Source: Carboxylicivirga fragile (GTDB lineage Bacteria > Bacteroidota > Bacteroidia > Bacteroidales > Marinilabiliaceae). Taken from it: a stretch of DNA of 64,000 nt. Below the pieces are notes generated by a model that saw only the letters and a list, made by a program, of their open reading frames with translations, was not told the origin of the DNA and ran no database searches. Within the stretch, counting starts at the first letter, position 1; each line of letters opens with the position of its first letter. This document shows positions 1 through 64,000 of the stretch, piece after piece. The stretch is taken from contig JAFMVD010000017.1 in the NCBI GenBank assembly GCA_025499625.1, forward strand, positions 1 through 64,000. Direction: 5' to 3'. The position numbers were made by a program, and so were the translations under genes.

Positions 1-80
1 CGAGATAGTTCACCTCAACTCTTCTGGTTTTCAGAAATTAATCTAAAATTTAAGAATAATATTAGAATTGCTAATCTAAT

Positions 81-153
81 AGCGTAGTCGAGATGAAATT
101 TTATTAATGCTGATTATCAACTAATAATCACTTCGACTTCGCTCAGTGAACGG
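81..153. repeat. Imperfect inverted repeat of a dispersed Bacteroidota-type intergenic motif
   Basis: The block at 131-153 (cttcgacttcgctcagtgaa and three more bases) is partly inverted-repeated by the block at 81-100 (agcgtagtcgagatgaaatt). From memory, the core 'cttcgacttcgctcagtga' is common between genes in many Bacteroidota genomes, so this is probably one copy of a REP-like family. No open frame covers it. Whether it is mobile or only structural cannot be told from one copy. Confidence 0.35.
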
Positions 154-203
154 ATGCTTTCAGCGTTTTTGGACACCCTCTTTAAATAATGCTTTATTTA
201 TAA

Positions 204-443
204 CTATTTTCTGAATAAACTAGCTACCCAGAGAATTACGATAGCTCCGATTAACGCGGTTACCAATTGCCCGATTAATCCTCCCCAACTTATTCCTAAT
301 ACACCTAGTAGCCATCCGCCAATGAAGGCACCTGCAATACCAAGAAGAATATTAATGAGGATGCCAAAGCCAGCACCTTTCATGATTTTGCCAGCTAAAA
401 AGCCAGCTACTAATCCAATTAAGATAATGTAAAGTAATTCCAT
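204..443 (-). CDS. GlsB/YeaQ/YmgE family small membrane protein
   Basis: A 79-residue, very hydrophobic, glycine-rich protein with about three membrane segments (roughly residues 3-22, 27-48 and 54-76). The pattern of small residues (GLVAGFLAGKIMKG near the N-terminus, GIAGAFIGGWL in the middle) is that of the GlsB/YeaQ/YmgE 'transglycosylase-associated' family, which is linked to stress responses but has no proven biochemical activity. It lies 57 bases downstream of the C69 dipeptidase gene on the same strand, with no obvious terminator between them, so it may be read through from that operon. Family call is firm; function is not known. Confidence 0.85.
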   Translation of the reverse strand: MELLYIILIGLVAGFLAGKIMKGAGFGILINILLGIAGAFIGGWLLGVLGISWGGLIGQLVTALIGAIVILWVASLFRK

Positions 444-500
444 GTCTATGAATTTTAGTACAATACAAAATACAGATATTCACGCAACTCTCCAAATGCC

Positions 501-2135
501 CTAAATGCCTTGTTTGTTGTTAGTGAATTCAGAAATGATGTCTGTTCTTAAATCTTGAAATAATTTATGAACTTTCTCCATTCGCTCAATAGTTATTTTA
601 GTCAAATACTCGCTTGCTTTTTCCGGACTTTCTTTTAATAATTCTTGCGCTTTTTTATCGATCTCATCCTGTTCGCTGAAAAATTCAGCTTCCATTGGAT
701 CACGTTTTTCGTGCAATACCTTAACAGCGTCTTGCCAGCGCAGGTACATTAGGTTATCAACAAAATCAACACACCACCTGATGCTGTTTTCTTGAAAATA
801 GGCTGGATCATATACTTTGTAACATTCGGCAACATCTGTTACTCCTGTGTATATTGGTACATAAGCACTCGTGTAAGCATTATCAACAAAGAACCAATAT
901 ATACCACCAACCTCGTTAGGAAGCCAGCCTCTAAGTTGGGTAATCATACCATATTCACCGCGTGCACGGGCCACATTCCTACGACGATTAATGTTTAATA
1001 CCTTGCGCATCTCCTCAGTTGGGAATGGTGTTGCAAAGGCACTCTTAACAATTTCGCCATCCTTGCTAGGATAAAACCAGGCGGGTGCATTTTCCTTGTC
1101 GTAAATTGTTCCTGTGAAGGTTGAGCGCTGAAAGGCCATGATATCCTGTACTGACATCTTTTTTTCTGGTTTAACCGAAAAAGGGTAAAGCGATAGGGGC
1201 TCAACAAACTGTGTGTACTGATTATCGCCATCCCATGGTGAAGTGGTAAAACGATCAGGCCAGTTGGCGTAGTTGGGTGCGTACATGGCATAAAACTGCC
1301 AAAAGCGTGAAGTTGCCCATTCGCGTGGTATAGGTGCATAAGCCTCTTGCCAGATAAATGGCTTTCCCGATTTCGGATTGTACCATCCACGATCTATTGC
1401 CTCTTGTTTGTAGTTAGATGAAGCTCTATAGTTTGCTTTGTCCTTTAGATTAATTTGTTTAATAACACTCCAGTTAGGAATAATCATAACATGATCATCA
1501 GGCACGCGTTGAGCTGCCCAAATGCAACCTGGTTTTTTGCTTTCAGGCTTCCATTCATTTCCAACACTGAATACTTCAAGTACCCAAATTTCATTCACAT
1601 CGGCGATGACTAAGGATTCGCTTTCGTCAACACATGAAGGTAAAAAACCATAGGTTTCGAGTAATTCAGTAATGAGTTTTAAAGCTTGCTCAGCAGTTGT
1701 GCAGCGTTGTAAAGCAAAGGCCTGAGCCTGCTCAATCGTCATTATTTGTTTGCAAATGCTACGATCCACCTTTAACTCGTCGCGCTGACTAAGTGTACTT
1801 TCGCCAATGGCTAATTGATTGGCATTTACCTGAGGGTAGGCCGTTTGAAAGTAGCTATTGGTTTGTTCAATTTGCGGGATGTTTCCTATAACCTTACCAT
1901 AATCTCCCAGGGGGCGACCAGATTCAATCATACCCCAAAATACAGGCGCCTTGTCACCTTTTTTAAAGGATTGACCTGGAACAAAATTAATGCGACAATC
2001 GGGGCCTGCATCCGTGTGCGATACTATAACCGAACCATCGGTCGAAGCTTTTTTACCAACAGCAATTACGGTACAAGCATTACTGTTCCAATTAAATATT
2101 AATAGTGTGAATAATGAAACTAATATTGTTTTCAT
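501..2135 (-). CDS. C69 family dipeptidase (Ntn hydrolase), exported
   Basis: The longest frame begins inside the neighbouring gene. I place the start at the internal Met (base 2135), which begins a clean signal peptide (MKTILVSLFTLLIFNWNSNA). Cys21 follows directly, as expected for the N-terminal nucleophile of peptidase family C69/U34; the conserved run ACTVIAVGKKASTDGS and the later SHTDAG match the family. Such enzymes cleave a broad range of dipeptides, here probably in the periplasm. It is the last gene of a five-gene operon for proline-type peptides, 19 bases after the proline racemase-family gene. The Cys could be mistaken for a lipobox, but -3 to -1 (SNA) fits poorly and the residue is needed for catalysis. 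Confidence 0.9.
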   Translation of the reverse strand: MKTILVSLFTLLIFNWNSNACTVIAVGKKASTDGSVIVSHTDAGPDCRINFVPGQSFKKGDKAPVFWGMIESGRPLGDYGKVIGNIPQIEQTNSYFQTAYPQVNANQLAIGESTLSQRDELKVDRSICKQIMTIEQAQAFALQRCTTAEQALKLITELLETYGFLPSCVDESESLVIADVNEIWVLEVFSVGNEWKPESKKPGCIWAAQRVPDDHVMIIPNWSVIKQINLKDKANYRASSNYKQEAIDRGWYNPKSGKPFIWQEAYAPIPREWATSRFWQFYAMYAPNYANWPDRFTTSPWDGDNQYTQFVEPLSLYPFSVKPEKKMSVQDIMAFQRSTFTGTIYDKENAPAWFYPSKDGEIVKSAFATPFPTEEMRKVLNINRRRNVARARGEYGMITQLRGWLPNEVGGIYWFFVDNAYTSAYVPIYTGVTDVAECYKVYDPAYFQENSIRWCVDFVDNLMYLRWQDAVKVLHEKRDPMEAEFFSEQDEIDKKAQELLKESPEKASEYLTKITIERMEKVHKLFQDLRTDIISEFTNNKQGI

Positions 2136-2154
2136 AATCTGTGTTTTTAACGTT

Positions 2155-3195
2155 TTATCTAAAAATAAAGCCATCTTTTAATGGATCACTAGGGTCGAAC
2201 CAAAACTCGTTTTTGCCGCTTAAGGCAGCCGTACCGCTTACTTGTGGAATAACAGCATCATGAGGGCCATAGGTGCAGGTTTCACTCACCATCACGTCCA
2301 TGCATGTACCTAAAATACTTTCTATTCGAATTTCTTCACCCAGCGCCAGTTCGCCTTTTGCATAATGTAGAGCTGCTCTGGCACTCACGCCTGAGCCTGT
2401 TGATGAGCGATCTACTTCACCTTCGGCAAAAATGCAAACATTCCTACTGTGATGCTTTGGATTATGGGCTTTGCCTGAAAAGATAGTACCATAGAGAAAA
2501 CTCAAATCCGGTTCGAAAGGATGTGTGATTGGGTATTTATCCATGACGGCATATTTTATTTTTCGACCCCAATCAATCAACTGGTTGTAGTCTTTTTCTT
2601 CCATGCCAAGGCCTAGCTTATCCGCATCAACAAAGGCATAAAAAGCACCGCCATAAGCTACATCAAAATTGACTTCACCAATGCCATCAACATAAATACT
2701 TTCGTCTTGATGTAAGAGAAATGAAGGCACATTCAAAAAGGAAACTTTCTCAACAAGGCCATCTTTAATAAATGCTTTAGAACGAATCAACCCTGGAGGT
2801 GCATCAATTACCAGCGATGGTTCATTACTTGATTTTTCAATCATTCCCGTATCAAAAACAAGTTTTGTCAAGGCAATTATGGCATGGCCACACATGGTGC
2901 TGTAGCCTTCGTTATGTAGGAAAAATGTGCCAAAATCAGCATCTTTTGTAATTGGCTCTGTAATGAGTGCACCGTACATATCGGCGTGGCCACGTGGTTC
3001 AAACATGGTACCGGTTCGGATATGATCGAGCTGATCTCTAAAATAGCGGCGTTTTTCCAGGATGGTATTTCCTTTTACTTCTGGTAGTCCACCGTAAAGT
3101 ACACGAAGAGGTTCGCCTCCTGTATGTAAATCAACGGTTTTTATTTTTAACCAGTTGCTTGGTGGTTGCCACTCCCATTTATTAAGTTGTATCAT
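2155..3195 (-). CDS. Proline racemase family, probable trans-3-hydroxy-L-proline dehydratase
   Basis: A 346-residue cytoplasmic protein of the proline racemase/hydroxyproline epimerase family. The first catalytic position is Cys102 in the motif STMCGHA. The second, which is Cys in racemases and 4-hydroxyproline epimerases (DRSPCGTG), is Thr266 here (DRSSTGSG). The Cys/Thr pair is the known signature of trans-3-hydroxy-L-proline dehydratase (as in human L3HYPDH), which yields delta-1-pyrroline-2-carboxylate. The gene just upstream in the transcript encodes an ornithine cyclodeaminase-family protein of the type that reduces this product to proline, which supports the call. Spacing to that gene is 9 bases. 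Substrate remains inferred. Confidence 0.82.
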   Translation of the reverse strand: MIQLNKWEWQPPSNWLKIKTVDLHTGGEPLRVLYGGLPEVKGNTILEKRRYFRDQLDHIRTGTMFEPRGHADMYGALITEPITKDADFGTFFLHNEGYSTMCGHAIIALTKLVFDTGMIEKSSNEPSLVIDAPPGLIRSKAFIKDGLVEKVSFLNVPSFLLHQDESIYVDGIGEVNFDVAYGGAFYAFVDADKLGLGMEEKDYNQLIDWGRKIKYAVMDKYPITHPFEPDLSFLYGTIFSGKAHNPKHHSRNVCIFAEGEVDRSSTGSGVSARAALHYAKGELALGEEIRIESILGTCMDVMVSETCTYGPHDAVIPQVSGTAALSGKNEFWFDPSDPLKDGFIFR

Positions 3196-3204
3196 TGTAT
3201 CTAC

Positions 3205-4167
3205 TTAAAAATCAACTATTGTACCTATCTTATTTTGGCAAGCACTTTCATAAACAAGCTTAGCCGCAAAAAGGTCAAAAATGCCTAGACCAACTGTTTT
3301 AAATAGGCGCGTTTCTTTAAAACCAAGTTCGCTGGGGTCAGTTATTAGGTCTGAGATATGCTTAATGCAGTTATCTCTTAGCCATTTGTTTTCAATGGCT
3401 TGTATGATGTCACCGCTTTCTGTTTTTCCATGTTCCGCATCAATCCAGATGGTGTCGATTAAGCGGAAAAGGGCTTCGGGTAATTCCTGCATATCGGGTT
3501 TGTATGAGCCAACGCCAATAAAGGTTTTACCAAGTAGTAAGTCTTCCAAATTCGGAATAACCGGAATAGGTGAAGTGGTAGCCGTAGCTATCACTTCACT
3601 ATTTATAATTACTTGCTGGGCATCTTCGCAGGGTGCCACTTCCACATCAGGACAATGCTCGGCCATGAATTTCATGAATTCATTGATATTGGCATGCGAA
3701 GGGTCAAACACATAAACACGTTGTATGTCACGCTCGTGACTAGCCAACCAGGCAATGTGTCGGCCTTGTATGCCTGCGCCAATAATGCCCAAAAACTGAA
3801 CAGTAGGATCGGACAAGTGACGCAAGCCAACGCATGCAACTGCAGCGGTACGCATGGCAGTGATTTTAGCTCCATTCATTACCGCTACTGTTTCGCCATT
3901 CGAACCATCATTCAATACCAAAGTACCATTAATTGCTGGCATTTTGTGCTGAATATTATTTGGGAAAACAGAAACCAGTTTAGTTGAATATAAATCTGGC
4001 CCTATGGATGGCATTAAAAGCAAGGTGTTATCATTAATATCAACATGCATTCTGTCAGGCGTGAAGTAATCTTCATCCTGAACTGTTCTTAATGCTACTT
4101 CCATGGCATCAATCCAATGATGTGGCGATGCTGCTTTTTCAATCTGGTTCGACGATAATATGCGCAT
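3205..4167 (-). CDS. Ornithine cyclodeaminase/mu-crystallin family, probable delta-1-pyrroline-2-carboxylate reductase
   Basis: A 320-residue NAD(P)-dependent protein. It has the Rossmann glycine motif GIIGAGIQGR near residue 127 and the family hallmark KLVSVFPNN near residue 63. Family members are ornithine cyclodeaminases, alanine dehydrogenases or ketimine reductases, including the pyrroline-2-carboxylate reductase that makes L-proline. The choice of the last activity rests on context: it lies between an aminopeptidase P gene and a 3-hydroxyproline dehydratase-like gene, 12 and 9 bases apart. Together these two enzymes would convert trans-3-hydroxyproline to proline. True ornithine cyclodeaminase is the main alternative. 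Confidence 0.78.
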   Translation of the reverse strand: MRILSSNQIEKAASPHHWIDAMEVALRTVQDEDYFTPDRMHVDINDNTLLLMPSIGPDLYSTKLVSVFPNNIQHKMPAINGTLVLNDGSNGETVAVMNGAKITAMRTAAVACVGLRHLSDPTVQFLGIIGAGIQGRHIAWLASHERDIQRVYVFDPSHANINEFMKFMAEHCPDVEVAPCEDAQQVIINSEVIATATTSPIPVIPNLEDLLLGKTFIGVGSYKPDMQELPEALFRLIDTIWIDAEHGKTESGDIIQAIENKWLRDNCIKHISDLITDPSELGFKETRLFKTVGLGIFDLFAAKLVYESACQNKIGTIVDF

Positions 4168-4179
4168 TACTCTTGGTTT

Positions 4180-5571
4180 TTAGAAGGCTTTTAAGCGTTC
4201 GTTTTCAACATCTTCAATTGACTTAGGTAGTTCTTTACCCAGTAAACGATAGCCATTCTCAGTAATCAAGAAATCTTCTTCGTTACGGCAACCACCAAAA
4301 TCTTTATATTCTTCTAATTTAGTGAAGTTAAGGTGTTTTTGAAAACGTTTGTCATTTTTCCATAAATCAATCAATTGGGGAATGAAGTAGATACCCGGCT
4401 CAATGGTCAGTACGAATCCCGGCTCAAGTTTACGTCCCAAGCGCAAGGACTTTAATCCAAACTGCGTGCTTTTAGCTTCATTATCGTAGCCTACGTGCTG
4501 TTCGCCAAGGTCTTCCATGTCATGCACATCAAGTCCCATCATATGACCTAAACCACAAGGGAAGAATATGGCATGCGCCCCTTCAGCAATTGCTTCGTCA
4601 ATATCACCTTTTACAAAATCAAGGTCTTTCATTCCGCGCATAATTTCGCGAGCCGATTCAAAGTATACCTCTTTAAAGGCAACTCCAGGTTTAAGCATTT
4701 CGATAGCGCGGTTGTGCGAGTTAAGAGCTACTTGGTAAATCTCTTTTTGTCTGCTTGTAAATTGCTTTCCAACAGGAAAGGTGCTTGACATATCGCCGGC
4801 GTAACCCATTGACGTTTCAGCTCCTGCATCTAAAAGAAATAACTGGCCATCTTTTAAAGTATTGCCGTGGTAATGGTTGTGCAATGTCTGGCCGTTAATT
4901 GTGGCAATTACAGGGAAGGAAATATAACCGTTTTGGGCAATGGCAATGCGTTCAACTTCAGCAGCAACTTCTGCCTCTGTCATACCAGGGCGAGCCATGC
5001 GCATAGCTGCCAAATGCATCTCAACCGTTGTGTTTACGGCCTTTTCAATTTCAACAATCTCCTCGTCTGATTTATAGTTACGTTGTTTGATGACTGCTTT
5101 AACTAATTCTAGCGAAGATTTTTGTTTTACTTCATTTGGTAAAATACCTAACCATTCAAATAGTTTGATCTTACTCTCGCCACGATAGACAGGCAAGAAA
5201 TGGATTGGTCGACCTTGGCGTTGTGCCTCTGACAGATCTAGCGATAGTTGAACAATACTAGCCGTGTTTTTCACCCCGCAACTTTCACCCCGTTGTTTAA
5301 TGTTTGGCTGGTTACCCATCCAAACAATGCTATCGATTGTATAATCATCACCATAAATAGTTTCTTCACCCGATTCAACATCAATAGCACCAACTAATTC
5401 AGGATGACTAATGCCGAAGAAGTAAAGGAAAGAACTATCCTGGCGGTACTTAAAAGTGTTATCGGCATAATTCATTGGGCTTTCATCGTTTCCTATGAAA
5501 ATTACGATTCCCTTGTCGACATCTTTGGCCAGTTGCTGGCGTCTTTTTATATATGTTTCTTTTTTAAACAT
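4180..5571 (-). CDS. Aminopeptidase P family metallopeptidase (M24B)
   Basis: A 463-residue enzyme with the N-terminal aminopeptidase P domain (about residues 1-150) and the C-terminal pita-bread metallopeptidase domain. All five dinuclear-metal ligands can be placed: Asp248 (LLDAGAE), Asp260 (YAGDMSS), His343 (GLGHMMGLDVH), Glu391 (TIEPGIY) and Glu431 (CRNEEDF). The family removes an N-terminal residue before proline, or splits Xaa-Pro dipeptides. There is no signal peptide, so it should act in the cytoplasm. It is the second gene of the operon, after the exported dipeptidyl peptidase, whose Xaa-Pro products it could split after uptake. Confidence 0.92.
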   Translation of the reverse strand: MFKKETYIKRRQQLAKDVDKGIVIFIGNDESPMNYADNTFKYRQDSSFLYFFGISHPELVGAIDVESGEETIYGDDYTIDSIVWMGNQPNIKQRGESCGVKNTASIVQLSLDLSEAQRQGRPIHFLPVYRGESKIKLFEWLGILPNEVKQKSSLELVKAVIKQRNYKSDEEIVEIEKAVNTTVEMHLAAMRMARPGMTEAEVAAEVERIAIAQNGYISFPVIATINGQTLHNHYHGNTLKDGQLFLLDAGAETSMGYAGDMSSTFPVGKQFTSRQKEIYQVALNSHNRAIEMLKPGVAFKEVYFESAREIMRGMKDLDFVKGDIDEAIAEGAHAIFFPCGLGHMMGLDVHDMEDLGEQHVGYDNEAKSTQFGLKSLRLGRKLEPGFVLTIEPGIYFIPQLIDLWKNDKRFQKHLNFTKLEEYKDFGGCRNEEDFLITENGYRLLGKELPKSIEDVENERLKAF

Positions 5572-5596
5572 GGTAATTGGTTTTTAGAGATTTATA

Positions 5597-7861
5597 TTAT
5601 TTGATTTTGTATTGTGCCGGAGGATTAATTCCATGTAAGTGTTTCACAAAAAAGTCCCAACGCTTGCGTATTAGGTATTTGTCGTAATAAACCTGACCAT
5701 GATCTTTATTAGGAATTAGAATTATTTCAAAATCCTTATTGGCCTTAATAAGTTCGGCTGCAAAACGGGTAGAGGCTGTTGGGTTTACATTCTGATCTAA
5801 GTCGCCATGTAGTAAAAGTAATTTACCCTCCAATTTATGTGCCTGATAATAGTTTGATTGCTCGTTGTAATGTTCCTTAACCGGGTAGCCCATGTACAAC
5901 TCCGGCCACCAGGCTTTTGCTGAGCGGTGATCGTGATTACCTGCGGTTGCAACACCAACTTTGTACCAATGTGGATAAGCTAATAATGCTCTGGCCGCAT
6001 CATATCCACCTGCCGAATGACCAAAAATACCTACTCGTGTGGTGTCCATCCAAGTATATTTCTTAGCCAAAGCTTTCATGGCAAGTATTTTGTCTGGCCC
6101 ACCAATGTCGCCAAGGTTTTTATACGAAACATCGTGGAACGATTTTGAACGAAAGGCCGAACCCATTCCATCAATATTAACCAGTACAAAACCAAGCTGT
6201 GTTAAAGGTGTATCATCGTTATTTAATCCACGATAAAAAGTTTTTGGTGCGCGAATTGTTTGCGGGCCACTATAGGTGCCTTCAATAATTGGGTACGATT
6301 TATTAGGATCTAAATTGTAGGGTTTAAACACTACACCATATATATCGGTAACACCATCGCGCCCTTTGCATACGAAGGCTTCAGGTTTTTGCCAGCCCAT
6401 TGCTAGCAGGTCTTTGATGTCGCCATTTTCTAGTGCTGATAATGCTTTACCATCGCTTAAGCGTCGTAGAACCGCCTTGTTTGGCTCTTCAATGGTTGAA
6501 TAGTTATCAACAAAGAATTTGTTATCGGGTGATAATTTAACGGTGTGAAATGCTTTTTCAGGCGTTAAGAGTTTCAATTGTTTCCCATTGAAATTGACTA
6601 CATAAAGCATAGGATAATAAGGATCGCAATCTTCTTTACCACTGGCTGTGAAATATATTTTCTTGTTTTTACTATCAACGTGTTCGATGCTTCTAATCAC
6701 ATAGTTGCCCTTGGTTACTTGTTTAACTAGCTGGCCATCTTTTAAGCTATGACGGTAAATGTGGTTATAATTATCTTGTTCTGATAACCATAAGAATTCA
6801 TTCTCTGAATCAAGTAGAATGAAATCTCCATTTTGTGGGTCAACATAAGTTGCAGCTTCCTCATTAAAAATTGGTTTGCTGCTTGCATTAGCAGGATCTA
6901 TATGTAATATTTCGCATGATTGGTAACCGCGTTTATATCTTAAATGATAGGCACTTTTACTATCCTTGGTCCATTTAAACCCATAGGATAAAAATGGAGC
7001 AGATGGCGAGATATCCAATTGTTTAACGCTATTGTTTTGTGTGTCAATAATAACATATTCCACTGTAGCTGTGATTGAATCGCCAGCCAAGGGACGTTCA
7101 TAAGAATATACCTCAGAACGGTCGCCGGTTTCGGGTAATGTTTTATACAAATACAAATTTCGTGCTTGACGACGATCATATTTTCCAACAATCACATAAC
7201 GGCCATCGGGGCTCCAATCAAAATCGGTGTTTAAATCATGATCAGCTTCACTTTCAATATTTAGAGTGGAGTACCACGATGGTGAAACACCGTAGCCGTA
7301 TGCTTTGTTACCATCTTTGGTTATTTGTGTTTCACCATTGCTATTACTAAGCCATAAGTTGTAGTCTTTTACAAAAATAGTATGTTGCTTATTAGGTGAT
7401 TTACTACTTAAGGGTAGACCTTTACTTTTTTCTTCAAGCTTGCTTAGGGTATTTGCCTTAATATCAAATTTTAAATGGAAGGTGTCGGCCTTAAACTGCA
7501 GAACATTGAGGCTATCGATGTACTTTACTTGTTTAAGTGGTAAAGCATACGGTTTAACTTCTTTATCTAATTTTTTACTAAGCTGTTGAGCCAATTGGTA
7601 TTGACTAAATAATGAGTCGCGTTGAAATTTAACTAGGTCATATTTAATGTATTCTGTTCCTTTGCGCGAATTAGTCGTGTACCAAACTGATGAAGTATTT
7701 TTACCCCAGTTTGCCACTACCCATGAATTGTAGTAATGCTTACTTAGGTTAGAAGAGATAAAGGCTTCGGCGCGTTGATAATCTTCTTCGGTAACTTGGG
7801 CTTTAAGCATGCTTAAACTTAATAATCCCAATAAAAAGATAATGTTAGTTTTCATTTTCAT
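5597..7861 (-). CDS. S9 family dipeptidyl peptidase IV-type serine peptidase, exported
   Basis: A 754-residue protein with a signal peptide ending near LKAQ, an N-terminal beta-propeller (DPPIV_N) and a C-terminal alpha/beta hydrolase domain. The catalytic triad is visible: Ser616 in GHSAGGYDA, Asp689 in HGDLDQNVNP and His721 in NKDHGQVYY. DPP IV-type enzymes remove Xaa-Pro or Xaa-Ala dipeptides from peptide N-termini in the periplasm. The two Mets at residues 1 and 3 are equally possible starts. It is the first gene of the proline-peptide operon, 25 bases before the aminopeptidase P gene. In this family specificity for proline cannot be proven from motifs alone. Confidence 0.9.
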   Translation of the reverse strand: MKMKTNIIFLLGLLSLSMLKAQVTEEDYQRAEAFISSNLSKHYYNSWVVANWGKNTSSVWYTTNSRKGTEYIKYDLVKFQRDSLFSQYQLAQQLSKKLDKEVKPYALPLKQVKYIDSLNVLQFKADTFHLKFDIKANTLSKLEEKSKGLPLSSKSPNKQHTIFVKDYNLWLSNSNGETQITKDGNKAYGYGVSPSWYSTLNIESEADHDLNTDFDWSPDGRYVIVGKYDRRQARNLYLYKTLPETGDRSEVYSYERPLAGDSITATVEYVIIDTQNNSVKQLDISPSAPFLSYGFKWTKDSKSAYHLRYKRGYQSCEILHIDPANASSKPIFNEEAATYVDPQNGDFILLDSENEFLWLSEQDNYNHIYRHSLKDGQLVKQVTKGNYVIRSIEHVDSKNKKIYFTASGKEDCDPYYPMLYVVNFNGKQLKLLTPEKAFHTVKLSPDNKFFVDNYSTIEEPNKAVLRRLSDGKALSALENGDIKDLLAMGWQKPEAFVCKGRDGVTDIYGVVFKPYNLDPNKSYPIIEGTYSGPQTIRAPKTFYRGLNNDDTPLTQLGFVLVNIDGMGSAFRSKSFHDVSYKNLGDIGGPDKILAMKALAKKYTWMDTTRVGIFGHSAGGYDAARALLAYPHWYKVGVATAGNHDHRSAKAWWPELYMGYPVKEHYNEQSNYYQAHKLEGKLLLLHGDLDQNVNPTASTRFAAELIKANKDFEIILIPNKDHGQVYYDKYLIRKRWDFFVKHLHGINPPAQYKIK

Positions 7862-8322
7862 GAATTGTTTTTGTTCGATAATTAATCTGGTTGCTTCTCG
7901 ATCGCTTATTTAAAAACAATTGAGAATTAAGGTTATGCTTCTTGATGAATGTACAATTTATGCACATTTTAATCAAATAACGATTGTATGTTATTCGGAT
8001 TTGCACCTATTTAGTGCCTACCATAGAACGTTTGAAAGTAAAACGGGGAGTATCAATAAATCCAACACTCAAAAAGACCCATGCCATATCGGCCATAGAG
8101 ATTGTTGTGGATAATGTAATGACATGAGCTAGTAGTGGAAGTAGTTCCACAACTTGAATAAAACCTGGTTTTATTTGTTACAATTGAGCTCATCAAATCT
8201 TTTTAACTGCTGCAAGTTAAAAAAATATTAAATTGTTCGATGTTTAAAGCGTAAAAAAGTAAAGGTTAGTCCTAATTGTATGATTTTTGGCAGTGTTTAA
8301 GCCATGTTTTGCCAAAAAAAAA
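7862..8322. other. Intergenic region, no gene seen
   Basis: About 460 AT-rich bases between the start of the peptidase operon and the terminator of the small beta-barrel gene. It must hold the promoter of the minus-strand operon near 7862-7950, but I found no clear box. The one open frame here (7920-8114, plus strand) has no start context, signal or recognisable motif and is not called. Confidence 0.4.
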
Positions 8323-8343
8323 CCAGCAACATTTGTTGCTGGC
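8313..8343 (-). terminator. Rho-independent terminator of the beta-barrel gene
   Basis: The perfect hairpin ccagcaacatttgttgctgg (8323-8342) is followed, read on the minus strand, by a run of nine T. It sits 25 bases beyond the stop codon of the gene that ends at 8368. Confidence 0.85.
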
Positions 8344-8367
8344 TCTATCTTTTGAATCGTGTTAAGT

Positions 8368-8850
8368 TTAAAATACGTATCTCAAACCAAAGGAAATTCC
8401 AAAATTAAAATCATTATATGTATTACCTATTCCAAACATAGGTCTGGTATCAACACTTAGATTTAAAGGGATTTCTTCAAAGTTATATTCAACACCCACT
8501 TGACCACCAAGACCAAGGTAAACACCTGAAGAACGATCTCCGTCTTTACCACTCTTGTACGACCATGAGCCAATTTGAGCTCCTGGTCCAGCATACCAAT
8601 TAAATCCACCTTCAATATTCCACACCCAATGGTAAATACCAGCTAGGTTAAAACCAGATCCATTTGAATATGAGCTCAAACCTAAATCCGCTTCTAATCG
8701 GTTTGTATTTGATAATCCTCTTTGATACGAAACCTCAGCTCCAAAATAGTTACCACCACCAAGACGTAGTCCTAATGCATGTTCGTTGGTTTGAGCTATT
8801 GCTCCAATGCTTAGCATTGCACAGAATAATACGATTAATTGTTTTTTCAT
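8368..8850 (-). CDS. Small outer-membrane beta-barrel protein
   Basis: A 160-residue protein with a standard signal peptide (MKKQLIVLFCAMLSIGAIAQ). The mature part shows alternating hydrophobic strands, many Gly and aromatic residues (YSNGSGFNLAGIYHWVW, YLGLGGQVGVEYNF) and a C-terminal aromatic residue (GLRYVF), typical of a short outer-membrane barrel of about eight strands. No specific family role can be given. It has its own terminator and is preceded by 170 bases of non-coding DNA, so it is probably monocistronic. Confidence 0.75.
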   Translation of the reverse strand: MKKQLIVLFCAMLSIGAIAQTNEHALGLRLGGGNYFGAEVSYQRGLSNTNRLEADLGLSSYSNGSGFNLAGIYHWVWNIEGGFNWYAGPGAQIGSWSYKSGKDGDRSSGVYLGLGGQVGVEYNFEEIPLNLSVDTRPMFGIGNTYNDFNFGISFGLRYVF

Positions 8851-9021
8851 CTTTTAATTAATTGCTTTTGGAAATAAATGGAACATTTGATTATTAGTTT
8901 TTAATCAGGTAAAATAACCTATCTAATAAAATAAAGGGCCATTAAATTTTTACTCAAGATCTGTAAGTTAAAACACACTTCCTGAGTAATTGTTTATGGT
9001 GCAAAAGTAAGTATTTTGATA

Positions 9022-12000
9022 TTATAGTGGCAACCTGAAGTTAAATATTGTACCATTATTTTTGTTTGATTCTACCCAAATTTGTCCCTTATGTTCTTCA
9101 ATTGCAATTTTACAGAAACTTAAACCTAAACCGGTAGAATTAGATATACCTGATTTTTGGGCATCAAGCTGTTTGTATAAATCAAAAACAGAATCATGTT
9201 GTTCTTCAGGAATGCCGTTGCCTTGATCGCTAATCGAGAGGATGATGGTGTTTTTATCTGGTTTGCCACTGATGGTTATCTCGCCATTAGTGGGACTGTA
9301 TTTTATGGCATTTGTCAATAAATTAATATAAACTCGCTTAATGATTTCAGGATCGAGATTAATCGTAATGGCTTCCGTATTATTAATGATTTTAATATTG
9401 TTGTCTTTGTTGAGTAAGAATCGTACTTCTTCTATTGCCTCGTCAGTATGTTCCTTTATGTTGACTTTTCTGTAAAATAACTGAAGCGAACTATTTTCAT
9501 ATTTTCGAACGTCAAGTATGTTCTCAACCATGTATAACATTTGCCTGCTTGCACTGTGTATGTGTTCGAGGAACAATGCATCGTTGAGGGAAGATAGGCC
9601 TATGATTGAGTTTAACGGATTTTTTAAATCGTGAACAATCATACTGATCAGTGATTCTTTGAATCGCTCTAACTGCTGATTTTTCGTTAAGGTTTTCTTT
9701 AACTCATCACGCTGTTTAATTAATTCATTCTTTTTGTGTTCAAGGTCGATGGTTTTCTCTGATACAGTTTTCTCAAGCAGAATTTTGTTTTGCTTGTATT
9801 TGTTAAGTCTCATTCTGTACTGAACAACAACTGTAATTAATACGAAAAGCCCTAAGCCAATAAAGAACCATTTTGTTTGCCACCAGGCTCTTTCTTTCAC
9901 AACAGTAATTGTTTTTCCTCTTGTGAGTTGAGCCGAACCATCTAATTTGTTTACCGGATAAATGTTTAACTCATAGGTTCCAGCAGGTAAATTATGAAAA
10001 GATATTTCTTTATTGGTAATATACATATCAGATGTGATACCATTGTTTTTAATGGTATAAGCGATTAAATCTCTTTGATTTATTTGGTAGTTAATAACAC
10101 TCACGCCAAAACTAAAAAAGTTAACATGATGTGGTAAGGTGATTTTATTGAGATAGTTAATCTGCTTTTTTAATTGGTATTTTTTAGCGTAGGTATCTCC
10201 GGTTTTTATAATACGATTAAACACGGTGAAGCGATTAATGAAGAGGTTTTGGTCTATGCTCGGCGAAATGAATTTTTCGGCATCAATAATGTTAAAGCCA
10301 TTTATGCCACCAAATATTAATTTATTGTCAGATAGTTGGGCATAAGAGCCAGGTTGATATTCTTTCTCCTGTATATTTATACTACTAATAGTAGTCAGCT
10401 TTTGGTTTGATGGATTATATCGGAATAGTCCATGCGAGGTACTCAACCATAGGTTCAGTTCGTAATCTTCTAATATTCCATAGACATCAGTTCCAATATT
10501 TACTATGTCTATGTGTTTAAAATCGTTTTCAACTTCATCAAATAGGTAAAGGCCATTGTCGGTACCAATGTAAATTGACGAGTCTGCAGTAACTGCAGTG
10601 GTGTAACTAATGCGTGTGTTGATGTTATCAAACATCTCCCCCGTAAATTCAGAACTATCAATGCGTATTGTTCCTCCTCCTGCACTCGATAGCCATAATG
10701 CACCATCAATCTTGGTTACATGAAAGAAATCTTTTAGCTCATAGTTGTTTTGATGATAAATATAAATACTTGAGAATTCATTGTTCTTTAAAGTATAGAA
10801 TCCACCACCAACCGTTGCAACATAATAGGTTCCATCGTCAAAAATAACACTGCGAATAAAGTTTGAAAATAGTTCACTATTGTCTGTGTTGAAATTGGTA
10901 ATGTTGTCATTTTCAATATCAATAATGAATAAGCCTTTATTAAATGTACCAACCATTACTTTATTTTCGCTATGGTTGTAGTTGATGGCAGTTATTGGAT
11001 TCGAGCCTATTTGATTAATGTATTTTCTGTATTCTGGCGGTATGGCTTGGTATGATTTTTCATTGCGGTTAAACACGCCAATACCATTCTCTGTTCCAAT
11101 CCATATATAGCCATTTTTATCCTCGGTAAAGCCATTTACAATATTGTTTGGAAGTTCATTGGTGGTTTCAGCATCTTTGTAAAAATGCTCAATTCCATCC
11201 TCCTTAAGCACCGCTTTGCTTAAGCCACCTTTAAAGTAGCCTAACCATAATATTCCGTTTTCATCGTAGTATAGACTTTGTAGCTGATTATTTATTAATG
11301 AATACGGATTATGAGTATTGTGCAAGTAATGACTAGACTTAAAATCGTCCGTGTTAATATGAAGCAAACCGTTTCCATCAGTTGCTATTATTAGATTGCC
11401 TTTCTCATCTAAATGCATGTCAGCAACATGTGCTCCATCATGTTCTTGTAATTCAGTAGGAAGAGATATTTGCTGATAGTTTTTATCTAATAAAATTAGC
11501 CCACCTTGCTCTGAGCCTATCCAAAAATTTCCCTTTTTATCTACGACCACATCAGTCATATCGGCGAAAGGAAGGTTTACCTCAGCAACCTTTTTATAAA
11601 CACCTGTTTCGGTATTCATTTGGATTATTTCGCCATCATTGGTAAATAATATAAGTAAGGTCTCATATTTTTGAATAATCGCTCTAATGTCCGGCTCTCC
11701 TTTGGTTAATACTTCCTCAAATACAAAGTGCTCGAATGTACCATCCCCGTTTGTTACATTTAATCCATAGACAGCGCCAATCCATAGGCGATCGTCATGT
11801 TGTGAATGTAAACAATTAATGTAATTATCTGTAATGGTATTTGGGGTATAATTTCCGTGTACTCGATAGTGTTGGTATTCGCCTGATTCAATGTCAACAC
11901 TATACAGGCCATCGCCCCATGTTCCTACCCACAGTTGATTAGGTTTTAATTCACTAATAACATTAGCCGACGAATAGGTACGATGAATTGTATCGCTTAT

Positions 12001-12219
12001 AAAATGATTGAGCGGAATAAATTCTTCTCCTGTAAACAGATTTACCCCACGAATTGTGCCAAGCCATAGCAAACCATTTCTATCTTTATAAATATCATTT
12101 ATGGTGCTGTTGCCAAGACCATCATCCAGATTATACGATTGAAATTTAATGGAAGATGCATGTATCTTTCCTATAGAAAGTAATATGATGAAGAATACGT
12201 ATATGTACCTTAGTTGCAT
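9022..12219 (-). CDS. Two-component propeller-type sensor histidine kinase
   Basis: A 1065-residue sensor with a signal peptide. It has two periplasmic beta-propellers made of Reg_prop repeats (recurring LWLGT, LWIGA, IWIGT motifs across about residues 25-680), a Y_Y_Y domain (about 690-775), one membrane helix (about 795-815) and a coiled coil. The cytoplasmic kinase has phospho-acceptor His863 in IVHDLKNPLNS, the N box NLLTNAIKYS, the G1 box SDQGNGIPEE and the G2 box STGLGLSF. The layout matches the hybrid sensors of Bacteroidota, but the protein ends after the ATPase domain: there is no receiver and no AraC-type DNA-binding domain. Its partner regulator and signal are unknown; no polysaccharide-use genes are adjacent. 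Confidence 0.9.
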   Translation of the reverse strand: MQLRYIYVFFIILLSIGKIHASSIKFQSYNLDDGLGNSTINDIYKDRNGLLWLGTIRGVNLFTGEEFIPLNHFISDTIHRTYSSANVISELKPNQLWVGTWGDGLYSVDIESGEYQHYRVHGNYTPNTITDNYINCLHSQHDDRLWIGAVYGLNVTNGDGTFEHFVFEEVLTKGEPDIRAIIQKYETLLILFTNDGEIIQMNTETGVYKKVAEVNLPFADMTDVVVDKKGNFWIGSEQGGLILLDKNYQQISLPTELQEHDGAHVADMHLDEKGNLIIATDGNGLLHINTDDFKSSHYLHNTHNPYSLINNQLQSLYYDENGILWLGYFKGGLSKAVLKEDGIEHFYKDAETTNELPNNIVNGFTEDKNGYIWIGTENGIGVFNRNEKSYQAIPPEYRKYINQIGSNPITAINYNHSENKVMVGTFNKGLFIIDIENDNITNFNTDNSELFSNFIRSVIFDDGTYYVATVGGGFYTLKNNEFSSIYIYHQNNYELKDFFHVTKIDGALWLSSAGGGTIRIDSSEFTGEMFDNINTRISYTTAVTADSSIYIGTDNGLYLFDEVENDFKHIDIVNIGTDVYGILEDYELNLWLSTSHGLFRYNPSNQKLTTISSINIQEKEYQPGSYAQLSDNKLIFGGINGFNIIDAEKFISPSIDQNLFINRFTVFNRIIKTGDTYAKKYQLKKQINYLNKITLPHHVNFFSFGVSVINYQINQRDLIAYTIKNNGITSDMYITNKEISFHNLPAGTYELNIYPVNKLDGSAQLTRGKTITVVKERAWWQTKWFFIGLGLFVLITVVVQYRMRLNKYKQNKILLEKTVSEKTIDLEHKKNELIKQRDELKKTLTKNQQLERFKESLISMIVHDLKNPLNSIIGLSSLNDALFLEHIHSASRQMLYMVENILDVRKYENSSLQLFYRKVNIKEHTDEAIEEVRFLLNKDNNIKIINNTEAITINLDPEIIKRVYINLLTNAIKYSPTNGEITISGKPDKNTIILSISDQGNGIPEEQHDSVFDLYKQLDAQKSGISNSTGLGLSFCKIAIEEHKGQIWVESNKNNGTIFNFRLPL

Positions 12220-12465
12220 GCGAAATTTTTAATTGGCAATAGCATGTTTATAGAATAAGTGAGCGAGTAACTATTGTTGACCATAGTTTTAAACGTGAAG
12301 TTACCCAAAAGGTTTCTAAAATAGCAGGTCATGTTTTATTATTCGATTTCAATATTAACTATGTGATAGGATTTTTAACTTTTCCTAACTAAATGCAACC
12401 GAGCTTTGGCACAATACTTGGAATATACCTGTCAGATTTTTTTTCATAGATTTGGGTTAGGTTAG

Positions 12466-12495
12466 AAAAAGGGATTAAGCAACGGCTTAGTTCCT
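12466..12495 (-). terminator. Terminator of the DJ-1 family gene
   Basis: The ten-base-pair stem gggattaagc/gcttagttcc (12471-12494, with two G-T pairs) has an AACG loop and, on the minus strand, a T tract (12466-12470). It starts a few bases beyond the stop codon at 12499. Confidence 0.75.
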
Positions 12496-12498
12496 TTT

Positions 12499-13056
12499 TT
12501 ATTTCAAGCCCTCCACAAACATTTTATCGGCTAGCTCATTGGCCGTAGCCTTATCAGTGAGCATTTCAACCAATTGTAAGGAAAATCGCATGGAAGCCCC
12601 GGCAGCCTTTCCTGTTAATAGATTAGTATCTTTAATCGTTAATTCATCACTATGATTGCTTTTGCCTAAATGTTTTTCAAAACCAGGGTAACAGGTTGTA
12701 TTTTTATTATCAGTAATGCCTAGTGTACCCAATATCATTGGTGCCGCGCATATGGCTCCGATTAATTTACCTTCTTTCGCGAAGTTTATTAATAATTGGT
12801 TGAGTGCTTTATGTTTTTGCAATTTTTCAGCACCAGGCAGGCCGCCAGGTAATACTAAACATGTGACATTGGTATAGTCAACATCTTCAAAAAATTTATC
12901 AGCAACAACTTTAATGTTGTGAGAGCCTTCTACTTCGAGTTTATCTGATATGGAGATGGTGCTTACTTTTATATTAGCTCTACGCAGCACATCTACTGGT
13001 GTTAGTGCCTCTATTTCTTCGAAACCATCGGCTAAGAATATTGCTACATGATTCAT
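12499..13056 (-). CDS. DJ-1/YajL-type DJ-1/PfpI family protein
   Basis: A 185-residue protein of the DJ-1 family. It has the N-terminal acidic motif FLADGFEEIEALTPVDVLRRA, including the conserved Glu that supports the reactive Cys, and the nucleophile elbow GAICAAPMIL with Cys103 (Cys106 in human DJ-1). Members protect against carbonyl and oxidative stress; glyoxalase or deglycase activity has been proposed and is disputed. There is no signal peptide. The gene appears to be monocistronic with its own terminator. Confidence 0.9.
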   Translation of the reverse strand: MNHVAIFLADGFEEIEALTPVDVLRRANIKVSTISISDKLEVEGSHNIKVVADKFFEDVDYTNVTCLVLPGGLPGAEKLQKHKALNQLLINFAKEGKLIGAICAAPMILGTLGITDNKNTTCYPGFEKHLGKSNHSDELTIKDTNLLTGKAAGASMRFSLQLVEMLTDKATANELADKMFVEGLK

Positions 13057-13145
13057 GTTAAGCGTTTATGTTGATAATGTTTTGGTATTAACAAAGATAG
13101 AAAATGTACAAAGTCATTCAAAGTTTAATCAAGCATAAACCTTTT

Positions 13146-14852
13146 TTAATACCGATCCCAAAGGTTTAGTTTTTCAATTCTGGCTCGCACTGCAGATTGG
13201 CTGCGGCCAAGTAGATGCGAAATATGAGGGAGTGGTTTACCCGATACAAATAGTTGGGTTAATTCAACTTCTTCAGCACGCGACCAACGAGCATTTCTGT
13301 TCGAGGATTGAGATTGACCACTTTGCTTTTTCATTTGCAGTGCGGAGTCGGTGCTAATAGTTTTCATATCAGAAATGTAAAAGCTAGTAGGTAGCAAACC
13401 TGAAGGGATATGTAGTTGACTTTTGGTTCGAGTGACTGCTACATATAATATATTGATTTCCTCTTCAATTTTAGCCACATCTATTTCACCTGCTTTTATT
13501 CCTGACTTGGCATCCATTATACTTTGTTCATTAATGAAATCTTCCTGAAGAAATACTTCATCAAATTCAAGGCCTTTGCATTTATGAACGGTTGAGAAGA
13601 CCATATCAGCTTCATGTTTTTGCGATACGTCAACTTGGCAATCCTTAATACGTTTTAAATAATAGGGGAGATCTTTGTGGTATTTTTCAACTAGATCAAT
13701 TAAAGGTTTAAGATTCGAACCACCTGTTTCGTTAATGTAATGTTTGAGCTCTTCAAAGCCCGGCATAACAGCAATTTGAGCATCTTTAATAAGGTGGCGA
13801 TTGCCATTGTACAGATTAAGTATGTCGTAAATTGAGCCTCCTTCGTCCGAGAAAGTATAGGAGTTCAGTTGGCCTTCAAAGTAAATTTTACTGAGCTCTC
13901 GTTGTTGAACCAAAAGTTCAATGGCTCTTGATAGTAAGCTACTGTTGGAGCGGGCAAGGGTTAAACGATTATTAATGGTTTTGTGCTGACCTCTGCCGCT
14001 AATTCGTGCTGAACCGTCTAAACCAATGTGTGATTTTAAATTTAAGATGGAAGAGGCCAAAGTGGCTACTTCGGGGTTGAATCGAAAACTCTTACTTAGA
14101 AATTGAGTATCGAAATCAACCACCTGAAGTGCGTTTGTAGCATATCGCCAGCTATAAATCTGCTGATGCTGATCGCCTATGATAATTTTATTAGCTTGTT
14201 GATTCAAAAAGGTGTGCAACATAGCCGGTGATGCATCTTGTCCCTCATCAAAAAGGATGTAGCGATGTGGAAGCTGAATGTTGGCTAGTTGAAATTGTTT
14301 GAGGTAAAAATCATGCGTGATTTCAATTTCACCATTGTACATCTTACCAAGAAATTGTCGGGTATAAAACTCTATTGCATCGTAATATTGACTGACAAAT
14401 GTTTTACTTTCCGGCTCGTGAATGGTATCGCCATAATTAAGCTGTATTACCTTATAGGCCGAACTATTGCAAAAATAACTAACAAAGCGAAGCACATGGT
14501 TGGCCAACTTTAGGTGCAATAGGTCTCCTGTTTTTTGAGGTATATTAAGTATGCTTACTACCTCATGTGCTTGATACGAATAACGTAGCTTGTAGCCAGA
14601 CCTGGGCATTACATATTTGAATGCCAGTGAATGGGCTGTTTCAACTTGCACATTGTCGAGTCCCAAAGCTTGCAGTTTGTGTTCTGCTTCTTGTTTTACC
14701 GATTTATTAAAGGCTAAATATAATATTGGTTGACTCGTCCTACGTTGTGCGTATTCAAGTATAGTTGTGGTTTTACCAGAACCAGCAACAGCATTTACTT
14801 TCAGGTCTCCTTCCGTTTCTATAATTTGCTGTTGTTCGTCGGTTAAATGCAT
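13146..14852 (-). CDS. UvrD/FBH1-like superfamily 1 DNA helicase with a Myb/SANT-like tail
   Basis: The start is placed at the internal ATG (base 14852), which gives MHLTDEQQQIIETEGD, the usual Q-motif opening of UvrD-like helicases. Motifs in order: Walker A AVAGSGKTTT, Walker B ILFDEGQDASP, motif III IIGDQHQQIYSWR, motif V STVHKCKGLEFDEVF and motif VI LYVAVTRTKSQ. The GDQHQQIYSWR form resembles FBH1-type anti-recombinase helicases more than housekeeping UvrD. The last 50 residues (RWSRAEEVELTQLF to the C-terminus) look like a helix-turn-helix of Myb/SANT type, which is unusual on such a helicase. A role in recombination or repair is inferred; there are no neighbours to refine it. Confidence 0.82.
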   Translation of the reverse strand: MHLTDEQQQIIETEGDLKVNAVAGSGKTTTILEYAQRRTSQPILYLAFNKSVKQEAEHKLQALGLDNVQVETAHSLAFKYVMPRSGYKLRYSYQAHEVVSILNIPQKTGDLLHLKLANHVLRFVSYFCNSSAYKVIQLNYGDTIHEPESKTFVSQYYDAIEFYTRQFLGKMYNGEIEITHDFYLKQFQLANIQLPHRYILFDEGQDASPAMLHTFLNQQANKIIIGDQHQQIYSWRYATNALQVVDFDTQFLSKSFRFNPEVATLASSILNLKSHIGLDGSARISGRGQHKTINNRLTLARSNSSLLSRAIELLVQQRELSKIYFEGQLNSYTFSDEGGSIYDILNLYNGNRHLIKDAQIAVMPGFEELKHYINETGGSNLKPLIDLVEKYHKDLPYYLKRIKDCQVDVSQKHEADMVFSTVHKCKGLEFDEVFLQEDFINEQSIMDAKSGIKAGEIDVAKIEEEINILYVAVTRTKSQLHIPSGLLPTSFYISDMKTISTDSALQMKKQSGQSQSSNRNARWSRAEEVELTQLFVSGKPLPHISHLLGRSQSAVRARIEKLNLWDRY

Positions 14853-15004
14853 ATACTGAGCCTTGTTTATTGAGCCCACAAAACTCCTAAAACTAATCAA
14901 GCTTTACAAATAAAAAACGGCTTCTATTTGATAATAAAACGAGGTTTAGATTAATGTACTGATCTATGTTTATCTAAGGCTGTTTTTTTATATCTCTTAA
15001 TCGA

Positions 15005-15937
15005 CTATTGGTATTTATTCAATATGTCCTTCATTTTTTTATAAAGTTGATGAGCTTCGTTGAGAGTAACTTCTTTGAAACGAATCTTATCTCCTGGTTT
15101 TAATTGGGCTAAGATGTGATGGTCGGCACTAACCACTTGGGCAATTCTTGTATAACCGCCTGTTGTTTGCCGATCTGCCATCATTATGATTGGCTTTCCA
15201 TCGCTAGGCACCTGAATGGTTCCAAAACTAATGGCCGATGAAATAATATCAGCGTTATTATTTATTTGTCCTATTTTAGGTCCATTCAAGCGGTAACCCA
15301 TTCTATCGCATTGGGGACTTAATTCATAATCGGAACACAAGAAATGTTTAATCCCTTCCCATTCAAACCGATCTTTCTCAGGACCTGGTATAATTCTTAA
15401 CTCAACATGCTGAGGGTATTGGGGAATATGCTTTCTGCTAATTCTTCGTCTTTTGCATTTCTTACTTATTTTATTGATCTCAATTTCATCTCCTACCATC
15501 AATGCTCTGCCCTTAAAGCCACCTAGCTTACCCTTAATGTATGTTGACTTGCTAGCCATAATAATTGGCAGATTAAAACCTCCAGCAATTGCCAGATATG
15601 ACCTTGCACCCTCTGTAATGTTCTGAATATCTATTTGGTCGTTGGTTTTTATTACTAAAGTTCGATGACTCTTAGCCTGCTTGCCATTAAGTAACACAAC
15701 ACATTTGCCCCCGGTTATCGCAATGTTGGTATCAAAATTAAACCGTAAGGTGGCTCCTGTTAATGTCATTTCTAAACAGGCTTCGTTTGTTTGGTTTGAA
15801 ACCAGATAATTAGCAAGTTGTAATGCGTATTTATCCATTGCCCCACCAACTGGCATGCCAATGTGTTGGTGGTTCTCTCTACCTTCATCCTGAAAAGTAC
15901 TGAATAAACCGGGATTAATAACTGTGATTTTATTCAT
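15005..15937 (-). CDS. pxpC: 5-oxoprolinase subunit PxpC (biotin-dependent carboxyltransferase-like)
   Basis: The protein belongs to the KipA/PxpC family. The start is taken at MNKITVINPGLFSTFQDEGR (base 15937), because the longer frame adds 16 residues inside pxpB and this motif is the normal family N-terminus; it then overlaps pxpB by 8 bases. Family features include GMPVGGAMDKYALQLAN, TLTGATLRF and PSDGKPIIMMADRQTTGGY. With PxpA and PxpB it forms the ATP-dependent 5-oxoprolinase that converts 5-oxoproline (pyroglutamate) to glutamate. It is the last gene of a four-gene operon. Confidence 0.93.
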   Translation of the reverse strand: MNKITVINPGLFSTFQDEGRENHQHIGMPVGGAMDKYALQLANYLVSNQTNEACLEMTLTGATLRFNFDTNIAITGGKCVVLLNGKQAKSHRTLVIKTNDQIDIQNITEGARSYLAIAGGFNLPIIMASKSTYIKGKLGGFKGRALMVGDEIEINKISKKCKRRRISRKHIPQYPQHVELRIIPGPEKDRFEWEGIKHFLCSDYELSPQCDRMGYRLNGPKIGQINNNADIISSAISFGTIQVPSDGKPIIMMADRQTTGGYTRIAQVVSADHHILAQLKPGDKIRFKEVTLNEAHQLYKKMKDILNKYQ

Positions 15938-16667
15938 GAGAGAGGAGTATGGTTTCAACTTCAATATTATAGTTTCCGCTATCAACTTCAGTTTTTATGC
16001 TATTAAACGTACTTTCATTGATGGCATTAAACTGGATATAATCTCCAGCATTAATAAGCACTTCTGGTTGACGATTCACATCGAATAATTTGAATGGCGT
16101 TTCACCGATGATTTGCCATCCACCGGGACTATCGATAGGGTATATGCCAGTTTGTGATCCGGCTATTCCAACAGAACCTTCTTTAATCAGAGGCCTGGGA
16201 ATGGCTTTCCGAGGCGTTGAAATTTGTTTATTTAATCCTCCTAAATAAACAAAACCAGGGGTGAACCCTAGCATATATACTAAGTATTTGGGTTCAGTAT
16301 GTTTATTTATAACCTCTGTTGTGCTTAGCTTATTTTGCCTAGCTACAATTTCCAAGTCGGGGCCATTCAATCCGCCATATAACACAGGGATATGTATTAA
16401 TTTAGCCACAGAGTCAGTATCGTCCAAGTTCTTTAAATCTATTGCCTTTAAGTGCTTTAGTAATGTATTGTGGTTTATAACTAGAGGATCATAATGTATA
16501 GTGATCTCGCAATAGGTTGGTAATATTAGCGTTACACCCTTTAGATCCATTGCCAATATGGCATGGTAATAACTTATAACGTGCTTATGTACTTCTGGAT
16601 GTATCTCTTGTCCAAATCGTAAGATGAATGCTTGATCACCAGCTATATGAAATGTAGGTTTAATCAT
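15930..16667 (-). CDS. pxpB: 5-oxoprolinase subunit PxpB (KipI family)
   Basis: A 245-residue protein of the KipI/PxpB family (allophanate hydrolase subunit 1-like). Characteristic segments are GDQAFILRFG near the N-terminus, LGFTPGFVYLGGL, TPRKAIPRPLIKEGSVGIAG and SPGGWQIIGETP. The start codon overlaps the pxpA stop by four bases (ATGA type) and the 3' end overlaps pxpC, so the three subunits are translationally coupled. In Bacillus the homologue KipI also inhibits the sporulation kinase KinA, which has no relevance in this group. Confidence 0.93.
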   Translation of the reverse strand: MIKPTFHIAGDQAFILRFGQEIHPEVHKHVISYYHAILAMDLKGVTLILPTYCEITIHYDPLVINHNTLLKHLKAIDLKNLDDTDSVAKLIHIPVLYGGLNGPDLEIVARQNKLSTTEVINKHTEPKYLVYMLGFTPGFVYLGGLNKQISTPRKAIPRPLIKEGSVGIAGSQTGIYPIDSPGGWQIIGETPFKLFDVNRQPEVLINAGDYIQFNAINESTFNSIKTEVDSGNYNIEVETILLSHE

Positions 16668-17431
16668 ATCATACTTTTCATAGAACAGATTTCATAAGCT
16701 TTGTCTGTTATTGCTTTGTGTAATTTTTGAGTGAGTGTTAGGGCATCTTTGTTATCACCATGAACACATACACTTTGAGCATTCAGGTTAATTTTCTCAC
16801 CTTCTATGGTTTCAACAGTTTTGTTCTCCAAAATATTTAGCACTTGTTTGATGCTTTGATCGTTATTTTCTATTACCGCATTTGGAATTGAACGGGCAAC
16901 AAGAAAACCTTGATTATTGTACCGTCTATCGGCAAATGCTTCCGAAATACTTTGCAAGCCAATATCGGATGCAGCTTTGATGTGTTGAGAATTGGCCAAG
17001 CCAACAAAGAGGAGGGAGTCGTCTATTTTTTGTACTGCTTTAGCAATGCAATGTGCCATGGTATAGTCATTGGCTGCCATGTTATACATGGCACCGTGCG
17101 GTTTAACATGTTCAAGTTTTCCGCCCAATGCTTCCGTCATCGATTTTAAAGCGGATACCTGATATAGTACGCAGCTAAATAATTCACCTTCGCTCAGGTT
17201 CATGTTTCTTCTTCCAAATCCTTGAAGATCGGGAAAACCTGGGTGGGCTCCAATGGATACATTGTTACTAAGTGCTTGCTCTATCGTTTTTTGTATTACG
17301 CTGGGATCGCCCGCATGAAAGCCACAGGCAATATTTGCTGAACTAATAAGTTTGAGAATTTCATTGTCATTTCCACAATTGTATTTCCCGAAACTCTCAC
17401 CCAGGTCGCTATTTAAATCTATTTTACACAT
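16664..17431 (-). CDS. pxpA: 5-oxoprolinase subunit PxpA (LamB/YcsF family)
   Basis: A 255-residue LamB/YcsF family protein. It opens with the diagnostic IDLNSDLGESFG and has ANIACGFHAGDP, GAHPGFPDLQGFGRR and KPHGAMYN, all conserved in the family. PxpA acts with PxpB and PxpC in ATP-dependent ring opening of 5-oxoproline, a damage product and a protein N-terminal residue, to glutamate. It begins 5 bases after the stop of the Nramp-like transporter gene, so these two are certainly co-transcribed. Confidence 0.95.
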   Translation of the reverse strand: MCKIDLNSDLGESFGKYNCGNDNEILKLISSANIACGFHAGDPSVIQKTIEQALSNNVSIGAHPGFPDLQGFGRRNMNLSEGELFSCVLYQVSALKSMTEALGGKLEHVKPHGAMYNMAANDYTMAHCIAKAVQKIDDSLLFVGLANSQHIKAASDIGLQSISEAFADRRYNNQGFLVARSIPNAVIENNDQSIKQVLNILENKTVETIEGEKINLNAQSVCVHGDNKDALTLTQKLHKAITDKAYEICSMKSMI

Positions 17432-17436
17432 ACATA

Positions 17437-18672
17437 TCAGATTAAACCAAATACAGATAAAATACTTTTTAAGCCTAGGCCAATGGCAACAAGTACGATT
17501 AGGATACCCAGAATATTTGACAGCCGTCCATTGGCATATTGGCCAAGTAAACTTTTGTTATTCATTACAACTACCAGAAAGATTGCTATTACTGGTAGCA
17601 GCACACCATTGGTGACTTGTGCAAACAAAATGGCTTTAAGCGGTTTGTAACCAAAGCCAGCAAAAATAACACCTATGCCTAAAATGATCATCCAAATTAA
17701 TTTGAAACGTAGGCTCTTTAAATCTTTCTTCCAGCCCAATATACCACATGTTGCATATGCCGCTGCTAAAGGTGCTGTTATTGAAGATGAAATACCTGCA
17801 GCAAACAAACCTAAAGCCAAAAAGTATTTAGCCCATGTTCCCAAAACAGGTTCAAGTTGAACGGCTAAATCAGCGGCTCCAGAAATGGATATTCGTGTGC
17901 TGTAAAAGGCCATGGCTGATGTAATAATTATTGTCATTGAAATGATGCCACCCATTATAATTGAAAAGACCAGATCAAAGCGTGCTTCGCCAAGGTGTTC
18001 TGGTTTTTTCCAACGTTCCTGAACAGCAGAAGCGTGTAAAAAAAGGTTATAAGGAACCACTGTTGTACCTATTAATCCAATTACCATTAAGGCCGAATTA
18101 TCAGGTAGGCTTGGGATAAACATACCTTTTAGAATTTCTACTGTGTTGGGACCAATGATAAAAGCTGTGGATATAAAAACAATACTCATTATTAATACCA
18201 GGCCAATGAGTGCTTTTTCAAGCATTCGATAATTACCAATGGCAAGCAATACAAAGGCAATTAAGCCTATTATAATTGAAATGTGGGAGGTGTTGTTATA
18301 GTTGATAATGGTGCTGAGTCCCATGGCTGAACCAAGAAGGTTACCTGTTTCATAAGCTGCATTACCTATTGCTATGGCAGATATGATTAGAATGGCAGCA
18401 AGTACTCTTGAAGTAGGAGATGAGAGTTGTAAACGAATGGATTCACCCAAGCCTTTTTGCGTGATAATACCTAGTCGTGCTGACATTTCTTGTAAAACAA
18501 TGGTGGCAATTACCGAAAATGTTAATCCCCATAACAATGCCATACCAAACCCTGCACCTGCTAACGAACAGGTGGTTATTGTGCCTGGGCCTATAAACGC
18601 AGCTGTAACAAGGCTTCCTGGTCCTAGTTTTGATAGTTTGGTTGACAACTGTTTTAAAGAGAATTTTCCCAT
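17437..18672 (-). CDS. Nramp-fold transporter of YcsG type, lacking the metal-binding residues
   Basis: A 411-residue, eleven-helix protein of the Nramp superfamily. The two unwound-helix motifs that bind divalent metal in Nramp are changed. The TM1 motif DPGN is GPGT (residues 28-31), and the TM6 motif MPH is VPY (206-208). Asp, Asn and Met, the metal ligands of canonical MntH, are therefore all absent. The first gene of the 5-oxoprolinase operon, it matches the position of ycsG beside ycsF and kipI in Bacillus. I infer an organic substrate such as 5-oxoproline rather than manganese. The fold is certain; the substrate is a hypothesis. Confidence 0.85.
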   Translation of the reverse strand: MGKFSLKQLSTKLSKLGPGSLVTAAFIGPGTITTCSLAGAGFGMALLWGLTFSVIATIVLQEMSARLGIITQKGLGESIRLQLSSPTSRVLAAILIISAIAIGNAAYETGNLLGSAMGLSTIINYNNTSHISIIIGLIAFVLLAIGNYRMLEKALIGLVLIMSIVFISTAFIIGPNTVEILKGMFIPSLPDNSALMVIGLIGTTVVPYNLFLHASAVQERWKKPEHLGEARFDLVFSIIMGGIISMTIIITSAMAFYSTRISISGAADLAVQLEPVLGTWAKYFLALGLFAAGISSSITAPLAAAYATCGILGWKKDLKSLRFKLIWMIILGIGVIFAGFGYKPLKAILFAQVTNGVLLPVIAIFLVVVMNNKSLLGQYANGRLSNILGILIVLVAIGLGLKSILSVFGLI

Positions 18673-18784
18673 TGTTGATAATATAATTCAGATATTAATA
18701 TACCAACTTTTTATTTAAAAGGAAGTGAATTGCCCTTAATAAGGTTTATAGACATTAAGCCTAATTGGAAAATTATGCGAACAA

Positions 18785-18815
18785 GTAAAAAGGTTGACAT
18801 GTGCCAACCTTTTGA
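18785..18815 (-). terminator. Terminator downstream of the DUF3857 gene pair
   Basis: The hairpin aaaggttgacatgtgccaaccttt (18789-18812) with T residues beyond it on the minus strand lies 55 bases past the stop codon at 18867 and before the Nramp-like gene's start at 18672. It separates the two minus-strand operons. Confidence 0.75.
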
Positions 18816-18866
18816 TTTTATTCTAAAACTTTATTTTTTTTACGTTTGAAACGTTGATTACATCCT

Positions 18867-20837
18867 TTACTTCTGACTCAGTAAATCTTCTTTTACCAAT
18901 ACAATTTTTGAATTCATCTTGTCGGTAACCGTATTCATAAATTGCTTCAATTCATTGTATGACTTAGCTGAATAGCTTGATTTTTTATATTTATACAATG
19001 CAACAATCTGAATCTTATTAGTTCCTACAGCTTGCGCTTTAAAGTTAAACTCAACATTATCTGATTCCATTTTTCTTGCCATTGGCAGAACATCTATTTT
19101 ATAACCTTTAGGAATGGTAATGGCTGCAATGTATTGATAGCCTTTCTTGTTGACAAGGTCAATGGGCAATGCTCTCTTCTCTTGTTTAAATGGGTTATTC
19201 TTGGGAGCAAAATTGGCAAAGGGTGAGATGATAATTTGCTCATCAATGATATCAATTGATTCTTTAAAATCGTAGGAGTAAGTAAGTGGTTTTTCTTTTT
19301 CTTCAAGATGCTTTACTTCTAATTCTGAATCTTCTTCTTTGCCATACCGTTCCAGACCTTCTTCAAATTTTTGTGGATTAACAACATAGCTACTTCTTTT
19401 ATCTAAAGCAATGTAACCAGTACACTTAGTTTGACAGCTACCCACCATCTCGTAATTGTCTACATCAATTGAGTAATCAATTGCGGTTACTTGTGTTGAT
19501 GGGTGACTGGTGTTTATGTTTATCCAGCTTTCACTGTCTTCTTTCACGATAAACCCTTTACCATTTATACATCTGGATGGAATTAATGCATTAGGACAAT
19601 TCGCTAAAGTGGCATCCAATAATCTGTATTTACCTTCTGATTCGCTCAATATCAATACGTAGTTAAAAAGATCAGAATAGGGAAATTGGTCGCTAACTTT
19701 ACCATGGTTTCGGGTACTAATTATAATTGGCTCAGCATTTAAACCATTGCTGCGCATGATGCCAATTGCCAGTAAGTTAAGATTTGCTATGTTACCACTA
19801 AGTTTTTTATTCAAATCTTTTAAGCTATGTTGTGCTAATTTGCCATTGTACTCATTCCATTGGTAGTTGTTTTTTACATAATTAAGTATTTCACTGTAAC
19901 GTTTCTCTTCGGGTAAATCAATAAAATGGTTTGCATTTTTATCAGCCCATTTTTCGGCCTTTTTCAGATATTTTCCAAAACTATCACTATCCAGTAATTC
20001 ATTAGCCAGGCTTGGCCATGTATCCATAAACTTCTTGCTGTAACCTGACGGATGGTTAATTTCAACCAACTGAAAATCTAACTTTAGGATGTAATCGTTG
20101 CGCGAGGAGATAAAACTTTCATCTTTAAACGATGGAATATTTTTAAGCCCAAACTCGTACACCATATCGTTGTATCTTACACCGTTAAAGCTTCGTTCTA
20201 TTCCATTTTTCTCGTAGTTTTTTTTATGGTCTAAACGATTTGTTCCTTGGAGTCGGTAGCGATAACTATAGAAAGGTATCATAGCGGCCTTAAACTCGCT
20301 ATAAAGTGTTGGAATATCTGTTTGGAACTCCCAATCCGTAAAGTGTGTAATGAAAGGAGATGTTAGGGTGTAGGTATATTCAATTATGGTTCCTTCCTGA
20401 ATTTCGGGTAAAGCAAATTTCTTTTGGTACCAATACTTATTTAGCTTTTCGGTAAAAATTTGTGATTTCTCTAATGGTGTTTTTGTTAATTGATTGTTCT
20501 TATGATTGTAAGAGATGGCTTTAATGTCGCGAATCTTTTCCCTGCTATCGCCATTAATTGCAAGTCGTATTTCAATCTCTGACTGATCAAATCCTGCTTC
20601 ATCAAATATCTTAATTCTAACATGTCGTTTCATTGAAATAACAAAGCCTTCGCCTTCCTCTTCTCTAAAAGTAGCTTCTGCCTTATCGAATAAAACAACT
20701 GCTGGAGCATCTTTTTCAAATTCGCAAGCCTTTAAGGCTAGTTCTTCTGGCGTTAGTAAACCGAATTTTCGCTCATGTTCTATTGCATGACAAATCGATA
20801 CAACCATCAACAATAATATTGTAACTTTTGATTTCAT
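18867..20837 (-). CDS. DUF3857/transglutaminase-like exported protein, catalytic residues lost
   Basis: A 656-residue protein with a signal peptide (cleaved after SICHA), a DUF3857 domain (about residues 60-260) and a transglutaminase-like domain (about 300-415). In the active-site alignment the catalytic Cys is replaced by Ile350 (SGNIANLNLLAIGIM in place of YGDCKALSNYMMAML) and the His by Tyr393 (FNYVLIL). Only the Asp (LLDAT, Asp408) is kept. It should be a binding or scaffold protein rather than an enzyme. It follows the intact paralogue by 27 bases in one operon and has its own terminator. Function is unknown. Confidence 0.8.
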   Translation of the reverse strand: MKSKVTILLLMVVSICHAIEHERKFGLLTPEELALKACEFEKDAPAVVLFDKAEATFREEEGEGFVISMKRHVRIKIFDEAGFDQSEIEIRLAINGDSREKIRDIKAISYNHKNNQLTKTPLEKSQIFTEKLNKYWYQKKFALPEIQEGTIIEYTYTLTSPFITHFTDWEFQTDIPTLYSEFKAAMIPFYSYRYRLQGTNRLDHKKNYEKNGIERSFNGVRYNDMVYEFGLKNIPSFKDESFISSRNDYILKLDFQLVEINHPSGYSKKFMDTWPSLANELLDSDSFGKYLKKAEKWADKNANHFIDLPEEKRYSEILNYVKNNYQWNEYNGKLAQHSLKDLNKKLSGNIANLNLLAIGIMRSNGLNAEPIIISTRNHGKVSDQFPYSDLFNYVLILSESEGKYRLLDATLANCPNALIPSRCINGKGFIVKEDSESWININTSHPSTQVTAIDYSIDVDNYEMVGSCQTKCTGYIALDKRSSYVVNPQKFEEGLERYGKEEDSELEVKHLEEKEKPLTYSYDFKESIDIIDEQIIISPFANFAPKNNPFKQEKRALPIDLVNKKGYQYIAAITIPKGYKIDVLPMARKMESDNVEFNFKAQAVGTNKIQIVALYKYKKSSYSAKSYNELKQFMNTVTDKMNSKIVLVKEDLLSQK

Positions 20838-20864
20838 AACTTAGGTTTATTAAAGTGTAAGGTT

Positions 20865-22709
20865 TTAATAGCTTACTAGTATTTTTTGATTTTCATTGCC
20901 GTTAATTTTCCGCGTGAAATCATAAAATCCCTGGTATTGCTCCAAAGCGTATTTAGCGGCATATATTTGTACTTCACGTTTTACAATAAGTTGATTGCCA
21001 TTAATCCAATATTTTCTATGGTATTTGCCATGCGCTGTTTTGAATGAAGTTTCGCGCAAGCCAGCCACCTTTGTAATGTTTTGAGGTAGTTGTATGCAAA
21101 TCGAATCTGTTTTTAAAATTGGATAGTTGATAATCACTTCTTGTGTTCGTTTCTCAGGTTTTTCAAGTTTTATTCCGAATCTTTTAATGGGTTTTATTAA
21201 AAGTTTATTTCCCATCTTTTCTGCCAAATTGGGAATGCTAGCATTTATATCGAGCGTAATAAGCGCTGAGTCCTTATTGGGTCTGTCAAATTCAATGGCT
21301 TGTATGTCTACGCCTCTTAGGAAACCAATTTCATCCAAAATATCGGCGTGTTTATCCTTTGAAATACCATCGTTAAAACTCTCGAAGTAATCAAAAGCCT
21401 GGCCTTGGAGTTGAGCTCTAACTTCAATATCGGCATTTCCTTGACTATTAACTTTTAGCTGAGAGTAATAATTTTCAGCGCATTGGTGGGGTAATAGAGT
21501 AGGTGTTGTAACAAGTCGGCTCTTGTCTTTTTCTATGAGTAAAACTTGACGATTTTGAGTGAAAGCGCCTAGGTAATTAATGGGCGCTGATGAACTTGTA
21601 CACTCTAGCCAGATTGAATCCTTTTCTTGCGGAACGCATAATATTACGTGGTTAAATTGCTGTGATGGGTATTGGCTATTAATCTTAACAGGATTATAAC
21701 CTGCATAAACATCGGCACATAAGGAATTAATCCCGACTTCTTTCAGCATGGCCATCATGTAGTTGCTTAAAGCTTTGCAGTCACCATATTTGTTATTGCA
21801 AACATATGATGCCGGGTGAGGTAACAAGCCTCCAAGTTCCAATGATACATTGATGTAACGCGTGTTCTGCTGCATGTAGTTGTAAAGTGCCTTAATCTTT
21901 TCTTTATCTGAACTAAGATTGTCGCATAACTCATGTACTTTGATTTTTTCACTTTCAGTTAGTTCATCCAGACCTTGGCTTAACAAGTGAATCCAATTGC
22001 CATAGCTTAGCCATGTTTCGCTGTTTCCTTTAATGCCATAGAAGAAGTCGAAGGGAACTATTTCAACATTTGGTACAAGCGTGCTTAACGATGGGCCATA
22101 GTATTCTCTTTCTGGAAAAGATGCATTCGATACTTCCCATTTATAGATGTCGCTGGTTTCGGTGTGCGAAGTCTGTGCGGATTTCACATGGGTTTCAATA
22201 TTCCTTGTTTTGAGATTTTTTGGTAATTCGGCTGTCAGGCTGGCTTTTTTTACTCTTAAATCTTTCTCAATGAAAGGATCCCAATTAATTAAGCTAATGA
22301 AATTATCAAATTCTTGTTCGTAGGAATATTTAAGAATATATGGGTAACGATTATGAACTAAGGAAAATGTAGCTACTTTAAAGTCACTATGGAAGGTGGA
22401 GTTTAAGTAAGCATTTGAGTAGGTGATGTTTTTTCTTTTCAACTCACGTACAATTTCACCATTGATGGTTTCAATGTGAGCTTCAATATTGTTGATCTTA
22501 TTATTACCAGAGTAAGGTATGTTTATTTCGGTGTACTTATTGCCAACCCCATTGTTAATTTGTAATTCAATCTCAACTTGATGAATAATTTTTTTACCAC
22601 TTATGGTTACTAAAGTATTGTAGTTATTTACAACACAATGATCTGTTTGTGCTAGTAATGAGATGGTAAGTGAAAGAAAGGTAATGATTAGGGTAATGGG
22701 TCTGGGCAT
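20865..22709 (-). CDS. DUF3857/transglutaminase-domain exported protein, active-site Cys present
   Basis: A 614-residue protein with a signal peptide ending near SLLAQ, DUF3857 (about residues 30-220), a transglutaminase core (about 260-370) and a C-terminal DUF2569/beta-rich part. Cys311 (KYGDCKALSNY) and His354 (FNHVILC) are intact; the third catalytic position is Glu369 (WLECTS) in place of Asp, as seen in many relatives from this phylum. The family is thought to act on periplasmic or surface proteins or peptides, but no substrate is established. First gene of a two-gene unit with the inactive paralogue. Confidence 0.82.
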   Translation of the reverse strand: MPRPITLIITFLSLTISLLAQTDHCVVNNYNTLVTISGKKIIHQVEIELQINNGVGNKYTEINIPYSGNNKINNIEAHIETINGEIVRELKRKNITYSNAYLNSTFHSDFKVATFSLVHNRYPYILKYSYEQEFDNFISLINWDPFIEKDLRVKKASLTAELPKNLKTRNIETHVKSAQTSHTETSDIYKWEVSNASFPEREYYGPSLSTLVPNVEIVPFDFFYGIKGNSETWLSYGNWIHLLSQGLDELTESEKIKVHELCDNLSSDKEKIKALYNYMQQNTRYINVSLELGGLLPHPASYVCNNKYGDCKALSNYMMAMLKEVGINSLCADVYAGYNPVKINSQYPSQQFNHVILCVPQEKDSIWLECTSSSAPINYLGAFTQNRQVLLIEKDKSRLVTTPTLLPHQCAENYYSQLKVNSQGNADIEVRAQLQGQAFDYFESFNDGISKDKHADILDEIGFLRGVDIQAIEFDRPNKDSALITLDINASIPNLAEKMGNKLLIKPIKRFGIKLEKPEKRTQEVIINYPILKTDSICIQLPQNITKVAGLRETSFKTAHGKYHRKYWINGNQLIVKREVQIYAAKYALEQYQGFYDFTRKINGNENQKILVSY

Positions 22710-22796
22710 TTTTGTTTTGAAGATAGATAACTTTTATGTAATGTAGTTCATGTGTTTTTAGTTTTTTGATAAATATTATAAAAGTAGCAATCAATA

Positions 22797-23017
22797 AAAA
22801 AGGGGCTGTCTCAAAAGTGAATTTAAAATCCAGACAACATGTAGATTAAAACTTAACCTTTATTTCTACCCCTCCAAACCTCCCCTAAAGTGGAGGCTTA
22901 GTCCCCTTCAGGGGAATCGAAGATCGGCAAAGCCAATTAGGGGTAACATATATTTAAGCTAGTTTCAAATTATAAGTTTCAAAGATTCTTCTTTGACTTT
23001 TGAGACAGCCTCTTTTT
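22797..23017. repeat. MITE-like element with 22-base terminal inverted repeats
   Basis: Bases 22797-22818 (aaaaaggggctgtctcaaaa and two more) are repeated in inverse orientation at 22996-23017 with one mismatch. Between them are 177 bases with no gene, containing the nested palindromes ccccttcagggg and cccctaaagtgg. The 'ggctgtctcaaaa' end resembles transposase-recognised IS termini, so a non-autonomous element is likely. No clear target-site duplication is visible. The element lies between the DUF3857 pair and the GIN-domain gene; the latter's 3' end is only six bases away, so it may also act as that gene's transcript end. Confidence 0.6.
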
Positions 23018-23022
23018 GGAGT

Positions 23023-23718
23023 TTATTTTTGAGTAATGTCTCCACCGCCTGATTCTGTGATGTTTTTTACTTTTGGATTTCCATGGTAATCGATGTCGCC
23101 ACCACCAGAAGCTTTTGCACTAATGCTTTCAACAGCCCAAACACTAGCGTCGGCCCCACCTGATGTATTTACTTCAACAACAAGAGCTTTTAAATCATTG
23201 GCGTGAATATCAGAGCCACCGCTTGCCGATGCTTTTAAGTTTTTGGTTGTTCCTTTAATTTTAATGTCAGAACCACCACTTGTTTTTAAAGATACATCAT
23301 TGCATACTACATCTAGGTAGGCATCTGCACCACCACTTGTAGTAACTCTTAGGTTTTCTGCTTTGATCGTATTTTGAGAATAGACATCTGCACCTCCATT
23401 GCATGAAATACTGCTAATTTCCTTAAATGTCAGGCGCACCTTAGGTGCTTTTTTCATACCCCAGTTATAGCTGTTTTTGTTGTAGATACGAAGGGTGCCG
23501 TTATCTACTTTTGTTATTATTTTATGTAATTCACTTTTTTCAGATTCTACAAGCAGATCAATTTCATCTCCCTGAGTTATATAAAGGTTGATGCCTGATG
23601 AAACCTCAATTTTAGTGAAATCACCAATGGTTCTATTTTCTTTTTCTTGTGCCTGAATGGTATTGAAACCTAAAGATATCAAGCTTATTAATAGTAGTGT
23701 GCCGAAATACTTTTTCAT
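23023..23718 (-). CDS. GIN-domain (DUF2807) exported beta-solenoid protein
   Basis: I start at the internal ATG (base 23718), which begins a signal peptide (MKKYFGTLLLISLISLGFNTIQAQ). The rest is the 'head GIN domain': repeated short strands with Ser-Gly-Gly-(Ala/Ser)-Asp turns (CNGGADVYSQ, TSGGADAYLD, TSGGSDIKIKG, ASGGSDIHAND, TSGGADASVW), which predicts a right-handed beta-helix. It is found widely in Bacteroidota as a periplasmic or surface protein of unknown role. The repeats are at the protein level and the gene shows no sign of recent duplication. Confidence 0.85.
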   Translation of the reverse strand: MKKYFGTLLLISLISLGFNTIQAQEKENRTIGDFTKIEVSSGINLYITQGDEIDLLVESEKSELHKIITKVDNGTLRIYNKNSYNWGMKKAPKVRLTFKEISSISCNGGADVYSQNTIKAENLRVTTSGGADAYLDVVCNDVSLKTSGGSDIKIKGTTKNLKASASGGSDIHANDLKALVVEVNTSGGADASVWAVESISAKASGGGDIDYHGNPKVKNITESGGGDITQK

Positions 23719-23883
23719 CTGTTTAAATTTATTTTCATTTGTCAGATGTAACTCCCAATGAAATTTGATCATCCTACAGTGTGTAAATTTGGATAATCAA
23801 ATTAGCATGGTCGTTTCATGTGAATAATTGTTAGTTCAATTTATATGACGCTTATCTATCTCTATAAGTTACAAAACAGATTA

Positions 23884-25248
23884 TTAACTGGACTTGTTTT
23901 TCATACGTTTGAAATAATCCTTCGATGATCTCACAACATGTGGCGCTAATAAAATAGCAGCTATCATATTTGGAAAGGCCATTAACGCATAGGCCGAGTC
24001 GATAAATGCAATAACTACATCTATTGAAACAACAGCTGCTACTACAGCACTAAGAACACTGATAATGTTATATGGTTTTTTTGACCTTGTTCCAAATAGG
24101 TAGGACGAACATTTATTACCGTAATAAGGGAAGGCAAACAATGTAGATAAGGCGAAAAATATGACACAGAGTATCAGTAGGTAGGGACCATAAGTAGGTA
24201 TGGCAATGTTAAAGGCTTGTGCTGTAAGTGTAATTCCATCAGCATCGCTCGTTTGCCAAACACCTGTGACCAGAATCGCTAATGCTGTTAAGGTACATAC
24301 TATTAATGTGTCAACGATGGGGCCAAGCATTGCAACCAAACCTTCACGAACAGGTTCATTAGTCTTTGCTGCACCATGTGCAAGGGGAGCAGTACCAATA
24401 CCTGCTTCATTCGAAAAAGCCGCACGTTTGATTCCTGTAATTATAATGGTTCCTATGGCGCCTCCCAGCACTGCTTCAGCCTCAAAGGCATCAGTGAAGA
24501 TGAGTTTGATGGCTCCCCATAGTTGATCGGGGTGAGAGAAGATGATGTAAAACACAACCAAAATATAGAGCAGCACCATTAATGGTACTATGCGTGAGGT
24601 TACTTTACCAATTCGTTTTATACCACCAAAAATGACTACTGACATGATTATGGCTATAATAATTCCAGTTATTAAATCACTGGTAAAGCCAGTTTCTACA
24701 CCATTTGGTTCTAATATAACATCACGAAATACCTGTGTAAGCTGATTGCTTTGAAATACTGGAAAAACAGCAAACATAGCAGCCACCGCAAAAAACACGG
24801 CCAATGGTTTCCATTTTTTACCAAGCCCCTCAGTAATAATATACATTGGGCCGCCTTGTATTTCACCACTATCATCTTTCGCTCGAAACATTACCGCTAG
24901 CGTACCTGTGAAAAACTTTGTGGTAATACCTATTACAGCGCTCACCCACATCCAAAATATGGCACCTGGACCACCAGCTGTAATAGCAACGGCTACTCCA
25001 CTTATATTTCCCATACCCACAGTAGCGGCTAGAGCAGTGGACAAGGCCTGAAAATGATTGATCTGACCAGCTTCATTTGGGTCGTCGTATTTGCCTCTGA
25101 GTATATCAACAGCATGCCCAATGTATCTAAAAGGCATTAGTTTGCTGTACATCATGAAAAAGAAACCACCACCTAATAGAAGTATTAAAAGTGGTGTGCC
25201 CCAAATGAATTCACTAAATCTTATAATCAAGTTTTCGATCTGTTCCAT
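23884..25248 (-). CDS. Alanine/glycine:cation symporter (AGCS family)
   Basis: A 454-residue polytopic membrane protein. It carries the family signatures GMGNISGVAVAITAGGPGAIFWMW (residues about 78-101), the later AAFSNEAGIGTAPLAHGAAKTNEPVREG region, and GGPMYI. AGCS carriers import alanine or glycine with Na+ or H+. It is divergent from the fumarase gene (118 bases apart) and has no close minus-strand partner. The AGCS family call is certain; the exact amino acid is not. Confidence 0.93.
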   Translation of the reverse strand: MEQIENLIIRFSEFIWGTPLLILLLGGGFFFMMYSKLMPFRYIGHAVDILRGKYDDPNEAGQINHFQALSTALAATVGMGNISGVAVAITAGGPGAIFWMWVSAVIGITTKFFTGTLAVMFRAKDDSGEIQGGPMYIITEGLGKKWKPLAVFFAVAAMFAVFPVFQSNQLTQVFRDVILEPNGVETGFTSDLITGIIIAIIMSVVIFGGIKRIGKVTSRIVPLMVLLYILVVFYIIFSHPDQLWGAIKLIFTDAFEAEAVLGGAIGTIIITGIKRAAFSNEAGIGTAPLAHGAAKTNEPVREGLVAMLGPIVDTLIVCTLTALAILVTGVWQTSDADGITLTAQAFNIAIPTYGPYLLILCVIFFALSTLFAFPYYGNKCSSYLFGTRSKKPYNIISVLSAVVAAVVSIDVVIAFIDSAYALMAFPNMIAAILLAPHVVRSSKDYFKRMKNKSS

Positions 25249-25308
25249 TACGGAAAGATAATTATTCCTAATTATAGTTCAAATATTTCAATAAAGAGTC
25301 AAATATCT

Positions 25309-25316
25309 TAGTTTTG
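25309..25316 (+). promoter_or_regulatory. Candidate -7 box of the fumarase gene
   Basis: The sequence tagttttg fits the Bacteroidota -7 consensus TAnnTTTG and lies 51 bases before the fumarase ATG. A matching -33 TTTG is not evident, so confidence is low. Confidence 0.3.
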
Positions 25317-25366
25317 CATTTACATATAGAATTAAACAAATTTTGCTTTAATAAATACAATAAATC

Positions 25367-26971
25367 ATGGGTGATTTTAAATATCAGAAACCATTTCCTA
25401 TTACAAAGGATACAACACCGTATCGTTTGTTAACAAAGGATTATGTGAGTACTGTTGAAGTTGATGGGCGCAAGATTTTAAAGGTAGATCCAAAGGGACT
25501 GGAGCTGCTTTCAAAAGAGGCTTTTTCAGATGTGTCTTTTTATTTACGACCAACGCATCTTCAAAAGTTAGCAAATATATTAAAGGATGATGAAGCATCG
25601 GATAATGATAGATTTGTAGCACATACCATGCTGATGAATCAGGTTGTTACTTCTGAAGGAGAATTACCAACCTGTCAGGATACCGGAACAGCCATTGTAA
25701 TGGCAAAGAAGGGTGAAGATGTGTACACTGGTTCAAACGATGCTGAATCATTATCGAAAGGTATTTTTGAAACTTATAAGGAGCGTAATTTACGTTTCTC
25801 TCAGGTTGTGCCTTTTAATATGGTTGAGGAGAAGAATACGGGAACTAACCTTCCGGCGCAAATCGATATTTATGCTGAGCAAGGTAATAGTTATGAATTC
25901 TTATTTATGACTAAAGGCGGTGGTTCTGGTAATAAAACATTCCTATATCAGCAAACCAAAGCTTTGTTAAACGAAGAGAATTTAACAAAGTTTGTTCAAG
26001 AGAAAATTAAAGATCTGGGAACTTCAGCTTGCCCTCCTTATCATTTGGCATTAGTAATTGGTGGAACTTCGGCTGAGGCTACTTTAGCTACAGTAAAGAA
26101 AGCTTCGGCTGGTTATTTTGATCATTTGCCAACAGAGGGGAACGAAGGCGGTCAGGCATTTCGTGATTTAGAGTGGGAAGAGAAAGTTCAAAAGATTTGT
26201 CAGGAAAGTACCATAGGTGCGCAGTTTGGAGGTAAATATTTTGTGCATGATGTTCGTGTTATTCGCCTGCCTCGCCATGCTGCTTCTTGCCCGGTTGGAA
26301 TGGGAGTAAGTTGTAGTGCCGATCGTAATGTGAAGGGTAAAATAACCGAAGAGGGAATTTTCTTGGAAGCCTTGGAAAAGAATCCATCTAAATTTGTTCC
26401 TGAGCGTGCTCCACATTTAGCTCCAGCTATTGATATTGATCTGGATCGTCCAATGGATGAGGTGCGTAAAGAACTGTCTAAGTATCCGATAAAAACACGT
26501 TTGAACTTGCGAGGAACCTTAATTGTGGCTCGTGACATAGCTCATGCGCGCATCAAACAAATGTTGGATGAAGGTAAACCAATGCCTGATTATTTCAAGA
26601 ATCACCCGGTGTATTACGCGGGGCCTGCTAAGACTCCTAAGGGAATGGCCTCGGGTAGTTTTGGACCTACAACAGCTGGGCGAATGGATCCATACGTTGA
26701 TTTGTTTCAAAAAAATGGTGGCTCAATGATTATGGTCGCCAAGGGAAATCGCTCACAAGCGGTTACTGATGCCTGTAAGGATAATGGCGGTTTCTATTTA
26801 GGTTCGATTGGTGGGCCAGCAGCTATATTAGCTAAAGATTCCATCAAATCAGTTGAGGTAGTTGATTTTGAAGAATTGGGAATGGAAGCTGTTCGTAAAA
26901 TACGAATTGAAAACTTCCCTGCTTTCATTATTGTTGATGATAAAGGAAACGACTTTTTTGCAGAGCTGTAA
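25367..26971 (+). CDS. Class I fumarate hydratase, iron-sulfur type
   Basis: A 534-residue enzyme of the FumA/FumB type that interconverts fumarate and malate. The N-terminal alpha domain has the FeS ligand context [17 protein letters not shown], the loop [10 protein letters not shown], and Cys residues in [10 protein letters not shown] and CSADRNVKG. The C-terminal beta domain has [15 protein letters not shown] and [11 protein letters not shown]. The [4Fe-4S] cluster makes the enzyme oxygen-sensitive, consistent with an anaerobic or microaerobic life. Monocistronic, with a terminator 23 bases after the stop. Confidence 0.95.
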
Positions 26972-26987
26972 TAAAGTATCAATTTAT

Positions 26988-27027
26988 AAAAATGGCTGCT
27001 GGGTTTTTCTCAGTAGCCATTTTTTTA
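26988..27027 (+). terminator. Terminator of the fumarase gene
   Basis: The hairpin ggctgctggg/ctcagtagcc (26994-27018, loop tttt) is flanked by A and T tracts, so it could serve both strands. It lies directly after the fumarase stop codon. Confidence 0.85.
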
Positions 27028-27145
27028 TTACAAAAGTCCTTGTAGTTCGTCATTCGATGCAGGCTTTGTAGAATAAGATGTGTTAAGCTTGCTTTCTTTT
27101 CTTATTAATTAACGATTATTAGTTTCGAAGTCTTACGATCTTTAT

Positions 27146-27153
27146 TATTTTTG
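27146..27153 (+). promoter_or_regulatory. Candidate -7 box of the GH20 gene
   Basis: The sequence tatttttg matches TAnnTTTG, 46 bases before the hexosaminidase ATG. A weak -33-like TTTCG lies upstream near 27122. Consensus match only. Confidence 0.3.
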
Positions 27154-27198
27154 AAAGGTATAATTAGATTTTAATAAATTCATATAGCTTAAGCCAAA

Positions 27199-28746
27199 AT
27201 GAAAAGATCATTATTAGTCGTTTTTGTTCTCGGATTACTTGTTATGTCAATATCATGTAAGAAGAGTGTTCCTGCCGATTTAGGGAAAGTTAGTTTTATT
27301 CCGCAACCCGTTGAACTATTAGCAACAGGTAGTTCTTTTGAGATCTCGAAAAATACTTCAATTAACATTTTAAAAGGTGACGAGGATTTAGCTTTGATTG
27401 CTCAATTGTTAAAAGATGAAGTAAAATTATTTACCGGGAATGATTTAGTTGTTAATGAGGTATCTTCTTTTGGAAAAAACGGTATTAACCTTGGTGTTGA
27501 TGCTACTATTAACGAAGAGAATAAAGAAGCTTACGCGTTAATAATAAATGAAGATCAGGTTAAAATATCGGGCGCATCTGGAGCAGGTGTTCTATTTGGG
27601 GTTCAAACTTTTGTTCAAGCCATACAGGCGCATAAATCAACAGAAAAGGATGTTTGGATTGTAGCCAGTGGACAGATTAATGATTATCCGCAATATGGTT
27701 TCCGAGGAGCTATGTTGGATGTAGCGCGCAATTTCTTTGAAGTTGATGATGTAAAGCGTTTTATCGATTTATTGGTTTATTATAAGTTAAATGTATTGCA
27801 CTTGCATTTAACGGATGATCAAGGGTGGCGAATTGAAATTAAATCTTGGCCAAAATTAACAACTATTGGAGGTAGTACTAGTATGCTTGGTGACGGAGGT
27901 TTCTATACGCAAGAGGATTATAAAGAGATTGTAAAGTACGCCAAAGAGCGATTCATAACAATTATTCCAGAAATTGATATTCCTGGACATACCAATGCGG
28001 CTTTGGCATCGTATGCTGAATTGAACTGTAACGGTAAGGCACCTGAATTGTATAAAGGTATGAAGGTTGGTTTTAGTACTTTGTGTACAGACAAAGAAAT
28101 AACCTATCAATTTGTTGATGATGTGGTACGTGAATTAGCAGAAATAACGGATGGACCATATATTCATATTGGTGGCGATGAATCGCATGTAACGGAGCTT
28201 GATGATTATGTGTATTTCATTAATCGTACTCAGGATATTGTTAAGAAATACAATAAGATAATGGTTGGTTGGGATGAAATTGCCCATGCTGACATTGATT
28301 CTGAAGCCATTGTACATTATTGGGCGAAGGGTGAAAATGCAAGTATGGGTGTAGAGAAGGGTGCGAAAGTAATTCTATCTCCTTCTACAAAAGTATACCT
28401 TGATATGCAGTACGATTCATTGACTCACCTTGGACAACATTGGGCAGCCTACATCGAAATTGACAGCTCCTATATGTGGAAACCTTTGGAATTAGTTGAA
28501 GGAATTAATAGAGAAAATATTGTTGGAATAGAGTCGCCATTGTGGACAGAAACCATTTCAACTATGGATGAAATAGAATACATGGTATTTCCTCGAATCA
28601 TTGGGCATGCCGAAATCGGATGGTCACCAGTTGAGCATTTAAATTGGGATGATTACAAAGTACGTTTGGGTAAACAGGTGCCACTACTCGAAAAGCGTGG
28701 TGTCGATTATTATGCTTCCAAACAAGTGCCTTGGATAAAGAAATAG
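27199..28746 (+). CDS. Beta-N-acetylhexosaminidase, GH20, probable lipoprotein
   Basis: A 515-residue glycoside hydrolase. An N-terminal signal sequence ends in SISC (Cys20), a relaxed lipobox, which suggests a periplasmic or outer-membrane lipoprotein. The GH20b alpha/beta domain covers about residues 30-165 and the TIM barrel about 167-500. The catalytic Asp327-Glu328 pair lies in YIHIGGDESH; LHLHLTDDQGWRIEI and IPEIDIPGH are the other signatures. It removes terminal GlcNAc or GalNAc by substrate-assisted catalysis from chitin oligosaccharides, glycans or peptidoglycan fragments. It is not in a polysaccharide utilisation locus; it converges on a YhcH-like gene. Confidence 0.93.
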   Translation: MKRSLLVVFVLGLLVMSISCKKSVPADLGKVSFIPQPVELLATGSSFEISKNTSINILKGDEDLALIAQLLKDEVKLFTGNDLVVNEVSSFGKNGINLGVDATINEENKEAYALIINEDQVKISGASGAGVLFGVQTFVQAIQAHKSTEKDVWIVASGQINDYPQYGFRGAMLDVARNFFEVDDVKRFIDLLVYYKLNVLHLHLTDDQGWRIEIKSWPKLTTIGGSTSMLGDGGFYTQEDYKEIVKYAKERFITIIPEIDIPGHTNAALASYAELNCNGKAPELYKGMKVGFSTLCTDKEITYQFVDDVVRELAEITDGPYIHIGGDESHVTELDDYVYFINRTQDIVKKYNKIMVGWDEIAHADIDSEAIVHYWAKGENASMGVEKGAKVILSPSTKVYLDMQYDSLTHLGQHWAAYIEIDSSYMWKPLELVEGINRENIVGIESPLWTETISTMDEIEYMVFPRIIGHAEIGWSPVEHLNWDDYKVRLGKQVPLLEKRGVDYYASKQVPWIKK

Positions 28747-28774
28747 ATTGATTGTATTATCAGTAAGCTCAGAA

Positions 28775-28806
28775 GCCGCCCGGTACTTTGTATTGGGTGG
28801 CTTTTT
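28775..28806 (+). terminator. Terminator of the GH20 gene
   Basis: The stem gccgccc/gggtggc (28775-28801) is followed by a T tract at 28802-28806, 28 bases past the stop codon. Confidence 0.8.
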
Positions 28807-28814
28807 ATTTGGAG

Positions 28815-29291
28815 TTAGTCGACAGCGACTTTAATAACAATTTTTTCAACATGAGAAGGTGCATCTATACTAATGCATGGAGCATGTAGGTCTTCAGGAT
28901 ATAGTATGCATCCCATACCGGCGCTTAAACGTATGTTTGAATAATCAGCCACTTTAGGAAAAAATAGATCTTTCTCCTCATCGTACGGGGCATCTTTTAT
29001 AATACGAGATAATGGTGAAACTAATATTTGCTCAACACCAGAATGAATATACTGTATGTCGATATATTTCCTGTGACCTTCCATTTTTGCCTCGCTCAAT
29101 TCTTTGGTTTCGTAGCTTTGAAAAATGGCAAATATCGATTTTTGATCAATTTCAACCACTAATGGGGTATCATCACTAACCTGTTTAAACATTTCATTTA
29201 GGTTAGTGGCTTGAAGGTATTGAAGAGCCTTATAAAATTTCAACTTATCACATTGTTTGATAAGTGTTTTTACCGTTCCTGATATAGCCAT
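28815..29291 (-). CDS. YhcH/YjgK/YiaL (DUF386) family protein
   Basis: The start is placed at MAISGTVKTLIK (base 29291). The protein is a small beta-sandwich of about 158 residues with the family signatures EGHRKYIDIQYI, a central acidic/His metal site, and PEDLHAPCI near the C-terminus. DUF386 proteins include TabA, the EbgC-type subunit, and YhcH/NanQ, which has been described as an N-acetylneuraminate anomerase; a sugar-anomer or biofilm role is therefore possible, but the substrate is unknown. It converges on the GH20 gene, from which it is separated by a terminator. Confidence 0.85.
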   Translation of the reverse strand: MAISGTVKTLIKQCDKLKFYKALQYLQATNLNEMFKQVSDDTPLVVEIDQKSIFAIFQSYETKELSEAKMEGHRKYIDIQYIHSGVEQILVSPLSRIIKDAPYDEEKDLFFPKVADYSNIRLSAGMGCILYPEDLHAPCISIDAPSHVEKIVIKVAVD

Positions 29292-29359
29292 GTTGATTGA
29301 AGTTTTATAACACAAATATAGTCAAAAAGAATAAGTTATGAATTAATGTGAGCGAAACG

Positions 29360-29396
29360 AAAAATGGGGAAGAGTTCTTAATCTCTTCCCCATTGA
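29360..29396 (-). terminator. Terminator of the glutamine synthetase gene
   Basis: The perfect 12-bp stem aatggggaagag/ctcttccccatt (29363-29394) is followed by T residues on the minus strand. It sits 22 bases beyond the stop codon at 29417. Confidence 0.88.
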
Positions 29397-29416
29397 GGTT
29401 TAGTTGTGTTGAAGAA

Positions 29417-30916
29417 TTATTGACAGTGAATGTATTGCTTCACTAAATCGCGTAAAGCATCATTCTTTCCGTATAATTTTTCGCTTAAGCCTTTGTCATC
29501 AAAGGCCTTCAGTTTATCGATTGTATGTGTTATAACATTAGCAGGAAATACACTATTGTTTTCAAATAATTCTCGTTTTTTATCAAGGCATTCAGCCGAT
29601 TCGAAACAAGAAGCGGGCAGTTGCTCAAGACCACCTGCTGGCATGTCTTTGAAAATATTTCGATCAACGTATAGTTTTTCAGCAACCTCAAGTGCATTGT
29701 CCATTTTTAAACCATGCTCAGCAGCTACTATTAGACCTGCAATCATTAAATGAATATTAGCAGATCCATCCGGTGCACGGAACTCAACAGTTTGTTTGCT
29801 TCCAGTATCAAAAGGTTTGATGTCCTGATTTGGATTAGCATCAAAAATCATTCTTTCAACGCCGCCTGTCCAGCCAAGTGGAACACGAACTAATGCAGAA
29901 CGGTTGCGATCACCCCAGCAAATATTTGTTGGTGCTTCTTGGTGTGGTACCAAACGAAGGTATGATGTTGGAATGGTATTTCCGAAGGCTGTTAAAGCAT
30001 CGGCAACATCTAAAATACCAGCCATTACCTTTTTTGAAATATCGCTTAGGCCGTTTTCGTCAAGCATTAAATTTTTGCCATTCTCTTCAACCAGCATGTG
30101 GAAGTGTAATCCGCTACCCGCTTTGCCTACAGTAATCTTTGGTGCAAAACTGATTTCAACATTTAATTTTTCGGCAAGCATGCGAAGTACCCATTTACCT
30201 ATTATTAATCCATCAGCTGCTTGTTCAGGATCGGTTGGTAGGAACTCAATTTCATGTTGTTCATATGCTTCGTTGCCGTTAGTGAAAGTACCAACTTCAG
30301 AATGGCCATACTTTATTTGTCCGCCACATTCAGCAATAAGTTTGAGGGCTTCTTTACGCATGCCTTCAAATTTTGCAAATGGTTCTGATTCGTGATAACC
30401 TTTCTGATCAGAAGCTGGAAAATTACTGCTGCGTTCGCTGTTTACGTAATATTCGAGCTCGCCTAAGAATTTCATATTCTTTCCCGTTGTCTGACGGAAA
30501 TGGTTGATGGCTTTTCTTAATATATTTTCTGGTGCCGACTCTAATGCTTGTCCCTTGTGGTCGTAGAACGAACAAAGAATCTCCAATGAAGGTACTTCGG
30601 TAAAAGGATTTAAAAAGGCAGTTCTATATCGTGGAACTACATATAAATCGCTACTACCGGCTTCCATAAATGAGAACAAACTTGAACCGTCAACGCGCTC
30701 ACCAGCTGATAATACAGCATCTAGATGATCGCGACTTGAAATCATGAAATTCAGAGTTTTCAAGCGTCCATCTTCTGCTACATACCGGAAGTTAAGCATT
30801 CTAATATCATTGACTTCCATATATTCAATGATATCTTCTTTATTAAAGTCACTTGCTGGCTTTTTAAGGTATTGAACAAGTGGATTTGGATTAAATTTTA
30901 TTGAATTATCCATCAT
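29417..30916 (-). CDS. Glutamine synthetase family protein (GSI-like)
   Basis: The start is placed at the Met-Met pair (base 30916): the longer frame would begin only some 15 bases after a promoter-like box. The roughly 499-residue protein has a beta-grasp N-terminal domain and a catalytic domain with the metal and substrate residues of GS: ELEYYV, GHSEVGTFTNGNEAYEQHEIEF, GSGLHFHM, NRSALVRVP and VEFRAPDGSANIH. It should make glutamine from glutamate, ammonia and ATP. The C-terminal Tyr adenylylation site typical of enterobacterial GlnA is not apparent. Ammonia assimilation links to the 5-oxoproline operon through glutamate. Monocistronic. A gamma-glutamyl ligase of the same fold is the alternative. 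Confidence 0.87.
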   Translation of the reverse strand: MMDNSIKFNPNPLVQYLKKPASDFNKEDIIEYMEVNDIRMLNFRYVAEDGRLKTLNFMISSRDHLDAVLSAGERVDGSSLFSFMEAGSSDLYVVPRYRTAFLNPFTEVPSLEILCSFYDHKGQALESAPENILRKAINHFRQTTGKNMKFLGELEYYVNSERSSNFPASDQKGYHESEPFAKFEGMRKEALKLIAECGGQIKYGHSEVGTFTNGNEAYEQHEIEFLPTDPEQAADGLIIGKWVLRMLAEKLNVEISFAPKITVGKAGSGLHFHMLVEENGKNLMLDENGLSDISKKVMAGILDVADALTAFGNTIPTSYLRLVPHQEAPTNICWGDRNRSALVRVPLGWTGGVERMIFDANPNQDIKPFDTGSKQTVEFRAPDGSANIHLMIAGLIVAAEHGLKMDNALEVAEKLYVDRNIFKDMPAGGLEQLPASCFESAECLDKKRELFENNSVFPANVITHTIDKLKAFDDKGLSEKLYGKNDALRDLVKQYIHCQ

Positions 30917-30960
30917 GGTTGTTTTAGCTTTTAATAATGGCTGCAAGATGGAGATTGCTC

Positions 30961-30968
30961 CAAATTTA
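30961..30968 (-). promoter_or_regulatory. Candidate -7 box of the glutamine synthetase gene
   Basis: On the minus strand this reads TAAATTTG, a match to TAnnTTTG. A transcript starting about 7 bases later would begin near 30954, which supports the shorter protein start at 30916. Confidence 0.35.
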
Positions 30969-31477
30969 AAAGATGAGAAAAATCATCGATATAGGGTAAA
31001 AAATTAAAAGTCGTATGTTTTAGAACAGGATTGGTAATAATTGGGTATTTTATTTTGTGATAAATGAAAAATTATTCTTTAAAAATTAATATCACAGGGG
31101 TGGCGTGAGTAATAGTAGAAAAATATCATGAATAATTGTCGATCGTCTTTTCTATTTAACATCGGTTATGAAAAGGCTAATTTTTTAATGAAATTATTTG
31201 TGGTGTAACTCCCTCTTTATAGGTGTTTTAAGGTGGTGTTTGAAATATTTTTGGAAAAAACACAAAAAAATAGTGTTACGATTTATGACTTCTGGTATTA
31301 ACACCCGATTGCAATCTTTTACGCGTAAATTGATAATATATCTACACAACAGACCAGAAGAAAGCTTACCTAAGAGGTAAGGCGTTCGAATCTTTTAGAA
31401 GTTTTTACAAAGATTCAGCTCAAAGTGGCGAAACATTAAGTTCGGCATCTCCGATTCAATTAAAATCAACTCGAAGT
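30969..31477. other. Intergenic region with leader of the FeS fusion gene
   Basis: About 500 AT-rich bases between two divergent genes. On the plus strand a TAnnTTTG box lies at 31246-31253. From 31337 the reading frame of the downstream fusion gene is already open, but it has no ATG or GTG. A 60-codon frame at 31198-31380 in another phase has no recognisable product and is not called. No RNA structure was recognised. Confidence 0.4.
31246..31253 (+). promoter_or_regulatory. Candidate -7 box of the FeS fusion/chemoreceptor operon
   Basis: The sequence tatttttg matches TAnnTTTG and would give a leader of about 220 bases before the TTG at 31478. No convincing -33 box is seen. Confidence 0.28.
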
Positions 31478-33469
31478 TTGATAACTCGACGAACTACCTT
31501 GTTGCGTGAATCGTTTAAACCAGATGTGAATGTAATGGCCACATCTCTTTTGGTTCCTTCTGAGTTGGCATGGGCATTAAATTGTGTGCCGCTAAATTTA
31601 GAGATGTTTAGTAGTTTGCTTGCGTCGCACTCTAAAATAATTGATCTTTCTAACAAAGGAAGTTTAACTGCTCCGCGTTGTAGTTTTATTAATTCAGTAA
31701 AGGGAGCGCTTCTCGAAAATTTGATTCCTCGTCCCGATTTAATGGTTAGTTCATCGGCGTATTGTGAAGGAGTGAGTTATGTATTTGAAGATTTTCGTCA
31801 GGAATTTGGCACAGATCACTACCATATTGATTTACCAGTTTATACCGACGAGAATTCATATATAGACTTGGCGCAGCAAATGAAAAGTTTGTTTGGTCAA
31901 ATGGCTGCTAAGTTAGGGATGGATATCGCCGAAGCGCACGATAATTTCAGGAAAGTAATGTACCAAAGTACCATTGCGCGTAAGCAATTTATGGAATTGT
32001 GGCAGTTTAGGCATGAACATGGACCAGTAGATCTTGGTTTGGAGCCTCTTCACTGGCATATGCAGTTTCTGCCTATGTGGGGCGACGAGAAAGCGGCAGG
32101 TATTTGTGAACGATTAAAAAATGAATTTATAGAATATGCACAAAATCAAACGCTAGATGAAGATGCTGTACCAATTGCATTTTTTGGTTTGATACCATAC
32201 GGACGCACCGAAATGTGGAGTGTATTGAATGAAAATAAGGCTTACATGGCCTTTGAAGGCGTTAATTTCTTAGGTGACTTTGAGTTGTTAGATAGCACCA
32301 ATTTTGATGATTTCTCAATCGATGAGTTGTTTGAAAACCTTGCCAAGAACCTGATTAATGTTCCAATGCGTGGTGGGAATATTATTGAAAAATCTGAATT
32401 TTTCATGAAGGAAGCGAAGCAGATGGGTGCCAAAGGTATGATGATTATATCTCATGAGCACTGTCAGCTGTTGGCACCTCGACTTCATGAAATGGAAAAT
32501 GAAGCAACAAAAATTAATCTAAAGGTAGTTTCCCTTGGTGGTGACTGTATTCTCGGTATGCCAAAAGGGCCGACTAATTTCCGCTTGCGAACTTTTTTAT
32601 CATCTATTACAAATGTTGCAGTGAAGCAAACTGATTTTAAATCATTGTTGCCTATTAATGAAAACATGGTGGAGGCCGGTTATCGCTTAGGTGTTGATTT
32701 TGGAAGTGGTTTCAGTAAATTTATGTTGCTTGATGAAAAGCTTGATGTGATGAAAAGTGGAATTGTGTCATCAGGTATTGATTATCCAGGGTTGTTGAAT
32801 GATATTACTCGCAAATTGGCTTTGGATGGGCCCGTAAAACTTGCTGTGGCGGGTATTGGAAGTGATAATCCTGTATTTAAAAATTTGGTTCAAAAGCAAA
32901 CAACTGAGATAAATGCGCTAATTGGTTCCTGTCGTCAATTATTTAAACGACGCGATAATTTATTAGTAATAGATATAGGTACACAGGATGTAAAAATTTT
33001 ACATTTCAACAATATGGATGATGCACCCTGGATTAATACGAACAAAAGTTGCGGGGCAGGCACCGGAATGGTTTTGGTTCAAATATTAGAACGATGGAAG
33101 CAAACGATGCCAAATTTTACTTACGACACGCTGGATAAATTAGCATTGGAGGCTGAGGAGAGTGAAATTATTAATACAACCTGTGGGATTTTTGCCGTTA
33201 CCAATGTGGTTTCAGCTTTGGTACAAGCGTCTGAACGAAGACGTAGAGCCATATTACGAGGGTTATATGATTATGTAGCAACTCAGGCAATCAAATTATT
33301 ACCACCAGAATTACAAAATGGGTATGAAGTTTATCTTACTGGAGGAGTTGAAAGTCATCAAACCTTAAAAGAAGTATTTGTGCAAAGAGGGTTTAAGTTA
33401 ATTACACCCGAAAAAGATATACATCCACAATTTTTGGTTGCATTTGGAACAGCCTTATCAGTTCATTAA
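31478..33469 (+). CDS. Fused 2-hydroxyacyl-CoA dehydratase/double-cubane-type FeS component and its ATPase activator
   Basis: A protein of about 663 residues. The N-terminal part (about 1-385) is an HgdB/BcrC-like component, with cysteines likely to bind an FeS cluster at Cys68 ([12 protein letters not shown]), Cys96 ([12 protein letters not shown]) and Cys329 ([12 protein letters not shown]), and a closing GGDC. The C-terminal part (about 400-663) is an HgdC/BadF-type ASKHA ATPase: [22 protein letters not shown] and [11 protein letters not shown], with both interface-cluster cysteines Cys525 (SCGAGTG) and Cys569 (TTCGIFA). Normally these are separate proteins. The ATPase would drive low-potential electrons to the first domain. 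The start is TTG, the only usual start codon in reach. Substrate unknown; a chemoreceptor gene follows after 11 bases. Confidence 0.82.
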
Positions 33470-33480
33470 AAATTAGAATC

Positions 33481-34659
33481 ATGGATATTTTTACTTTAGG
33501 TATCATTTTAATTGTATTAGCGGGAGCTTTATGTTGGGTTTTTGTTTACATGGCTTTTAAAAAATCATTTGTACTATTGATTGGTACAGTGTTTTTAGGT
33601 GTGATTGACATGGTGGCATGCTTTGGCTTTGTGGTTGGTAACAAAGGGTTGATTCATTTAGCTTGGGCGGTGCCGATTGCGATTGTAGCCATCCTTTCTT
33701 CCTATTACATTTTGGCACGAAAGGTAAAGGTTCCTATCCAACATCTTACAGCATTATTACAAAAGATGAGTAATAAAGATTTGACATTAAATGTTGAAAA
33801 GCGATTCTTGAATGAGCAATATGAGATTAAAGATGTTGCGATTGCTGTTGATAAATTGGTGACTACAAATCGTGCTATGATGAAGCAGTTAGATGAAAAT
33901 TCTACTGTGCTTTTGAGCTCGAGTTCAAATATTAATGCTAGTTCTGGTAGTATAAGCTCGGGAGCTTCTGAACAAGCTAGTGGTATTGAAGAGATTTCCA
34001 CATCTGTTGAGGAAATGACGGCTAATATCATGACTAATTCAGAAAATGCTAATAAATCAAAAAACATTAGTAGTGATGCGCAAAAATCTTTAGATGTATC
34101 TTATAACAAGGTGGTTGATGCAGTTAGTTTAATGAAGAAAATTGATGAACACACTGTTTTGGTGAGTCAGATCGCTTCCCAAACCAATATACTAGCTCTT
34201 AATGCAGCTATTGAGGCTGCTAAGGCTGGAGATGCTGGAAGAGGTTTTGCAGTTGTTGCGAAAGAGGTTCGTTCATTGGCAGAACAATCTACTGTTGCGG
34301 CAAATCAAATTACTCAAATGACGCAGGAAGGTGTTGAGCAAGTTAATAATGTTCTCAAAGAGATTACAGAGTTGGTAAATCAAACCAAAAAATCATCTGC
34401 TTTAATACAGGAAGTGGCTGCAGCTTCAGATGAAATGAATATTGGCGCCAATCAAATTAACTCGGCTATTCAAGAGTTAAATGGTGTGGTGCAGGAGAAT
34501 GCAGCCTCTTCAGAGGAGTTAAGTGCCACTTCGGAGCAACTGTTGTCTACAGCCAAAAGCTTAAGTAATTTGGTTTCTGCTTACGAGTTTCACGAAACCC
34601 AAATTATTTCAATAAATAAAAAAAGTACGAAGAGAAAAATTAGAAGTAAAATTGCTTAA
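33481..34659 (+). CDS. Methyl-accepting chemotaxis-type receptor without a periplasmic sensor domain
   Basis: A 392-residue protein with three N-terminal membrane helices (about residues 3-25, 30-51 and 59-79), a short HAMP-like linker ([13 protein letters not shown]) and a long coiled coil. The signalling hairpin tip is intact (residues 231-270: [17 protein letters not shown] then [18 protein letters not shown]), so it should couple to CheW and CheA. It lacks an extracellular ligand domain and a CheR/CheB-docking tail. The signal is therefore likely membrane-borne or intracellular. It is co-transcribed with the FeS fusion ATPase, 11 bases upstream, and ends at a terminator. No other che genes lie in the window. 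Confidence 0.88.
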
Positions 34660-34679
34660 ATTATAATTTCCTAACAATT

Positions 34680-34717
34680 GAGCACTTGTAGCAACGGCTA
34701 TAGGTGCTCTTTTTTTG
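34680..34717 (+). terminator. Terminator of the FeS fusion/chemoreceptor operon
   Basis: The hairpin runs from gagcac to gtgctc with an inner tagc/gcta stem (34680-34709), followed by a run of T at 34710-34716. It closes the two-gene unit. Confidence 0.85.
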
Positions 34718-34770
34718 TCATGATATGGGTTTAAGGTCAAGAAAGTTGGTAAAGTAAGGAAGAGTAGGAG

Positions 34771-34799
34771 TTGTTGTTTGGTTTAGCCATTTATTTTTG
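34771..34799 (+). promoter_or_regulatory. Promoter of the tandem adenylate kinase gene
   Basis: A TTG at 34771-34773 and TATTTTTG at 34792-34799 are 18 bases apart, close to the Bacteroidota arrangement TTTG-N19-21-TAnnTTTG. Transcription would start near 34806, so the TTG codon at 34797 cannot be the protein start and the ATG at 34848 is favoured. Confidence 0.45.
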
Positions 34800-34847
34800 A
34801 TATTTTCAACTAACTCAATTTTAATAACGTACATAAACCAAATCACC

Positions 34848-36017
34848 ATGTTAAACATTGCTCTTTTTGGTCCTCCAGGTGCTGGTAAAGGCACACAATC
34901 TGAATTTCTTATTAAGAAGTATAATTTGTTTTACATCTCCACCGGAGATATTCTTCGAAAAGAATTAAAAGAAGAAACCAAATTAGGGCTGGAAGCTAAG
35001 AGTATTATTGCCGAGGGTGGTTTAGTCTCCGATGAAATAATTGTTCAAATTATTGAGAAAACTATTAAGAGCAATCCGGATGTTCATGGCTTTTTATTTG
35101 ATGGTTTCCCAAGAACTTTTGTTCAGGCATATATTCTGGAGGGTTTAATGATTAAGTTGAACACTACTTTGGATAAGCTTATTAGTATTGAAGTGCCACA
35201 AGAGGAGTCGATTAAGCGCTTACTTGCTAGAGGCGAAACTTCCGGACGGATGGACGATAATGAAGAAGTGATTCGTAATCGTTTGAAAGAATATGATGAG
35301 AAAACTCTGCCTGTTCTTAATTTTTACAAAGAACGAGGTAACTACGAGGCAGTTGATGGTTTACGACCAATAAAAAAGGTAACCTCAGCTATTAAAAAGC
35401 ATGTTAATAATGTTTTGAGTAAGAAGCATTTGAATATAGTATTATTTGGTTACCCCGGATCGGGGCGCGGTTCTCTTGGACGTGCAATAGCAGAGAAATA
35501 CAAGTTGGAGTTTATTTCCACGGGTACTATGCTTGACGAGGAAATTGAAAAGAAAACAGAAATAGGAAAGCGTGTAAAAGAGCTTTATGAAAATGGTCAG
35601 TTGGTACCTGATGAGATTGTGATTCGACTAATTGAGAAAAAGATTGAGCAATCGAAAAATGCCAAAGGTTTTATATTTAAAGGTTATCCTCGAACCCTTG
35701 TTCAGTCGTATATACTAGATGGAATACTTAAGAAACACGATTCTTTCATTAATAAGATTATTGATTTAGATGTGGATACCCTTGAGCTGATTCGTCGCTT
35801 AAATCAGCGTAGTAAAACGGGAGAACGAATGCCTTATGATTCGAGCACCGAAAAAATTGTAAAACGCCTTCAGGAGCATAAAGATAAGACCTTACCTGTT
35901 ATTGAGAAGTATAAAGAAGTGCATGATGTGTCGGTTGTAGACGGTATGGCTTCGTTTGATGAAGTGTTTGGTCGCATTTCTAAAGAAATCGAAAGCAGTT
36001 TTAAATCCTTGGATTAG
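34848..36017 (+). CDS. Tandem adenylate kinase with a degenerate second domain
   Basis: A 389-residue protein made of two adenylate kinase domains in one chain. Domain 1 (residues 1-190) is intact: Walker A FGPPGAGKGTQ with Lys14, STGDILR, FDGFPRT with Asp85, and RMDD followed by NRLKEY, with the short lid form. Domain 2 (about 193-389) keeps the fold but has GYPGSGRGSLG with Arg207 at the Walker Lys, FKGYPRT with Lys278 replacing the Asp, and RMPY in place of RMDD. Domain 2 is therefore probably inactive or altered in specificity. Adenylate kinase balances ATP, ADP and AMP and is normally about 190-215 residues. The two halves probably arose by internal duplication. Confidence 0.9.
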   Translation: MLNIALFGPPGAGKGTQSEFLIKKYNLFYISTGDILRKELKEETKLGLEAKSIIAEGGLVSDEIIVQIIEKTIKSNPDVHGFLFDGFPRTFVQAYILEGLMIKLNTTLDKLISIEVPQEESIKRLLARGETSGRMDDNEEVIRNRLKEYDEKTLPVLNFYKERGNYEAVDGLRPIKKVTSAIKKHVNNVLSKKHLNIVLFGYPGSGRGSLGRAIAEKYKLEFISTGTMLDEEIEKKTEIGKRVKELYENGQLVPDEIVIRLIEKKIEQSKNAKGFIFKGYPRTLVQSYILDGILKKHDSFINKIIDLDVDTLELIRRLNQRSKTGERMPYDSSTEKIVKRLQEHKDKTLPVIEKYKEVHDVSVVDGMASFDEVFGRISKEIESSFKSLD

Positions 36018-36088
36018 TTTTTAATGTATTTGTTGATATTGCGAAACATTTTGCCTGTGGTTTGTTACATTACAAGTAATAAATAATT

Positions 36089-37873
36089 ATGGCAGAAATA
36101 AAGAAGAAAAAAATAAGCAAGAGCAGTTTAAAAGAGGCTGTTCAGTTGTATCGTTTTATAAAACCTTACCGTATTGAGTTTTATTTAGGAATGGTTGCAC
36201 TTGTAGGTTCTAGTGTAACAACCTTAATGTTTCCCAAACTATTAGGCGACTTAGTGAGTGCAGGTAGTAGTGGTTTATTAGCTGAAAAAATAAATAGTAT
36301 AGCACTTCTTTTAGGAGTGCTTCTATTGTTTCAATCATTCTTTTCCTATTTCCGAACGTTTCTATTTGTTCGAGTTACTGAGAAAACTTTGGCTGACCTA
36401 CGTCAATTTACCTATAATCATTTAATCAAATTACCACTATTCTTTTTTGAGAAGCGTAGAGTAGGTGAGTTGAATAGTAGAATTTCAGCAGATGTATCAT
36501 TGTTGCAGGAAACATTAACAACAACGTTGGCAGAGGTTGTTAGGCAATTAATAATAATAATTGGTGGTATAGCCTATATGTTATATGTGTTTCCAAAGCT
36601 AACCTTGTTTATGCTGGCAATTATTCCTGCTGTTGTCGTTTTGGCTGTTGTGTTTGGGCGATTTATTAGAAGGTATTCTAAAAAAGCTCAAGCAGAGGTG
36701 GCAGAATCAAATACCATTGTAGAAGAAACCTTGCAAGGCATTCAGAGTGTTAAATCTTATACCAATGAATTCTTTGAGATGGCACGATATAAGAATAAGG
36801 TGCAAGAGATTGCGAAAATTGGTATAAAAGGAGGTGTTTACCGTGGTGCATTTGGTTCATTCTTGGTTTTTGGATTATTTGGTTCCCTTGTGGCTGTGGT
36901 TTGGAGAGCAGCCTCTTTATTGTCTTCAGGTGAAATGGATTCTGGTAATTTAATTTCATTTGTAATGTATTCTGGAATTATTGGAGGAACAATTGGCGGA
37001 ATGGCTAGTGTCTTTACGCGCATTCAACATTTTTTAGGTGCGATTGAGGATTTGTTTGATATATCCAGAGAAAAGGAAGAAGATTTAAAGGAAGTTGTAG
37101 AGTTGCCTGCAAACGATGTGTTAAAAGGGACGATAGAAATTAAGAACTTGTCTTTTGCCTATCCGTCAAGACCAGATACAAACGTCTTAAATGATATTAA
37201 TTTAAAGGTTGAGCGTGATCAAATGGTGGCTTTTGTAGGAGCTAGTGGTGCTGGAAAAACGACTATTACTGCTTTGCTTTATCGCTTACATGAATTGTCG
37301 AAAGGGCAAATATTATTTGATGATAGGCCTTCCAGTGAAATGGAACTGTCGATTCTTAGGTATCAAATGGCATTGGTTCCGCAAGATATTTTTCTGTTTG
37401 GAGGAACAATTCGTGAAAATATAGCCTATGGTCGATCAAGTGCCAATGAAGAGGAAATAATAAGTGCAGCACAGAGCGCCAATGCCATGGAGTTTATCGA
37501 AGGATTTGAAGAAGGGTTGGATACCATTGTAGGCGAACGCGGAACTCAACTGTCAGGGGGACAGCGCCAACGCATTGCTATTGCCCGTGCTTTACTTCGT
37601 AATCCGCGAATTCTCATTCTTGATGAGGCGACCTCAGCTCTGGATTCTAATTCTGAAAAATTAGTTCAAGAAGCGCTTAAAACGCTTATGAAAGGTCGAA
37701 CAACTATTGTTATAGCGCATCGTTTATCAACCATAAAAAGTGCAGATCAAATATTTGTAATGGATAAAGGCACGATCGTTGAGCAAGGTAAACATGAAGA
37801 GTTATTGTCAATGGAAAGTGGATATTATAAGAAGCTGTCCACATTACAAGGGATAGAGCAAAATCTTATATAG
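36089..37873 (+). CDS. ABC exporter half-transporter (MsbA/TAP-like)
   Basis: A 594-residue protein with a six-helix type I exporter membrane domain (about residues 20-330) fused to an ATPase domain. The latter has Walker A FVGASGAGKTTI, Q-loop VPQDIFLF, signature LSGGQRQRIAIARAL, Walker B ILILDEATSALD and the switch His in VIAHRLST. All catalytic elements are present, so it should work as a homodimer. Substrates of this group include lipids, peptides and drugs and cannot be read from sequence. It follows the adenylate kinase gene by 71 bases, possibly in the same transcript. Confidence 0.92.
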   Translation: MAEIKKKKISKSSLKEAVQLYRFIKPYRIEFYLGMVALVGSSVTTLMFPKLLGDLVSAGSSGLLAEKINSIALLLGVLLLFQSFFSYFRTFLFVRVTEKTLADLRQFTYNHLIKLPLFFFEKRRVGELNSRISADVSLLQETLTTTLAEVVRQLIIIIGGIAYMLYVFPKLTLFMLAIIPAVVVLAVVFGRFIRRYSKKAQAEVAESNTIVEETLQGIQSVKSYTNEFFEMARYKNKVQEIAKIGIKGGVYRGAFGSFLVFGLFGSLVAVVWRAASLLSSGEMDSGNLISFVMYSGIIGGTIGGMASVFTRIQHFLGAIEDLFDISREKEEDLKEVVELPANDVLKGTIEIKNLSFAYPSRPDTNVLNDINLKVERDQMVAFVGASGAGKTTITALLYRLHELSKGQILFDDRPSSEMELSILRYQMALVPQDIFLFGGTIRENIAYGRSSANEEEIISAAQSANAMEFIEGFEEGLDTIVGERGTQLSGGQRQRIAIARALLRNPRILILDEATSALDSNSEKLVQEALKTLMKGRTTIVIAHRLSTIKSADQIFVMDKGTIVEQGKHEELLSMESGYYKKLSTLQGIEQNLI

Positions 37874-37923
37874 TTTAAAAGTACTACCAATTCAAGAAAT
37901 TACTGAAGTTGTATCTAAAATTG

Positions 37924-37931
37924 TACTTTTG
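37924..37931 (+). promoter_or_regulatory. Candidate -7 box of the folP operon
   Basis: The sequence tactttg-type tacttttg matches TAnnTTTG, 52 bases before the favoured folP ATG. The -33 region has only a TTG at 37909, too near for standard spacing. Confidence 0.3.
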
Positions 37932-37982
37932 TGCTTGACGCAATCGTTTTTATAATACATCAGTAATTTTTTGAATTCAAAC

Positions 37983-38834
37983 ATGAATACTTCGTCGAGT
38001 AAATTGACCATTAATATTAAGGGTGATTTAGTGTCATTTGATACGCCCAAGGTTATGGGTATACTTAATATTACACCTGATTCGTTTTACGATGGGGGTA
38101 ATTATCAGATAGCACGAGATATAGAACAGCGCTGTGAACAATTGATTGTGGAAGGTGCTGATATTATTGATGTAGGTGCCTATTCATCCAGGCCTGGTGC
38201 TGATGATGTTGAAGAAAAAGAGGAATTAAATCGATTAGTGCGGGCACTTGAGATAATTCGCAAAAAGCATCCGAATATTGTAATTTCCGTTGATACTTTT
38301 AGGGCATCGGTTGCAGAAGAAGTTGTCAGAAATTTTAATGTCGATATCATTAATGATATTTCGGGAGGCTTAGGTGACGAAAAAATGTTTGAAACAGTGT
38401 CTTCTCTTTCTGTACCGTATGTTTTAATGCATATGAAAGGTACACCAAAGGATATGCAGAAAGATCCTTCTTACAAAAATGTGGTGAAGGAAGTTTCTTT
38501 GTTTTTCTCTCAGCAGATTATGAAATTAAGAGCCTTGGGGCAAAAAGACATTATTCTTGATCCTGGTTTTGGCTTTGGGAAAACCTTAGAGCATAATTAT
38601 CAACTTTTATCGGCCTTAAAACAATTTGAATTATTTGATGTGCCAATATTAGCTGGTGTATCTCGTAAATCAATGATATGTAGGGGTTTGGATATTAATC
38701 CTAAAGATGCACTTAATGGCACTACAGCTTTAAATACCATTGCTCTTTTAAATGGAGCAAATATTTTAAGGGTGCATGATGTTAAAGAAGCCGTAGAATG
38801 TGTTAAATTAGTGCAGCAACTTTTAAAAGCCTAA
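37983..38834 (+). CDS. folP: Dihydropteroate synthase
   Basis: The protein starts at the ATG at 37983 (MNTSSSKL), since the longer frame opens with a TTG four codons upstream. It has the DHPS signatures VMGILNITPDSFYDGG, EGADIIDVGAYSSRPGA, SVDTFRASVA, INDISGG, VLMHMKGTP and ILDPGFGFGKT. It condenses p-aminobenzoate with dihydropterin pyrophosphate in folate synthesis and is the sulfonamide target. The stop is 9 bases before cdaA, an arrangement that recurs in this phylum. Confidence 0.95.
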   Translation: MNTSSSKLTINIKGDLVSFDTPKVMGILNITPDSFYDGGNYQIARDIEQRCEQLIVEGADIIDVGAYSSRPGADDVEEKEELNRLVRALEIIRKKHPNIVISVDTFRASVAEEVVRNFNVDIINDISGGLGDEKMFETVSSLSVPYVLMHMKGTPKDMQKDPSYKNVVKEVSLFFSQQIMKLRALGQKDIILDPGFGFGKTLEHNYQLLSALKQFELFDVPILAGVSRKSMICRGLDINPKDALNGTTALNTIALLNGANILRVHDVKEAVECVKLVQQLLKA

Positions 38835-38843
38835 AATTACTAG

Positions 38844-39611
38844 ATGACTTTTCTGGATATTCGCTTAATTGATCTGGTCGATATTGTTCTTGTGGCCTAC
38901 CTAATGTTTAGAGTTTATAAGCTCATAAAAGGGACGGTTGCCTTGAATATTTTGATTGGAATATTCGCTTTTGTTCTGTTTTGGTTATTGATAAAGGCAT
39001 TTAATATGCAATTGTCATCAAGCATCATGGATAATTTTGTGAATGTTGGTGTAATAGCATTTATAGTTGTTTTTCAGCAGGAAATCAGGCGATTTTTGCT
39101 GCTGTTAGGATCGAAATATAATCTTACTACTCGATTTTCGTTGGATAAGGTTTTTATGAGTGAGTCCAAAGGGATGATGGATATTTATAATAAGCCGGTT
39201 GTGAGGGCGTGTTCTGCTTTAACAAAAACGAAAACAGGAGCGTTAATTGTTATCTCAAAAGATTCTGAATTAATCGATTATGTGCAAACGGGTGAGTTGA
39301 TTAATGGGGTAATATCAACTCAATTATTGGAGAATATTTTTTTTAAGAACAGTCCATTGCATGATGGCGCTGTCATAATTACACGAAATAAGATAAAGGC
39401 TGCAGGTTGCATCTTGCCTGTTTCGCAAAATAGAGATTTACCAAAGAAAGTTGGATTACGACATCGTGCGGCCATGGGGATTACCGAAACAACTAATGCA
39501 GTTGCTATTGTTGTATCAGAGGAAACAGGCCGTATATCCTTTTTTAGTAAGGGGCAGATGGAGATGGGGGTAAGTCCGGAAGAGCTGCAGGAGTTGTTGG
39601 ATAAAGTATAG
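38844..39611 (+). CDS. cdaA: Diadenylate cyclase CdaA
   Basis: A 255-residue protein with three N-terminal membrane helices (about residues 10-80) and a DisA_N/DAC domain. The catalytic motifs are present: HDGAVII (DGA) and LRHRAAMG (RHR), with SEETGRISFF following. It makes the second messenger c-di-AMP from two ATP at the membrane. In Firmicutes it controls potassium and osmotic balance; in Bacteroidota the targets are less known. It lies 9 bases after folP and is probably co-transcribed. No CdaR regulator is adjacent. Confidence 0.95.
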   Translation: MTFLDIRLIDLVDIVLVAYLMFRVYKLIKGTVALNILIGIFAFVLFWLLIKAFNMQLSSSIMDNFVNVGVIAFIVVFQQEIRRFLLLLGSKYNLTTRFSLDKVFMSESKGMMDIYNKPVVRACSALTKTKTGALIVISKDSELIDYVQTGELINGVISTQLLENIFFKNSPLHDGAVIITRNKIKAAGCILPVSQNRDLPKKVGLRHRAAMGITETTNAVAIVVSEETGRISFFSKGQMEMGVSPEELQELLDKV

Positions 39612-39656
39612 ACACGCAAGACTTGATAATTAGCGGAAAAGTAATGAAATTATATA

Positions 39657-40538
39657 ATGCTTAACAGTAAGAATTCAAATAAAATTGCCATTAGCGGTGT
39701 GACGGGTTTTATTGGCCGTAAGCTGAAATCGTTTTTACAGCACAACGGGTTCGAAGTGGTTTCTCTGACGCGAAGAGTTTTGGGATATTCACCTGATAAG
39801 TTGGCCAATGAATTGGAGGGGTGCGAAAGCATAATAAATTTGGCAGGTGCATCTATTGGCAAAAGATGGACCGACAATTATAAGAAAGAAATACTTGACA
39901 GTCGGATAGAGCTTACTCAAAAAATTGTAGCAGCTATGCGTTTAATGGAATGTAAACCTGGTCTTTTTATTTCAGCATCGGCTGTGGGGATTTATGATTC
40001 ATTTGAGGTACATGATGAGTTTTCAACAAATTACTCCAATGATTTTTTAAGTAAGGTTTGCCAAAAGTGGGAGAGGGAAGCTTATAGTGCACAATCCATT
40101 GAGGGAGTGCGTTTATGTATTGTTCGCTTAGGAGTTGTGCTTGGTTCAGAAGGTGGTGCTTTTACCGAGTTAGTAAAGCCTTTTAAGCTTGGCTTAGGAG
40201 CTGTACTAGGAGATGGGCATCAGGTTTTCCCATTTATACATATCAAAGATGTTTTAAGTGGTATGTGGTACTTACTAAAGCGTGAGGCTTCGGGTGGTAT
40301 TTATAATTTTGTTGCGCCACAAATGATTTCCAACAAAGAGTTATGCGATGCTATAGCTATTAAAACGAAAAAGTCTGTTAAGCTGAAGGTTTCGGAATGG
40401 CTGCTTAAAAAACTTGTGGGCGAAGGTGCAGTGATGCTGCTTTCAGGTCAGAAAGTTATACCTGATCGTATGTTAAAAGATGATTTCCATTTCGCCTATC
40501 CAAACATCGAATCGGTATTGGATGATTTATTAAAATAG
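39657..40538 (+). CDS. TIGR01777 family NAD(P)-binding oxidoreductase (YfcH-like)
   Basis: A 293-residue extended SDR-like protein. It has the nucleotide motif GVTGFIGRKL, the conserved NLAGASIGKRWTDNYK stretch that defines TIGR01777, FISASAVGIYD, and a C-terminal DUF1731 segment. Homologues in plants and cyanobacteria affect cell division; the bacterial reaction is unknown. It lies 45 bases after cdaA on the same strand and ends at a terminator, so it may be the last gene of the folP-cdaA unit. Confidence 0.9.
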   Translation: MLNSKNSNKIAISGVTGFIGRKLKSFLQHNGFEVVSLTRRVLGYSPDKLANELEGCESIINLAGASIGKRWTDNYKKEILDSRIELTQKIVAAMRLMECKPGLFISASAVGIYDSFEVHDEFSTNYSNDFLSKVCQKWEREAYSAQSIEGVRLCIVRLGVVLGSEGGAFTELVKPFKLGLGAVLGDGHQVFPFIHIKDVLSGMWYLLKREASGGIYNFVAPQMISNKELCDAIAIKTKKSVKLKVSEWLLKKLVGEGAVMLLSGQKVIPDRMLKDDFHFAYPNIESVLDDLLK

Positions 40539-40562
40539 AGCACTGTTTTAGCACTCTATTTT
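40534..40562. terminator. Bidirectional terminator between the TIGR01777 and PEPCK genes
   Basis: The stem aatagag/ctctatt (40535-40561) with flanking A and T tracts sits between two convergent stop codons. The stem is short (7 bp), so strength is uncertain. Confidence 0.6.
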
Positions 40563-40591
40563 ATTAAATCAGGTTTGCGTTTTTTTTTGAT

Positions 40592-42208
40592 TTATAATTG
40601 AGGTCCTGCCTTTACTAAAGCTTTTCCTTCTTCATTATCAGTGTATTTGTCGAAATTTTGGATAAACTTATTGGCAAGATTTTCAGAACGTTTATACCAT
40701 TCACTTCTATTGTCATAGGTACTACGAGGGTCAAGAATATTCGTATCTACATCGTGTAAGGCTGTTGGTACTTCCAGGTTGAAAATTGGAATCGTTTTAG
40801 TTTCGGCCTTTTCAATTGATCCATCAAGTATGGCATCAATTATTGCTCTGGTATCTTTTATTGAGATGCGGTTACCTGTTCCATTCCATCCGGTATTTAC
40901 CAAATAGGCTGTTGCATTATGAGCTTTCATTTTTCTTACTAATTCTTTTCCATATTTTGTTGGATGAAGCGAAAGAAAGGCTTCTCCAAAACAAGCTGAA
41001 AAGGTTGGCTTAGGTTCTGTTATGCCTCTTTCTGTACCCGCGAGTTTGGCAGTAAATCCTGAAAGAAAATGATATTTGGTTTGTTCAGGTGTAAGTTTTG
41101 ATACCGGTGGCATCACACCAAAGGCATCAGCTGTAAGAAAAATAACTTTATTAGCGTGACCAGCTTTTGAAACAGGCCTAACTATGTTTTCGATGTGATG
41201 AATAGGATAGGAAACACGTGTATTCTCAGTAATTGAATTATCACTAAAATCTATTTTTCCATTGCTGTCGAGTGTAACATTTTCCAATAGTGCATCTCTT
41301 CTGATAGCTTGGTATATGTCGGGCTCATTTTCTGCACTAAGATTGATGGTTTTTGCATAACATCCACCTTCGAAGTTGAATACGCCATCATCATCCCATC
41401 CGTGTTCATCATCACCTATCAGCTCTCTTTTAGGATCAGTAGAAAGGGTTGTTTTTCCGGTTCCGGATAAGCCAAAGAAAATGGCCACATCGCCATTTTT
41501 TCCTTTGTTTGCTGAGCAATGCATAGATGATATGCCATTTAAGGGCAAATAGTAATTCATCATGGCAAACAAACCCTTTTTCATCTCGCCACCATACCAG
41601 GTGCCACCGATGATCTGCATTTTTTCACTTAGATTAAATACGGTGAAAACTTCAGAATTCATTCCATGTTCTTTCCATTTTTCATTGCTTGCCTTTGAGG
41701 CGTTAAGTACAACAAAATCTGGTTCGCCATATCTTTCTAGTTCTTCTTCATTGGGTCTGATAAACATGTTTTTAACAAAGTGGGCTTGCCATGCAACTTC
41801 AGTAATAAATCGGACTTTAAGGCGCGTATTTTCATTCGCACCGCAAAATGTGTCAACCACAAAAAGTGATTTCCCACTAAGTGATTTTGTTACAGTAGTT
41901 TTAAGATCATTCCAAGTTTCTTGCGACAAAGGCTTATTGTCGTTCTTTGCTTTTTCAGAAGTCCACCAAATTGTAGATTTTGTAATGTTGTCTTCTACAA
42001 TGTATTTGTCCTTTGGTGAACGACCAGTGAATTCTCCAGTCATTACATTGATTGCACCAAGTTCTGAGATTTGACCTTTCTCATAACCTTGAAGATTTGG
42101 GTTTATCTCTTCGTTGTACAAAAAGTCGTACGTAGGGTTGTAAATAGTATCTGCGACATCAGTGATACCATACTTTTCTAGGTTGACCATAGATTTAATT
42201 GCTTCCAT
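40592..42208 (-). CDS. pckA: Phosphoenolpyruvate carboxykinase (ATP)
   Basis: A 538-residue enzyme of the ATP-dependent type. Signatures: [31 protein letters not shown], the kinase loop [34 protein letters not shown] and [13 protein letters not shown]. It interconverts oxaloacetate + ATP and PEP + CO2 + ADP; in fermentative Bacteroidota it usually runs in the carboxylating, ATP-forming direction toward succinate. The Met at residue 7 (MVNLEKYG, base 42190) is an equally plausible start. It has a long 500-base upstream region, suggesting regulation. Confidence 0.96.
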
Positions 42209-42664
42209 TCTTGAGAGTTTGTAAGAGGTTTACTTATGAATTGAAAGTTAATATTGATGTTTGTTGTGTTTATTTTATCAATTACTAATATTTTATTAAC
42301 AATTTTAAACTTTAATTAAAAAAAAGAAACAACTAGTATTGAGGAAAAAGTTCTTTAATACAGTTGTTTATCGTTTTTACGTTGACTAATATAACCGCTA
42401 ATATTTGTTAATAGTTTAGCGAAAAACAACTCTTTTTCGAACTTTCTTATTTTTATCCTTGTATTGTCCTGATTATTAGAGTGATAAAAAATCAATTGTG
42501 ACAAAAATCATAAAACCACTTACGGATTGATAGATAGAAATGCTGTTAACAATATGATTTAGAGCGGTTTGCGATTTGTGATATATAAAAATAATAGGGT
42601 ATTATTGGGTTTTTGTCATGTTGTAGTTGGTGGTGATTGATAACATGTAGTTAAGGTATAAAAA
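42209..42664. other. Long AT-rich upstream region of pckA, no gene seen
   Basis: About 455 bases without an open frame or recognisable RNA. It must carry the pckA promoter on the minus strand, but I could not assign boxes with confidence. Confidence 0.4.
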
Positions 42665-42697
42665 AAAACGCACCGTTTTCACGATGCGTTTTCTTTT
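42665..42697 (-). terminator. Terminator of the XerD-type recombinase gene
   Basis: The stem aacgca/tgcgtt with further inner pairing of cgt and acg (42667-42690) is followed on the minus strand by a T tract. It lies 25 bases past the stop at 42715. Confidence 0.78.
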
Positions 42698-42714
42698 GCT
42701 TGTAATTTATTGAT

Positions 42715-43614
42715 TTACGACCTTGGATGGAACTGTATTAAAGTGTTTTTTAAATACTCCTTATCCAAATGAGTGTAAATTTCAGTCGTAATAATTGATT
42801 CGTGACCTAACATTTCTTGAACAGCTCTTAAGTTAGCTCCACCATCAATTAAATGTGTAGCGAATGAATGACGGAAGGTATGCGGGCTTATGTTTTTAGT
42901 AAAGCCTAAACGTTTCGTCAAGTTCTTAATAATAGTGAATATCATTACGCGAGAAAGTTTTTTTCCTCTACGATTCAAAAACAATACATCTTCATCATCT
43001 TTAAAGATGTTCAAGTTTCGGCGATATTCGCTTAAATATAAGTTTATTTCCTTAATGGCCTTTGTGCTGATTGGAACTAGGCGTTCTTTGTTGCCTTTGC
43101 CCTCAATTTTAATAAAGCCTGATTCGAAGAAAAGGTTGGAGATCTTTAACTCGATCAACTCTGAGACACGAAGTCCACAGCTGTATAGTGTTTCCAAAAT
43201 GGCCTTGTTTCTTTGACCTTCTGGTTTTTTAATGTCTACAGCATTGATGATTGTGTCAATTTCTTCAACCGTTAAAATATCCGGTAGCTTGCGGCCAATT
43301 TTTGGCGATTCAAGAAGAGCTGTTGGATCTCTGTCTACTTTTTCTTCAATTAATAAGAATTTGTAGAACGATTTAATCCCACTTATAACTCTGGCTTGAG
43401 TGCGTGGACTTATCCCCCTATGTCCAATCCACTCCATCATTTCCTTAAGGTCAGCAAGAATAACATCTTCTGGTCCCTTTTTCTTACCTTTGTCTTCTAG
43501 AAAGGTAACTAGTTTTGTAAGGTCCGTTACGTAAGCATGAATAGAGTTTTCTGATAAACCCTTTTCAATTTTTAGGTAATTTCGGAACTCGCTAATTTCT
43601 GATTCCCAATTCAT
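42715..43614 (-). CDS. xerD: Site-specific tyrosine recombinase XerD
   Basis: A 299-residue recombinase. The N-terminal SAM-like core-binding domain (about residues 1-90) is followed by the catalytic domain with the active-site set: Arg in YSCGLRVSELIEL, Lys in IEGKGNKERLVPI, His and Arg in SPHTFRHSFATHL, His in MLGHESIITTE and nucleophile Tyr in EIYTHLD. The length and lack of adjacent mobile genes fit the housekeeping chromosome-dimer resolvase XerD rather than an element-borne integrase. XerC versus XerD is not fully settled by sequence alone. Confidence 0.88.
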   Translation of the reverse strand: MNWESEISEFRNYLKIEKGLSENSIHAYVTDLTKLVTFLEDKGKKKGPEDVILADLKEMMEWIGHRGISPRTQARVISGIKSFYKFLLIEEKVDRDPTALLESPKIGRKLPDILTVEEIDTIINAVDIKKPEGQRNKAILETLYSCGLRVSELIELKISNLFFESGFIKIEGKGNKERLVPISTKAIKEINLYLSEYRRNLNIFKDDEDVLFLNRRGKKLSRVMIFTIIKNLTKRLGFTKNISPHTFRHSFATHLIDGGANLRAVQEMLGHESIITTEIYTHLDKEYLKNTLIQFHPRS

Positions 43615-43745
43615 AATTTTTGCGTTTAACTATATTTCCCGATAATTATAGTATCAGTAAAAATAAATATTACATTCATAACGATCAAGGATTTTACTAA
43701 AAATTATTACTATAAAGGTGATTTCTGTCACATTTGTGTCTGCGT

Positions 43746-43780
43746 TTTGTTTTTTATTCGATAAAACAATCGTAATTTTG
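43746..43780 (+). promoter_or_regulatory. Candidate promoter of aroQ
   Basis: TTTG at 43746-43749 and TAATTTTG at 43773-43780 resemble the Bacteroidota -33 and -7 boxes, with a slightly long spacer of 23 bases. The aroQ ATG is 26 bases further on. Confidence 0.4.
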
Positions 43781-43806
43781 CAGCAGGATTTATTCTAAAC
43801 GACTGT

Positions 43807-44232
43807 ATGAATATCTTAATAATTAATGGTCCTAATCTGAATTTGTTGGGCAAGCGAGAGCCTTCTATTTATGGAAGCCAAACATTTGAAGATTATTTCG
43901 AAGAGTTAAGCCAGAATTACAAAAGCCTTAATTTGTCATATTATCAATCTAATCATGAGGGAGATATTTTAGACAAAATACACTCAGTGGGTTTTGATAT
44001 TGATGGTATTGTACTTAATGCTGGTGCCTTCACTCATACGTCATTGGCTATTGCAGATGCTATATCGGCGGTTCAAACTCATGTAGTAGAAGTGCATATA
44101 AGTAATGTTTTTAAACGAGAGGCCGTAAGACATCATTCTTTTATTAGTCCGGTTTGCCTGGGTAGTATTTCCGGATTTGGCTTAGACTCTTATCGTTTAG
44201 CAATTGAAGCTATAATAAAATCAAATAAATAA
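43807..44232 (+). CDS. aroQ: Type II 3-dehydroquinate dehydratase
   Basis: A 141-residue enzyme of the small dodecameric type. It shows IINGPNLNLLGKREPSIYG (catalytic Tyr and Arg on the lid), YQSNHEGDILDKIH, NAGAFTHTSLAIADA and VEVHISNVFKREAVRHHS with the catalytic His. It dehydrates 3-dehydroquinate in the shikimate pathway. It is followed 96 bases later by pyruvate kinase on the same strand. Confidence 0.96.
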   Translation: MNILIINGPNLNLLGKREPSIYGSQTFEDYFEELSQNYKSLNLSYYQSNHEGDILDKIHSVGFDIDGIVLNAGAFTHTSLAIADAISAVQTHVVEVHISNVFKREAVRHHSFISPVCLGSISGFGLDSYRLAIEAIIKSNK

Positions 44233-44328
44233 TAATTAAATAAACGTGTTCACTCATTTGGATTAAGCTGGGGAAGGGCTGTTTCAAATGATGGTATATT
44301 GTTGCATACCACCAAGAAAAATTAAGTT

Positions 44329-45753
44329 ATGAAGAAGTTTACGAAAATTGTTGCTACAATTTCAGATCGACATTGTGAAGTTGATTTTTTAAAAAAGTTG
44401 TATAAGTCGGGAATGAATGTTGTTCGCTTAAATACTGCGCATCAAGATTTTGAAGGAGTAAAGAAGGTGATTGATAATGTGCGTGCCGTCTCTGATAAAA
44501 TTGCAGTATTGATTGATACCAAGGGGCCTGAGATTCGTACAACAAAGTGTGAGGATGATATCGAATTAAAAACTGGCGATGTTGTTAGGGTTAAGGGTGA
44601 TATTGAAGGCATATCGACCAAGGATTGTATCTGTGTGAGTTACGAGCATTTTGTTAGAGATATGCCAGTGGGTGGTCATATGTTGATTGATGATGGTGAG
44701 ATTGATATGGTAGTTGATTCCAAAGAGGATGATGCATTGGTGTGCACAGTATTAAATGATGGAGCGCTTGGAAGTAGAAAAAGTGTAAATGTTCCTGGTG
44801 TTCGAATTAGTTTGCCATCGGTTACCGATAAGGATAAAAATTTCATTCGATTTGCAGCGGAGAATAATATTGACTTTGTTGCTCATTCCTTTGTTCGTAA
44901 TAAGGAAGACGTAATTGAGGTTCAACAAATCTTAAATGAGATGGAGAGCCCAATGAAAATTATTGCTAAGATTGAAAACGAGGAAGGTGTTGAGAATTTG
45001 GATGAAATACTTGAGCATGTACACGGTGTAATGGTAGCTCGTGGTGATTTAGGTATTGAAATCGCTCAGGAAAAAATTCCAGGTTTACAGCGTCAAATGA
45101 TTCGTAGATGTGTTGAAGCTAAAAAGCCGGTTATTGTTGCTACTCAGATGTTGCATTCGATGATTAAAAACCCGCGTCCGACACGTGCAGAAGTTACAGA
45201 TGTGGCAAATGCTATTTATTATCGTACTGATGCTATCATGTTAAGTGGAGAAACAGCTTATGGTAGCTATCCGGTTGAGGCTGTGCAGACGATGGCTAAA
45301 ATAGCAAAAGAGGTAGAGGCATCGAAAGATTCGCGAAATGATATTCCTGTGCCAAAGGGCGAAAAAGATGTAACTGCATATTTGGCTGATACAGCTGTAA
45401 AAGCAAGTCGCTTGTTGGATGTGAAAGCTGTATTAACTGATAGCTTAACTGGTAAAACAGCACGTTACTTAGCTGCCTTTAGGGGTGGATGTCCGGTTTA
45501 TGCTTTGTCTTACAATCAAAACGTTGGGCGCCAATTAGCTCTTTCATATGGTGTTTTTCCTCGTTTAATGGAAGAAGGATCTAACAAGAAAGAAATCCTT
45601 AAGAAGACATTAAAAAAGCTTAAAAAGAAGGATATACTAGGTGAAGATGATTTAGTGGCCTATTTAGGTGGTAGTTTTGGAATAGGTGGAGGTACTACTT
45701 ATTTGGAAATTATTACTGTAAAAGATTTACTTAAGAAGGTCGAGAATGAGTAG
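44329..45753 (+). CDS. pyk: Pyruvate kinase
   Basis: A 474-residue glycolytic enzyme that converts PEP and ADP to pyruvate and ATP. Motifs: MNVVRLNTAH (canonical MNxxRxNxSH with Thr for Ser), DTKGPEIRT, KIENEEGVENLDEIL, the Mg site GVMVARGDLGIEI, and PVIVATQMLHSM followed by RPTRAEVTDVANAI and MLSGETAYG. The C-terminal domain is present, with the expected allosteric fold. In the lid motif, canonical MLESM is LHSM. Ends at a strong terminator. Confidence 0.95.
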   Translation: MKKFTKIVATISDRHCEVDFLKKLYKSGMNVVRLNTAHQDFEGVKKVIDNVRAVSDKIAVLIDTKGPEIRTTKCEDDIELKTGDVVRVKGDIEGISTKDCICVSYEHFVRDMPVGGHMLIDDGEIDMVVDSKEDDALVCTVLNDGALGSRKSVNVPGVRISLPSVTDKDKNFIRFAAENNIDFVAHSFVRNKEDVIEVQQILNEMESPMKIIAKIENEEGVENLDEILEHVHGVMVARGDLGIEIAQEKIPGLQRQMIRRCVEAKKPVIVATQMLHSMIKNPRPTRAEVTDVANAIYYRTDAIMLSGETAYGSYPVEAVQTMAKIAKEVEASKDSRNDIPVPKGEKDVTAYLADTAVKASRLLDVKAVLTDSLTGKTARYLAAFRGGCPVYALSYNQNVGRQLALSYGVFPRLMEEGSNKKEILKKTLKKLKKKDILGEDDLVAYLGGSFGIGGGTTYLEIITVKDLLKKVENE

Positions 45754-45783
45754 ATTTGATAAGTAAACATGATAATGTCAAAG

Positions 45784-45808
45784 AGCCGGTTGTTAAGCCG
45801 GCTTTTTT
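45784..45808 (+). terminator. Terminator of pyruvate kinase
   Basis: The hairpin agccggttgttaagccggct (45784-45803) has a T run to 45808 and lies 31 bases beyond the stop codon. Confidence 0.9.
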
Positions 45809-45865
45809 GTATCCTTTTTTGTGGTGGGGTATCCAACTTGTTTAAGTTAGGAAATGTGTAAAAAC

Positions 45866-45889
45866 AAAAAAGGGAGCTATTGCTCCCTT
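45866..45889 (-). terminator. Terminator of the tRNA-Asp cluster
   Basis: The hairpin agggagctattgctccct (45871-45888) is followed on the minus strand by six T. It is just downstream of the last tRNA-Asp gene. Confidence 0.85.
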
Positions 45890-45893
45890 AATG

Positions 45894-45967
45894 CGGTCTG
45901 GACGGGACTCGAACCCGCGACCTCCGGCGTGACAGGCCGGCATTCTAACCAACTGAACTACCAGACC
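45894..45967 (-). tRNA. tRNA-Asp (GTC), copy 3 in transcription order
   Basis: A 74-base cloverleaf on the minus strand: acceptor stem GGTCTGG/CCAGACC, discriminator G, anticodon loop CTGTCAC with anticodon GTC, and T arm GGGTTCGAGTCCC. CCA is not encoded. It is identical to the two copies that follow at higher coordinates. Confidence 0.97.
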
Positions 45968-45988
45968 CGGTAGTGATTCAAAAAAAAG

Positions 45989-46062
45989 CGGTCTGGACGG
46001 GACTCGAACCCGCGACCTCCGGCGTGACAGGCCGGCATTCTAACCAACTGAACTACCAGACC
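45989..46062 (-). tRNA. tRNA-Asp (GTC), copy 2
   Basis: Identical 74-base tRNA-Asp gene, 21 bases from its neighbour at 45894-45967. The anticodon GTC is read on the minus strand. The short A-rich spacer suggests processing from one transcript. Confidence 0.97.
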
Positions 46063-46096
46063 AGTTTTTGAATCTATATAATGAAACTAAACAATG

Positions 46097-46170
46097 CGGT
46101 CTGGACGGGACTCGAACCCGCGACCTCCGGCGTGACAGGCCGGCATTCTAACCAACTGAACTACCAGACC
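46097..46170 (-). tRNA. tRNA-Asp (GTC), copy 1
   Basis: Identical 74-base tRNA-Asp gene, first in transcription order, 34 bases before copy 2. The promoter should lie in the 260 non-coding bases 46171-46431, where I found no further RNA gene. Confidence 0.97.
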
Positions 46171-46431
46171 AGTTTAGATTTCATATCAGTAAAAATTGCT
46201 TTGTAAATTCGACGTTTAAATTTACATTTTTGCTCTCTACAACTCAATGCTGGCAAGCTTTTGAATTAAATCAAGTCCTTGCTCTTTCTGAAAGCGATGC
46301 AAAGATAGTGCTTCTTTTTTATTATGCAATACCAATTTTAATTTGAGTATCGTATTTTTAAGCTTGTTTCAGGTAGGAGGTTTGAATTCAATATTTTAAA
46401 GCCATAAAAAATATTCATATTCTTTAATAAG

Positions 46432-46974
46432 CTATTTTTCTTTGCTGAAAAAGCTAAAATGCACTTTGCCATATTTCTTTACTTCCATAAAATTCAGGTG
46501 GTTCTCAAAGCTCATTTTATCAGAATGTTCGAGAATGAAAATTGCATCAGACTTAAGTAGATCATATTTAAAAAAGATATCAGGAATCGCTTCGAAATTA
46601 TGCATATCGAATGGCGGATCGGCAAAAACCAGGTCGAACTGCTCTGTGCATTTTGAAATAAACTTAAATACGTCCGCTTTAAACACCTTAATTTGTTTAT
46701 CGAGCTCAAACTCATTGCAGGTAGATTTAATAAAGCTATAATGCTTGTAGTTCATTTCAACCGTAGTGATGTTCTCACAGCCTCGAGACGCAAATTCATA
46801 GGATATGCTTCCGGTTCCACCAAATAGGTCAAGCACCTTTAATTCATCAAAGCTAATACGATTATTAAGGATATTAAAAAGGCTTTCGCGTGCAATGTCA
46901 GTTGTTGGTCTTGCCTTAAAGCTTTTTGGTGGTGAAAATCGTCTTCCTTTGAGTTTTCCGCTTATTACACGCAT
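46432..46974 (-). CDS. rsmD: 16S rRNA (guanine(966)-N2)-methyltransferase RsmD
   Basis: A 180-residue SAM-dependent methyltransferase with the diagnostic N-terminal run MRVISGKLKGRRF, then RPTTDIARESLFNIL, the SAM motif VLDLFGGTGSISYEFASRG and the catalytic VFADPPFD (usually DPPY or DPPF). It methylates G966 of 16S rRNA in the assembled 30S subunit. Its start overlaps the end of the DUF3822 gene by 10 bases, so the two are translationally coupled. Confidence 0.95.
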   Translation of the reverse strand: MRVISGKLKGRRFSPPKSFKARPTTDIARESLFNILNNRISFDELKVLDLFGGTGSISYEFASRGCENITTVEMNYKHYSFIKSTCNEFELDKQIKVFKADVFKFISKCTEQFDLVFADPPFDMHNFEAIPDIFFKYDLLKSDAIFILEHSDKMSFENHLNFMEVKKYGKVHFSFFSKEK

Positions 46975-47819
46975 ATGGCTAGATTAAATAGGTTGTGTTC
47001 AATCTGTTTATCACTTTCTGAAATTTTTAAACCAGAACTGTAATTGAAATGGTAGGAAAGGGGAGCTATTTGTGTTTGGCGTAAATATTTTTTCAAATTT
47101 TGATATAAGGTATTTTGTCGGTCGTTTATACCATGCATTAGAACAGTAGTACTGTTTGATGCTAGTTCGAGTTGCTCAAAGGTATAGAGAACAAAATAGA
47201 TAAAGTCGTTGACATTGTTGTATTTAAATGAATTGCACAGTTTGAGTTTGCGAGATTCTAATACTACAATATCAAAGAAGTCAGCATGTATTCCTATGTG
47301 AATGATGCTTTTCTGTTTATTGTTTAAACTCGATAGCAAACAGGTTTCAACGAACGGGGAATAGTGCTGGTAAAACGAAATAGATTCGAATTGTGTTTTG
47401 GCTAAATGGTATAGGAATTTTGGAACGCTAAAAATATTCCAGGCATCAGCCATTTTTATTTTTTGAACTTGCAATTCAACATCTTCCAGTTCAATATTAT
47501 GATTCAATTTAAATAGATCACCTTTTTTCGCAGGATCGTATAAAGCCGTAGGAACAAGTGTAGCTTTATTACTATCCAGCATAAATAGCACTTTTTTGTA
47601 TGAGAATTGTAGTAGCTTTTCGGTTAACAAGGCCTCTTGTGTTTTTATTCCCTCTTTACTCTGATCGTTAAATGGAAGGTGAACAAAAGCGATGTAATTA
47701 TTTACTACAGGATCCAGTACAGAAAAAGAAAGTCCATCCGAACTGCTTCGGATGGACAAAAAATAAGATGTTGTTATACTTTCGTCAAACGACTGGTCAA
47801 CAACGTATGTATTTGACAT
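46965..47819 (-). CDS. DUF3822 family protein
   Basis: A 284-residue protein of DUF3822, a family restricted to Bacteroidota and usually found beside rsmD, as here. It has no signal peptide or membrane segment. The central part (KSIIHIGIHADFFDIVVLESRKLKLCNSF) has a strand-turn-strand pattern like ASKHA-fold proteins, but nucleotide motifs are weak. Function is unknown. Located 4 bases after the anchored protein gene and overlapping rsmD, it belongs to a three-gene operon. Confidence 0.82.
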   Translation of the reverse strand: MSNTYVVDQSFDESITTSYFLSIRSSSDGLSFSVLDPVVNNYIAFVHLPFNDQSKEGIKTQEALLTEKLLQFSYKKVLFMLDSNKATLVPTALYDPAKKGDLFKLNHNIELEDVELQVQKIKMADAWNIFSVPKFLYHLAKTQFESISFYQHYSPFVETCLLSSLNNKQKSIIHIGIHADFFDIVVLESRKLKLCNSFKYNNVNDFIYFVLYTFEQLELASNSTTVLMHGINDRQNTLYQNLKKYLRQTQIAPLSYHFNYSSGLKISESDKQIEHNLFNLAICV

Positions 47820-47823
47820 GGTC

Positions 47824-48456
47824 TTACTCCCAGTTACCAGCGTTATTGTTTGCTGCTTCTAAAGAACCAACTTTAAGTCCTGGATATCTTTCTAATTTTT
47901 GTGTCTTGTCATTAAGGTTAATTACTTCTTGTGCTTCAAGTCCTTTTAAGTATACATTGTTGTGAACTTTAGCTTCGAAAACCTGAACTTTAACACCAGA
48001 ACCGGTAACAACAACACCTGATCCCATTACAAATTTCTCGTCACCATCAACAAATGGAATGAAAGCTAAAGAATCTACAGCATAATTTGCCGGGAAAAGA
48101 GAATCTTTCACACTTACTCTAATTGTATCCCTTTTGATGATACCAAGTGCCAAGGCTTTAATCTCTGTAATACCTGCTTCTAACATACTGTCAGTAAGAC
48201 TTCCTTCTTTCTTAACCAATGGTAAAGAATCGCTTAAAATAAAGTTGATTAAGGTGTCAAAGCTACCTGTGTATTTGTTGTGTACCGATTTGTACGCTAC
48301 CTGAGCGTCACGGGTATACATCAATTTTTCCACATTAGCTTCTTTTCTAAGAGCGTGCTGCTCCTGAAAACGAATTGGTTTGTTAATACTTTCAACGCAC
48401 AAATAGCCTAAGGCAATTATAGCAACAACAAGGACAATCTGAATAACTGTTTTCAT
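47824..48456 (-). CDS. Conserved N-terminally anchored protein of unknown function
   Basis: A 210-residue protein with one N-terminal membrane helix (about residues 4-22) followed by a short coiled coil (about 30-55, QEQHALRKEANVEKLM) and a polar domain without recognised motifs. This layout recalls single-pass envelope proteins with a coiled neck. It is first in the operon with DUF3822 and rsmD and is divergent from a helicase gene. I do not recognise the family and give no function. Confidence 0.75.
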   Translation of the reverse strand: MKTVIQIVLVVAIIALGYLCVESINKPIRFQEQHALRKEANVEKLMYTRDAQVAYKSVHNKYTGSFDTLINFILSDSLPLVKKEGSLTDSMLEAGITEIKALALGIIKRDTIRVSVKDSLFPANYAVDSLAFIPFVDGDEKFVMGSGVVVTGSGVKVQVFEAKVHNNVYLKGLEAQEVINLNDKTQKLERYPGLKVGSLEAANNNAGNWE

Positions 48457-48545
48457 TATCTTTGGAATTTTGTTTTAGTTTGAATGCACAAATTTAAAAA
48501 AAAAATCAAATTATGATTTTCTAAAATGCTTTATCTACATTAAAA

Positions 48546-49970
48546 ATGCTAAATAATCATATATCAAGCTTAATTAGGGACAAATTTAGTTTCGAACCAA
48601 CATTTTCTCAAGCAAATTTAATTGATGGCTTAGGAAATTTTGTGATGAGTGAAGAATCAGATTCTGTTTGTTTGATTAAAGGATATGCTGGTACAGGTAA
48701 AACATCCTTAATGAAAGCTTTTACGGATGTGTTGGATGATATGGATATTCCATTTCAGATGATGGCACCTACAGGTAGGGCAGCTAAAGTTTTAAGTGCT
48801 TATACTCAAAAATCAGCTTTTACCATCCATAAACAGATTTATCGACGAGAAGCATCAAATAATGATTTTTCAAATTTTCATTTAAATTACAATAAATCAA
48901 AAGATGCCATTTTTATTGTGGATGAAGCGTCGATGATTTCGAATAGTAGCTTGGATTATACTATGTTTGGTTCGGGCCGCCTACTTGAGGATTTATTAAA
49001 TTTTGTTTTCGGCAAAGGCAAATGCAAGCTTGTTATTATAGGAGATGTGGCTCAGTTGCCACCAGTTGGTTTCGATGATAGTCCTGCTCTGGATAAGGAT
49101 AATTTGAGAAGTTTGGGGCTTAATGTGATTGACTATTTTTTAAGTGAGGTTGTAAGACAAGAAGAAGATAGTGGAATACTTTATAATGCGACTAAACTAA
49201 GGTTCTTACTTGATGAGCAGTTAAGTGAACCTGTTTTTCCTGATCTAGAAGCCGAAGGATATCCTGATTTTCGACGCATTACAGGTGAGGAGTTAATTGA
49301 TGAGTTAACCTGGTGTCAGGATAATTATGGTTTAGATGAAACATTGGTCGTTTGTCGGTCGAATAAAAGAGCTAATTTATTTAATCAGGGTATTCGAAAC
49401 AGTGTTCTTTTTCGAGAGGAGGAATTAACCTCGACGGATCATTTGTTGATAATGAAGAATAATTACCATTGGCTAAAGGATAGTAAAGAAGCCGATTTTA
49501 TTGCTAATGGTGATATTGCTGAAGTTGTTAGAATTAATGGTTATGAGGAATTGTATGATCGTCGTTTTGCTAATGTTACTTTACGTTTGTCTGACTATAA
49601 ATTGCTAGAGATAGATACTAAAATTGTATTGGATGCACTTCATACAGATACCGCAGGTTTTTCAAAAGAAGAACAGGAAACGTTTTTTAATAAGGTAATG
49701 GAGGATTATCAAGATGAAAAATCGCGGAGAAAACAATATGAAAAAGTAAAAGAGAATCCGTATTACAATGCTCTGCAGGTTAAATATGCTTACGCAATGA
49801 CATGCCATAAGTCGCAAGGTGGTCAATGGAAGGCTGTTTTTATCGATCAGGGTTATGTGCCCGAAGACCAAATGGGAAGAAGTTATTTAAGGTGGTTGTA
49901 CACCGCAATTACTCGTGCCACAGAGCGTGTTTATTTAGTGAACTTTAAAGATGAGTTTTTTCAGGATTAA
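48546..49970 (+). CDS. RecD2-like superfamily 1 DNA helicase
   Basis: A 474-residue helicase with the UvrD_C_2 (RecD-type) ending. Motifs: Walker A KGYAGTGKTSLMKAF, motif Ia MMAPTGRAAKVL, Walker B FIVDEASMIS, motif III IIGDVAQLPPVG, motif V/VI YAMTCHKSQGGQWKAVFID and LYTAITRATERVYLV. It lacks the N-terminal helix-hairpin-helix region of full RecD2 (about 700 residues), so it resembles the compact Dda/RecD-like helicases common in Bacteroidota. Probably works 5'-3' in repair or replication restart; this is inference. Ends at a terminator. Confidence 0.88.
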   Translation: MLNNHISSLIRDKFSFEPTFSQANLIDGLGNFVMSEESDSVCLIKGYAGTGKTSLMKAFTDVLDDMDIPFQMMAPTGRAAKVLSAYTQKSAFTIHKQIYRREASNNDFSNFHLNYNKSKDAIFIVDEASMISNSSLDYTMFGSGRLLEDLLNFVFGKGKCKLVIIGDVAQLPPVGFDDSPALDKDNLRSLGLNVIDYFLSEVVRQEEDSGILYNATKLRFLLDEQLSEPVFPDLEAEGYPDFRRITGEELIDELTWCQDNYGLDETLVVCRSNKRANLFNQGIRNSVLFREEELTSTDHLLIMKNNYHWLKDSKEADFIANGDIAEVVRINGYEELYDRRFANVTLRLSDYKLLEIDTKIVLDALHTDTAGFSKEEQETFFNKVMEDYQDEKSRRKQYEKVKENPYYNALQVKYAYAMTCHKSQGGQWKAVFIDQGYVPEDQMGRSYLRWLYTAITRATERVYLVNFKDEFFQD

Positions 49971-50000
49971 AAAATCATGAAAGAATTGACAAAAATAAAA

Positions 50001-50032
50001 AAGGTACACTCATTATGTCGAGTGTACCTTTA
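50001..50032. terminator. Bidirectional terminator between helicase and phosphohexomutase genes
   Basis: The near-perfect hairpin aaaggtacactc/gagtgtaccttt (50001-50032, 12-bp stem) has A and T tracts on both sides and lies between convergent genes, about 20-30 bases from each stop codon. Confidence 0.9.
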
Positions 50033-50052
50033 TATTTTAATGAAAAATCGAA

Positions 50053-51801
50053 TTAAATTCCTAAATCCTTAACAATGCTATCAATAATTTTATCAGCCTC
50101 GTCATTGGCAGGATAATATTCTTCTTTACTATTCATTGGTACCTGAACTTCAAAATAGAATTTAATTTTAGGCTCTGTACCAGATGGTCGAACCGAAACT
50201 TTATATCCTTTTTCGGTGAAGAATTGAAGAACATTTGATTCTTCTGGTAAATCAATTGCTTCTTCCGTTTTGTTGAGTACATCCTTAGCCTTAAGCACTG
50301 AATAATCTTTAATGACTTTTATTTTGTCTCCAGCTAAAGTAACAGGCGGTGTACTTCTGAAATTTTGCATCAATTGCTTAATTTCATCTGCACCAGTTTT
50401 TCCTTCGCGAACAATATAGATCATTTTCTCTTTTGAGAAACCATACTCCATATAGATGTCTTGAAGAACATCGAATAACGTTTTACCTTGATCTTTGGCC
50501 CACGCTGCTATTTCTGCAGTGATAGTTATAGCAGCCACTGCATCCTTGTCGCGTACGTAATCGCCAGGAAGGAATCCGTATGATTCTTCGCCACCACAAA
50601 TGTATTTCTTCTTTCCTTCTAACTCACGAATAACTTTAGCAATCCATTTAAAACCGGTGTAAACATCAAAATATTCAACATCGTTTTTAACGGCTATTTC
50701 TTTAATTAATTCGGTAGTTACAATGGTTTTAACAATGTATTCCTTCCCGGTTAATTTTCCAGTTTCTTTCCATTTCTTTATAATGTACCAAGTTAATAGT
50801 GTTGCCGTTTGATTACCATTAACAAGGATAAATTCACCTTTTTCATTTTTAACAGCAATACCTAAGCGATCAGAATCTGGATCAGATGCCATTACAATAT
50901 CAGCATCTGTTTCGCGTGCTTTATTTAGCGCCATCTCAAGTGCTGCTGGCTCTTCCGGATTTGGAGAAACAACAGTTGGAAATTCGCCACTAACTACGTC
51001 TTGTTCTGGTACGTTTATTACGTTCTCAAATCCGCATTGACGAAGAGCAGCAGGAATCATCTTTACACCAGTACCATGTATTGGTGAATAAACTATTTTA
51101 AGATCTTTGTTGCGTTTAATGAGATTAGCATCTAAAACCAACGATTCTACTTGGTCAAGGAATTGCTTGTCCATATCCTCACCCAATTCTTCAATTAGGC
51201 TTTTGTTTCCGTCGAATTTAATATCCTGAACCGAAGTGATGTTGTTTACTTCGTCAATTACATTAGTGTCATGTGGTGCAGTTAATTGAGCCCCATCATT
51301 CCAATAAGCTTTGTAACCATTGTAGGCTTTGGGGTTATGTGAAGCTGTGATGATTACACCTGTTTGACAACCCAATTGTCGGATAGCATAAGATATTTCA
51401 GGAGTTGGGCGTAAATCCTCAAATAAGTAGGCTTTAATCCCATTTGCGCTGAAGATATCAGCCACCACTTCGGCAAATAAGCGGCTATTGTTTCTACAGT
51501 CGTAACCTATCACTGCACCTTTTTCTGAAACGTTAGCAAATTCTTTATTAATGTAATTTGCCAGCCCTTGTGTAGCTGCTCCTACCGTATAGCGGTTCAT
51601 GCGGTTTGAACCTGGCCCCATGATTCCTCTTAAACCACCGGTTCCAAATTCCAGGTCTTTATAAAATGAATCAATAAGTGCTGTTTTGTCATCGTTGTTC
51701 ATTAAATCACGGATGGCATCTTTCGTTGCCTCGTCGTATGCGCCATCGAGCCACGATTGTGCCTTTTCGATAACCTCTGTTAATACGTCTTGATTTTGCA
51801 T
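50053..51801 (-). CDS. Phosphoglucomutase/phosphomannomutase family enzyme
   Basis: A 582-residue alpha-D-phosphohexomutase. The phospho-Ser loop is ITASHNPKAYNGYK, the Mg loop is SDPDSDRLGIAV, the sugar-binding loop is GGEESYGFLPGD and the phosphate-binding loop is VRPSGTEPKIKFY. This length and the GTGGLRG motif fit the PgcA/PGM2-type group that interconverts glucose-1-P and glucose-6-P, with related sugars possible. It supplies glucose-1-phosphate, the substrate of the RfbA gene 1.7-2.6 kb upstream. Spacing to rfbD is 27 bases, so it may be co-transcribed with it. Confidence 0.93.
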   Translation of the reverse strand: MQNQDVLTEVIEKAQSWLDGAYDEATKDAIRDLMNNDDKTALIDSFYKDLEFGTGGLRGIMGPGSNRMNRYTVGAATQGLANYINKEFANVSEKGAVIGYDCRNNSRLFAEVVADIFSANGIKAYLFEDLRPTPEISYAIRQLGCQTGVIITASHNPKAYNGYKAYWNDGAQLTAPHDTNVIDEVNNITSVQDIKFDGNKSLIEELGEDMDKQFLDQVESLVLDANLIKRNKDLKIVYSPIHGTGVKMIPAALRQCGFENVINVPEQDVVSGEFPTVVSPNPEEPAALEMALNKARETDADIVMASDPDSDRLGIAVKNEKGEFILVNGNQTATLLTWYIIKKWKETGKLTGKEYIVKTIVTTELIKEIAVKNDVEYFDVYTGFKWIAKVIRELEGKKKYICGGEESYGFLPGDYVRDKDAVAAITITAEIAAWAKDQGKTLFDVLQDIYMEYGFSKEKMIYIVREGKTGADEIKQLMQNFRSTPPVTLAGDKIKVIKDYSVLKAKDVLNKTEEAIDLPEESNVLQFFTEKGYKVSVRPSGTEPKIKFYFEVQVPMNSKEEYYPANDEADKIIDSIVKDLGI

Positions 51802-51828
51802 TTTAGAATACTTGTTGGTGTGTTGATA

Positions 51829-52701
51829 TTAGCTATTTAATTCTTTGATACATTTCTTTAAACTGTCTTTCCAGTATGGTATCTGTATCTTATATATGTC
51901 TTTAATCTTTCCTTTGTTTAAAACGCTATAATGCGGGCGAGGGGCAGCTGTTGGGTAATCTTTCGTTTCGATTGGAAGAACTTTACAGCTGATATTATTT
52001 AATTGGTGGATCGCCAATGTGAAATCGTACCACGAGCAAACGCCTTCGTTACTGTAATGATATATACCACTTGAAAAAGGTATGCTTTGATCAATGTCGC
52101 AATTGATAATATGTAGTATCACATTGGCAAGATCGTTTGAAAAAGTTGGGGTTCCAACTTGATCAAAAATTACACCCAATTGTTCACGCTCTGTCCCTAA
52201 ACGTATCATTGTTTTTACGAAGTTATTACCATAAATTGAATATAGCCATGACGTACGGACAATAATTGAATTAGAATTACTGTTTAATAATTCTTGTTCC
52301 CCTTGTAGTTTAGTTTTGCCATATACTGAATTTGGGCAAGTGTCATCTGATTCAATATAAGGACGATGTTGTTTTCCATCAAATACATAATCCGTAGAGA
52401 CATGAATTACTTTTGAGTTAGTGCTTGCACTAACTTCCCCAATTATTTTAAGAGCTATATGATTAATTTCATTGGCGAGTATAGTTTCTTCTTCTGCCTT
52501 ATCCACTGCTGTATAAGCTGTGCAATTGATGATGTAATCATAATTATCAGCCTCAATGGTGTTTTTTATTGCTTGTTGGTCAGTTACATTGAGGGATTCA
52601 ATGCTAGTAAAGTGAAAATTGCAGTTGTTTATAACTGTGTGAGAAGATTTAATATCCTGCCCCAACTGACCTTCTGAGCCTATAACTAATACCTTTGTCA
52701 T
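51829..52701 (-). CDS. rfbD: dTDP-4-dehydrorhamnose reductase
   Basis: A 290-residue SDR enzyme. It has the NAD(P) motif VIGSEGQLGQDI, the conserved INCTAYTAVDKAEEE, the catalytic region STDYVFDG then YGKTKLQGE (YxxxK) and VRTSWLYS. It performs the last step to dTDP-L-rhamnose. It starts 3 bases after the rfbC stop, so the two are tightly coupled. Confidence 0.95.
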   Translation of the reverse strand: MTKVLVIGSEGQLGQDIKSSHTVINNCNFHFTSIESLNVTDQQAIKNTIEADNYDYIINCTAYTAVDKAEEETILANEINHIALKIIGEVSASTNSKVIHVSTDYVFDGKQHRPYIESDDTCPNSVYGKTKLQGEQELLNSNSNSIIVRTSWLYSIYGNNFVKTMIRLGTEREQLGVIFDQVGTPTFSNDLANVILHIINCDIDQSIPFSSGIYHYSNEGVCSWYDFTLAIHQLNNISCKVLPIETKDYPTAAPRPHYSVLNKGKIKDIYKIQIPYWKDSLKKCIKELNS

Positions 52702-52704
52702 TTA

Positions 52705-53256
52705 TTAAAGGAAATTATATTCAGCCTCTTTGAACGAAGGAAGAGCACTGTCTTTGTGAGAAATGATTATTTTTTCATTTGGAATTTGCCAATCAATTGC
52801 AAGTTCAGCATCATTGAAGGCAATTCCTCTTTCCGACTCTCGATTGTAATAATTGTTACATTTATACATGAAGGTTGCTGTTTCAGTTAATACTGAAAAA
52901 CCATGAGCAAAACCTTCAGGAATATAGAACTGCTTTTTATTTTCTGCAGACAGTTCGATTGATACATGTTGACCAAAAGTTGGTGATTTTTTACGCAAAT
53001 CAACCGCTACGTCTAAAACTGTTCCTTCAAGTACTTGAACTAATTTTGATTGAGAATAAGGGGCAAGCTGGTAGTGCAGACCTCTCACCGTTCCATAGCA
53101 TGATTTTGAAATATTATCTTGAACGAAAGAATCTTTGATCTTATGCTCATTGAATCGACTGTGGTTGTAACTTTCATAGAAGTAACCTCTGTCATCCTTA
53201 AAAAGTTGCGGTTCAATGATTAGCAAATCTTGTATTTTGGTCTCAATTACTTTCAT
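52705..53256 (-). CDS. rfbC: dTDP-4-dehydrorhamnose 3,5-epimerase
   Basis: A 183-residue cupin. Signatures: DDRGYFYESYN, SFVQDNISKSCYGTVRGLHYQ with the catalytic His, KLVQVLEGTVLDVAVDLRKKSPTFG and YIPEGFAHGF. It epimerises dTDP-4-keto-6-deoxyglucose before reduction by RfbD. It lies 258 bases after rfbA in the transcript direction, a longer gap than within the other pairs and without a gene. Confidence 0.96.
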   Translation of the reverse strand: MKVIETKIQDLLIIEPQLFKDDRGYFYESYNHSRFNEHKIKDSFVQDNISKSCYGTVRGLHYQLAPYSQSKLVQVLEGTVLDVAVDLRKKSPTFGQHVSIELSAENKKQFYIPEGFAHGFSVLTETATFMYKCNNYYNRESERGIAFNDAELAIDWQIPNEKIIISHKDSALPSFKEAEYNFL

Positions 53257-53514
53257 GTATATTGGTTGATGTTATTATTGGGTAAAGTCAACTATAGTTG
53301 TGATTTATAGTATTTCAAAAATCAGGTTTATTAATCTAGCGCAAATATAAGTATTACGCTTGAATATTATAAGAAACAAAAGCTTATTCCAATTACATGA
53401 AACGACCCATGAGAAAAAGTTCTCATACACGAGGATGGTTATCTTTTGGGAGTTCCATCTGACCTTAAAAAACAAAAATATAAACAGATGAAATAAGCTT
53501 TTTTTTCTTTTAGC

Positions 53515-54393
53515 TTATTGATGGTCAGCTATCTTTACTAAATACTGACCATATTCATTTTTGCTTAAAGGTTCGGCTAATTTAAGTAGTTGCTCTCTGG
53601 ATATGTATCCTTTGTTGTAAGCAATTTCTTCGAGACAAGCTACTTTTAAACCTTGTCTATTTTCAATGGTTGAGATAAAATTGCTGGCTTGAAGTAAACT
53701 GTCATGGGTTCCTGTGTCAAGCCAGGCAGTGCCACGACCTAGTCTGGTTAATGTTAATTTATCTTCCTCCAGGTACAAACGATTTAGATCTGTTATTTCC
53801 AGCTCACCACGTTTAGATGGTTTTAACGATTTAGCCTTGCTAATCACATCGTTTGGGTAGAAATACAATCCGGTAACTGCATAGTTTGATTTAGGTTCAG
53901 TTGGTTTTTCTTCCAATGAAATAACGTGTCCATTTTTATCAAATTCAGCTACCCCATATCGTTCCGGGTCATTTACGTAATATCCGAATACAACAGCGTT
54001 ATCCTCTATTTTAGTTGCGGTTTCAAGTGTTTTACTAAATTCAAAACCATAATAAATATTGTCACCTAGTACTAGAGCTACATTGTCATCACCTATAAAC
54101 TCTTCTCCAATAATGAAGGCTTGTGCCAATCCATCAGGTGATGGTTGTTCAGCATAGGTAATTTGTAAACCTAAATCACTTCCGTCTCCAAATAAATGTT
54201 TATAGAGGGGTAAATCATGTGGTGTGCTTATTATTAATATATCTCTGATACCAGCTAACATTAATACTGATAGAGGATAATATATCATTGGCTTGTCATA
54301 AACAGGAATGATCTGTTTCGAAATACTTTTAGTAACTGGGTATAAACGGGTGCCTGAGCCTCCTGCTAATATAATGCCTTTTCTTTTTGTCAT
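53515..54393 (-). CDS. rfbA: Glucose-1-phosphate thymidylyltransferase
   Basis: A 292-residue nucleotidyltransferase. It shows [63 protein letters not shown] and [11 protein letters not shown]. It makes dTDP-glucose, the first step in dTDP-L-rhamnose synthesis. The next enzyme, dTDP-glucose 4,6-dehydratase (RfbB), is not in this window. The stop is near an A/T-rich imperfect hairpin (about 53492-53519) that overlaps the gene end. Confidence 0.96.
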
Positions 54394-54425
54394 GATTTGT
54401 TTTTTTTAGGTATTTAGTTTTGGTA

Positions 54426-55385
54426 TTATTTTCTTGTCCAACCTTGTTTTAGCAAATTGTCGAAATAGTTGATTGTATTTTGTAGACCTTGTTCTAACTG
54501 AATTTTAGGCTCCCAGTTGTTGAGTTCTTTTTTCGCTAAAGAAATATCAGGTTGCCTCTGTGTTGGGTCATCTGCTGGAAGAGGCATGTATGTGATTTTT
54601 GATTTAGAATTAGTTAGTCGGATTACGGCTTCGGCTAATTCAAGCATCGAAAATTCATTTGGGTTGCCGATATTAACAGGACCATAAAAATCGTCTCTTG
54701 AACCCATCATACGTATCATTCCTTCTACCAGATCATCTACATACTGAAAAGACCTAGTTTGTTTACCATCTCCAAAAATGGTTATGTCTTCGTTTAATAA
54801 TGCCTGCATTATAAAATTTGATACTACTCTACCATCTTCCGGGTTCATCCTTGGTCCATACGTATTGAAGATGCGAATGATTTTAATGGCAACATCATTT
54901 TGTTCGTGATAGTTAATGAATAAACTCTCAGCACAACGTTTTCCTTCATCATAACATGAGCGAATACCAATTGGGTTTACATTTCCCCAGTATGATTCTG
55001 GTTGGGGGTGAATTAGGGGATCGCCATACACCTCACTTGTTGAGGCTTGCAGGATTTTCGCTTTAGTACGCTTTGCAAGACCAAGCATGTTAATGGCTCC
55101 CATTACCGATGTTTTTATCGTTTTAATGGAGTTGTATTGGTAATGAACGGGTGAAGCCGGACAAGCCAGATTGTATATTTCATCAACCTCAATAAAATAT
55201 GGGTGTGTTACATCGTGACGAATTAATTCGAAGTATGGATTATCCAGAAGGTGTACAATGTTGCTTTTGGAACCGGTGAAATAATTATCTAAGCAAATAA
55301 CCTCGTTACCTTCCTTAATTAAACGTTCACATAAGTGTGAACCAATAAAGCCGGCACCTCCAGTAATCAATATTCTTTTATTCAT
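54426..55385 (-). CDS. UDP-glucuronate decarboxylase (UDP-xylose synthase), SDR family
   Basis: A 319-residue extended SDR. It has [36 protein letters not shown] (typical of UDP-xylose synthases), [25 protein letters not shown] with the YxxxK pair, and [10 protein letters not shown]. It converts UDP-glucuronate to UDP-xylose. The adjacent UDP-glucose dehydrogenase makes its substrate, which supports the call. It is in line with rfbA (32-base gap). Confidence 0.93.
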
Positions 55386-55560
55386 TTTTTTTCTTTTAAT
55401 AAGCTACGATAAAGCTTTATTGCGAATTTGTGTCGACCACAAAATGGCAATATACATTATTTTTAAATCCCAAAAATACAAAACTAATCTACTTCACTTA
55501 GTCTTTTTGATAAACTACTTCCATATAATGATGAAAACGGTGAAGTACTTTTAAATAAGA

Positions 55561-55592
55561 AAGCCTGAATGCTATAAGTATTCAGGCTTTCT
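55561..55592 (-). terminator. Terminator of the UDP-glucose dehydrogenase gene
   Basis: The hairpin aagcctgaat/attcaggctt (55561-55589) has T residues beyond it on the minus strand and is 20 bases past the stop at 55609, so the dehydrogenase is mostly transcribed apart from the genes that follow. Confidence 0.78.
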
Positions 55593-55608
55593 TATTTGTA
55601 ATTGTAGC

Positions 55609-56934
55609 TTATAATAATTCTGTTTGACGACCAATACTATAATACGTAAAGTCGTTTTCCTTCATTTCGTTAGCATCATAAATGTTACGCCCATCAAAAA
55701 TGACATTATTATTCATTAATTTTTTCATCACCTTAAAGTTTGGTAGGCGGAATTCCGGCCACTCCGTAATCAGGATTAAGGCATCGGCATCAATTAATGC
55801 GTCGTATTGATCTTTTCCATACTCGATTCTGTCGCCAAGTGATTTCTTTGCTTCCTCAGTAGCAACAGGATCATAGGCCTTTACCTTAGCACCAGCTTCC
55901 AACAAGGCTTCAATTATTACCAGAGATGGCGCTTCGCGCATGTCATCAGTTTGTGGCTTAAAAGACAAACCCCAAACACCAAAGGTTAATCCTTTTATGT
56001 CAGGGAAATGTTTTTTCACCTTCTTTACCAACACTTTTTTCTGATCCTCATTTACCTCTTCTACCGATTCAAGTATACGTAGATTATAATTATTCTGCTG
56101 AGCTGTTTTGATTATAGCTTTTACATCTTTCGGAAAACATGAACCACCATAACCAGCACCAGGGTATATGAACTTATTTCCAATACGCGAGTCTGATCCT
56201 ATGCCTCGTCTTACGTTAGCTGCATCAGCTCCAACAATTTCGCATAAGTTTGCGATATCATTCATGAAACTAATTTTGGTTGCTAACATGGCGTTGGCCG
56301 CGTATTTTGTCATTTCAGCCGATGGTACGTCCATAAATAAAATTGGATGCCCGTTTAATACAAATGGCTTATATAGACGACGCATAATCTTTTCTGCTTT
56401 TTCAGACTCCACGCCAACCACTATTCTGTCCGGCTTTAAGAAATCTTCAATGGCATTTCCTTCCTTTAGAAATTCAGGATTTGATGCCACATCAAAATCG
56501 ATGCTAGCACCTCTTTTTTCAATTTCGTCTTGTACGGCAGCTTTTACTTTTTGAGCTGTTCCAATAGGTACGGTGCTCTTAGTTATAATCACCATGTGGT
56601 GGTTCATGTGTCGACCAATTTGACGCGCAACTTCAAGGACGTGACTCAGATCAGCACTGCCATCTTCTCCAGGAGGTGTGCCCACAGCGATGAAAATTGC
56701 TTCGGTTTGATCAAGGCTATCTTTTAGGTCAGTTGTAAAGTGTAATCGTTCTTTTTCAACGTTTGAAACAACCATTCGGTCTAAGCCAGGCTCATAAATA
56801 GGTATAATACCTTGTTTTAGTTTAGCTATTTTATCTTCATCAATATCAACACAAGTGACATTGACGCCAGTGTCTGCAAAACATGTACCTGTTACCAATC
56901 CAACATAACCTGTTCCGACAATAGAAATCTTCAT
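55609..56934 (-). CDS. UDP-glucose 6-dehydrogenase
   Basis: The start is moved to the internal Met (base 56934): MKISIVGTGYVGLVTGTCFAD is the standard N-terminus. The protein has the NAD domain, the central helix with TKSTVPIGTA and NPEFLKEGNA, the catalytic Cys in GAGYGGSCFPKD and the C-terminal domain with WGLSFKPQTDDMREAP. It oxidises UDP-glucose to UDP-glucuronate in two NAD+ steps. With the decarboxylase it gives UDP-xylose for surface polysaccharide. Divergent from rpsA. Confidence 0.96.
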   Translation of the reverse strand: MKISIVGTGYVGLVTGTCFADTGVNVTCVDIDEDKIAKLKQGIIPIYEPGLDRMVVSNVEKERLHFTTDLKDSLDQTEAIFIAVGTPPGEDGSADLSHVLEVARQIGRHMNHHMVIITKSTVPIGTAQKVKAAVQDEIEKRGASIDFDVASNPEFLKEGNAIEDFLKPDRIVVGVESEKAEKIMRRLYKPFVLNGHPILFMDVPSAEMTKYAANAMLATKISFMNDIANLCEIVGADAANVRRGIGSDSRIGNKFIYPGAGYGGSCFPKDVKAIIKTAQQNNYNLRILESVEEVNEDQKKVLVKKVKKHFPDIKGLTFGVWGLSFKPQTDDMREAPSLVIIEALLEAGAKVKAYDPVATEEAKKSLGDRIEYGKDQYDALIDADALILITEWPEFRLPNFKVMKKLMNNNVIFDGRNIYDANEMKENDFTYYSIGRQTELL

Positions 56935-57266
56935 ATAATATATATTAGCTGTTCGTTTTAGTTCATTAATCAAGTTACTTAATCTTAATCATTCAAAAGT
57001 AAAAATTAATCGCAAATTTTAAATTATTAATTAGATCTAATTATTCCTGATTAAGATCAATTAATAATTGTTTTAAATATAATAGGTCTGGATTGAGATT
57101 TTTGATAGTTAAATAAAGTTAAAAGAGGCAAAGGGTGCCGAATTGTGGGTTTCCTGTGTTGATTAATTACTAAGATAGTTTTTTAAGATGGTAAAAAATG
57201 TCTACTTTTGCAGCGATTTTTTACATATATAATGTCTAACTACTAGTTAAGTAACAATTTATTAAG
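56935..57266. other. Divergent intergenic region between UDP-glucose dehydrogenase and rpsA
   Basis: About 330 AT-rich bases. Besides the rpsA box at 57203 no clear element is seen. Minus-strand promoter elements must lie here too but could not be assigned. Confidence 0.4.
57203..57210 (+). promoter_or_regulatory. Candidate -7 box of rpsA
   Basis: The sequence tacttttg fits TAnnTTTG and is followed by gcag, as often near start sites in this phylum; the rpsA ATG is 57 bases further. No -33 TTTG was found. Confidence 0.38.
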
Positions 57267-59144
57267 ATGACAGAAGAAAAAGAAAATGTTCAGGAGCAGA
57301 ATGAAGCTACTCCCGAAGTAAAGGAAACTCCGGTTGCCAACGAGCCTGTAGCTGCAGCTCCTGCAGAAGATTTCGATTGGGATGCATACGAAGCTGGCGA
57401 TGTTGTTGGTGGTGGTATGGCTAAAGATGATTTAGCTAAAATGTATGACGAAACTCTTTCTACTATTTCTGAAAAAGAAGTAATCGAAGGTCAGGTTATC
57501 ACTTTAACTAAACGCGAAGTTGTTATCAACATCGGTTTCAAATCTGATGGTATTGTAAGTCGTAACGAATTTCGTTACAATCCTGAATTAGCTGTTGGCG
57601 ATACTGTTGAAGTATACGTTGAAAGCCAGGAAGACAAAAAAGGACAGTTGGTTCTTTCTCATAAGAAAGCCAGAGCTCTTCGCTCATGGGATAGAGTTAA
57701 TGAAGCGTTGGATAACGATGAAGTTATCAAAGGTTACATCAAATGTCGTACTAAAGGTGGTATGATCGTTGACGTATTTGGAATCGAGGCTTTCTTGCCA
57801 GGATCTCAAATTGATGTGAAGCCTATTCGCGATTACGATATGTATGTAGGTAAAACTATGGAATTCAAAGTGGTTAAAATTAACCCAGAATTCAAAAACG
57901 TAGTTGTATCTCATAAAGCTCTTATTGAAGCTGAACTTGAGCAGCAGAAGAAAGATATTATTTCTAAGCTTGAAAAAGGTCAGGTTCTTGAGGGAACAGT
58001 TAAAAATATTACATCATACGGTGTCTTCATTGACCTTGGTGGTGTTGATGGATTGATTCACATTACTGACCTTTCTTGGGGACGCGTTTCGCATCCAGAA
58101 GAAATCGTTCAGTTGGATCAGAAATTAAATGTAGTAATTCTTGACTTTGATGATGAGAAGAAGAGAATTGCACTTGGATTAAAACAATTAACAGCTCATC
58201 CTTGGGATTCGTTAGATACTGAGATGAAAGTTGGTGATGTTGTTAAAGGAAAAGTGGTTGTTATGGCTGACTACGGCGCGTTTGTTGAAATCGCTGCTGG
58301 TGTTGAAGGTCTTATCCACGTTTCTGAAATGTCATGGTCACAACACTTACGTAGCGCTCAAGATTTCTTGAAAGTAGGCGACGAGGTAGAGGCTATGGTA
58401 TTAACATTGGATCGCGACGAGCGTAAGATGTCTCTTGGTATTAAGCAATTAAAAGCTGATCCATGGGAGAAAATCGAAGAGAAATATGCTGTTGGAAGCA
58501 AGCACAGTGCAACCGTGCGTAACTTCACTAACTTCGGTGTATTTGTTGAGATTGAAGAAGGTATTGACGGATTAATCCACATCTCTGATCTTTCTTGGAC
58601 TAAGAAAATCAAGCACCCAGCTGAATTTACTGCTATTGCAGAGCAAGTTGAAGTGGTTGTACTTGAAATCGACAAAGAAAACCGTCGTTTAAGCTTAGGT
58701 CACAAGCAATTGGAAGAGAATCCATGGGATGTATTCGAAACTATCTTTACAGTTGATTCAGTTCACGAAGGTACTATCGTTGACATCTTCGACAAAGGTG
58801 CTGTAATTGCATTGCAGTATGGTGTTGAAGGATTTGCTACTCCTCGTCATTTAGTGAAAGAAGATGGATCAGCTTCTAAAGTTGACGAAAAGCTTGATTT
58901 CAAAGTGATTGAGTTCAATAAAGCAGCTAAGCGTATCATTCTTTCTCACTCTCGTGTATTCGAAGATGGTAAGAAGGGTGAAGAGGTAGCAGCTAAGAAA
59001 GCTCAAGCCAAAACAACGAAAAAAGGCGTGAAGAAGTTGAATGATAACTTAGAAAAAACTACTTTAGGAGATATTTCTGATTTAGCTGCACTGAAAGATC
59101 AGTTAGAAGCTAGCGAGAAATCACCAAAAGAAGATAAAAAATAA
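57267..59144 (+). CDS. rpsA: 30S ribosomal protein S1
   Basis: A 625-residue protein with six S1 OB-fold repeats at about residues 65-135, 150-215, 235-305, 320-390, 405-480 and 495-565. Typical strings are GVFIDLGGVDGLIHITDLSW, GAFVEIAAGVEGLIHVSEMSW and GVFVEIEEGIDGLIHISDLSW. It has an acidic N-terminal extension (EEKENVQEQNEATPEVKET) and a Lys-rich tail, both common in Bacteroidota. It helps recruit mRNA to ribosomes, of note in a phylum with few Shine-Dalgarno sequences. It is followed 15 bases later by a STAS gene. Confidence 0.97.
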   Translation: MTEEKENVQEQNEATPEVKETPVANEPVAAAPAEDFDWDAYEAGDVVGGGMAKDDLAKMYDETLSTISEKEVIEGQVITLTKREVVINIGFKSDGIVSRNEFRYNPELAVGDTVEVYVESQEDKKGQLVLSHKKARALRSWDRVNEALDNDEVIKGYIKCRTKGGMIVDVFGIEAFLPGSQIDVKPIRDYDMYVGKTMEFKVVKINPEFKNVVVSHKALIEAELEQQKKDIISKLEKGQVLEGTVKNITSYGVFIDLGGVDGLIHITDLSWGRVSHPEEIVQLDQKLNVVILDFDDEKKRIALGLKQLTAHPWDSLDTEMKVGDVVKGKVVVMADYGAFVEIAAGVEGLIHVSEMSWSQHLRSAQDFLKVGDEVEAMVLTLDRDERKMSLGIKQLKADPWEKIEEKYAVGSKHSATVRNFTNFGVFVEIEEGIDGLIHISDLSWTKKIKHPAEFTAIAEQVEVVVLEIDKENRRLSLGHKQLEENPWDVFETIFTVDSVHEGTIVDIFDKGAVIALQYGVEGFATPRHLVKEDGSASKVDEKLDFKVIEFNKAAKRIILSHSRVFEDGKKGEEVAAKKAQAKTTKKGVKKLNDNLEKTTLGDISDLAALKDQLEASEKSPKEDKK

Positions 59145-59159
59145 GTTAAAATAATAGGA

Positions 59160-59513
59160 ATGGACTTCAAGATTGATAAGTTAGATGAATTTACTGTAGT
59201 TCAGGTGCTGAAAGAAAAGTTGGATACACATGTGGCTCCAACTTTAAAATCAGAACTGGTACTCTTATCTGGTAATGGTGAAAAGAATATTTTACTTGAT
59301 CTGGGTAAATGTAATTATTGTGATTCATCGGGTTTAAGTGCAATTCTTGTTGCCAACCGATTGTGTAAAAATGCCGATGGTGCATTTGTGTTAGCAGGCC
59401 TTCAGCCAGCCGTAGAACGTTTGATCTCGGTTTCGCAGCTCGATTCTGTTTTAAACATTGCACCTGCACTTGATGATGGTATTGAAATGATTCGTAAAGC
59501 AATTGAATCGTAG
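59160..59513 (+). CDS. STAS domain protein (anti-sigma factor antagonist-like)
   Basis: A 117-residue single STAS domain. The phospho-acceptor loop is NYCDSSGLSAILVANR, with Ser available as in SpoIIAA/RsbV-type switches. No anti-sigma kinase is adjacent. It is co-transcribed between rpsA and rnz (15 and 6 bases apart), so it may link stress signalling with translation or RNA metabolism, but this is speculation from position only. Confidence 0.88.
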   Translation: MDFKIDKLDEFTVVQVLKEKLDTHVAPTLKSELVLLSGNGEKNILLDLGKCNYCDSSGLSAILVANRLCKNADGAFVLAGLQPAVERLISVSQLDSVLNIAPALDDGIEMIRKAIES

Positions 59514-59519
59514 ATATTG

Positions 59520-60437
59520 ATGAATAACTTTTCGGTAACCATACTCGGAAGTAATTCAGCATTACCAACATCAGATAGATATCCAAGCGCTCAGATACTT
59601 AATGTGTCTGAGCGCTTTTTTTTGATTGATTGTGGTGAAGGAACGCAGATGCAATTGCGAAGGAATAAAGTAAACTTCTCCAAGATTCACCATATTTTCT
59701 TATCTCATCTTCATGGAGATCATGTATTTGGTTTAATGGGATTGATCTCTACTTTTGGATTACTGGGCCGTACTGCTAAATTACACATCCATGCACATTC
59801 CGATTTAAAGGGCATCTTACAACCGCAGCTCGATTATTTTTGTGCTGATTTGCCGTATGTTATCGAATTCAGTGATTTGACATATGATGAGAAGGTGCTC
59901 ATCTATGAAGATAAAAAAGTAAAGGTTGAATCTTTTCCTTTATCGCATCGCATACCAACCTGTGGCTTTAAGTTTACCGAACAGCCTAAAGAAGCTAACA
60001 TACGTAAGCCAGCTATTTTTAAGTACGATCTTCAGGTTCGAGAAATAGTAGCCATAAAAAATGGTGAACCTTTTACTGATGATCAGGGTAGAGTGGTGCC
60101 TGAAGAAGAACTCATTATTCCTGCTCCCAAACCACGAAGTTATGCGTATTGTTCTGATACAAAGTATTATCGGAAGTTAATTTCTCACATTCAAGGGGTT
60201 GATTTACTCTACCACGAAGCCACTTTTATGCACGATTTGAAAGCGCTCGCTAAGTCATCGATGCATACCACCGCCAAACAAGCTGCTACCATTGCGCGAG
60301 ATGCGGGAGTTAAGCAATTACTGCTAGGTCATTTCTCAAGCCGTTATCGCGATCTACAGCCACTACTTAAGGAGGCTAAGGGCGTATTCGAGAACAGTTT
60401 ACTGGTTAAGGATAATGCTGTTTTTGAAGTTTATTAA
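59520..60437 (+). CDS. rnz: Ribonuclease Z
   Basis: The start is the ATG at 59520; the frame opens one codon earlier with TTG. The 305-residue metallo-beta-lactamase fold protein has ILGSNSALPTSDRYPS, the zinc motif LSHLHGDHVFG (HxHxDH), HRIPTCGF, YCSDTKYY and LLGHFSSRY. It trims tRNA 3' ends, which matters where CCA is not encoded, as in the tRNA-Asp genes here. It lies 6 bases after the STAS gene. Confidence 0.95.
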   Translation: MNNFSVTILGSNSALPTSDRYPSAQILNVSERFFLIDCGEGTQMQLRRNKVNFSKIHHIFLSHLHGDHVFGLMGLISTFGLLGRTAKLHIHAHSDLKGILQPQLDYFCADLPYVIEFSDLTYDEKVLIYEDKKVKVESFPLSHRIPTCGFKFTEQPKEANIRKPAIFKYDLQVREIVAIKNGEPFTDDQGRVVPEEELIIPAPKPRSYAYCSDTKYYRKLISHIQGVDLLYHEATFMHDLKALAKSSMHTTAKQAATIARDAGVKQLLLGHFSSRYRDLQPLLKEAKGVFENSLLVKDNAVFEVY

Positions 60438-60498
60438 ATAAGCACAACCTAGAGTTATATATCTGATTATTTAGTGTGGATTTAATTAAAATTACACT

Positions 60499-60534
60499 TT
60501 TGTTTATATAATTAAATAATTAATTATACATTCG
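60499..60534 (+). promoter_or_regulatory. Candidate promoter of the cobalamin-regulated operon
   Basis: TTTG at 60499-60502 and TACATTCG at 60527-60534 resemble the -33 and -7 boxes with one mismatch and a 24-base spacer, just before the riboswitch. Confidence 0.35.
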
Positions 60535-60549
60535 CGGCAGTTTTGTGTT

Positions 60550-60710
60550 TGACGAGTATCGCACTTGTCAATAAAGGGAATTCGGTGCAAATCCGAAACT
60601 GTACCCGCAGCTGTAAGCTCCACAAAAATGTTTAATACTACAAACCACTGTTATTTATAACGGGAAGGTGCATTAAACAGGAGTAAGTCAGAAGACCTGC
60701 AAAACGAAAA
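60550..60710 (+). ncRNA. Cobalamin riboswitch
   Basis: The core (60574-60618) contains aagggaattcggtgcaaatc followed by ccgaaactgtacccgcagctg, matching the consensus GGGAA-N-GGTG-AA-CC-CTG-CCCGCA-CTGT. The B12 box gtaagtcagaagacctgc is at 60683-60700. Boundaries of the outer stem are estimated. It precedes a CbiK-like gene and a BtuB-like receptor, expected targets. About 270 bases separate it from the first start codon, an unusually long leader. Confidence 0.92.
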
Positions 60711-60980
60711 CTATTGTGGCGTAAACAATTTCGGGTTAAGATTTTACAACACGCAGTATTTTATTTGAATACATATTTTAATGACACGGTTTTGTATTGT
60801 TGCAGTATTGCAATGGTGTGTTTCTGTTCGCATTTTGCAGCTAAATATATTTGCTGTAAAAAGTAGATTGGAATGCACCTTATCAATTGTAAGAAAGGCC
60901 TTTGTACCTCCCGGTATAAAAATGCCCAAGTCCTCGTATTTCTCAAATCACATTTTTAATCTATCCCAAATTATTTTAAG
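60711..60980 (+). other. Long leader between riboswitch and cbiK-like gene
   Basis: No supported gene. Bases 60872-60881 (aatgcacctt) are an exact reverse complement of 60665-60674 (aaggtgcatt) inside the riboswitch. A 67-codon frame at 60781-60984 has an ATG but no recognisable motif and overlaps the next start codon. The region may hold the expression platform. Confidence 0.4.
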
Positions 60981-61919
60981 ATGAATTTATTTAAGCAAGC
61001 ACTACTATTCATAAGTATAAGTTCATTATTCTGTACTTCCTGTTCTTTCTCAGAAAAAGAAAAGAAACAAGTACAAACAAAAGAAGCCATTGTACTTGCC
61101 ACCTTTGGCTCCTCGTACGAAAATCCGCAAGCAACATTTAAGACTATTAATAAATGTGCTCATGAGCATTTCCCAAATCAAGAAATTCGCTGGGCTTACA
61201 CATCCAATTTCATCATAAAAAAGTTGCGCGAAGGAAGGGGACAGGGCAGCTTGAATGGTAAAGAGATTCGTATTTACACACCAGCTGAAACTTTGGAGCA
61301 ATTGATAAAAGAGGGCTATCGAAAAATTTATGTGCAGTCACTTCACATCATTCCAGGTGAGGAGTATGATGAGTTGTTGGAGGCCACTAAATTAGTTGAA
61401 AATAGATATCAAGATGTTGATATTGTGATAGGAACACCTTTGTTGACTTCTGAAAAGGATATTAAGGAAGTGGCACATGTACTGGCTAATAAATTTAGTG
61501 AAGAAATTAAACAAGGTCCTGTACTATTTATGGGCCACGGTACGCCTCATGAAGCAGACGCCAAATATACCAAGCTACATGACGAGCTACAGAAAATCAA
61601 TAGCGACTTTTATGTAGGTACTGTTGAAGGCATTGGATTTGAAGATGGCTCATTAGCCATAGGAAGTATTATTTCAAGATTAGATCAATGTACTACTAAA
61701 GCCACAACGCTTTGTATTACTCCATTGATGTCGGTAGCAGGCGATCATGCCTGTAACGATTTAAACGCTGATACTGGCGAAACCGATCCTGCCGAACAAA
61801 GCTGGAGAGAGCAACTGGAGGCTAAAGGTTATACCGTAAATGCCAATATGAATGGTTTGGGTGATTATTCCGAAATCAATGCCATTTGGATGAGTCATCT
61901 TGAAGAGGTAAGAAAGTAA
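60981..61919 (+). CDS. Exported CbiK-like sirohydrochlorin cobaltochelatase, probable lipoprotein
   Basis: A 312-residue protein of the anaerobic CbiK chelatase family with an N-terminal signal and lipobox-like end CTSC (Cys21), so it should sit on a membrane facing the periplasm. Catalytic candidates are His122 (QSLHIIPGEEYDEL) and His186 (LFMGHGTPHEAD); ATFGSSY and PLMSVAGDHACNDL are family strings. Classical CbiK is cytoplasmic and inserts cobalt into sirohydrochlorin. Exported relatives are known in Desulfovibrio (CbiK-P) and as haemin-binding IhtB in Porphyromonas. Under a B12 riboswitch and before a TonB receptor, it may take part in corrinoid or metal uptake. Confidence 0.85.
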   Translation: MNLFKQALLFISISSLFCTSCSFSEKEKKQVQTKEAIVLATFGSSYENPQATFKTINKCAHEHFPNQEIRWAYTSNFIIKKLREGRGQGSLNGKEIRIYTPAETLEQLIKEGYRKIYVQSLHIIPGEEYDELLEATKLVENRYQDVDIVIGTPLLTSEKDIKEVAHVLANKFSEEIKQGPVLFMGHGTPHEADAKYTKLHDELQKINSDFYVGTVEGIGFEDGSLAIGSIISRLDQCTTKATTLCITPLMSVAGDHACNDLNADTGETDPAEQSWREQLEAKGYTVNANMNGLGDYSEINAIWMSHLEEVRK

Positions 61920-61996
61920 CAATTGGATTAGTAAAAAAGCAATAAGAGGTATTTACATTATTTAAATGTAGTTGCCATTTTAAAGATATTTGTATT

Positions 61997-64000
61997 ATGC
62001 AGAAGTTTTGCATGTCTATTTTGGCGATGTTAATTGTTTGGACAGCATCGGCACAACAAGAGGTTATTATTTCAGGTAAAGTACTTGATGAAAACAATCA
62101 AGCTTTAATAGGAGCCAACGTTTATATTAATGGTACAACCTACGGAACAGCTACAAATAAAAATGGAGAATTCATTTTAAAAAACATTGCACTTAACCAG
62201 TATCAGTTGTGTGTTTCCTATTCAGGATATAAAAGGCTTAGAATGGCCATAGATGCCACTACTGATAAAACAGATCTGGTTCTTCGATTGGAACAATCAA
62301 AAGGAAATTTAGGAGAAGTAGTGGTAACAGGAACAGGTACACCACATCACTTAAAAACTGCGCCTGTGCCAACCGAACTATTAACGAAGAAAATGATTGA
62401 AAATACGGCAGCTCCTGATTTTGGAACCTTAATGGGAGCTGTTAGTCCATCCTTTGATTTTAGCCCAAATACCATGGGTTCGAATATGATGTTGAATGGT
62501 TTAGGTAACGATTTTATTGTGATATTGCTTGATGGCAAGCGTATGTATGGCGATGTGGGTGGAATGAATGATTTAAGTCGTATTAACCCAGCCATGATTG
62601 AACGTATTGAAGTGGTAAAGGGAGCATCCTCATCGCTTTATGGCTCGGATGCCATTGCTGGTGTAATCAATATCATCACCAAGAAGTCGAATCGTAAATT
62701 TGAAGTTGGTAATCAAACCCAATATGGTTCATTTAATACGCTTCAGCAGAATAACAACATTGATTTTACAGCTGGTAAATTGAGTGGTCGAACTCTATTC
62801 TCGCTAAAGCAAAGCGATGGGTGGCAAAATAGCGCTTACGAAATTGACGGTGATGATCTTGTTGAAACTAAAGCCATGACTCAAAATGCTTACATCAATA
62901 AAAATATAAGTCAGTTGTTGGAATACAAGCTCACAAAAAGTCTTAGTTTATATGGCAATGTAGCGCATTACAACAATGATATTTCGGTACCGGTTGAGGT
63001 GAAAAACTATGGCTATTTCTTTGAGGATTTTAATTATAGCCTCGGAGCAAACTATATCTTTTCGCCCACATCAACACTTAGTTTTGATTATACCTCTGAT
63101 CGCTTTACCTACTATTATAAGTACAATCAGGATTATAAGGATTATACAACTGGTGAGCTGAGTTTAAACAATGATCAACAGCGTAAGGATTATAATCTTA
63201 AATGGGTTAAGAAATTTAACGATAAGCATGTACTATCTTTGGGTAGCGAGTATGTAGAAGAGATTTACCGCTCCGAAGGAAGAGTGGTAAATGGCAAGGC
63301 TACCGCCAATACTTTTTCGCTTTATGCGCAGGATGAAATGACTATATTCAGCCATTTAATGCTTACTGCCGGCCTTCGTGTTGTCAAGCACAATCAATTT
63401 GGTATGGTAGTTACACCAAAACTTTCAGCTCTTTATAAGTTGAATGCATTTAATTTGCGCGCTACGTACTCAAGAGGTTTCAAGGCACCTACCATGAAGG
63501 AGTTGTATTACCGTTATGAGAAGAGGGGTAGCTTATATTTGGGCAATACAAACCTTGATCCGCAAACATCCAACTATTATAGTGCTGGTGTTGATTTCAA
63601 CAAAAACTGGTTATCAACAAGTATTAGTGCTTACCAAAACGATGTGGATGGATTAATTGCCTATGAGGAAATTGAAACCAGTGCGGCTGATGCAGCCAAT
63701 GGAATAAAGCGCACTAAGCAACATTACAATGTAGAGCAGGCTAGGACTAAAGGTGTTGACTTTATGTTTGACATTCGCTTACCTCATAATTTCACTCTGG
63801 GTGGTGGTTACAGCTATGTAGATGCGCGTAATGAAACAACAGGAGAGCGCTTATCATATGTGGCCCACAACTATGCCAATGTGAGAGCAGGCTATTTTCA
63901 TGATTGGAACAACTATCAATTGAATGTTCAAGTGTTGGGGCGAATTCAGGATGAAAAGTACAATGCATACAATAATAGCGCAAAAGGATATAATCTGTGG
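61997..64000 (+). CDS. TonB-dependent outer-membrane receptor, BtuB-like (partial, runs off the window)
   Basis: An open frame from the ATG at 61997 continues to the window end (668 codons, no stop). It has a signal peptide (to ASAQ), a CarboxypepD_reg-like domain (about residues 23-95: SGKVLDENNQALIGANVYI), a plug domain (about 115-225: LLDGKRMYGD, IERIEVVKGASSSLYGSDAIAGVINIIT) and the start of a barrel (FKAPTMKELYYRY). The plug strings match vitamin B12/colicin-type receptors. The B12 riboswitch upstream argues for cobalamin or other corrinoids. Full barrels of this type have about 600-700 residues, so little is missing at the 3' end. Confidence 0.92.
   Translation, partial: MQKFCMSILAMLIVWTASAQQEVIISGKVLDENNQALIGANVYINGTTYGTATNKNGEFILKNIALNQYQLCVSYSGYKRLRMAIDATTDKTDLVLRLEQSKGNLGEVVVTGTGTPHHLKTAPVPTELLTKKMIENTAAPDFGTLMGAVSPSFDFSPNTMGSNMMLNGLGNDFIVILLDGKRMYGDVGGMNDLSRINPAMIERIEVVKGASSSLYGSDAIAGVINIITKKSNRKFEVGNQTQYGSFNTLQQNNNIDFTAGKLSGRTLFSLKQSDGWQNSAYEIDGDDLVETKAMTQNAYINKNISQLLEYKLTKSLSLYGNVAHYNNDISVPVEVKNYGYFFEDFNYSLGANYIFSPTSTLSFDYTSDRFTYYYKYNQDYKDYTTGELSLNNDQQRKDYNLKWVKKFNDKHVLSLGSEYVEEIYRSEGRVVNGKATANTFSLYAQDEMTIFSHLMLTAGLRVVKHNQFGMVVTPKLSALYKLNAFNLRATYSRGFKAPTMKELYYRYEKRGSLYLGNTNLDPQTSNYYSAGVDFNKNWLSTSISAYQNDVDGLIAYEEIETSAADAANGIKRTKQHYNVEQARTKGVDFMFDIRLPHNFTLGGGYSYVDARNETTGERLSYVAHNYANVRAGYFHDWNNYQLNVQVLGRIQDEKYNAYNNSAKGYNLW

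Follow-up and report, generated by a model that had tools for sequence, protein, structure and literature searches.

Does a rare protein of marine bacteria that joins a dehydratase-type domain to its own activating ATPase provide an input to the chemoreceptor encoded beside it, or are the two genes only neighbours? The question is raised by a locus of Carboxylicivirga fragile that lies within the 64,000-nucleotide stretch of DNA analysed here (hereafter the window). What dehydratase-like archerase systems outside CoA pathways do physiologically is unclear, as PMC11971306 says of DCCP reactions. If one such system were stably partnered with a single receptor subfamily, it would have a testable job, namely sensing, and bacterial chemotaxis would have an input of a new class. 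The parts of the pair are known, and in the literature searched, with most subscription papers outside its reach, we found neither an HGD-D/ATPase fusion described next to a chemoreceptor nor the fused order with its conserved receptor pairing. The pair is small and is present in named isolates (Carboxylicivirga linearis and Labilibacter sediminis), and close relatives that have the receptor without the fusion offer natural controls.

The fusion gene and its predicted cluster sites

The frame and the features within it are as follows.

31337 to 33469, + strand: fusion reading frame between stops; protein conservation begins at about 31364, with no identifiable start codon in the window copy
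31553 to 32602, + strand: HGD-D domain, HgdB/HadB/BzdO-like, from Pfam match and predicted fold
31679 to 31681, + strand: codon of predicted cluster cysteine 1, Cys68 in numbering from TTG 31478 and Cys105 counted from 31367
31763 to 31765, + strand: codon of predicted cluster cysteine 2, Cys96 or Cys133 in the same two numberings; aligns with a HadB cysteine
32462 to 32464, + strand: codon of predicted cluster cysteine 3, Cys329 or Cys366
32687 to 33457, + strand: BcrAD_BadFG/HgdC-type ATPase domain, from Pfam match, HgdC alignment and predicted fold
33050 to 33052, + strand: codon of ATPase interface cysteine 1, Cys525 (TTG numbering)
33182 to 33184, + strand: codon of ATPase interface cysteine 2, Cys569 (TTG numbering)

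As the first-pass annotation had proposed, an N-terminal HGD-D domain of the HgdB/HadB type and a C-terminal HgdC-type ATPase are encoded in a single frame. PF06050 (HGD-D) matches residues 26-375 at E 8e-26 (91.8 bits against a curated cut-off of 28.4) and PF01869 (BcrAD_BadFG) residues 404-660 at E 1e-13 (51.5 bits against 31.5); TIGR00241 also matches, though at 68.5 bits it stays below its cut-off of 125.4. In an AlphaFold2 model (mean pLDDT 74.7, 11 sequences in the alignment) the N-terminal half resembles HadB (3o3m_A, target TM 0.78, probability 1.00) and the C-terminal half HadI (4ehu_B, target TM 0.76, probability 1.00), the other leading fold matches being DCCP and BzdNO chains (7yzm_A, 6eno and 7yyl; 8s02 and 9gai). 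The fusion is the only HGD-D protein above the cut-off in the window genome, where second place scores 13.9 bits against 28.4; this genome has one such protein, and not the two different subunits of an alpha/beta heterodimer. The ATPase family is matched at four places in the window genome, of which the fusion is by far the best and one other barely passes the cut-off.

The start of the gene had been placed at TTG 31478. This assignment fails, since seven orthologs of the family share conserved residues upstream of it in the same frame, and the frame begins 37-46 codons 5' of 31478. The closest relatives within the genus (which NCBI places in Marinilabiliales) include Carboxylicivirga linearis, and this species is one of three relatives aligned across the 5' end, all of which have an ATG start; the window stretch 31337-31477 contains no ATG, GTG or TTG. 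The window copy would either start at an AUC (31340) or carry a one-base indel, real or from the assembly, and, having no clear start codon, it might be poorly expressed or losing expression though its residues are intact. Against the nearest ortholog (G018) pN is 0.11 and pS 0.78; synonymous sites are saturated and the claim is limited to pN lying much below pS, a sign of purifying selection that argues for a real gene.

In TTG 31478 numbering the cysteines of the fusion are residues 36, 68, 96, 210, 329, 357, 485, 525 and 569. Both interface cysteines are where they were first reported to be, Cys525 and Cys569 aligning with the CAAGTG and STC motifs of HgdC (1hux). The cluster-type cysteines ascribed to the HgdB-like domain are also present: Cys105, Cys133 and Cys366 (counted from 31367) are conserved out to the most distant rows of the alignment, and when two Azoarcus subunits of the dehydratase family are aligned, each has a cysteine counterpart in one or both. 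All 11 full-length fusions, window included, keep these three together with the P-x-E glutamate, the two phosphate motifs and the two interface cysteines; a twelfth sequence (G044) was set aside as degenerate.

According to PMC11574389, three cysteines ligate the cluster of HadB-type subunits, one iron being left open in the alpha subunit, while activases are homodimers with two cysteines per monomer; PMC11971306 gives the BzdO site as Cys95, Cys128 and Cys380, with Glu65 and His131 nearby, and six cysteine ligands for the BzdN double cubane. Since its HGD-D part has a three-cysteine site as in HadB and BzdO, and not the six of BzdN, the fusion looks like a three-cysteine, single-cluster protein, with a predicted site for a [4Fe-4S] cluster and the interface cysteines and phosphate motifs of an archerase. 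Six conserved cysteines to ligate an [8Fe-9S] cluster are not present, and we reject the double-cubane identity raised by an earlier comparison with such proteins (DCCP was compared by cysteine count). Glu66 of the fusion may, because of the P-x-E motif, be the equivalent of BzdO Glu65; the window sequence has no histidine at +3 after Cys133.

Linkage of the fusion to one receptor subfamily

The second gene and the end of the pair comprise the following features.

33481 to 34659, + strand: short methyl-accepting chemotaxis receptor, 392 aa (MCPsignal match)
33481 to 33771, + strand: three-helix membrane module (residues 3-25, 30-55 and 57-97) with no external domain, conserved among linked receptors
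34039 to 34539, + strand: MCP signalling domain (Pfam match)
34680 to 34716, + strand: intrinsic terminator 3' of the receptor gene

The receptor gene begins 11 bases after the fusion and, in agreement with the first description, has three membrane helices and no external sensor according to Pfam and the model. Its MCPsignal domain (PF00015) matches at E 4e-32 (111.8 bits against a cut-off of 34.6), and the third helix (57-97 in the model) runs on into a HAMP region; Pfam HAMP reaches E 0.16 in the window receptor, 5e-8 in that of G900 and 5e-7 in that of G1179. The loops between the three helices are too short to form an external sensor, so no periplasmic ligand-binding domain is present, and Pfam finds no PAS domain in the window receptor. 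The terminator said to close the pair has a 13-pair stem (34680-34709) followed by a T run, and the whole region has 4 terminator-like sites where shuffles average 2.7. A scan for sigma-70-like promoters gave 5 against 13.5 in shuffles, Bacteroidota promoters lying outside this consensus. Including one fragment, MCPsignal matches number 18 in the window genome, where another short receptor with three helices lies beside a MOSC protein.

The proposal of a functional unit had been staked on conserved linkage to chemoreceptors in related species, and such linkage exists: the receptor subfamily adjoins the fusion in 13 of the 14 loci with visible neighbours (window included) and in 9 of the 10 genomic contexts. 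One context is shared by the window, G018, G008 and G007 and another by G049 and G047 (the latter locus split over two contigs), while G044, G034, G017, G014, G900, G1203, G1179 and the L043 fragment each stand in their own; G466, whose contig ends inside the gene, was left out of the count. The receptor may be downstream, upstream or convergent. Where fusion and then receptor lie on the same strand the gaps are 5-110 bases; in G900 the order is reversed, with the receptor first and a gap of 154 bases, and in G034 the two genes converge, 57 bases apart. From the 18 MCPsignal matches, and assuming ~4,500 genes, chance adjacency is estimated at under ~1% per locus. The single exception is G014, where the fusion is intact but no receptor adjoins it; the closest receptor of this genome lies on a separate contig and falls in a different branch from the receptor of its sister G017. 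An all-against-all comparison of flanks up to ~11 kb in the ten contexts showed no further gene that directly adjoins the pair in two or more of them, and in the wider flanks a dipeptidase-like gene recurs in L038 and L039 (51% identity), as do distant members of large families. A second, larger MCP lies within ~4 kb at two loci (G034 and G044).

Apart from one probably chimeric contig (L043), the fusion was found only within the window's order. A contig scan with two short peptide patterns gave 10 loci and can miss divergent members (G900 and G1203 carry neither pattern). Searches with a fusion profile found it in 1 of 395 genomes of the phylum sample (the window itself; E to 1e-40), in 3 of 344 of the order sample (window included), and, by family, in 2 of 23 for that of G900, 1 of 7 for that of G1179 and 1 of 20 for that of G466. 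In the phylum of the L043 bin there were 4 matches in 392, three of which cover the ATPase part only, and the matches on plasmids (6 records) were likewise to the ATPase part, none covering 80%. The L043 contig, from the HGW-Tenericutes-5 MAG, carries the pair, and spread across phyla was considered on its account and rejected, the contig being treated as chimeric or deleted. Its fusion begins at about residue 209 and the opposing hutU has no Pfam match before its Rossmann-like domain, so that both share the same cut point; the fusion groups with that of G1203, from the window's order, with support 100/99, and its GC of 0.33 against 0.31-0.35 in seven other contigs of the bin does not decide the matter. 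The contig is probably chimeric and therefore gives no evidence of spread to another phylum.

Among 71 genomes of the window's family, 25 have fusion matches at E up to 0.001, mostly to the ATPase part only, and the fusion itself is present in 10, in one case degenerate. The receptor subfamily, taken as matches of a three-helix profile at E below 1e-30 (a threshold set in the gap between 5e-34 and 3e-18), is present in 15 of the 71; at the looser threshold of 0.001 more distant three-helix receptors appear in 36, most of them without a fusion. All ten fusion genomes have a subfamily receptor, against 5 of the 61 fusion-free genomes (hypergeometric P 6.5e-9, kinship not corrected for). Around the receptors of those five (G019, G048, G050, G042 with two copies, and G016 on a contig of only 3.8 kb) the sole fusion-like match, at 27% over 56 residues and E 0.78, is put down to chance. 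In G019 the surroundings are the same as those of the window and the fusion alone is missing. The receptor-only rows are scattered over several places of the receptor tree, a pattern consistent with the fusion having been lost repeatedly, though the deep part of this tree has long, weakly supported branches. The G044 remnant is a 349-residue open frame beside an intact receptor, keeps the Cys105 position and has lost Cys133, Cys366 and both interface cysteines; against G049 its pN is 0.27 and pS 0.74, and its decay cannot be dated.

Since all ten fusion genomes have the receptor and five genomes keep the receptor alone, the dependence, as read from these sequences, is one-way: the fusion goes with the receptor, which has no need of the fusion and, judging by those five, works without it. 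The two-part unit first proposed therefore stands as to adjacency (13 of 14 loci) and not as a strict partnership, given the receptors without a fusion in 5 of the 71 genomes, the ruined fusion of G044 and the unpaired one of G014.

A possible signal from enzyme to receptor

The fusion usually lies beside one receptor subfamily though its surroundings differ, a pattern suggestive of signalling from enzyme to receptor. Our preferred reading, to which we give a probability of roughly 0.45, is a two-gene sensory module in which the cytoplasmic state of the fusion would be an accessory input to the three-helix receptor. Its observed basis is the domains, the predicted fold, the conserved residues, the gene pairing and the one-way co-occurrence. 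The fusion would be a single-chain, probably homodimeric relative of 2-hydroxyacyl-CoA dehydratase and its archerase. Once the clusters were assembled, the ATPase dimer would hold one [4Fe-4S] cluster between its subunits, and ATP hydrolysis would fire low-potential electrons from it into the N-terminal domain, where the putative acceptor is a [4Fe-4S] cluster ligated by three cysteines and open at one iron. The state reported might be that of the cluster (oxidised or reduced), of a bound ligand or substrate, or of bound ATP or ADP, and the receptor, without an external sensor, would pass the signal via its HAMP region and MCP tip to CheA/CheW. The input could reach the receptor by contact, by a product or by redox state; we would expect it to be direct rather than product-borne. 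A bolder version, which we regard as doubtful, is that a nitrogenase-like, archerase-driven low-potential protein has been recruited as a chemosensory sensor: ATP would keep its cluster super-reduced, and a membrane receptor without a sensor of its own would read its re-oxidation, whether oxygen, an electron acceptor or some small molecule had caused it.

The pair could instead be metabolic, the fusion acting as a reductase or dehydratase on a small molecule and the receptor sensing its product or a redox change without contact. Residues of catalytic type are conserved, and the presence of a single HGD-D protein above the cut-off makes a self-contained reaction plausible; a receptor without an external domain must, moreover, read the membrane or the cytoplasm. 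We nevertheless think this unlikely. No pathway or transport gene directly adjoins the pair in two or more contexts, and the ten genes scanned from 23.9 to 42.2 kb of the window include no CoA-pathway enzyme, which bears out the first-pass annotation on this point. In addition, the GLEPLHWH motif, nearly constant across the fusion family (PLQWH in G1203), is replaced in the aligned HadB stretch, so the substrate cannot be guessed. By sequence look, CoA-related genes lie near single fusion copies only: a succinyl-CoA-ligase-like gene by G034, and enoyl-CoA-hydratase-like and CoA-transferase-like genes near the degenerate G044 copy.

Somewhat less probable again is that the two genes are merely inherited together, co-transferred or kept as neighbours for expression, with no functional coupling. 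The patchy distribution, the differing contexts and the survival of the receptor without the fusion are what such a history would leave. Fusion and receptor distances mirror each other (r 0.94 over 11 genomes, a set that excludes G044, G047 and the fragments and has no background gene for comparison; G014 entered it with a receptor from outside the partner lineage), and this may reflect species kinship only. However, the reversed order in G900 and the convergence in G034 go beyond what co-transcription alone explains, and no fusion of the family occurs without a receptor of the subfamily (10 of 10). Finally, it is very improbable that the influence runs the other way, from the receptor or its array to the enzyme, regulating it or localising it, for example at the membrane: a receptor retained where the enzyme is lost or decayed is what one expects of a base component, but the fusion has no obvious membrane anchor (maximum hydropathy 1.7 over 19 residues) and we know of no precedent for a chemoreceptor acting on such an enzyme in this way.

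Comparison with known systems

Closest to the fusion among known systems are the 2-hydroxyacyl-CoA dehydratases with their activators (HgdAB/HadBC with HgdC/HadI), which share with the fusion both domains, the predicted fold, the three-cysteine site, the two interface cysteines and the ATPase motifs. In contrast to these, the fusion is one chain with HGD-D first and ATPase last, has one type of HGD-D and no alpha/beta pair, is paired with a chemoreceptor and has no CoA-pathway neighbours at the window. DCCP:DCCP-R, a system of the YjiM/YjiL-like kind, is like the fusion a dehydratase-like protein with an archerase (fold matches 7yzm_A, 6eno and 7yyl), and the fusion is presumably a homodimer as DCCP:DCCP-R is; it differs in having three conserved HGD-D cysteines and not six, in being fused and in adjoining a receptor. 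The class I benzoyl-CoA reductases (BzdNOPQ, MbdONPQ) resemble the fusion in their ATPase (9gai_D) and HGD-D fold (8s02, 9gai), and the Cys95/128/380 site of BzdO, as given in the section of PMC11971306 that describes it, resembles its three cysteines. These reductases have separate subunits, one of them with an [8Fe-9S] cluster, and an aromatic-CoA substrate, features of which the fusion bears no sign. On the receptor side, the closest parallel is with the Aer-like chemoreceptors, which take their input from cytoplasmic redox modules and have a HAMP-like region and an MCP signalling domain in common with the window receptor; the latter, unlike them, has three membrane helices and no PAS match, and its candidate redox module is a separate protein.

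Start region and shortened copies of the fusion

Alignment with three relatives indicates that the ATG with which their fusions of HGD-D domain and HgdC-type ATPase begin is absent from the start of the window fusion (window 31330-31345); an unusual start, an indel and an assembly error are alternative explanations for its absence. In L063, the locus with the degenerate fusion, large in-frame losses have shrunken the gene to a remnant of 349 aa (8644-9693), whose frame is still open and which retains one of the three cluster cysteines; the adjoining receptor is intact. Since hutU and the fusion are both truncated at one shared point (~10000) on the HGW-Tenericutes-5 MAG contig L043, this point is probably a chimeric or deletion junction.

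Genes near the receptor and other chemoreceptors

The gene next after the receptor in four Labilibacter-genus genomes encodes a protein of 142-144 aa, and a Pfam search with the L036 copy gave no match.

Genes for the 142-144 aa protein that follow the receptor
L036 13360-13788
L114 6397-6822
L115 9020-9451
L064 4685-5110

In two genomes the fusion/receptor pair has a further MCP gene, larger than the first, no more than about 4 kb away (L042, where the pair is convergent, 3039-5054; L063, 5562-7451). Contig 65 of the window's own genome (L066) carries at 574-2571 a second short three-helix receptor, convergent with a gene for a MOSC-domain protein; this is perhaps another pairing of a receptor with a redox-related protein.

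Other genes in the window

Three tRNA-Asp genes with one common anticodon lie in tandem at window 45893-46170. The single gene at window 34848-36017 encodes two tandem adenylate kinase domains (two PF00406 stretches), and its identity in two Carboxylicivirga relatives is 88% and 94%; such a doubled adk seems unusual.
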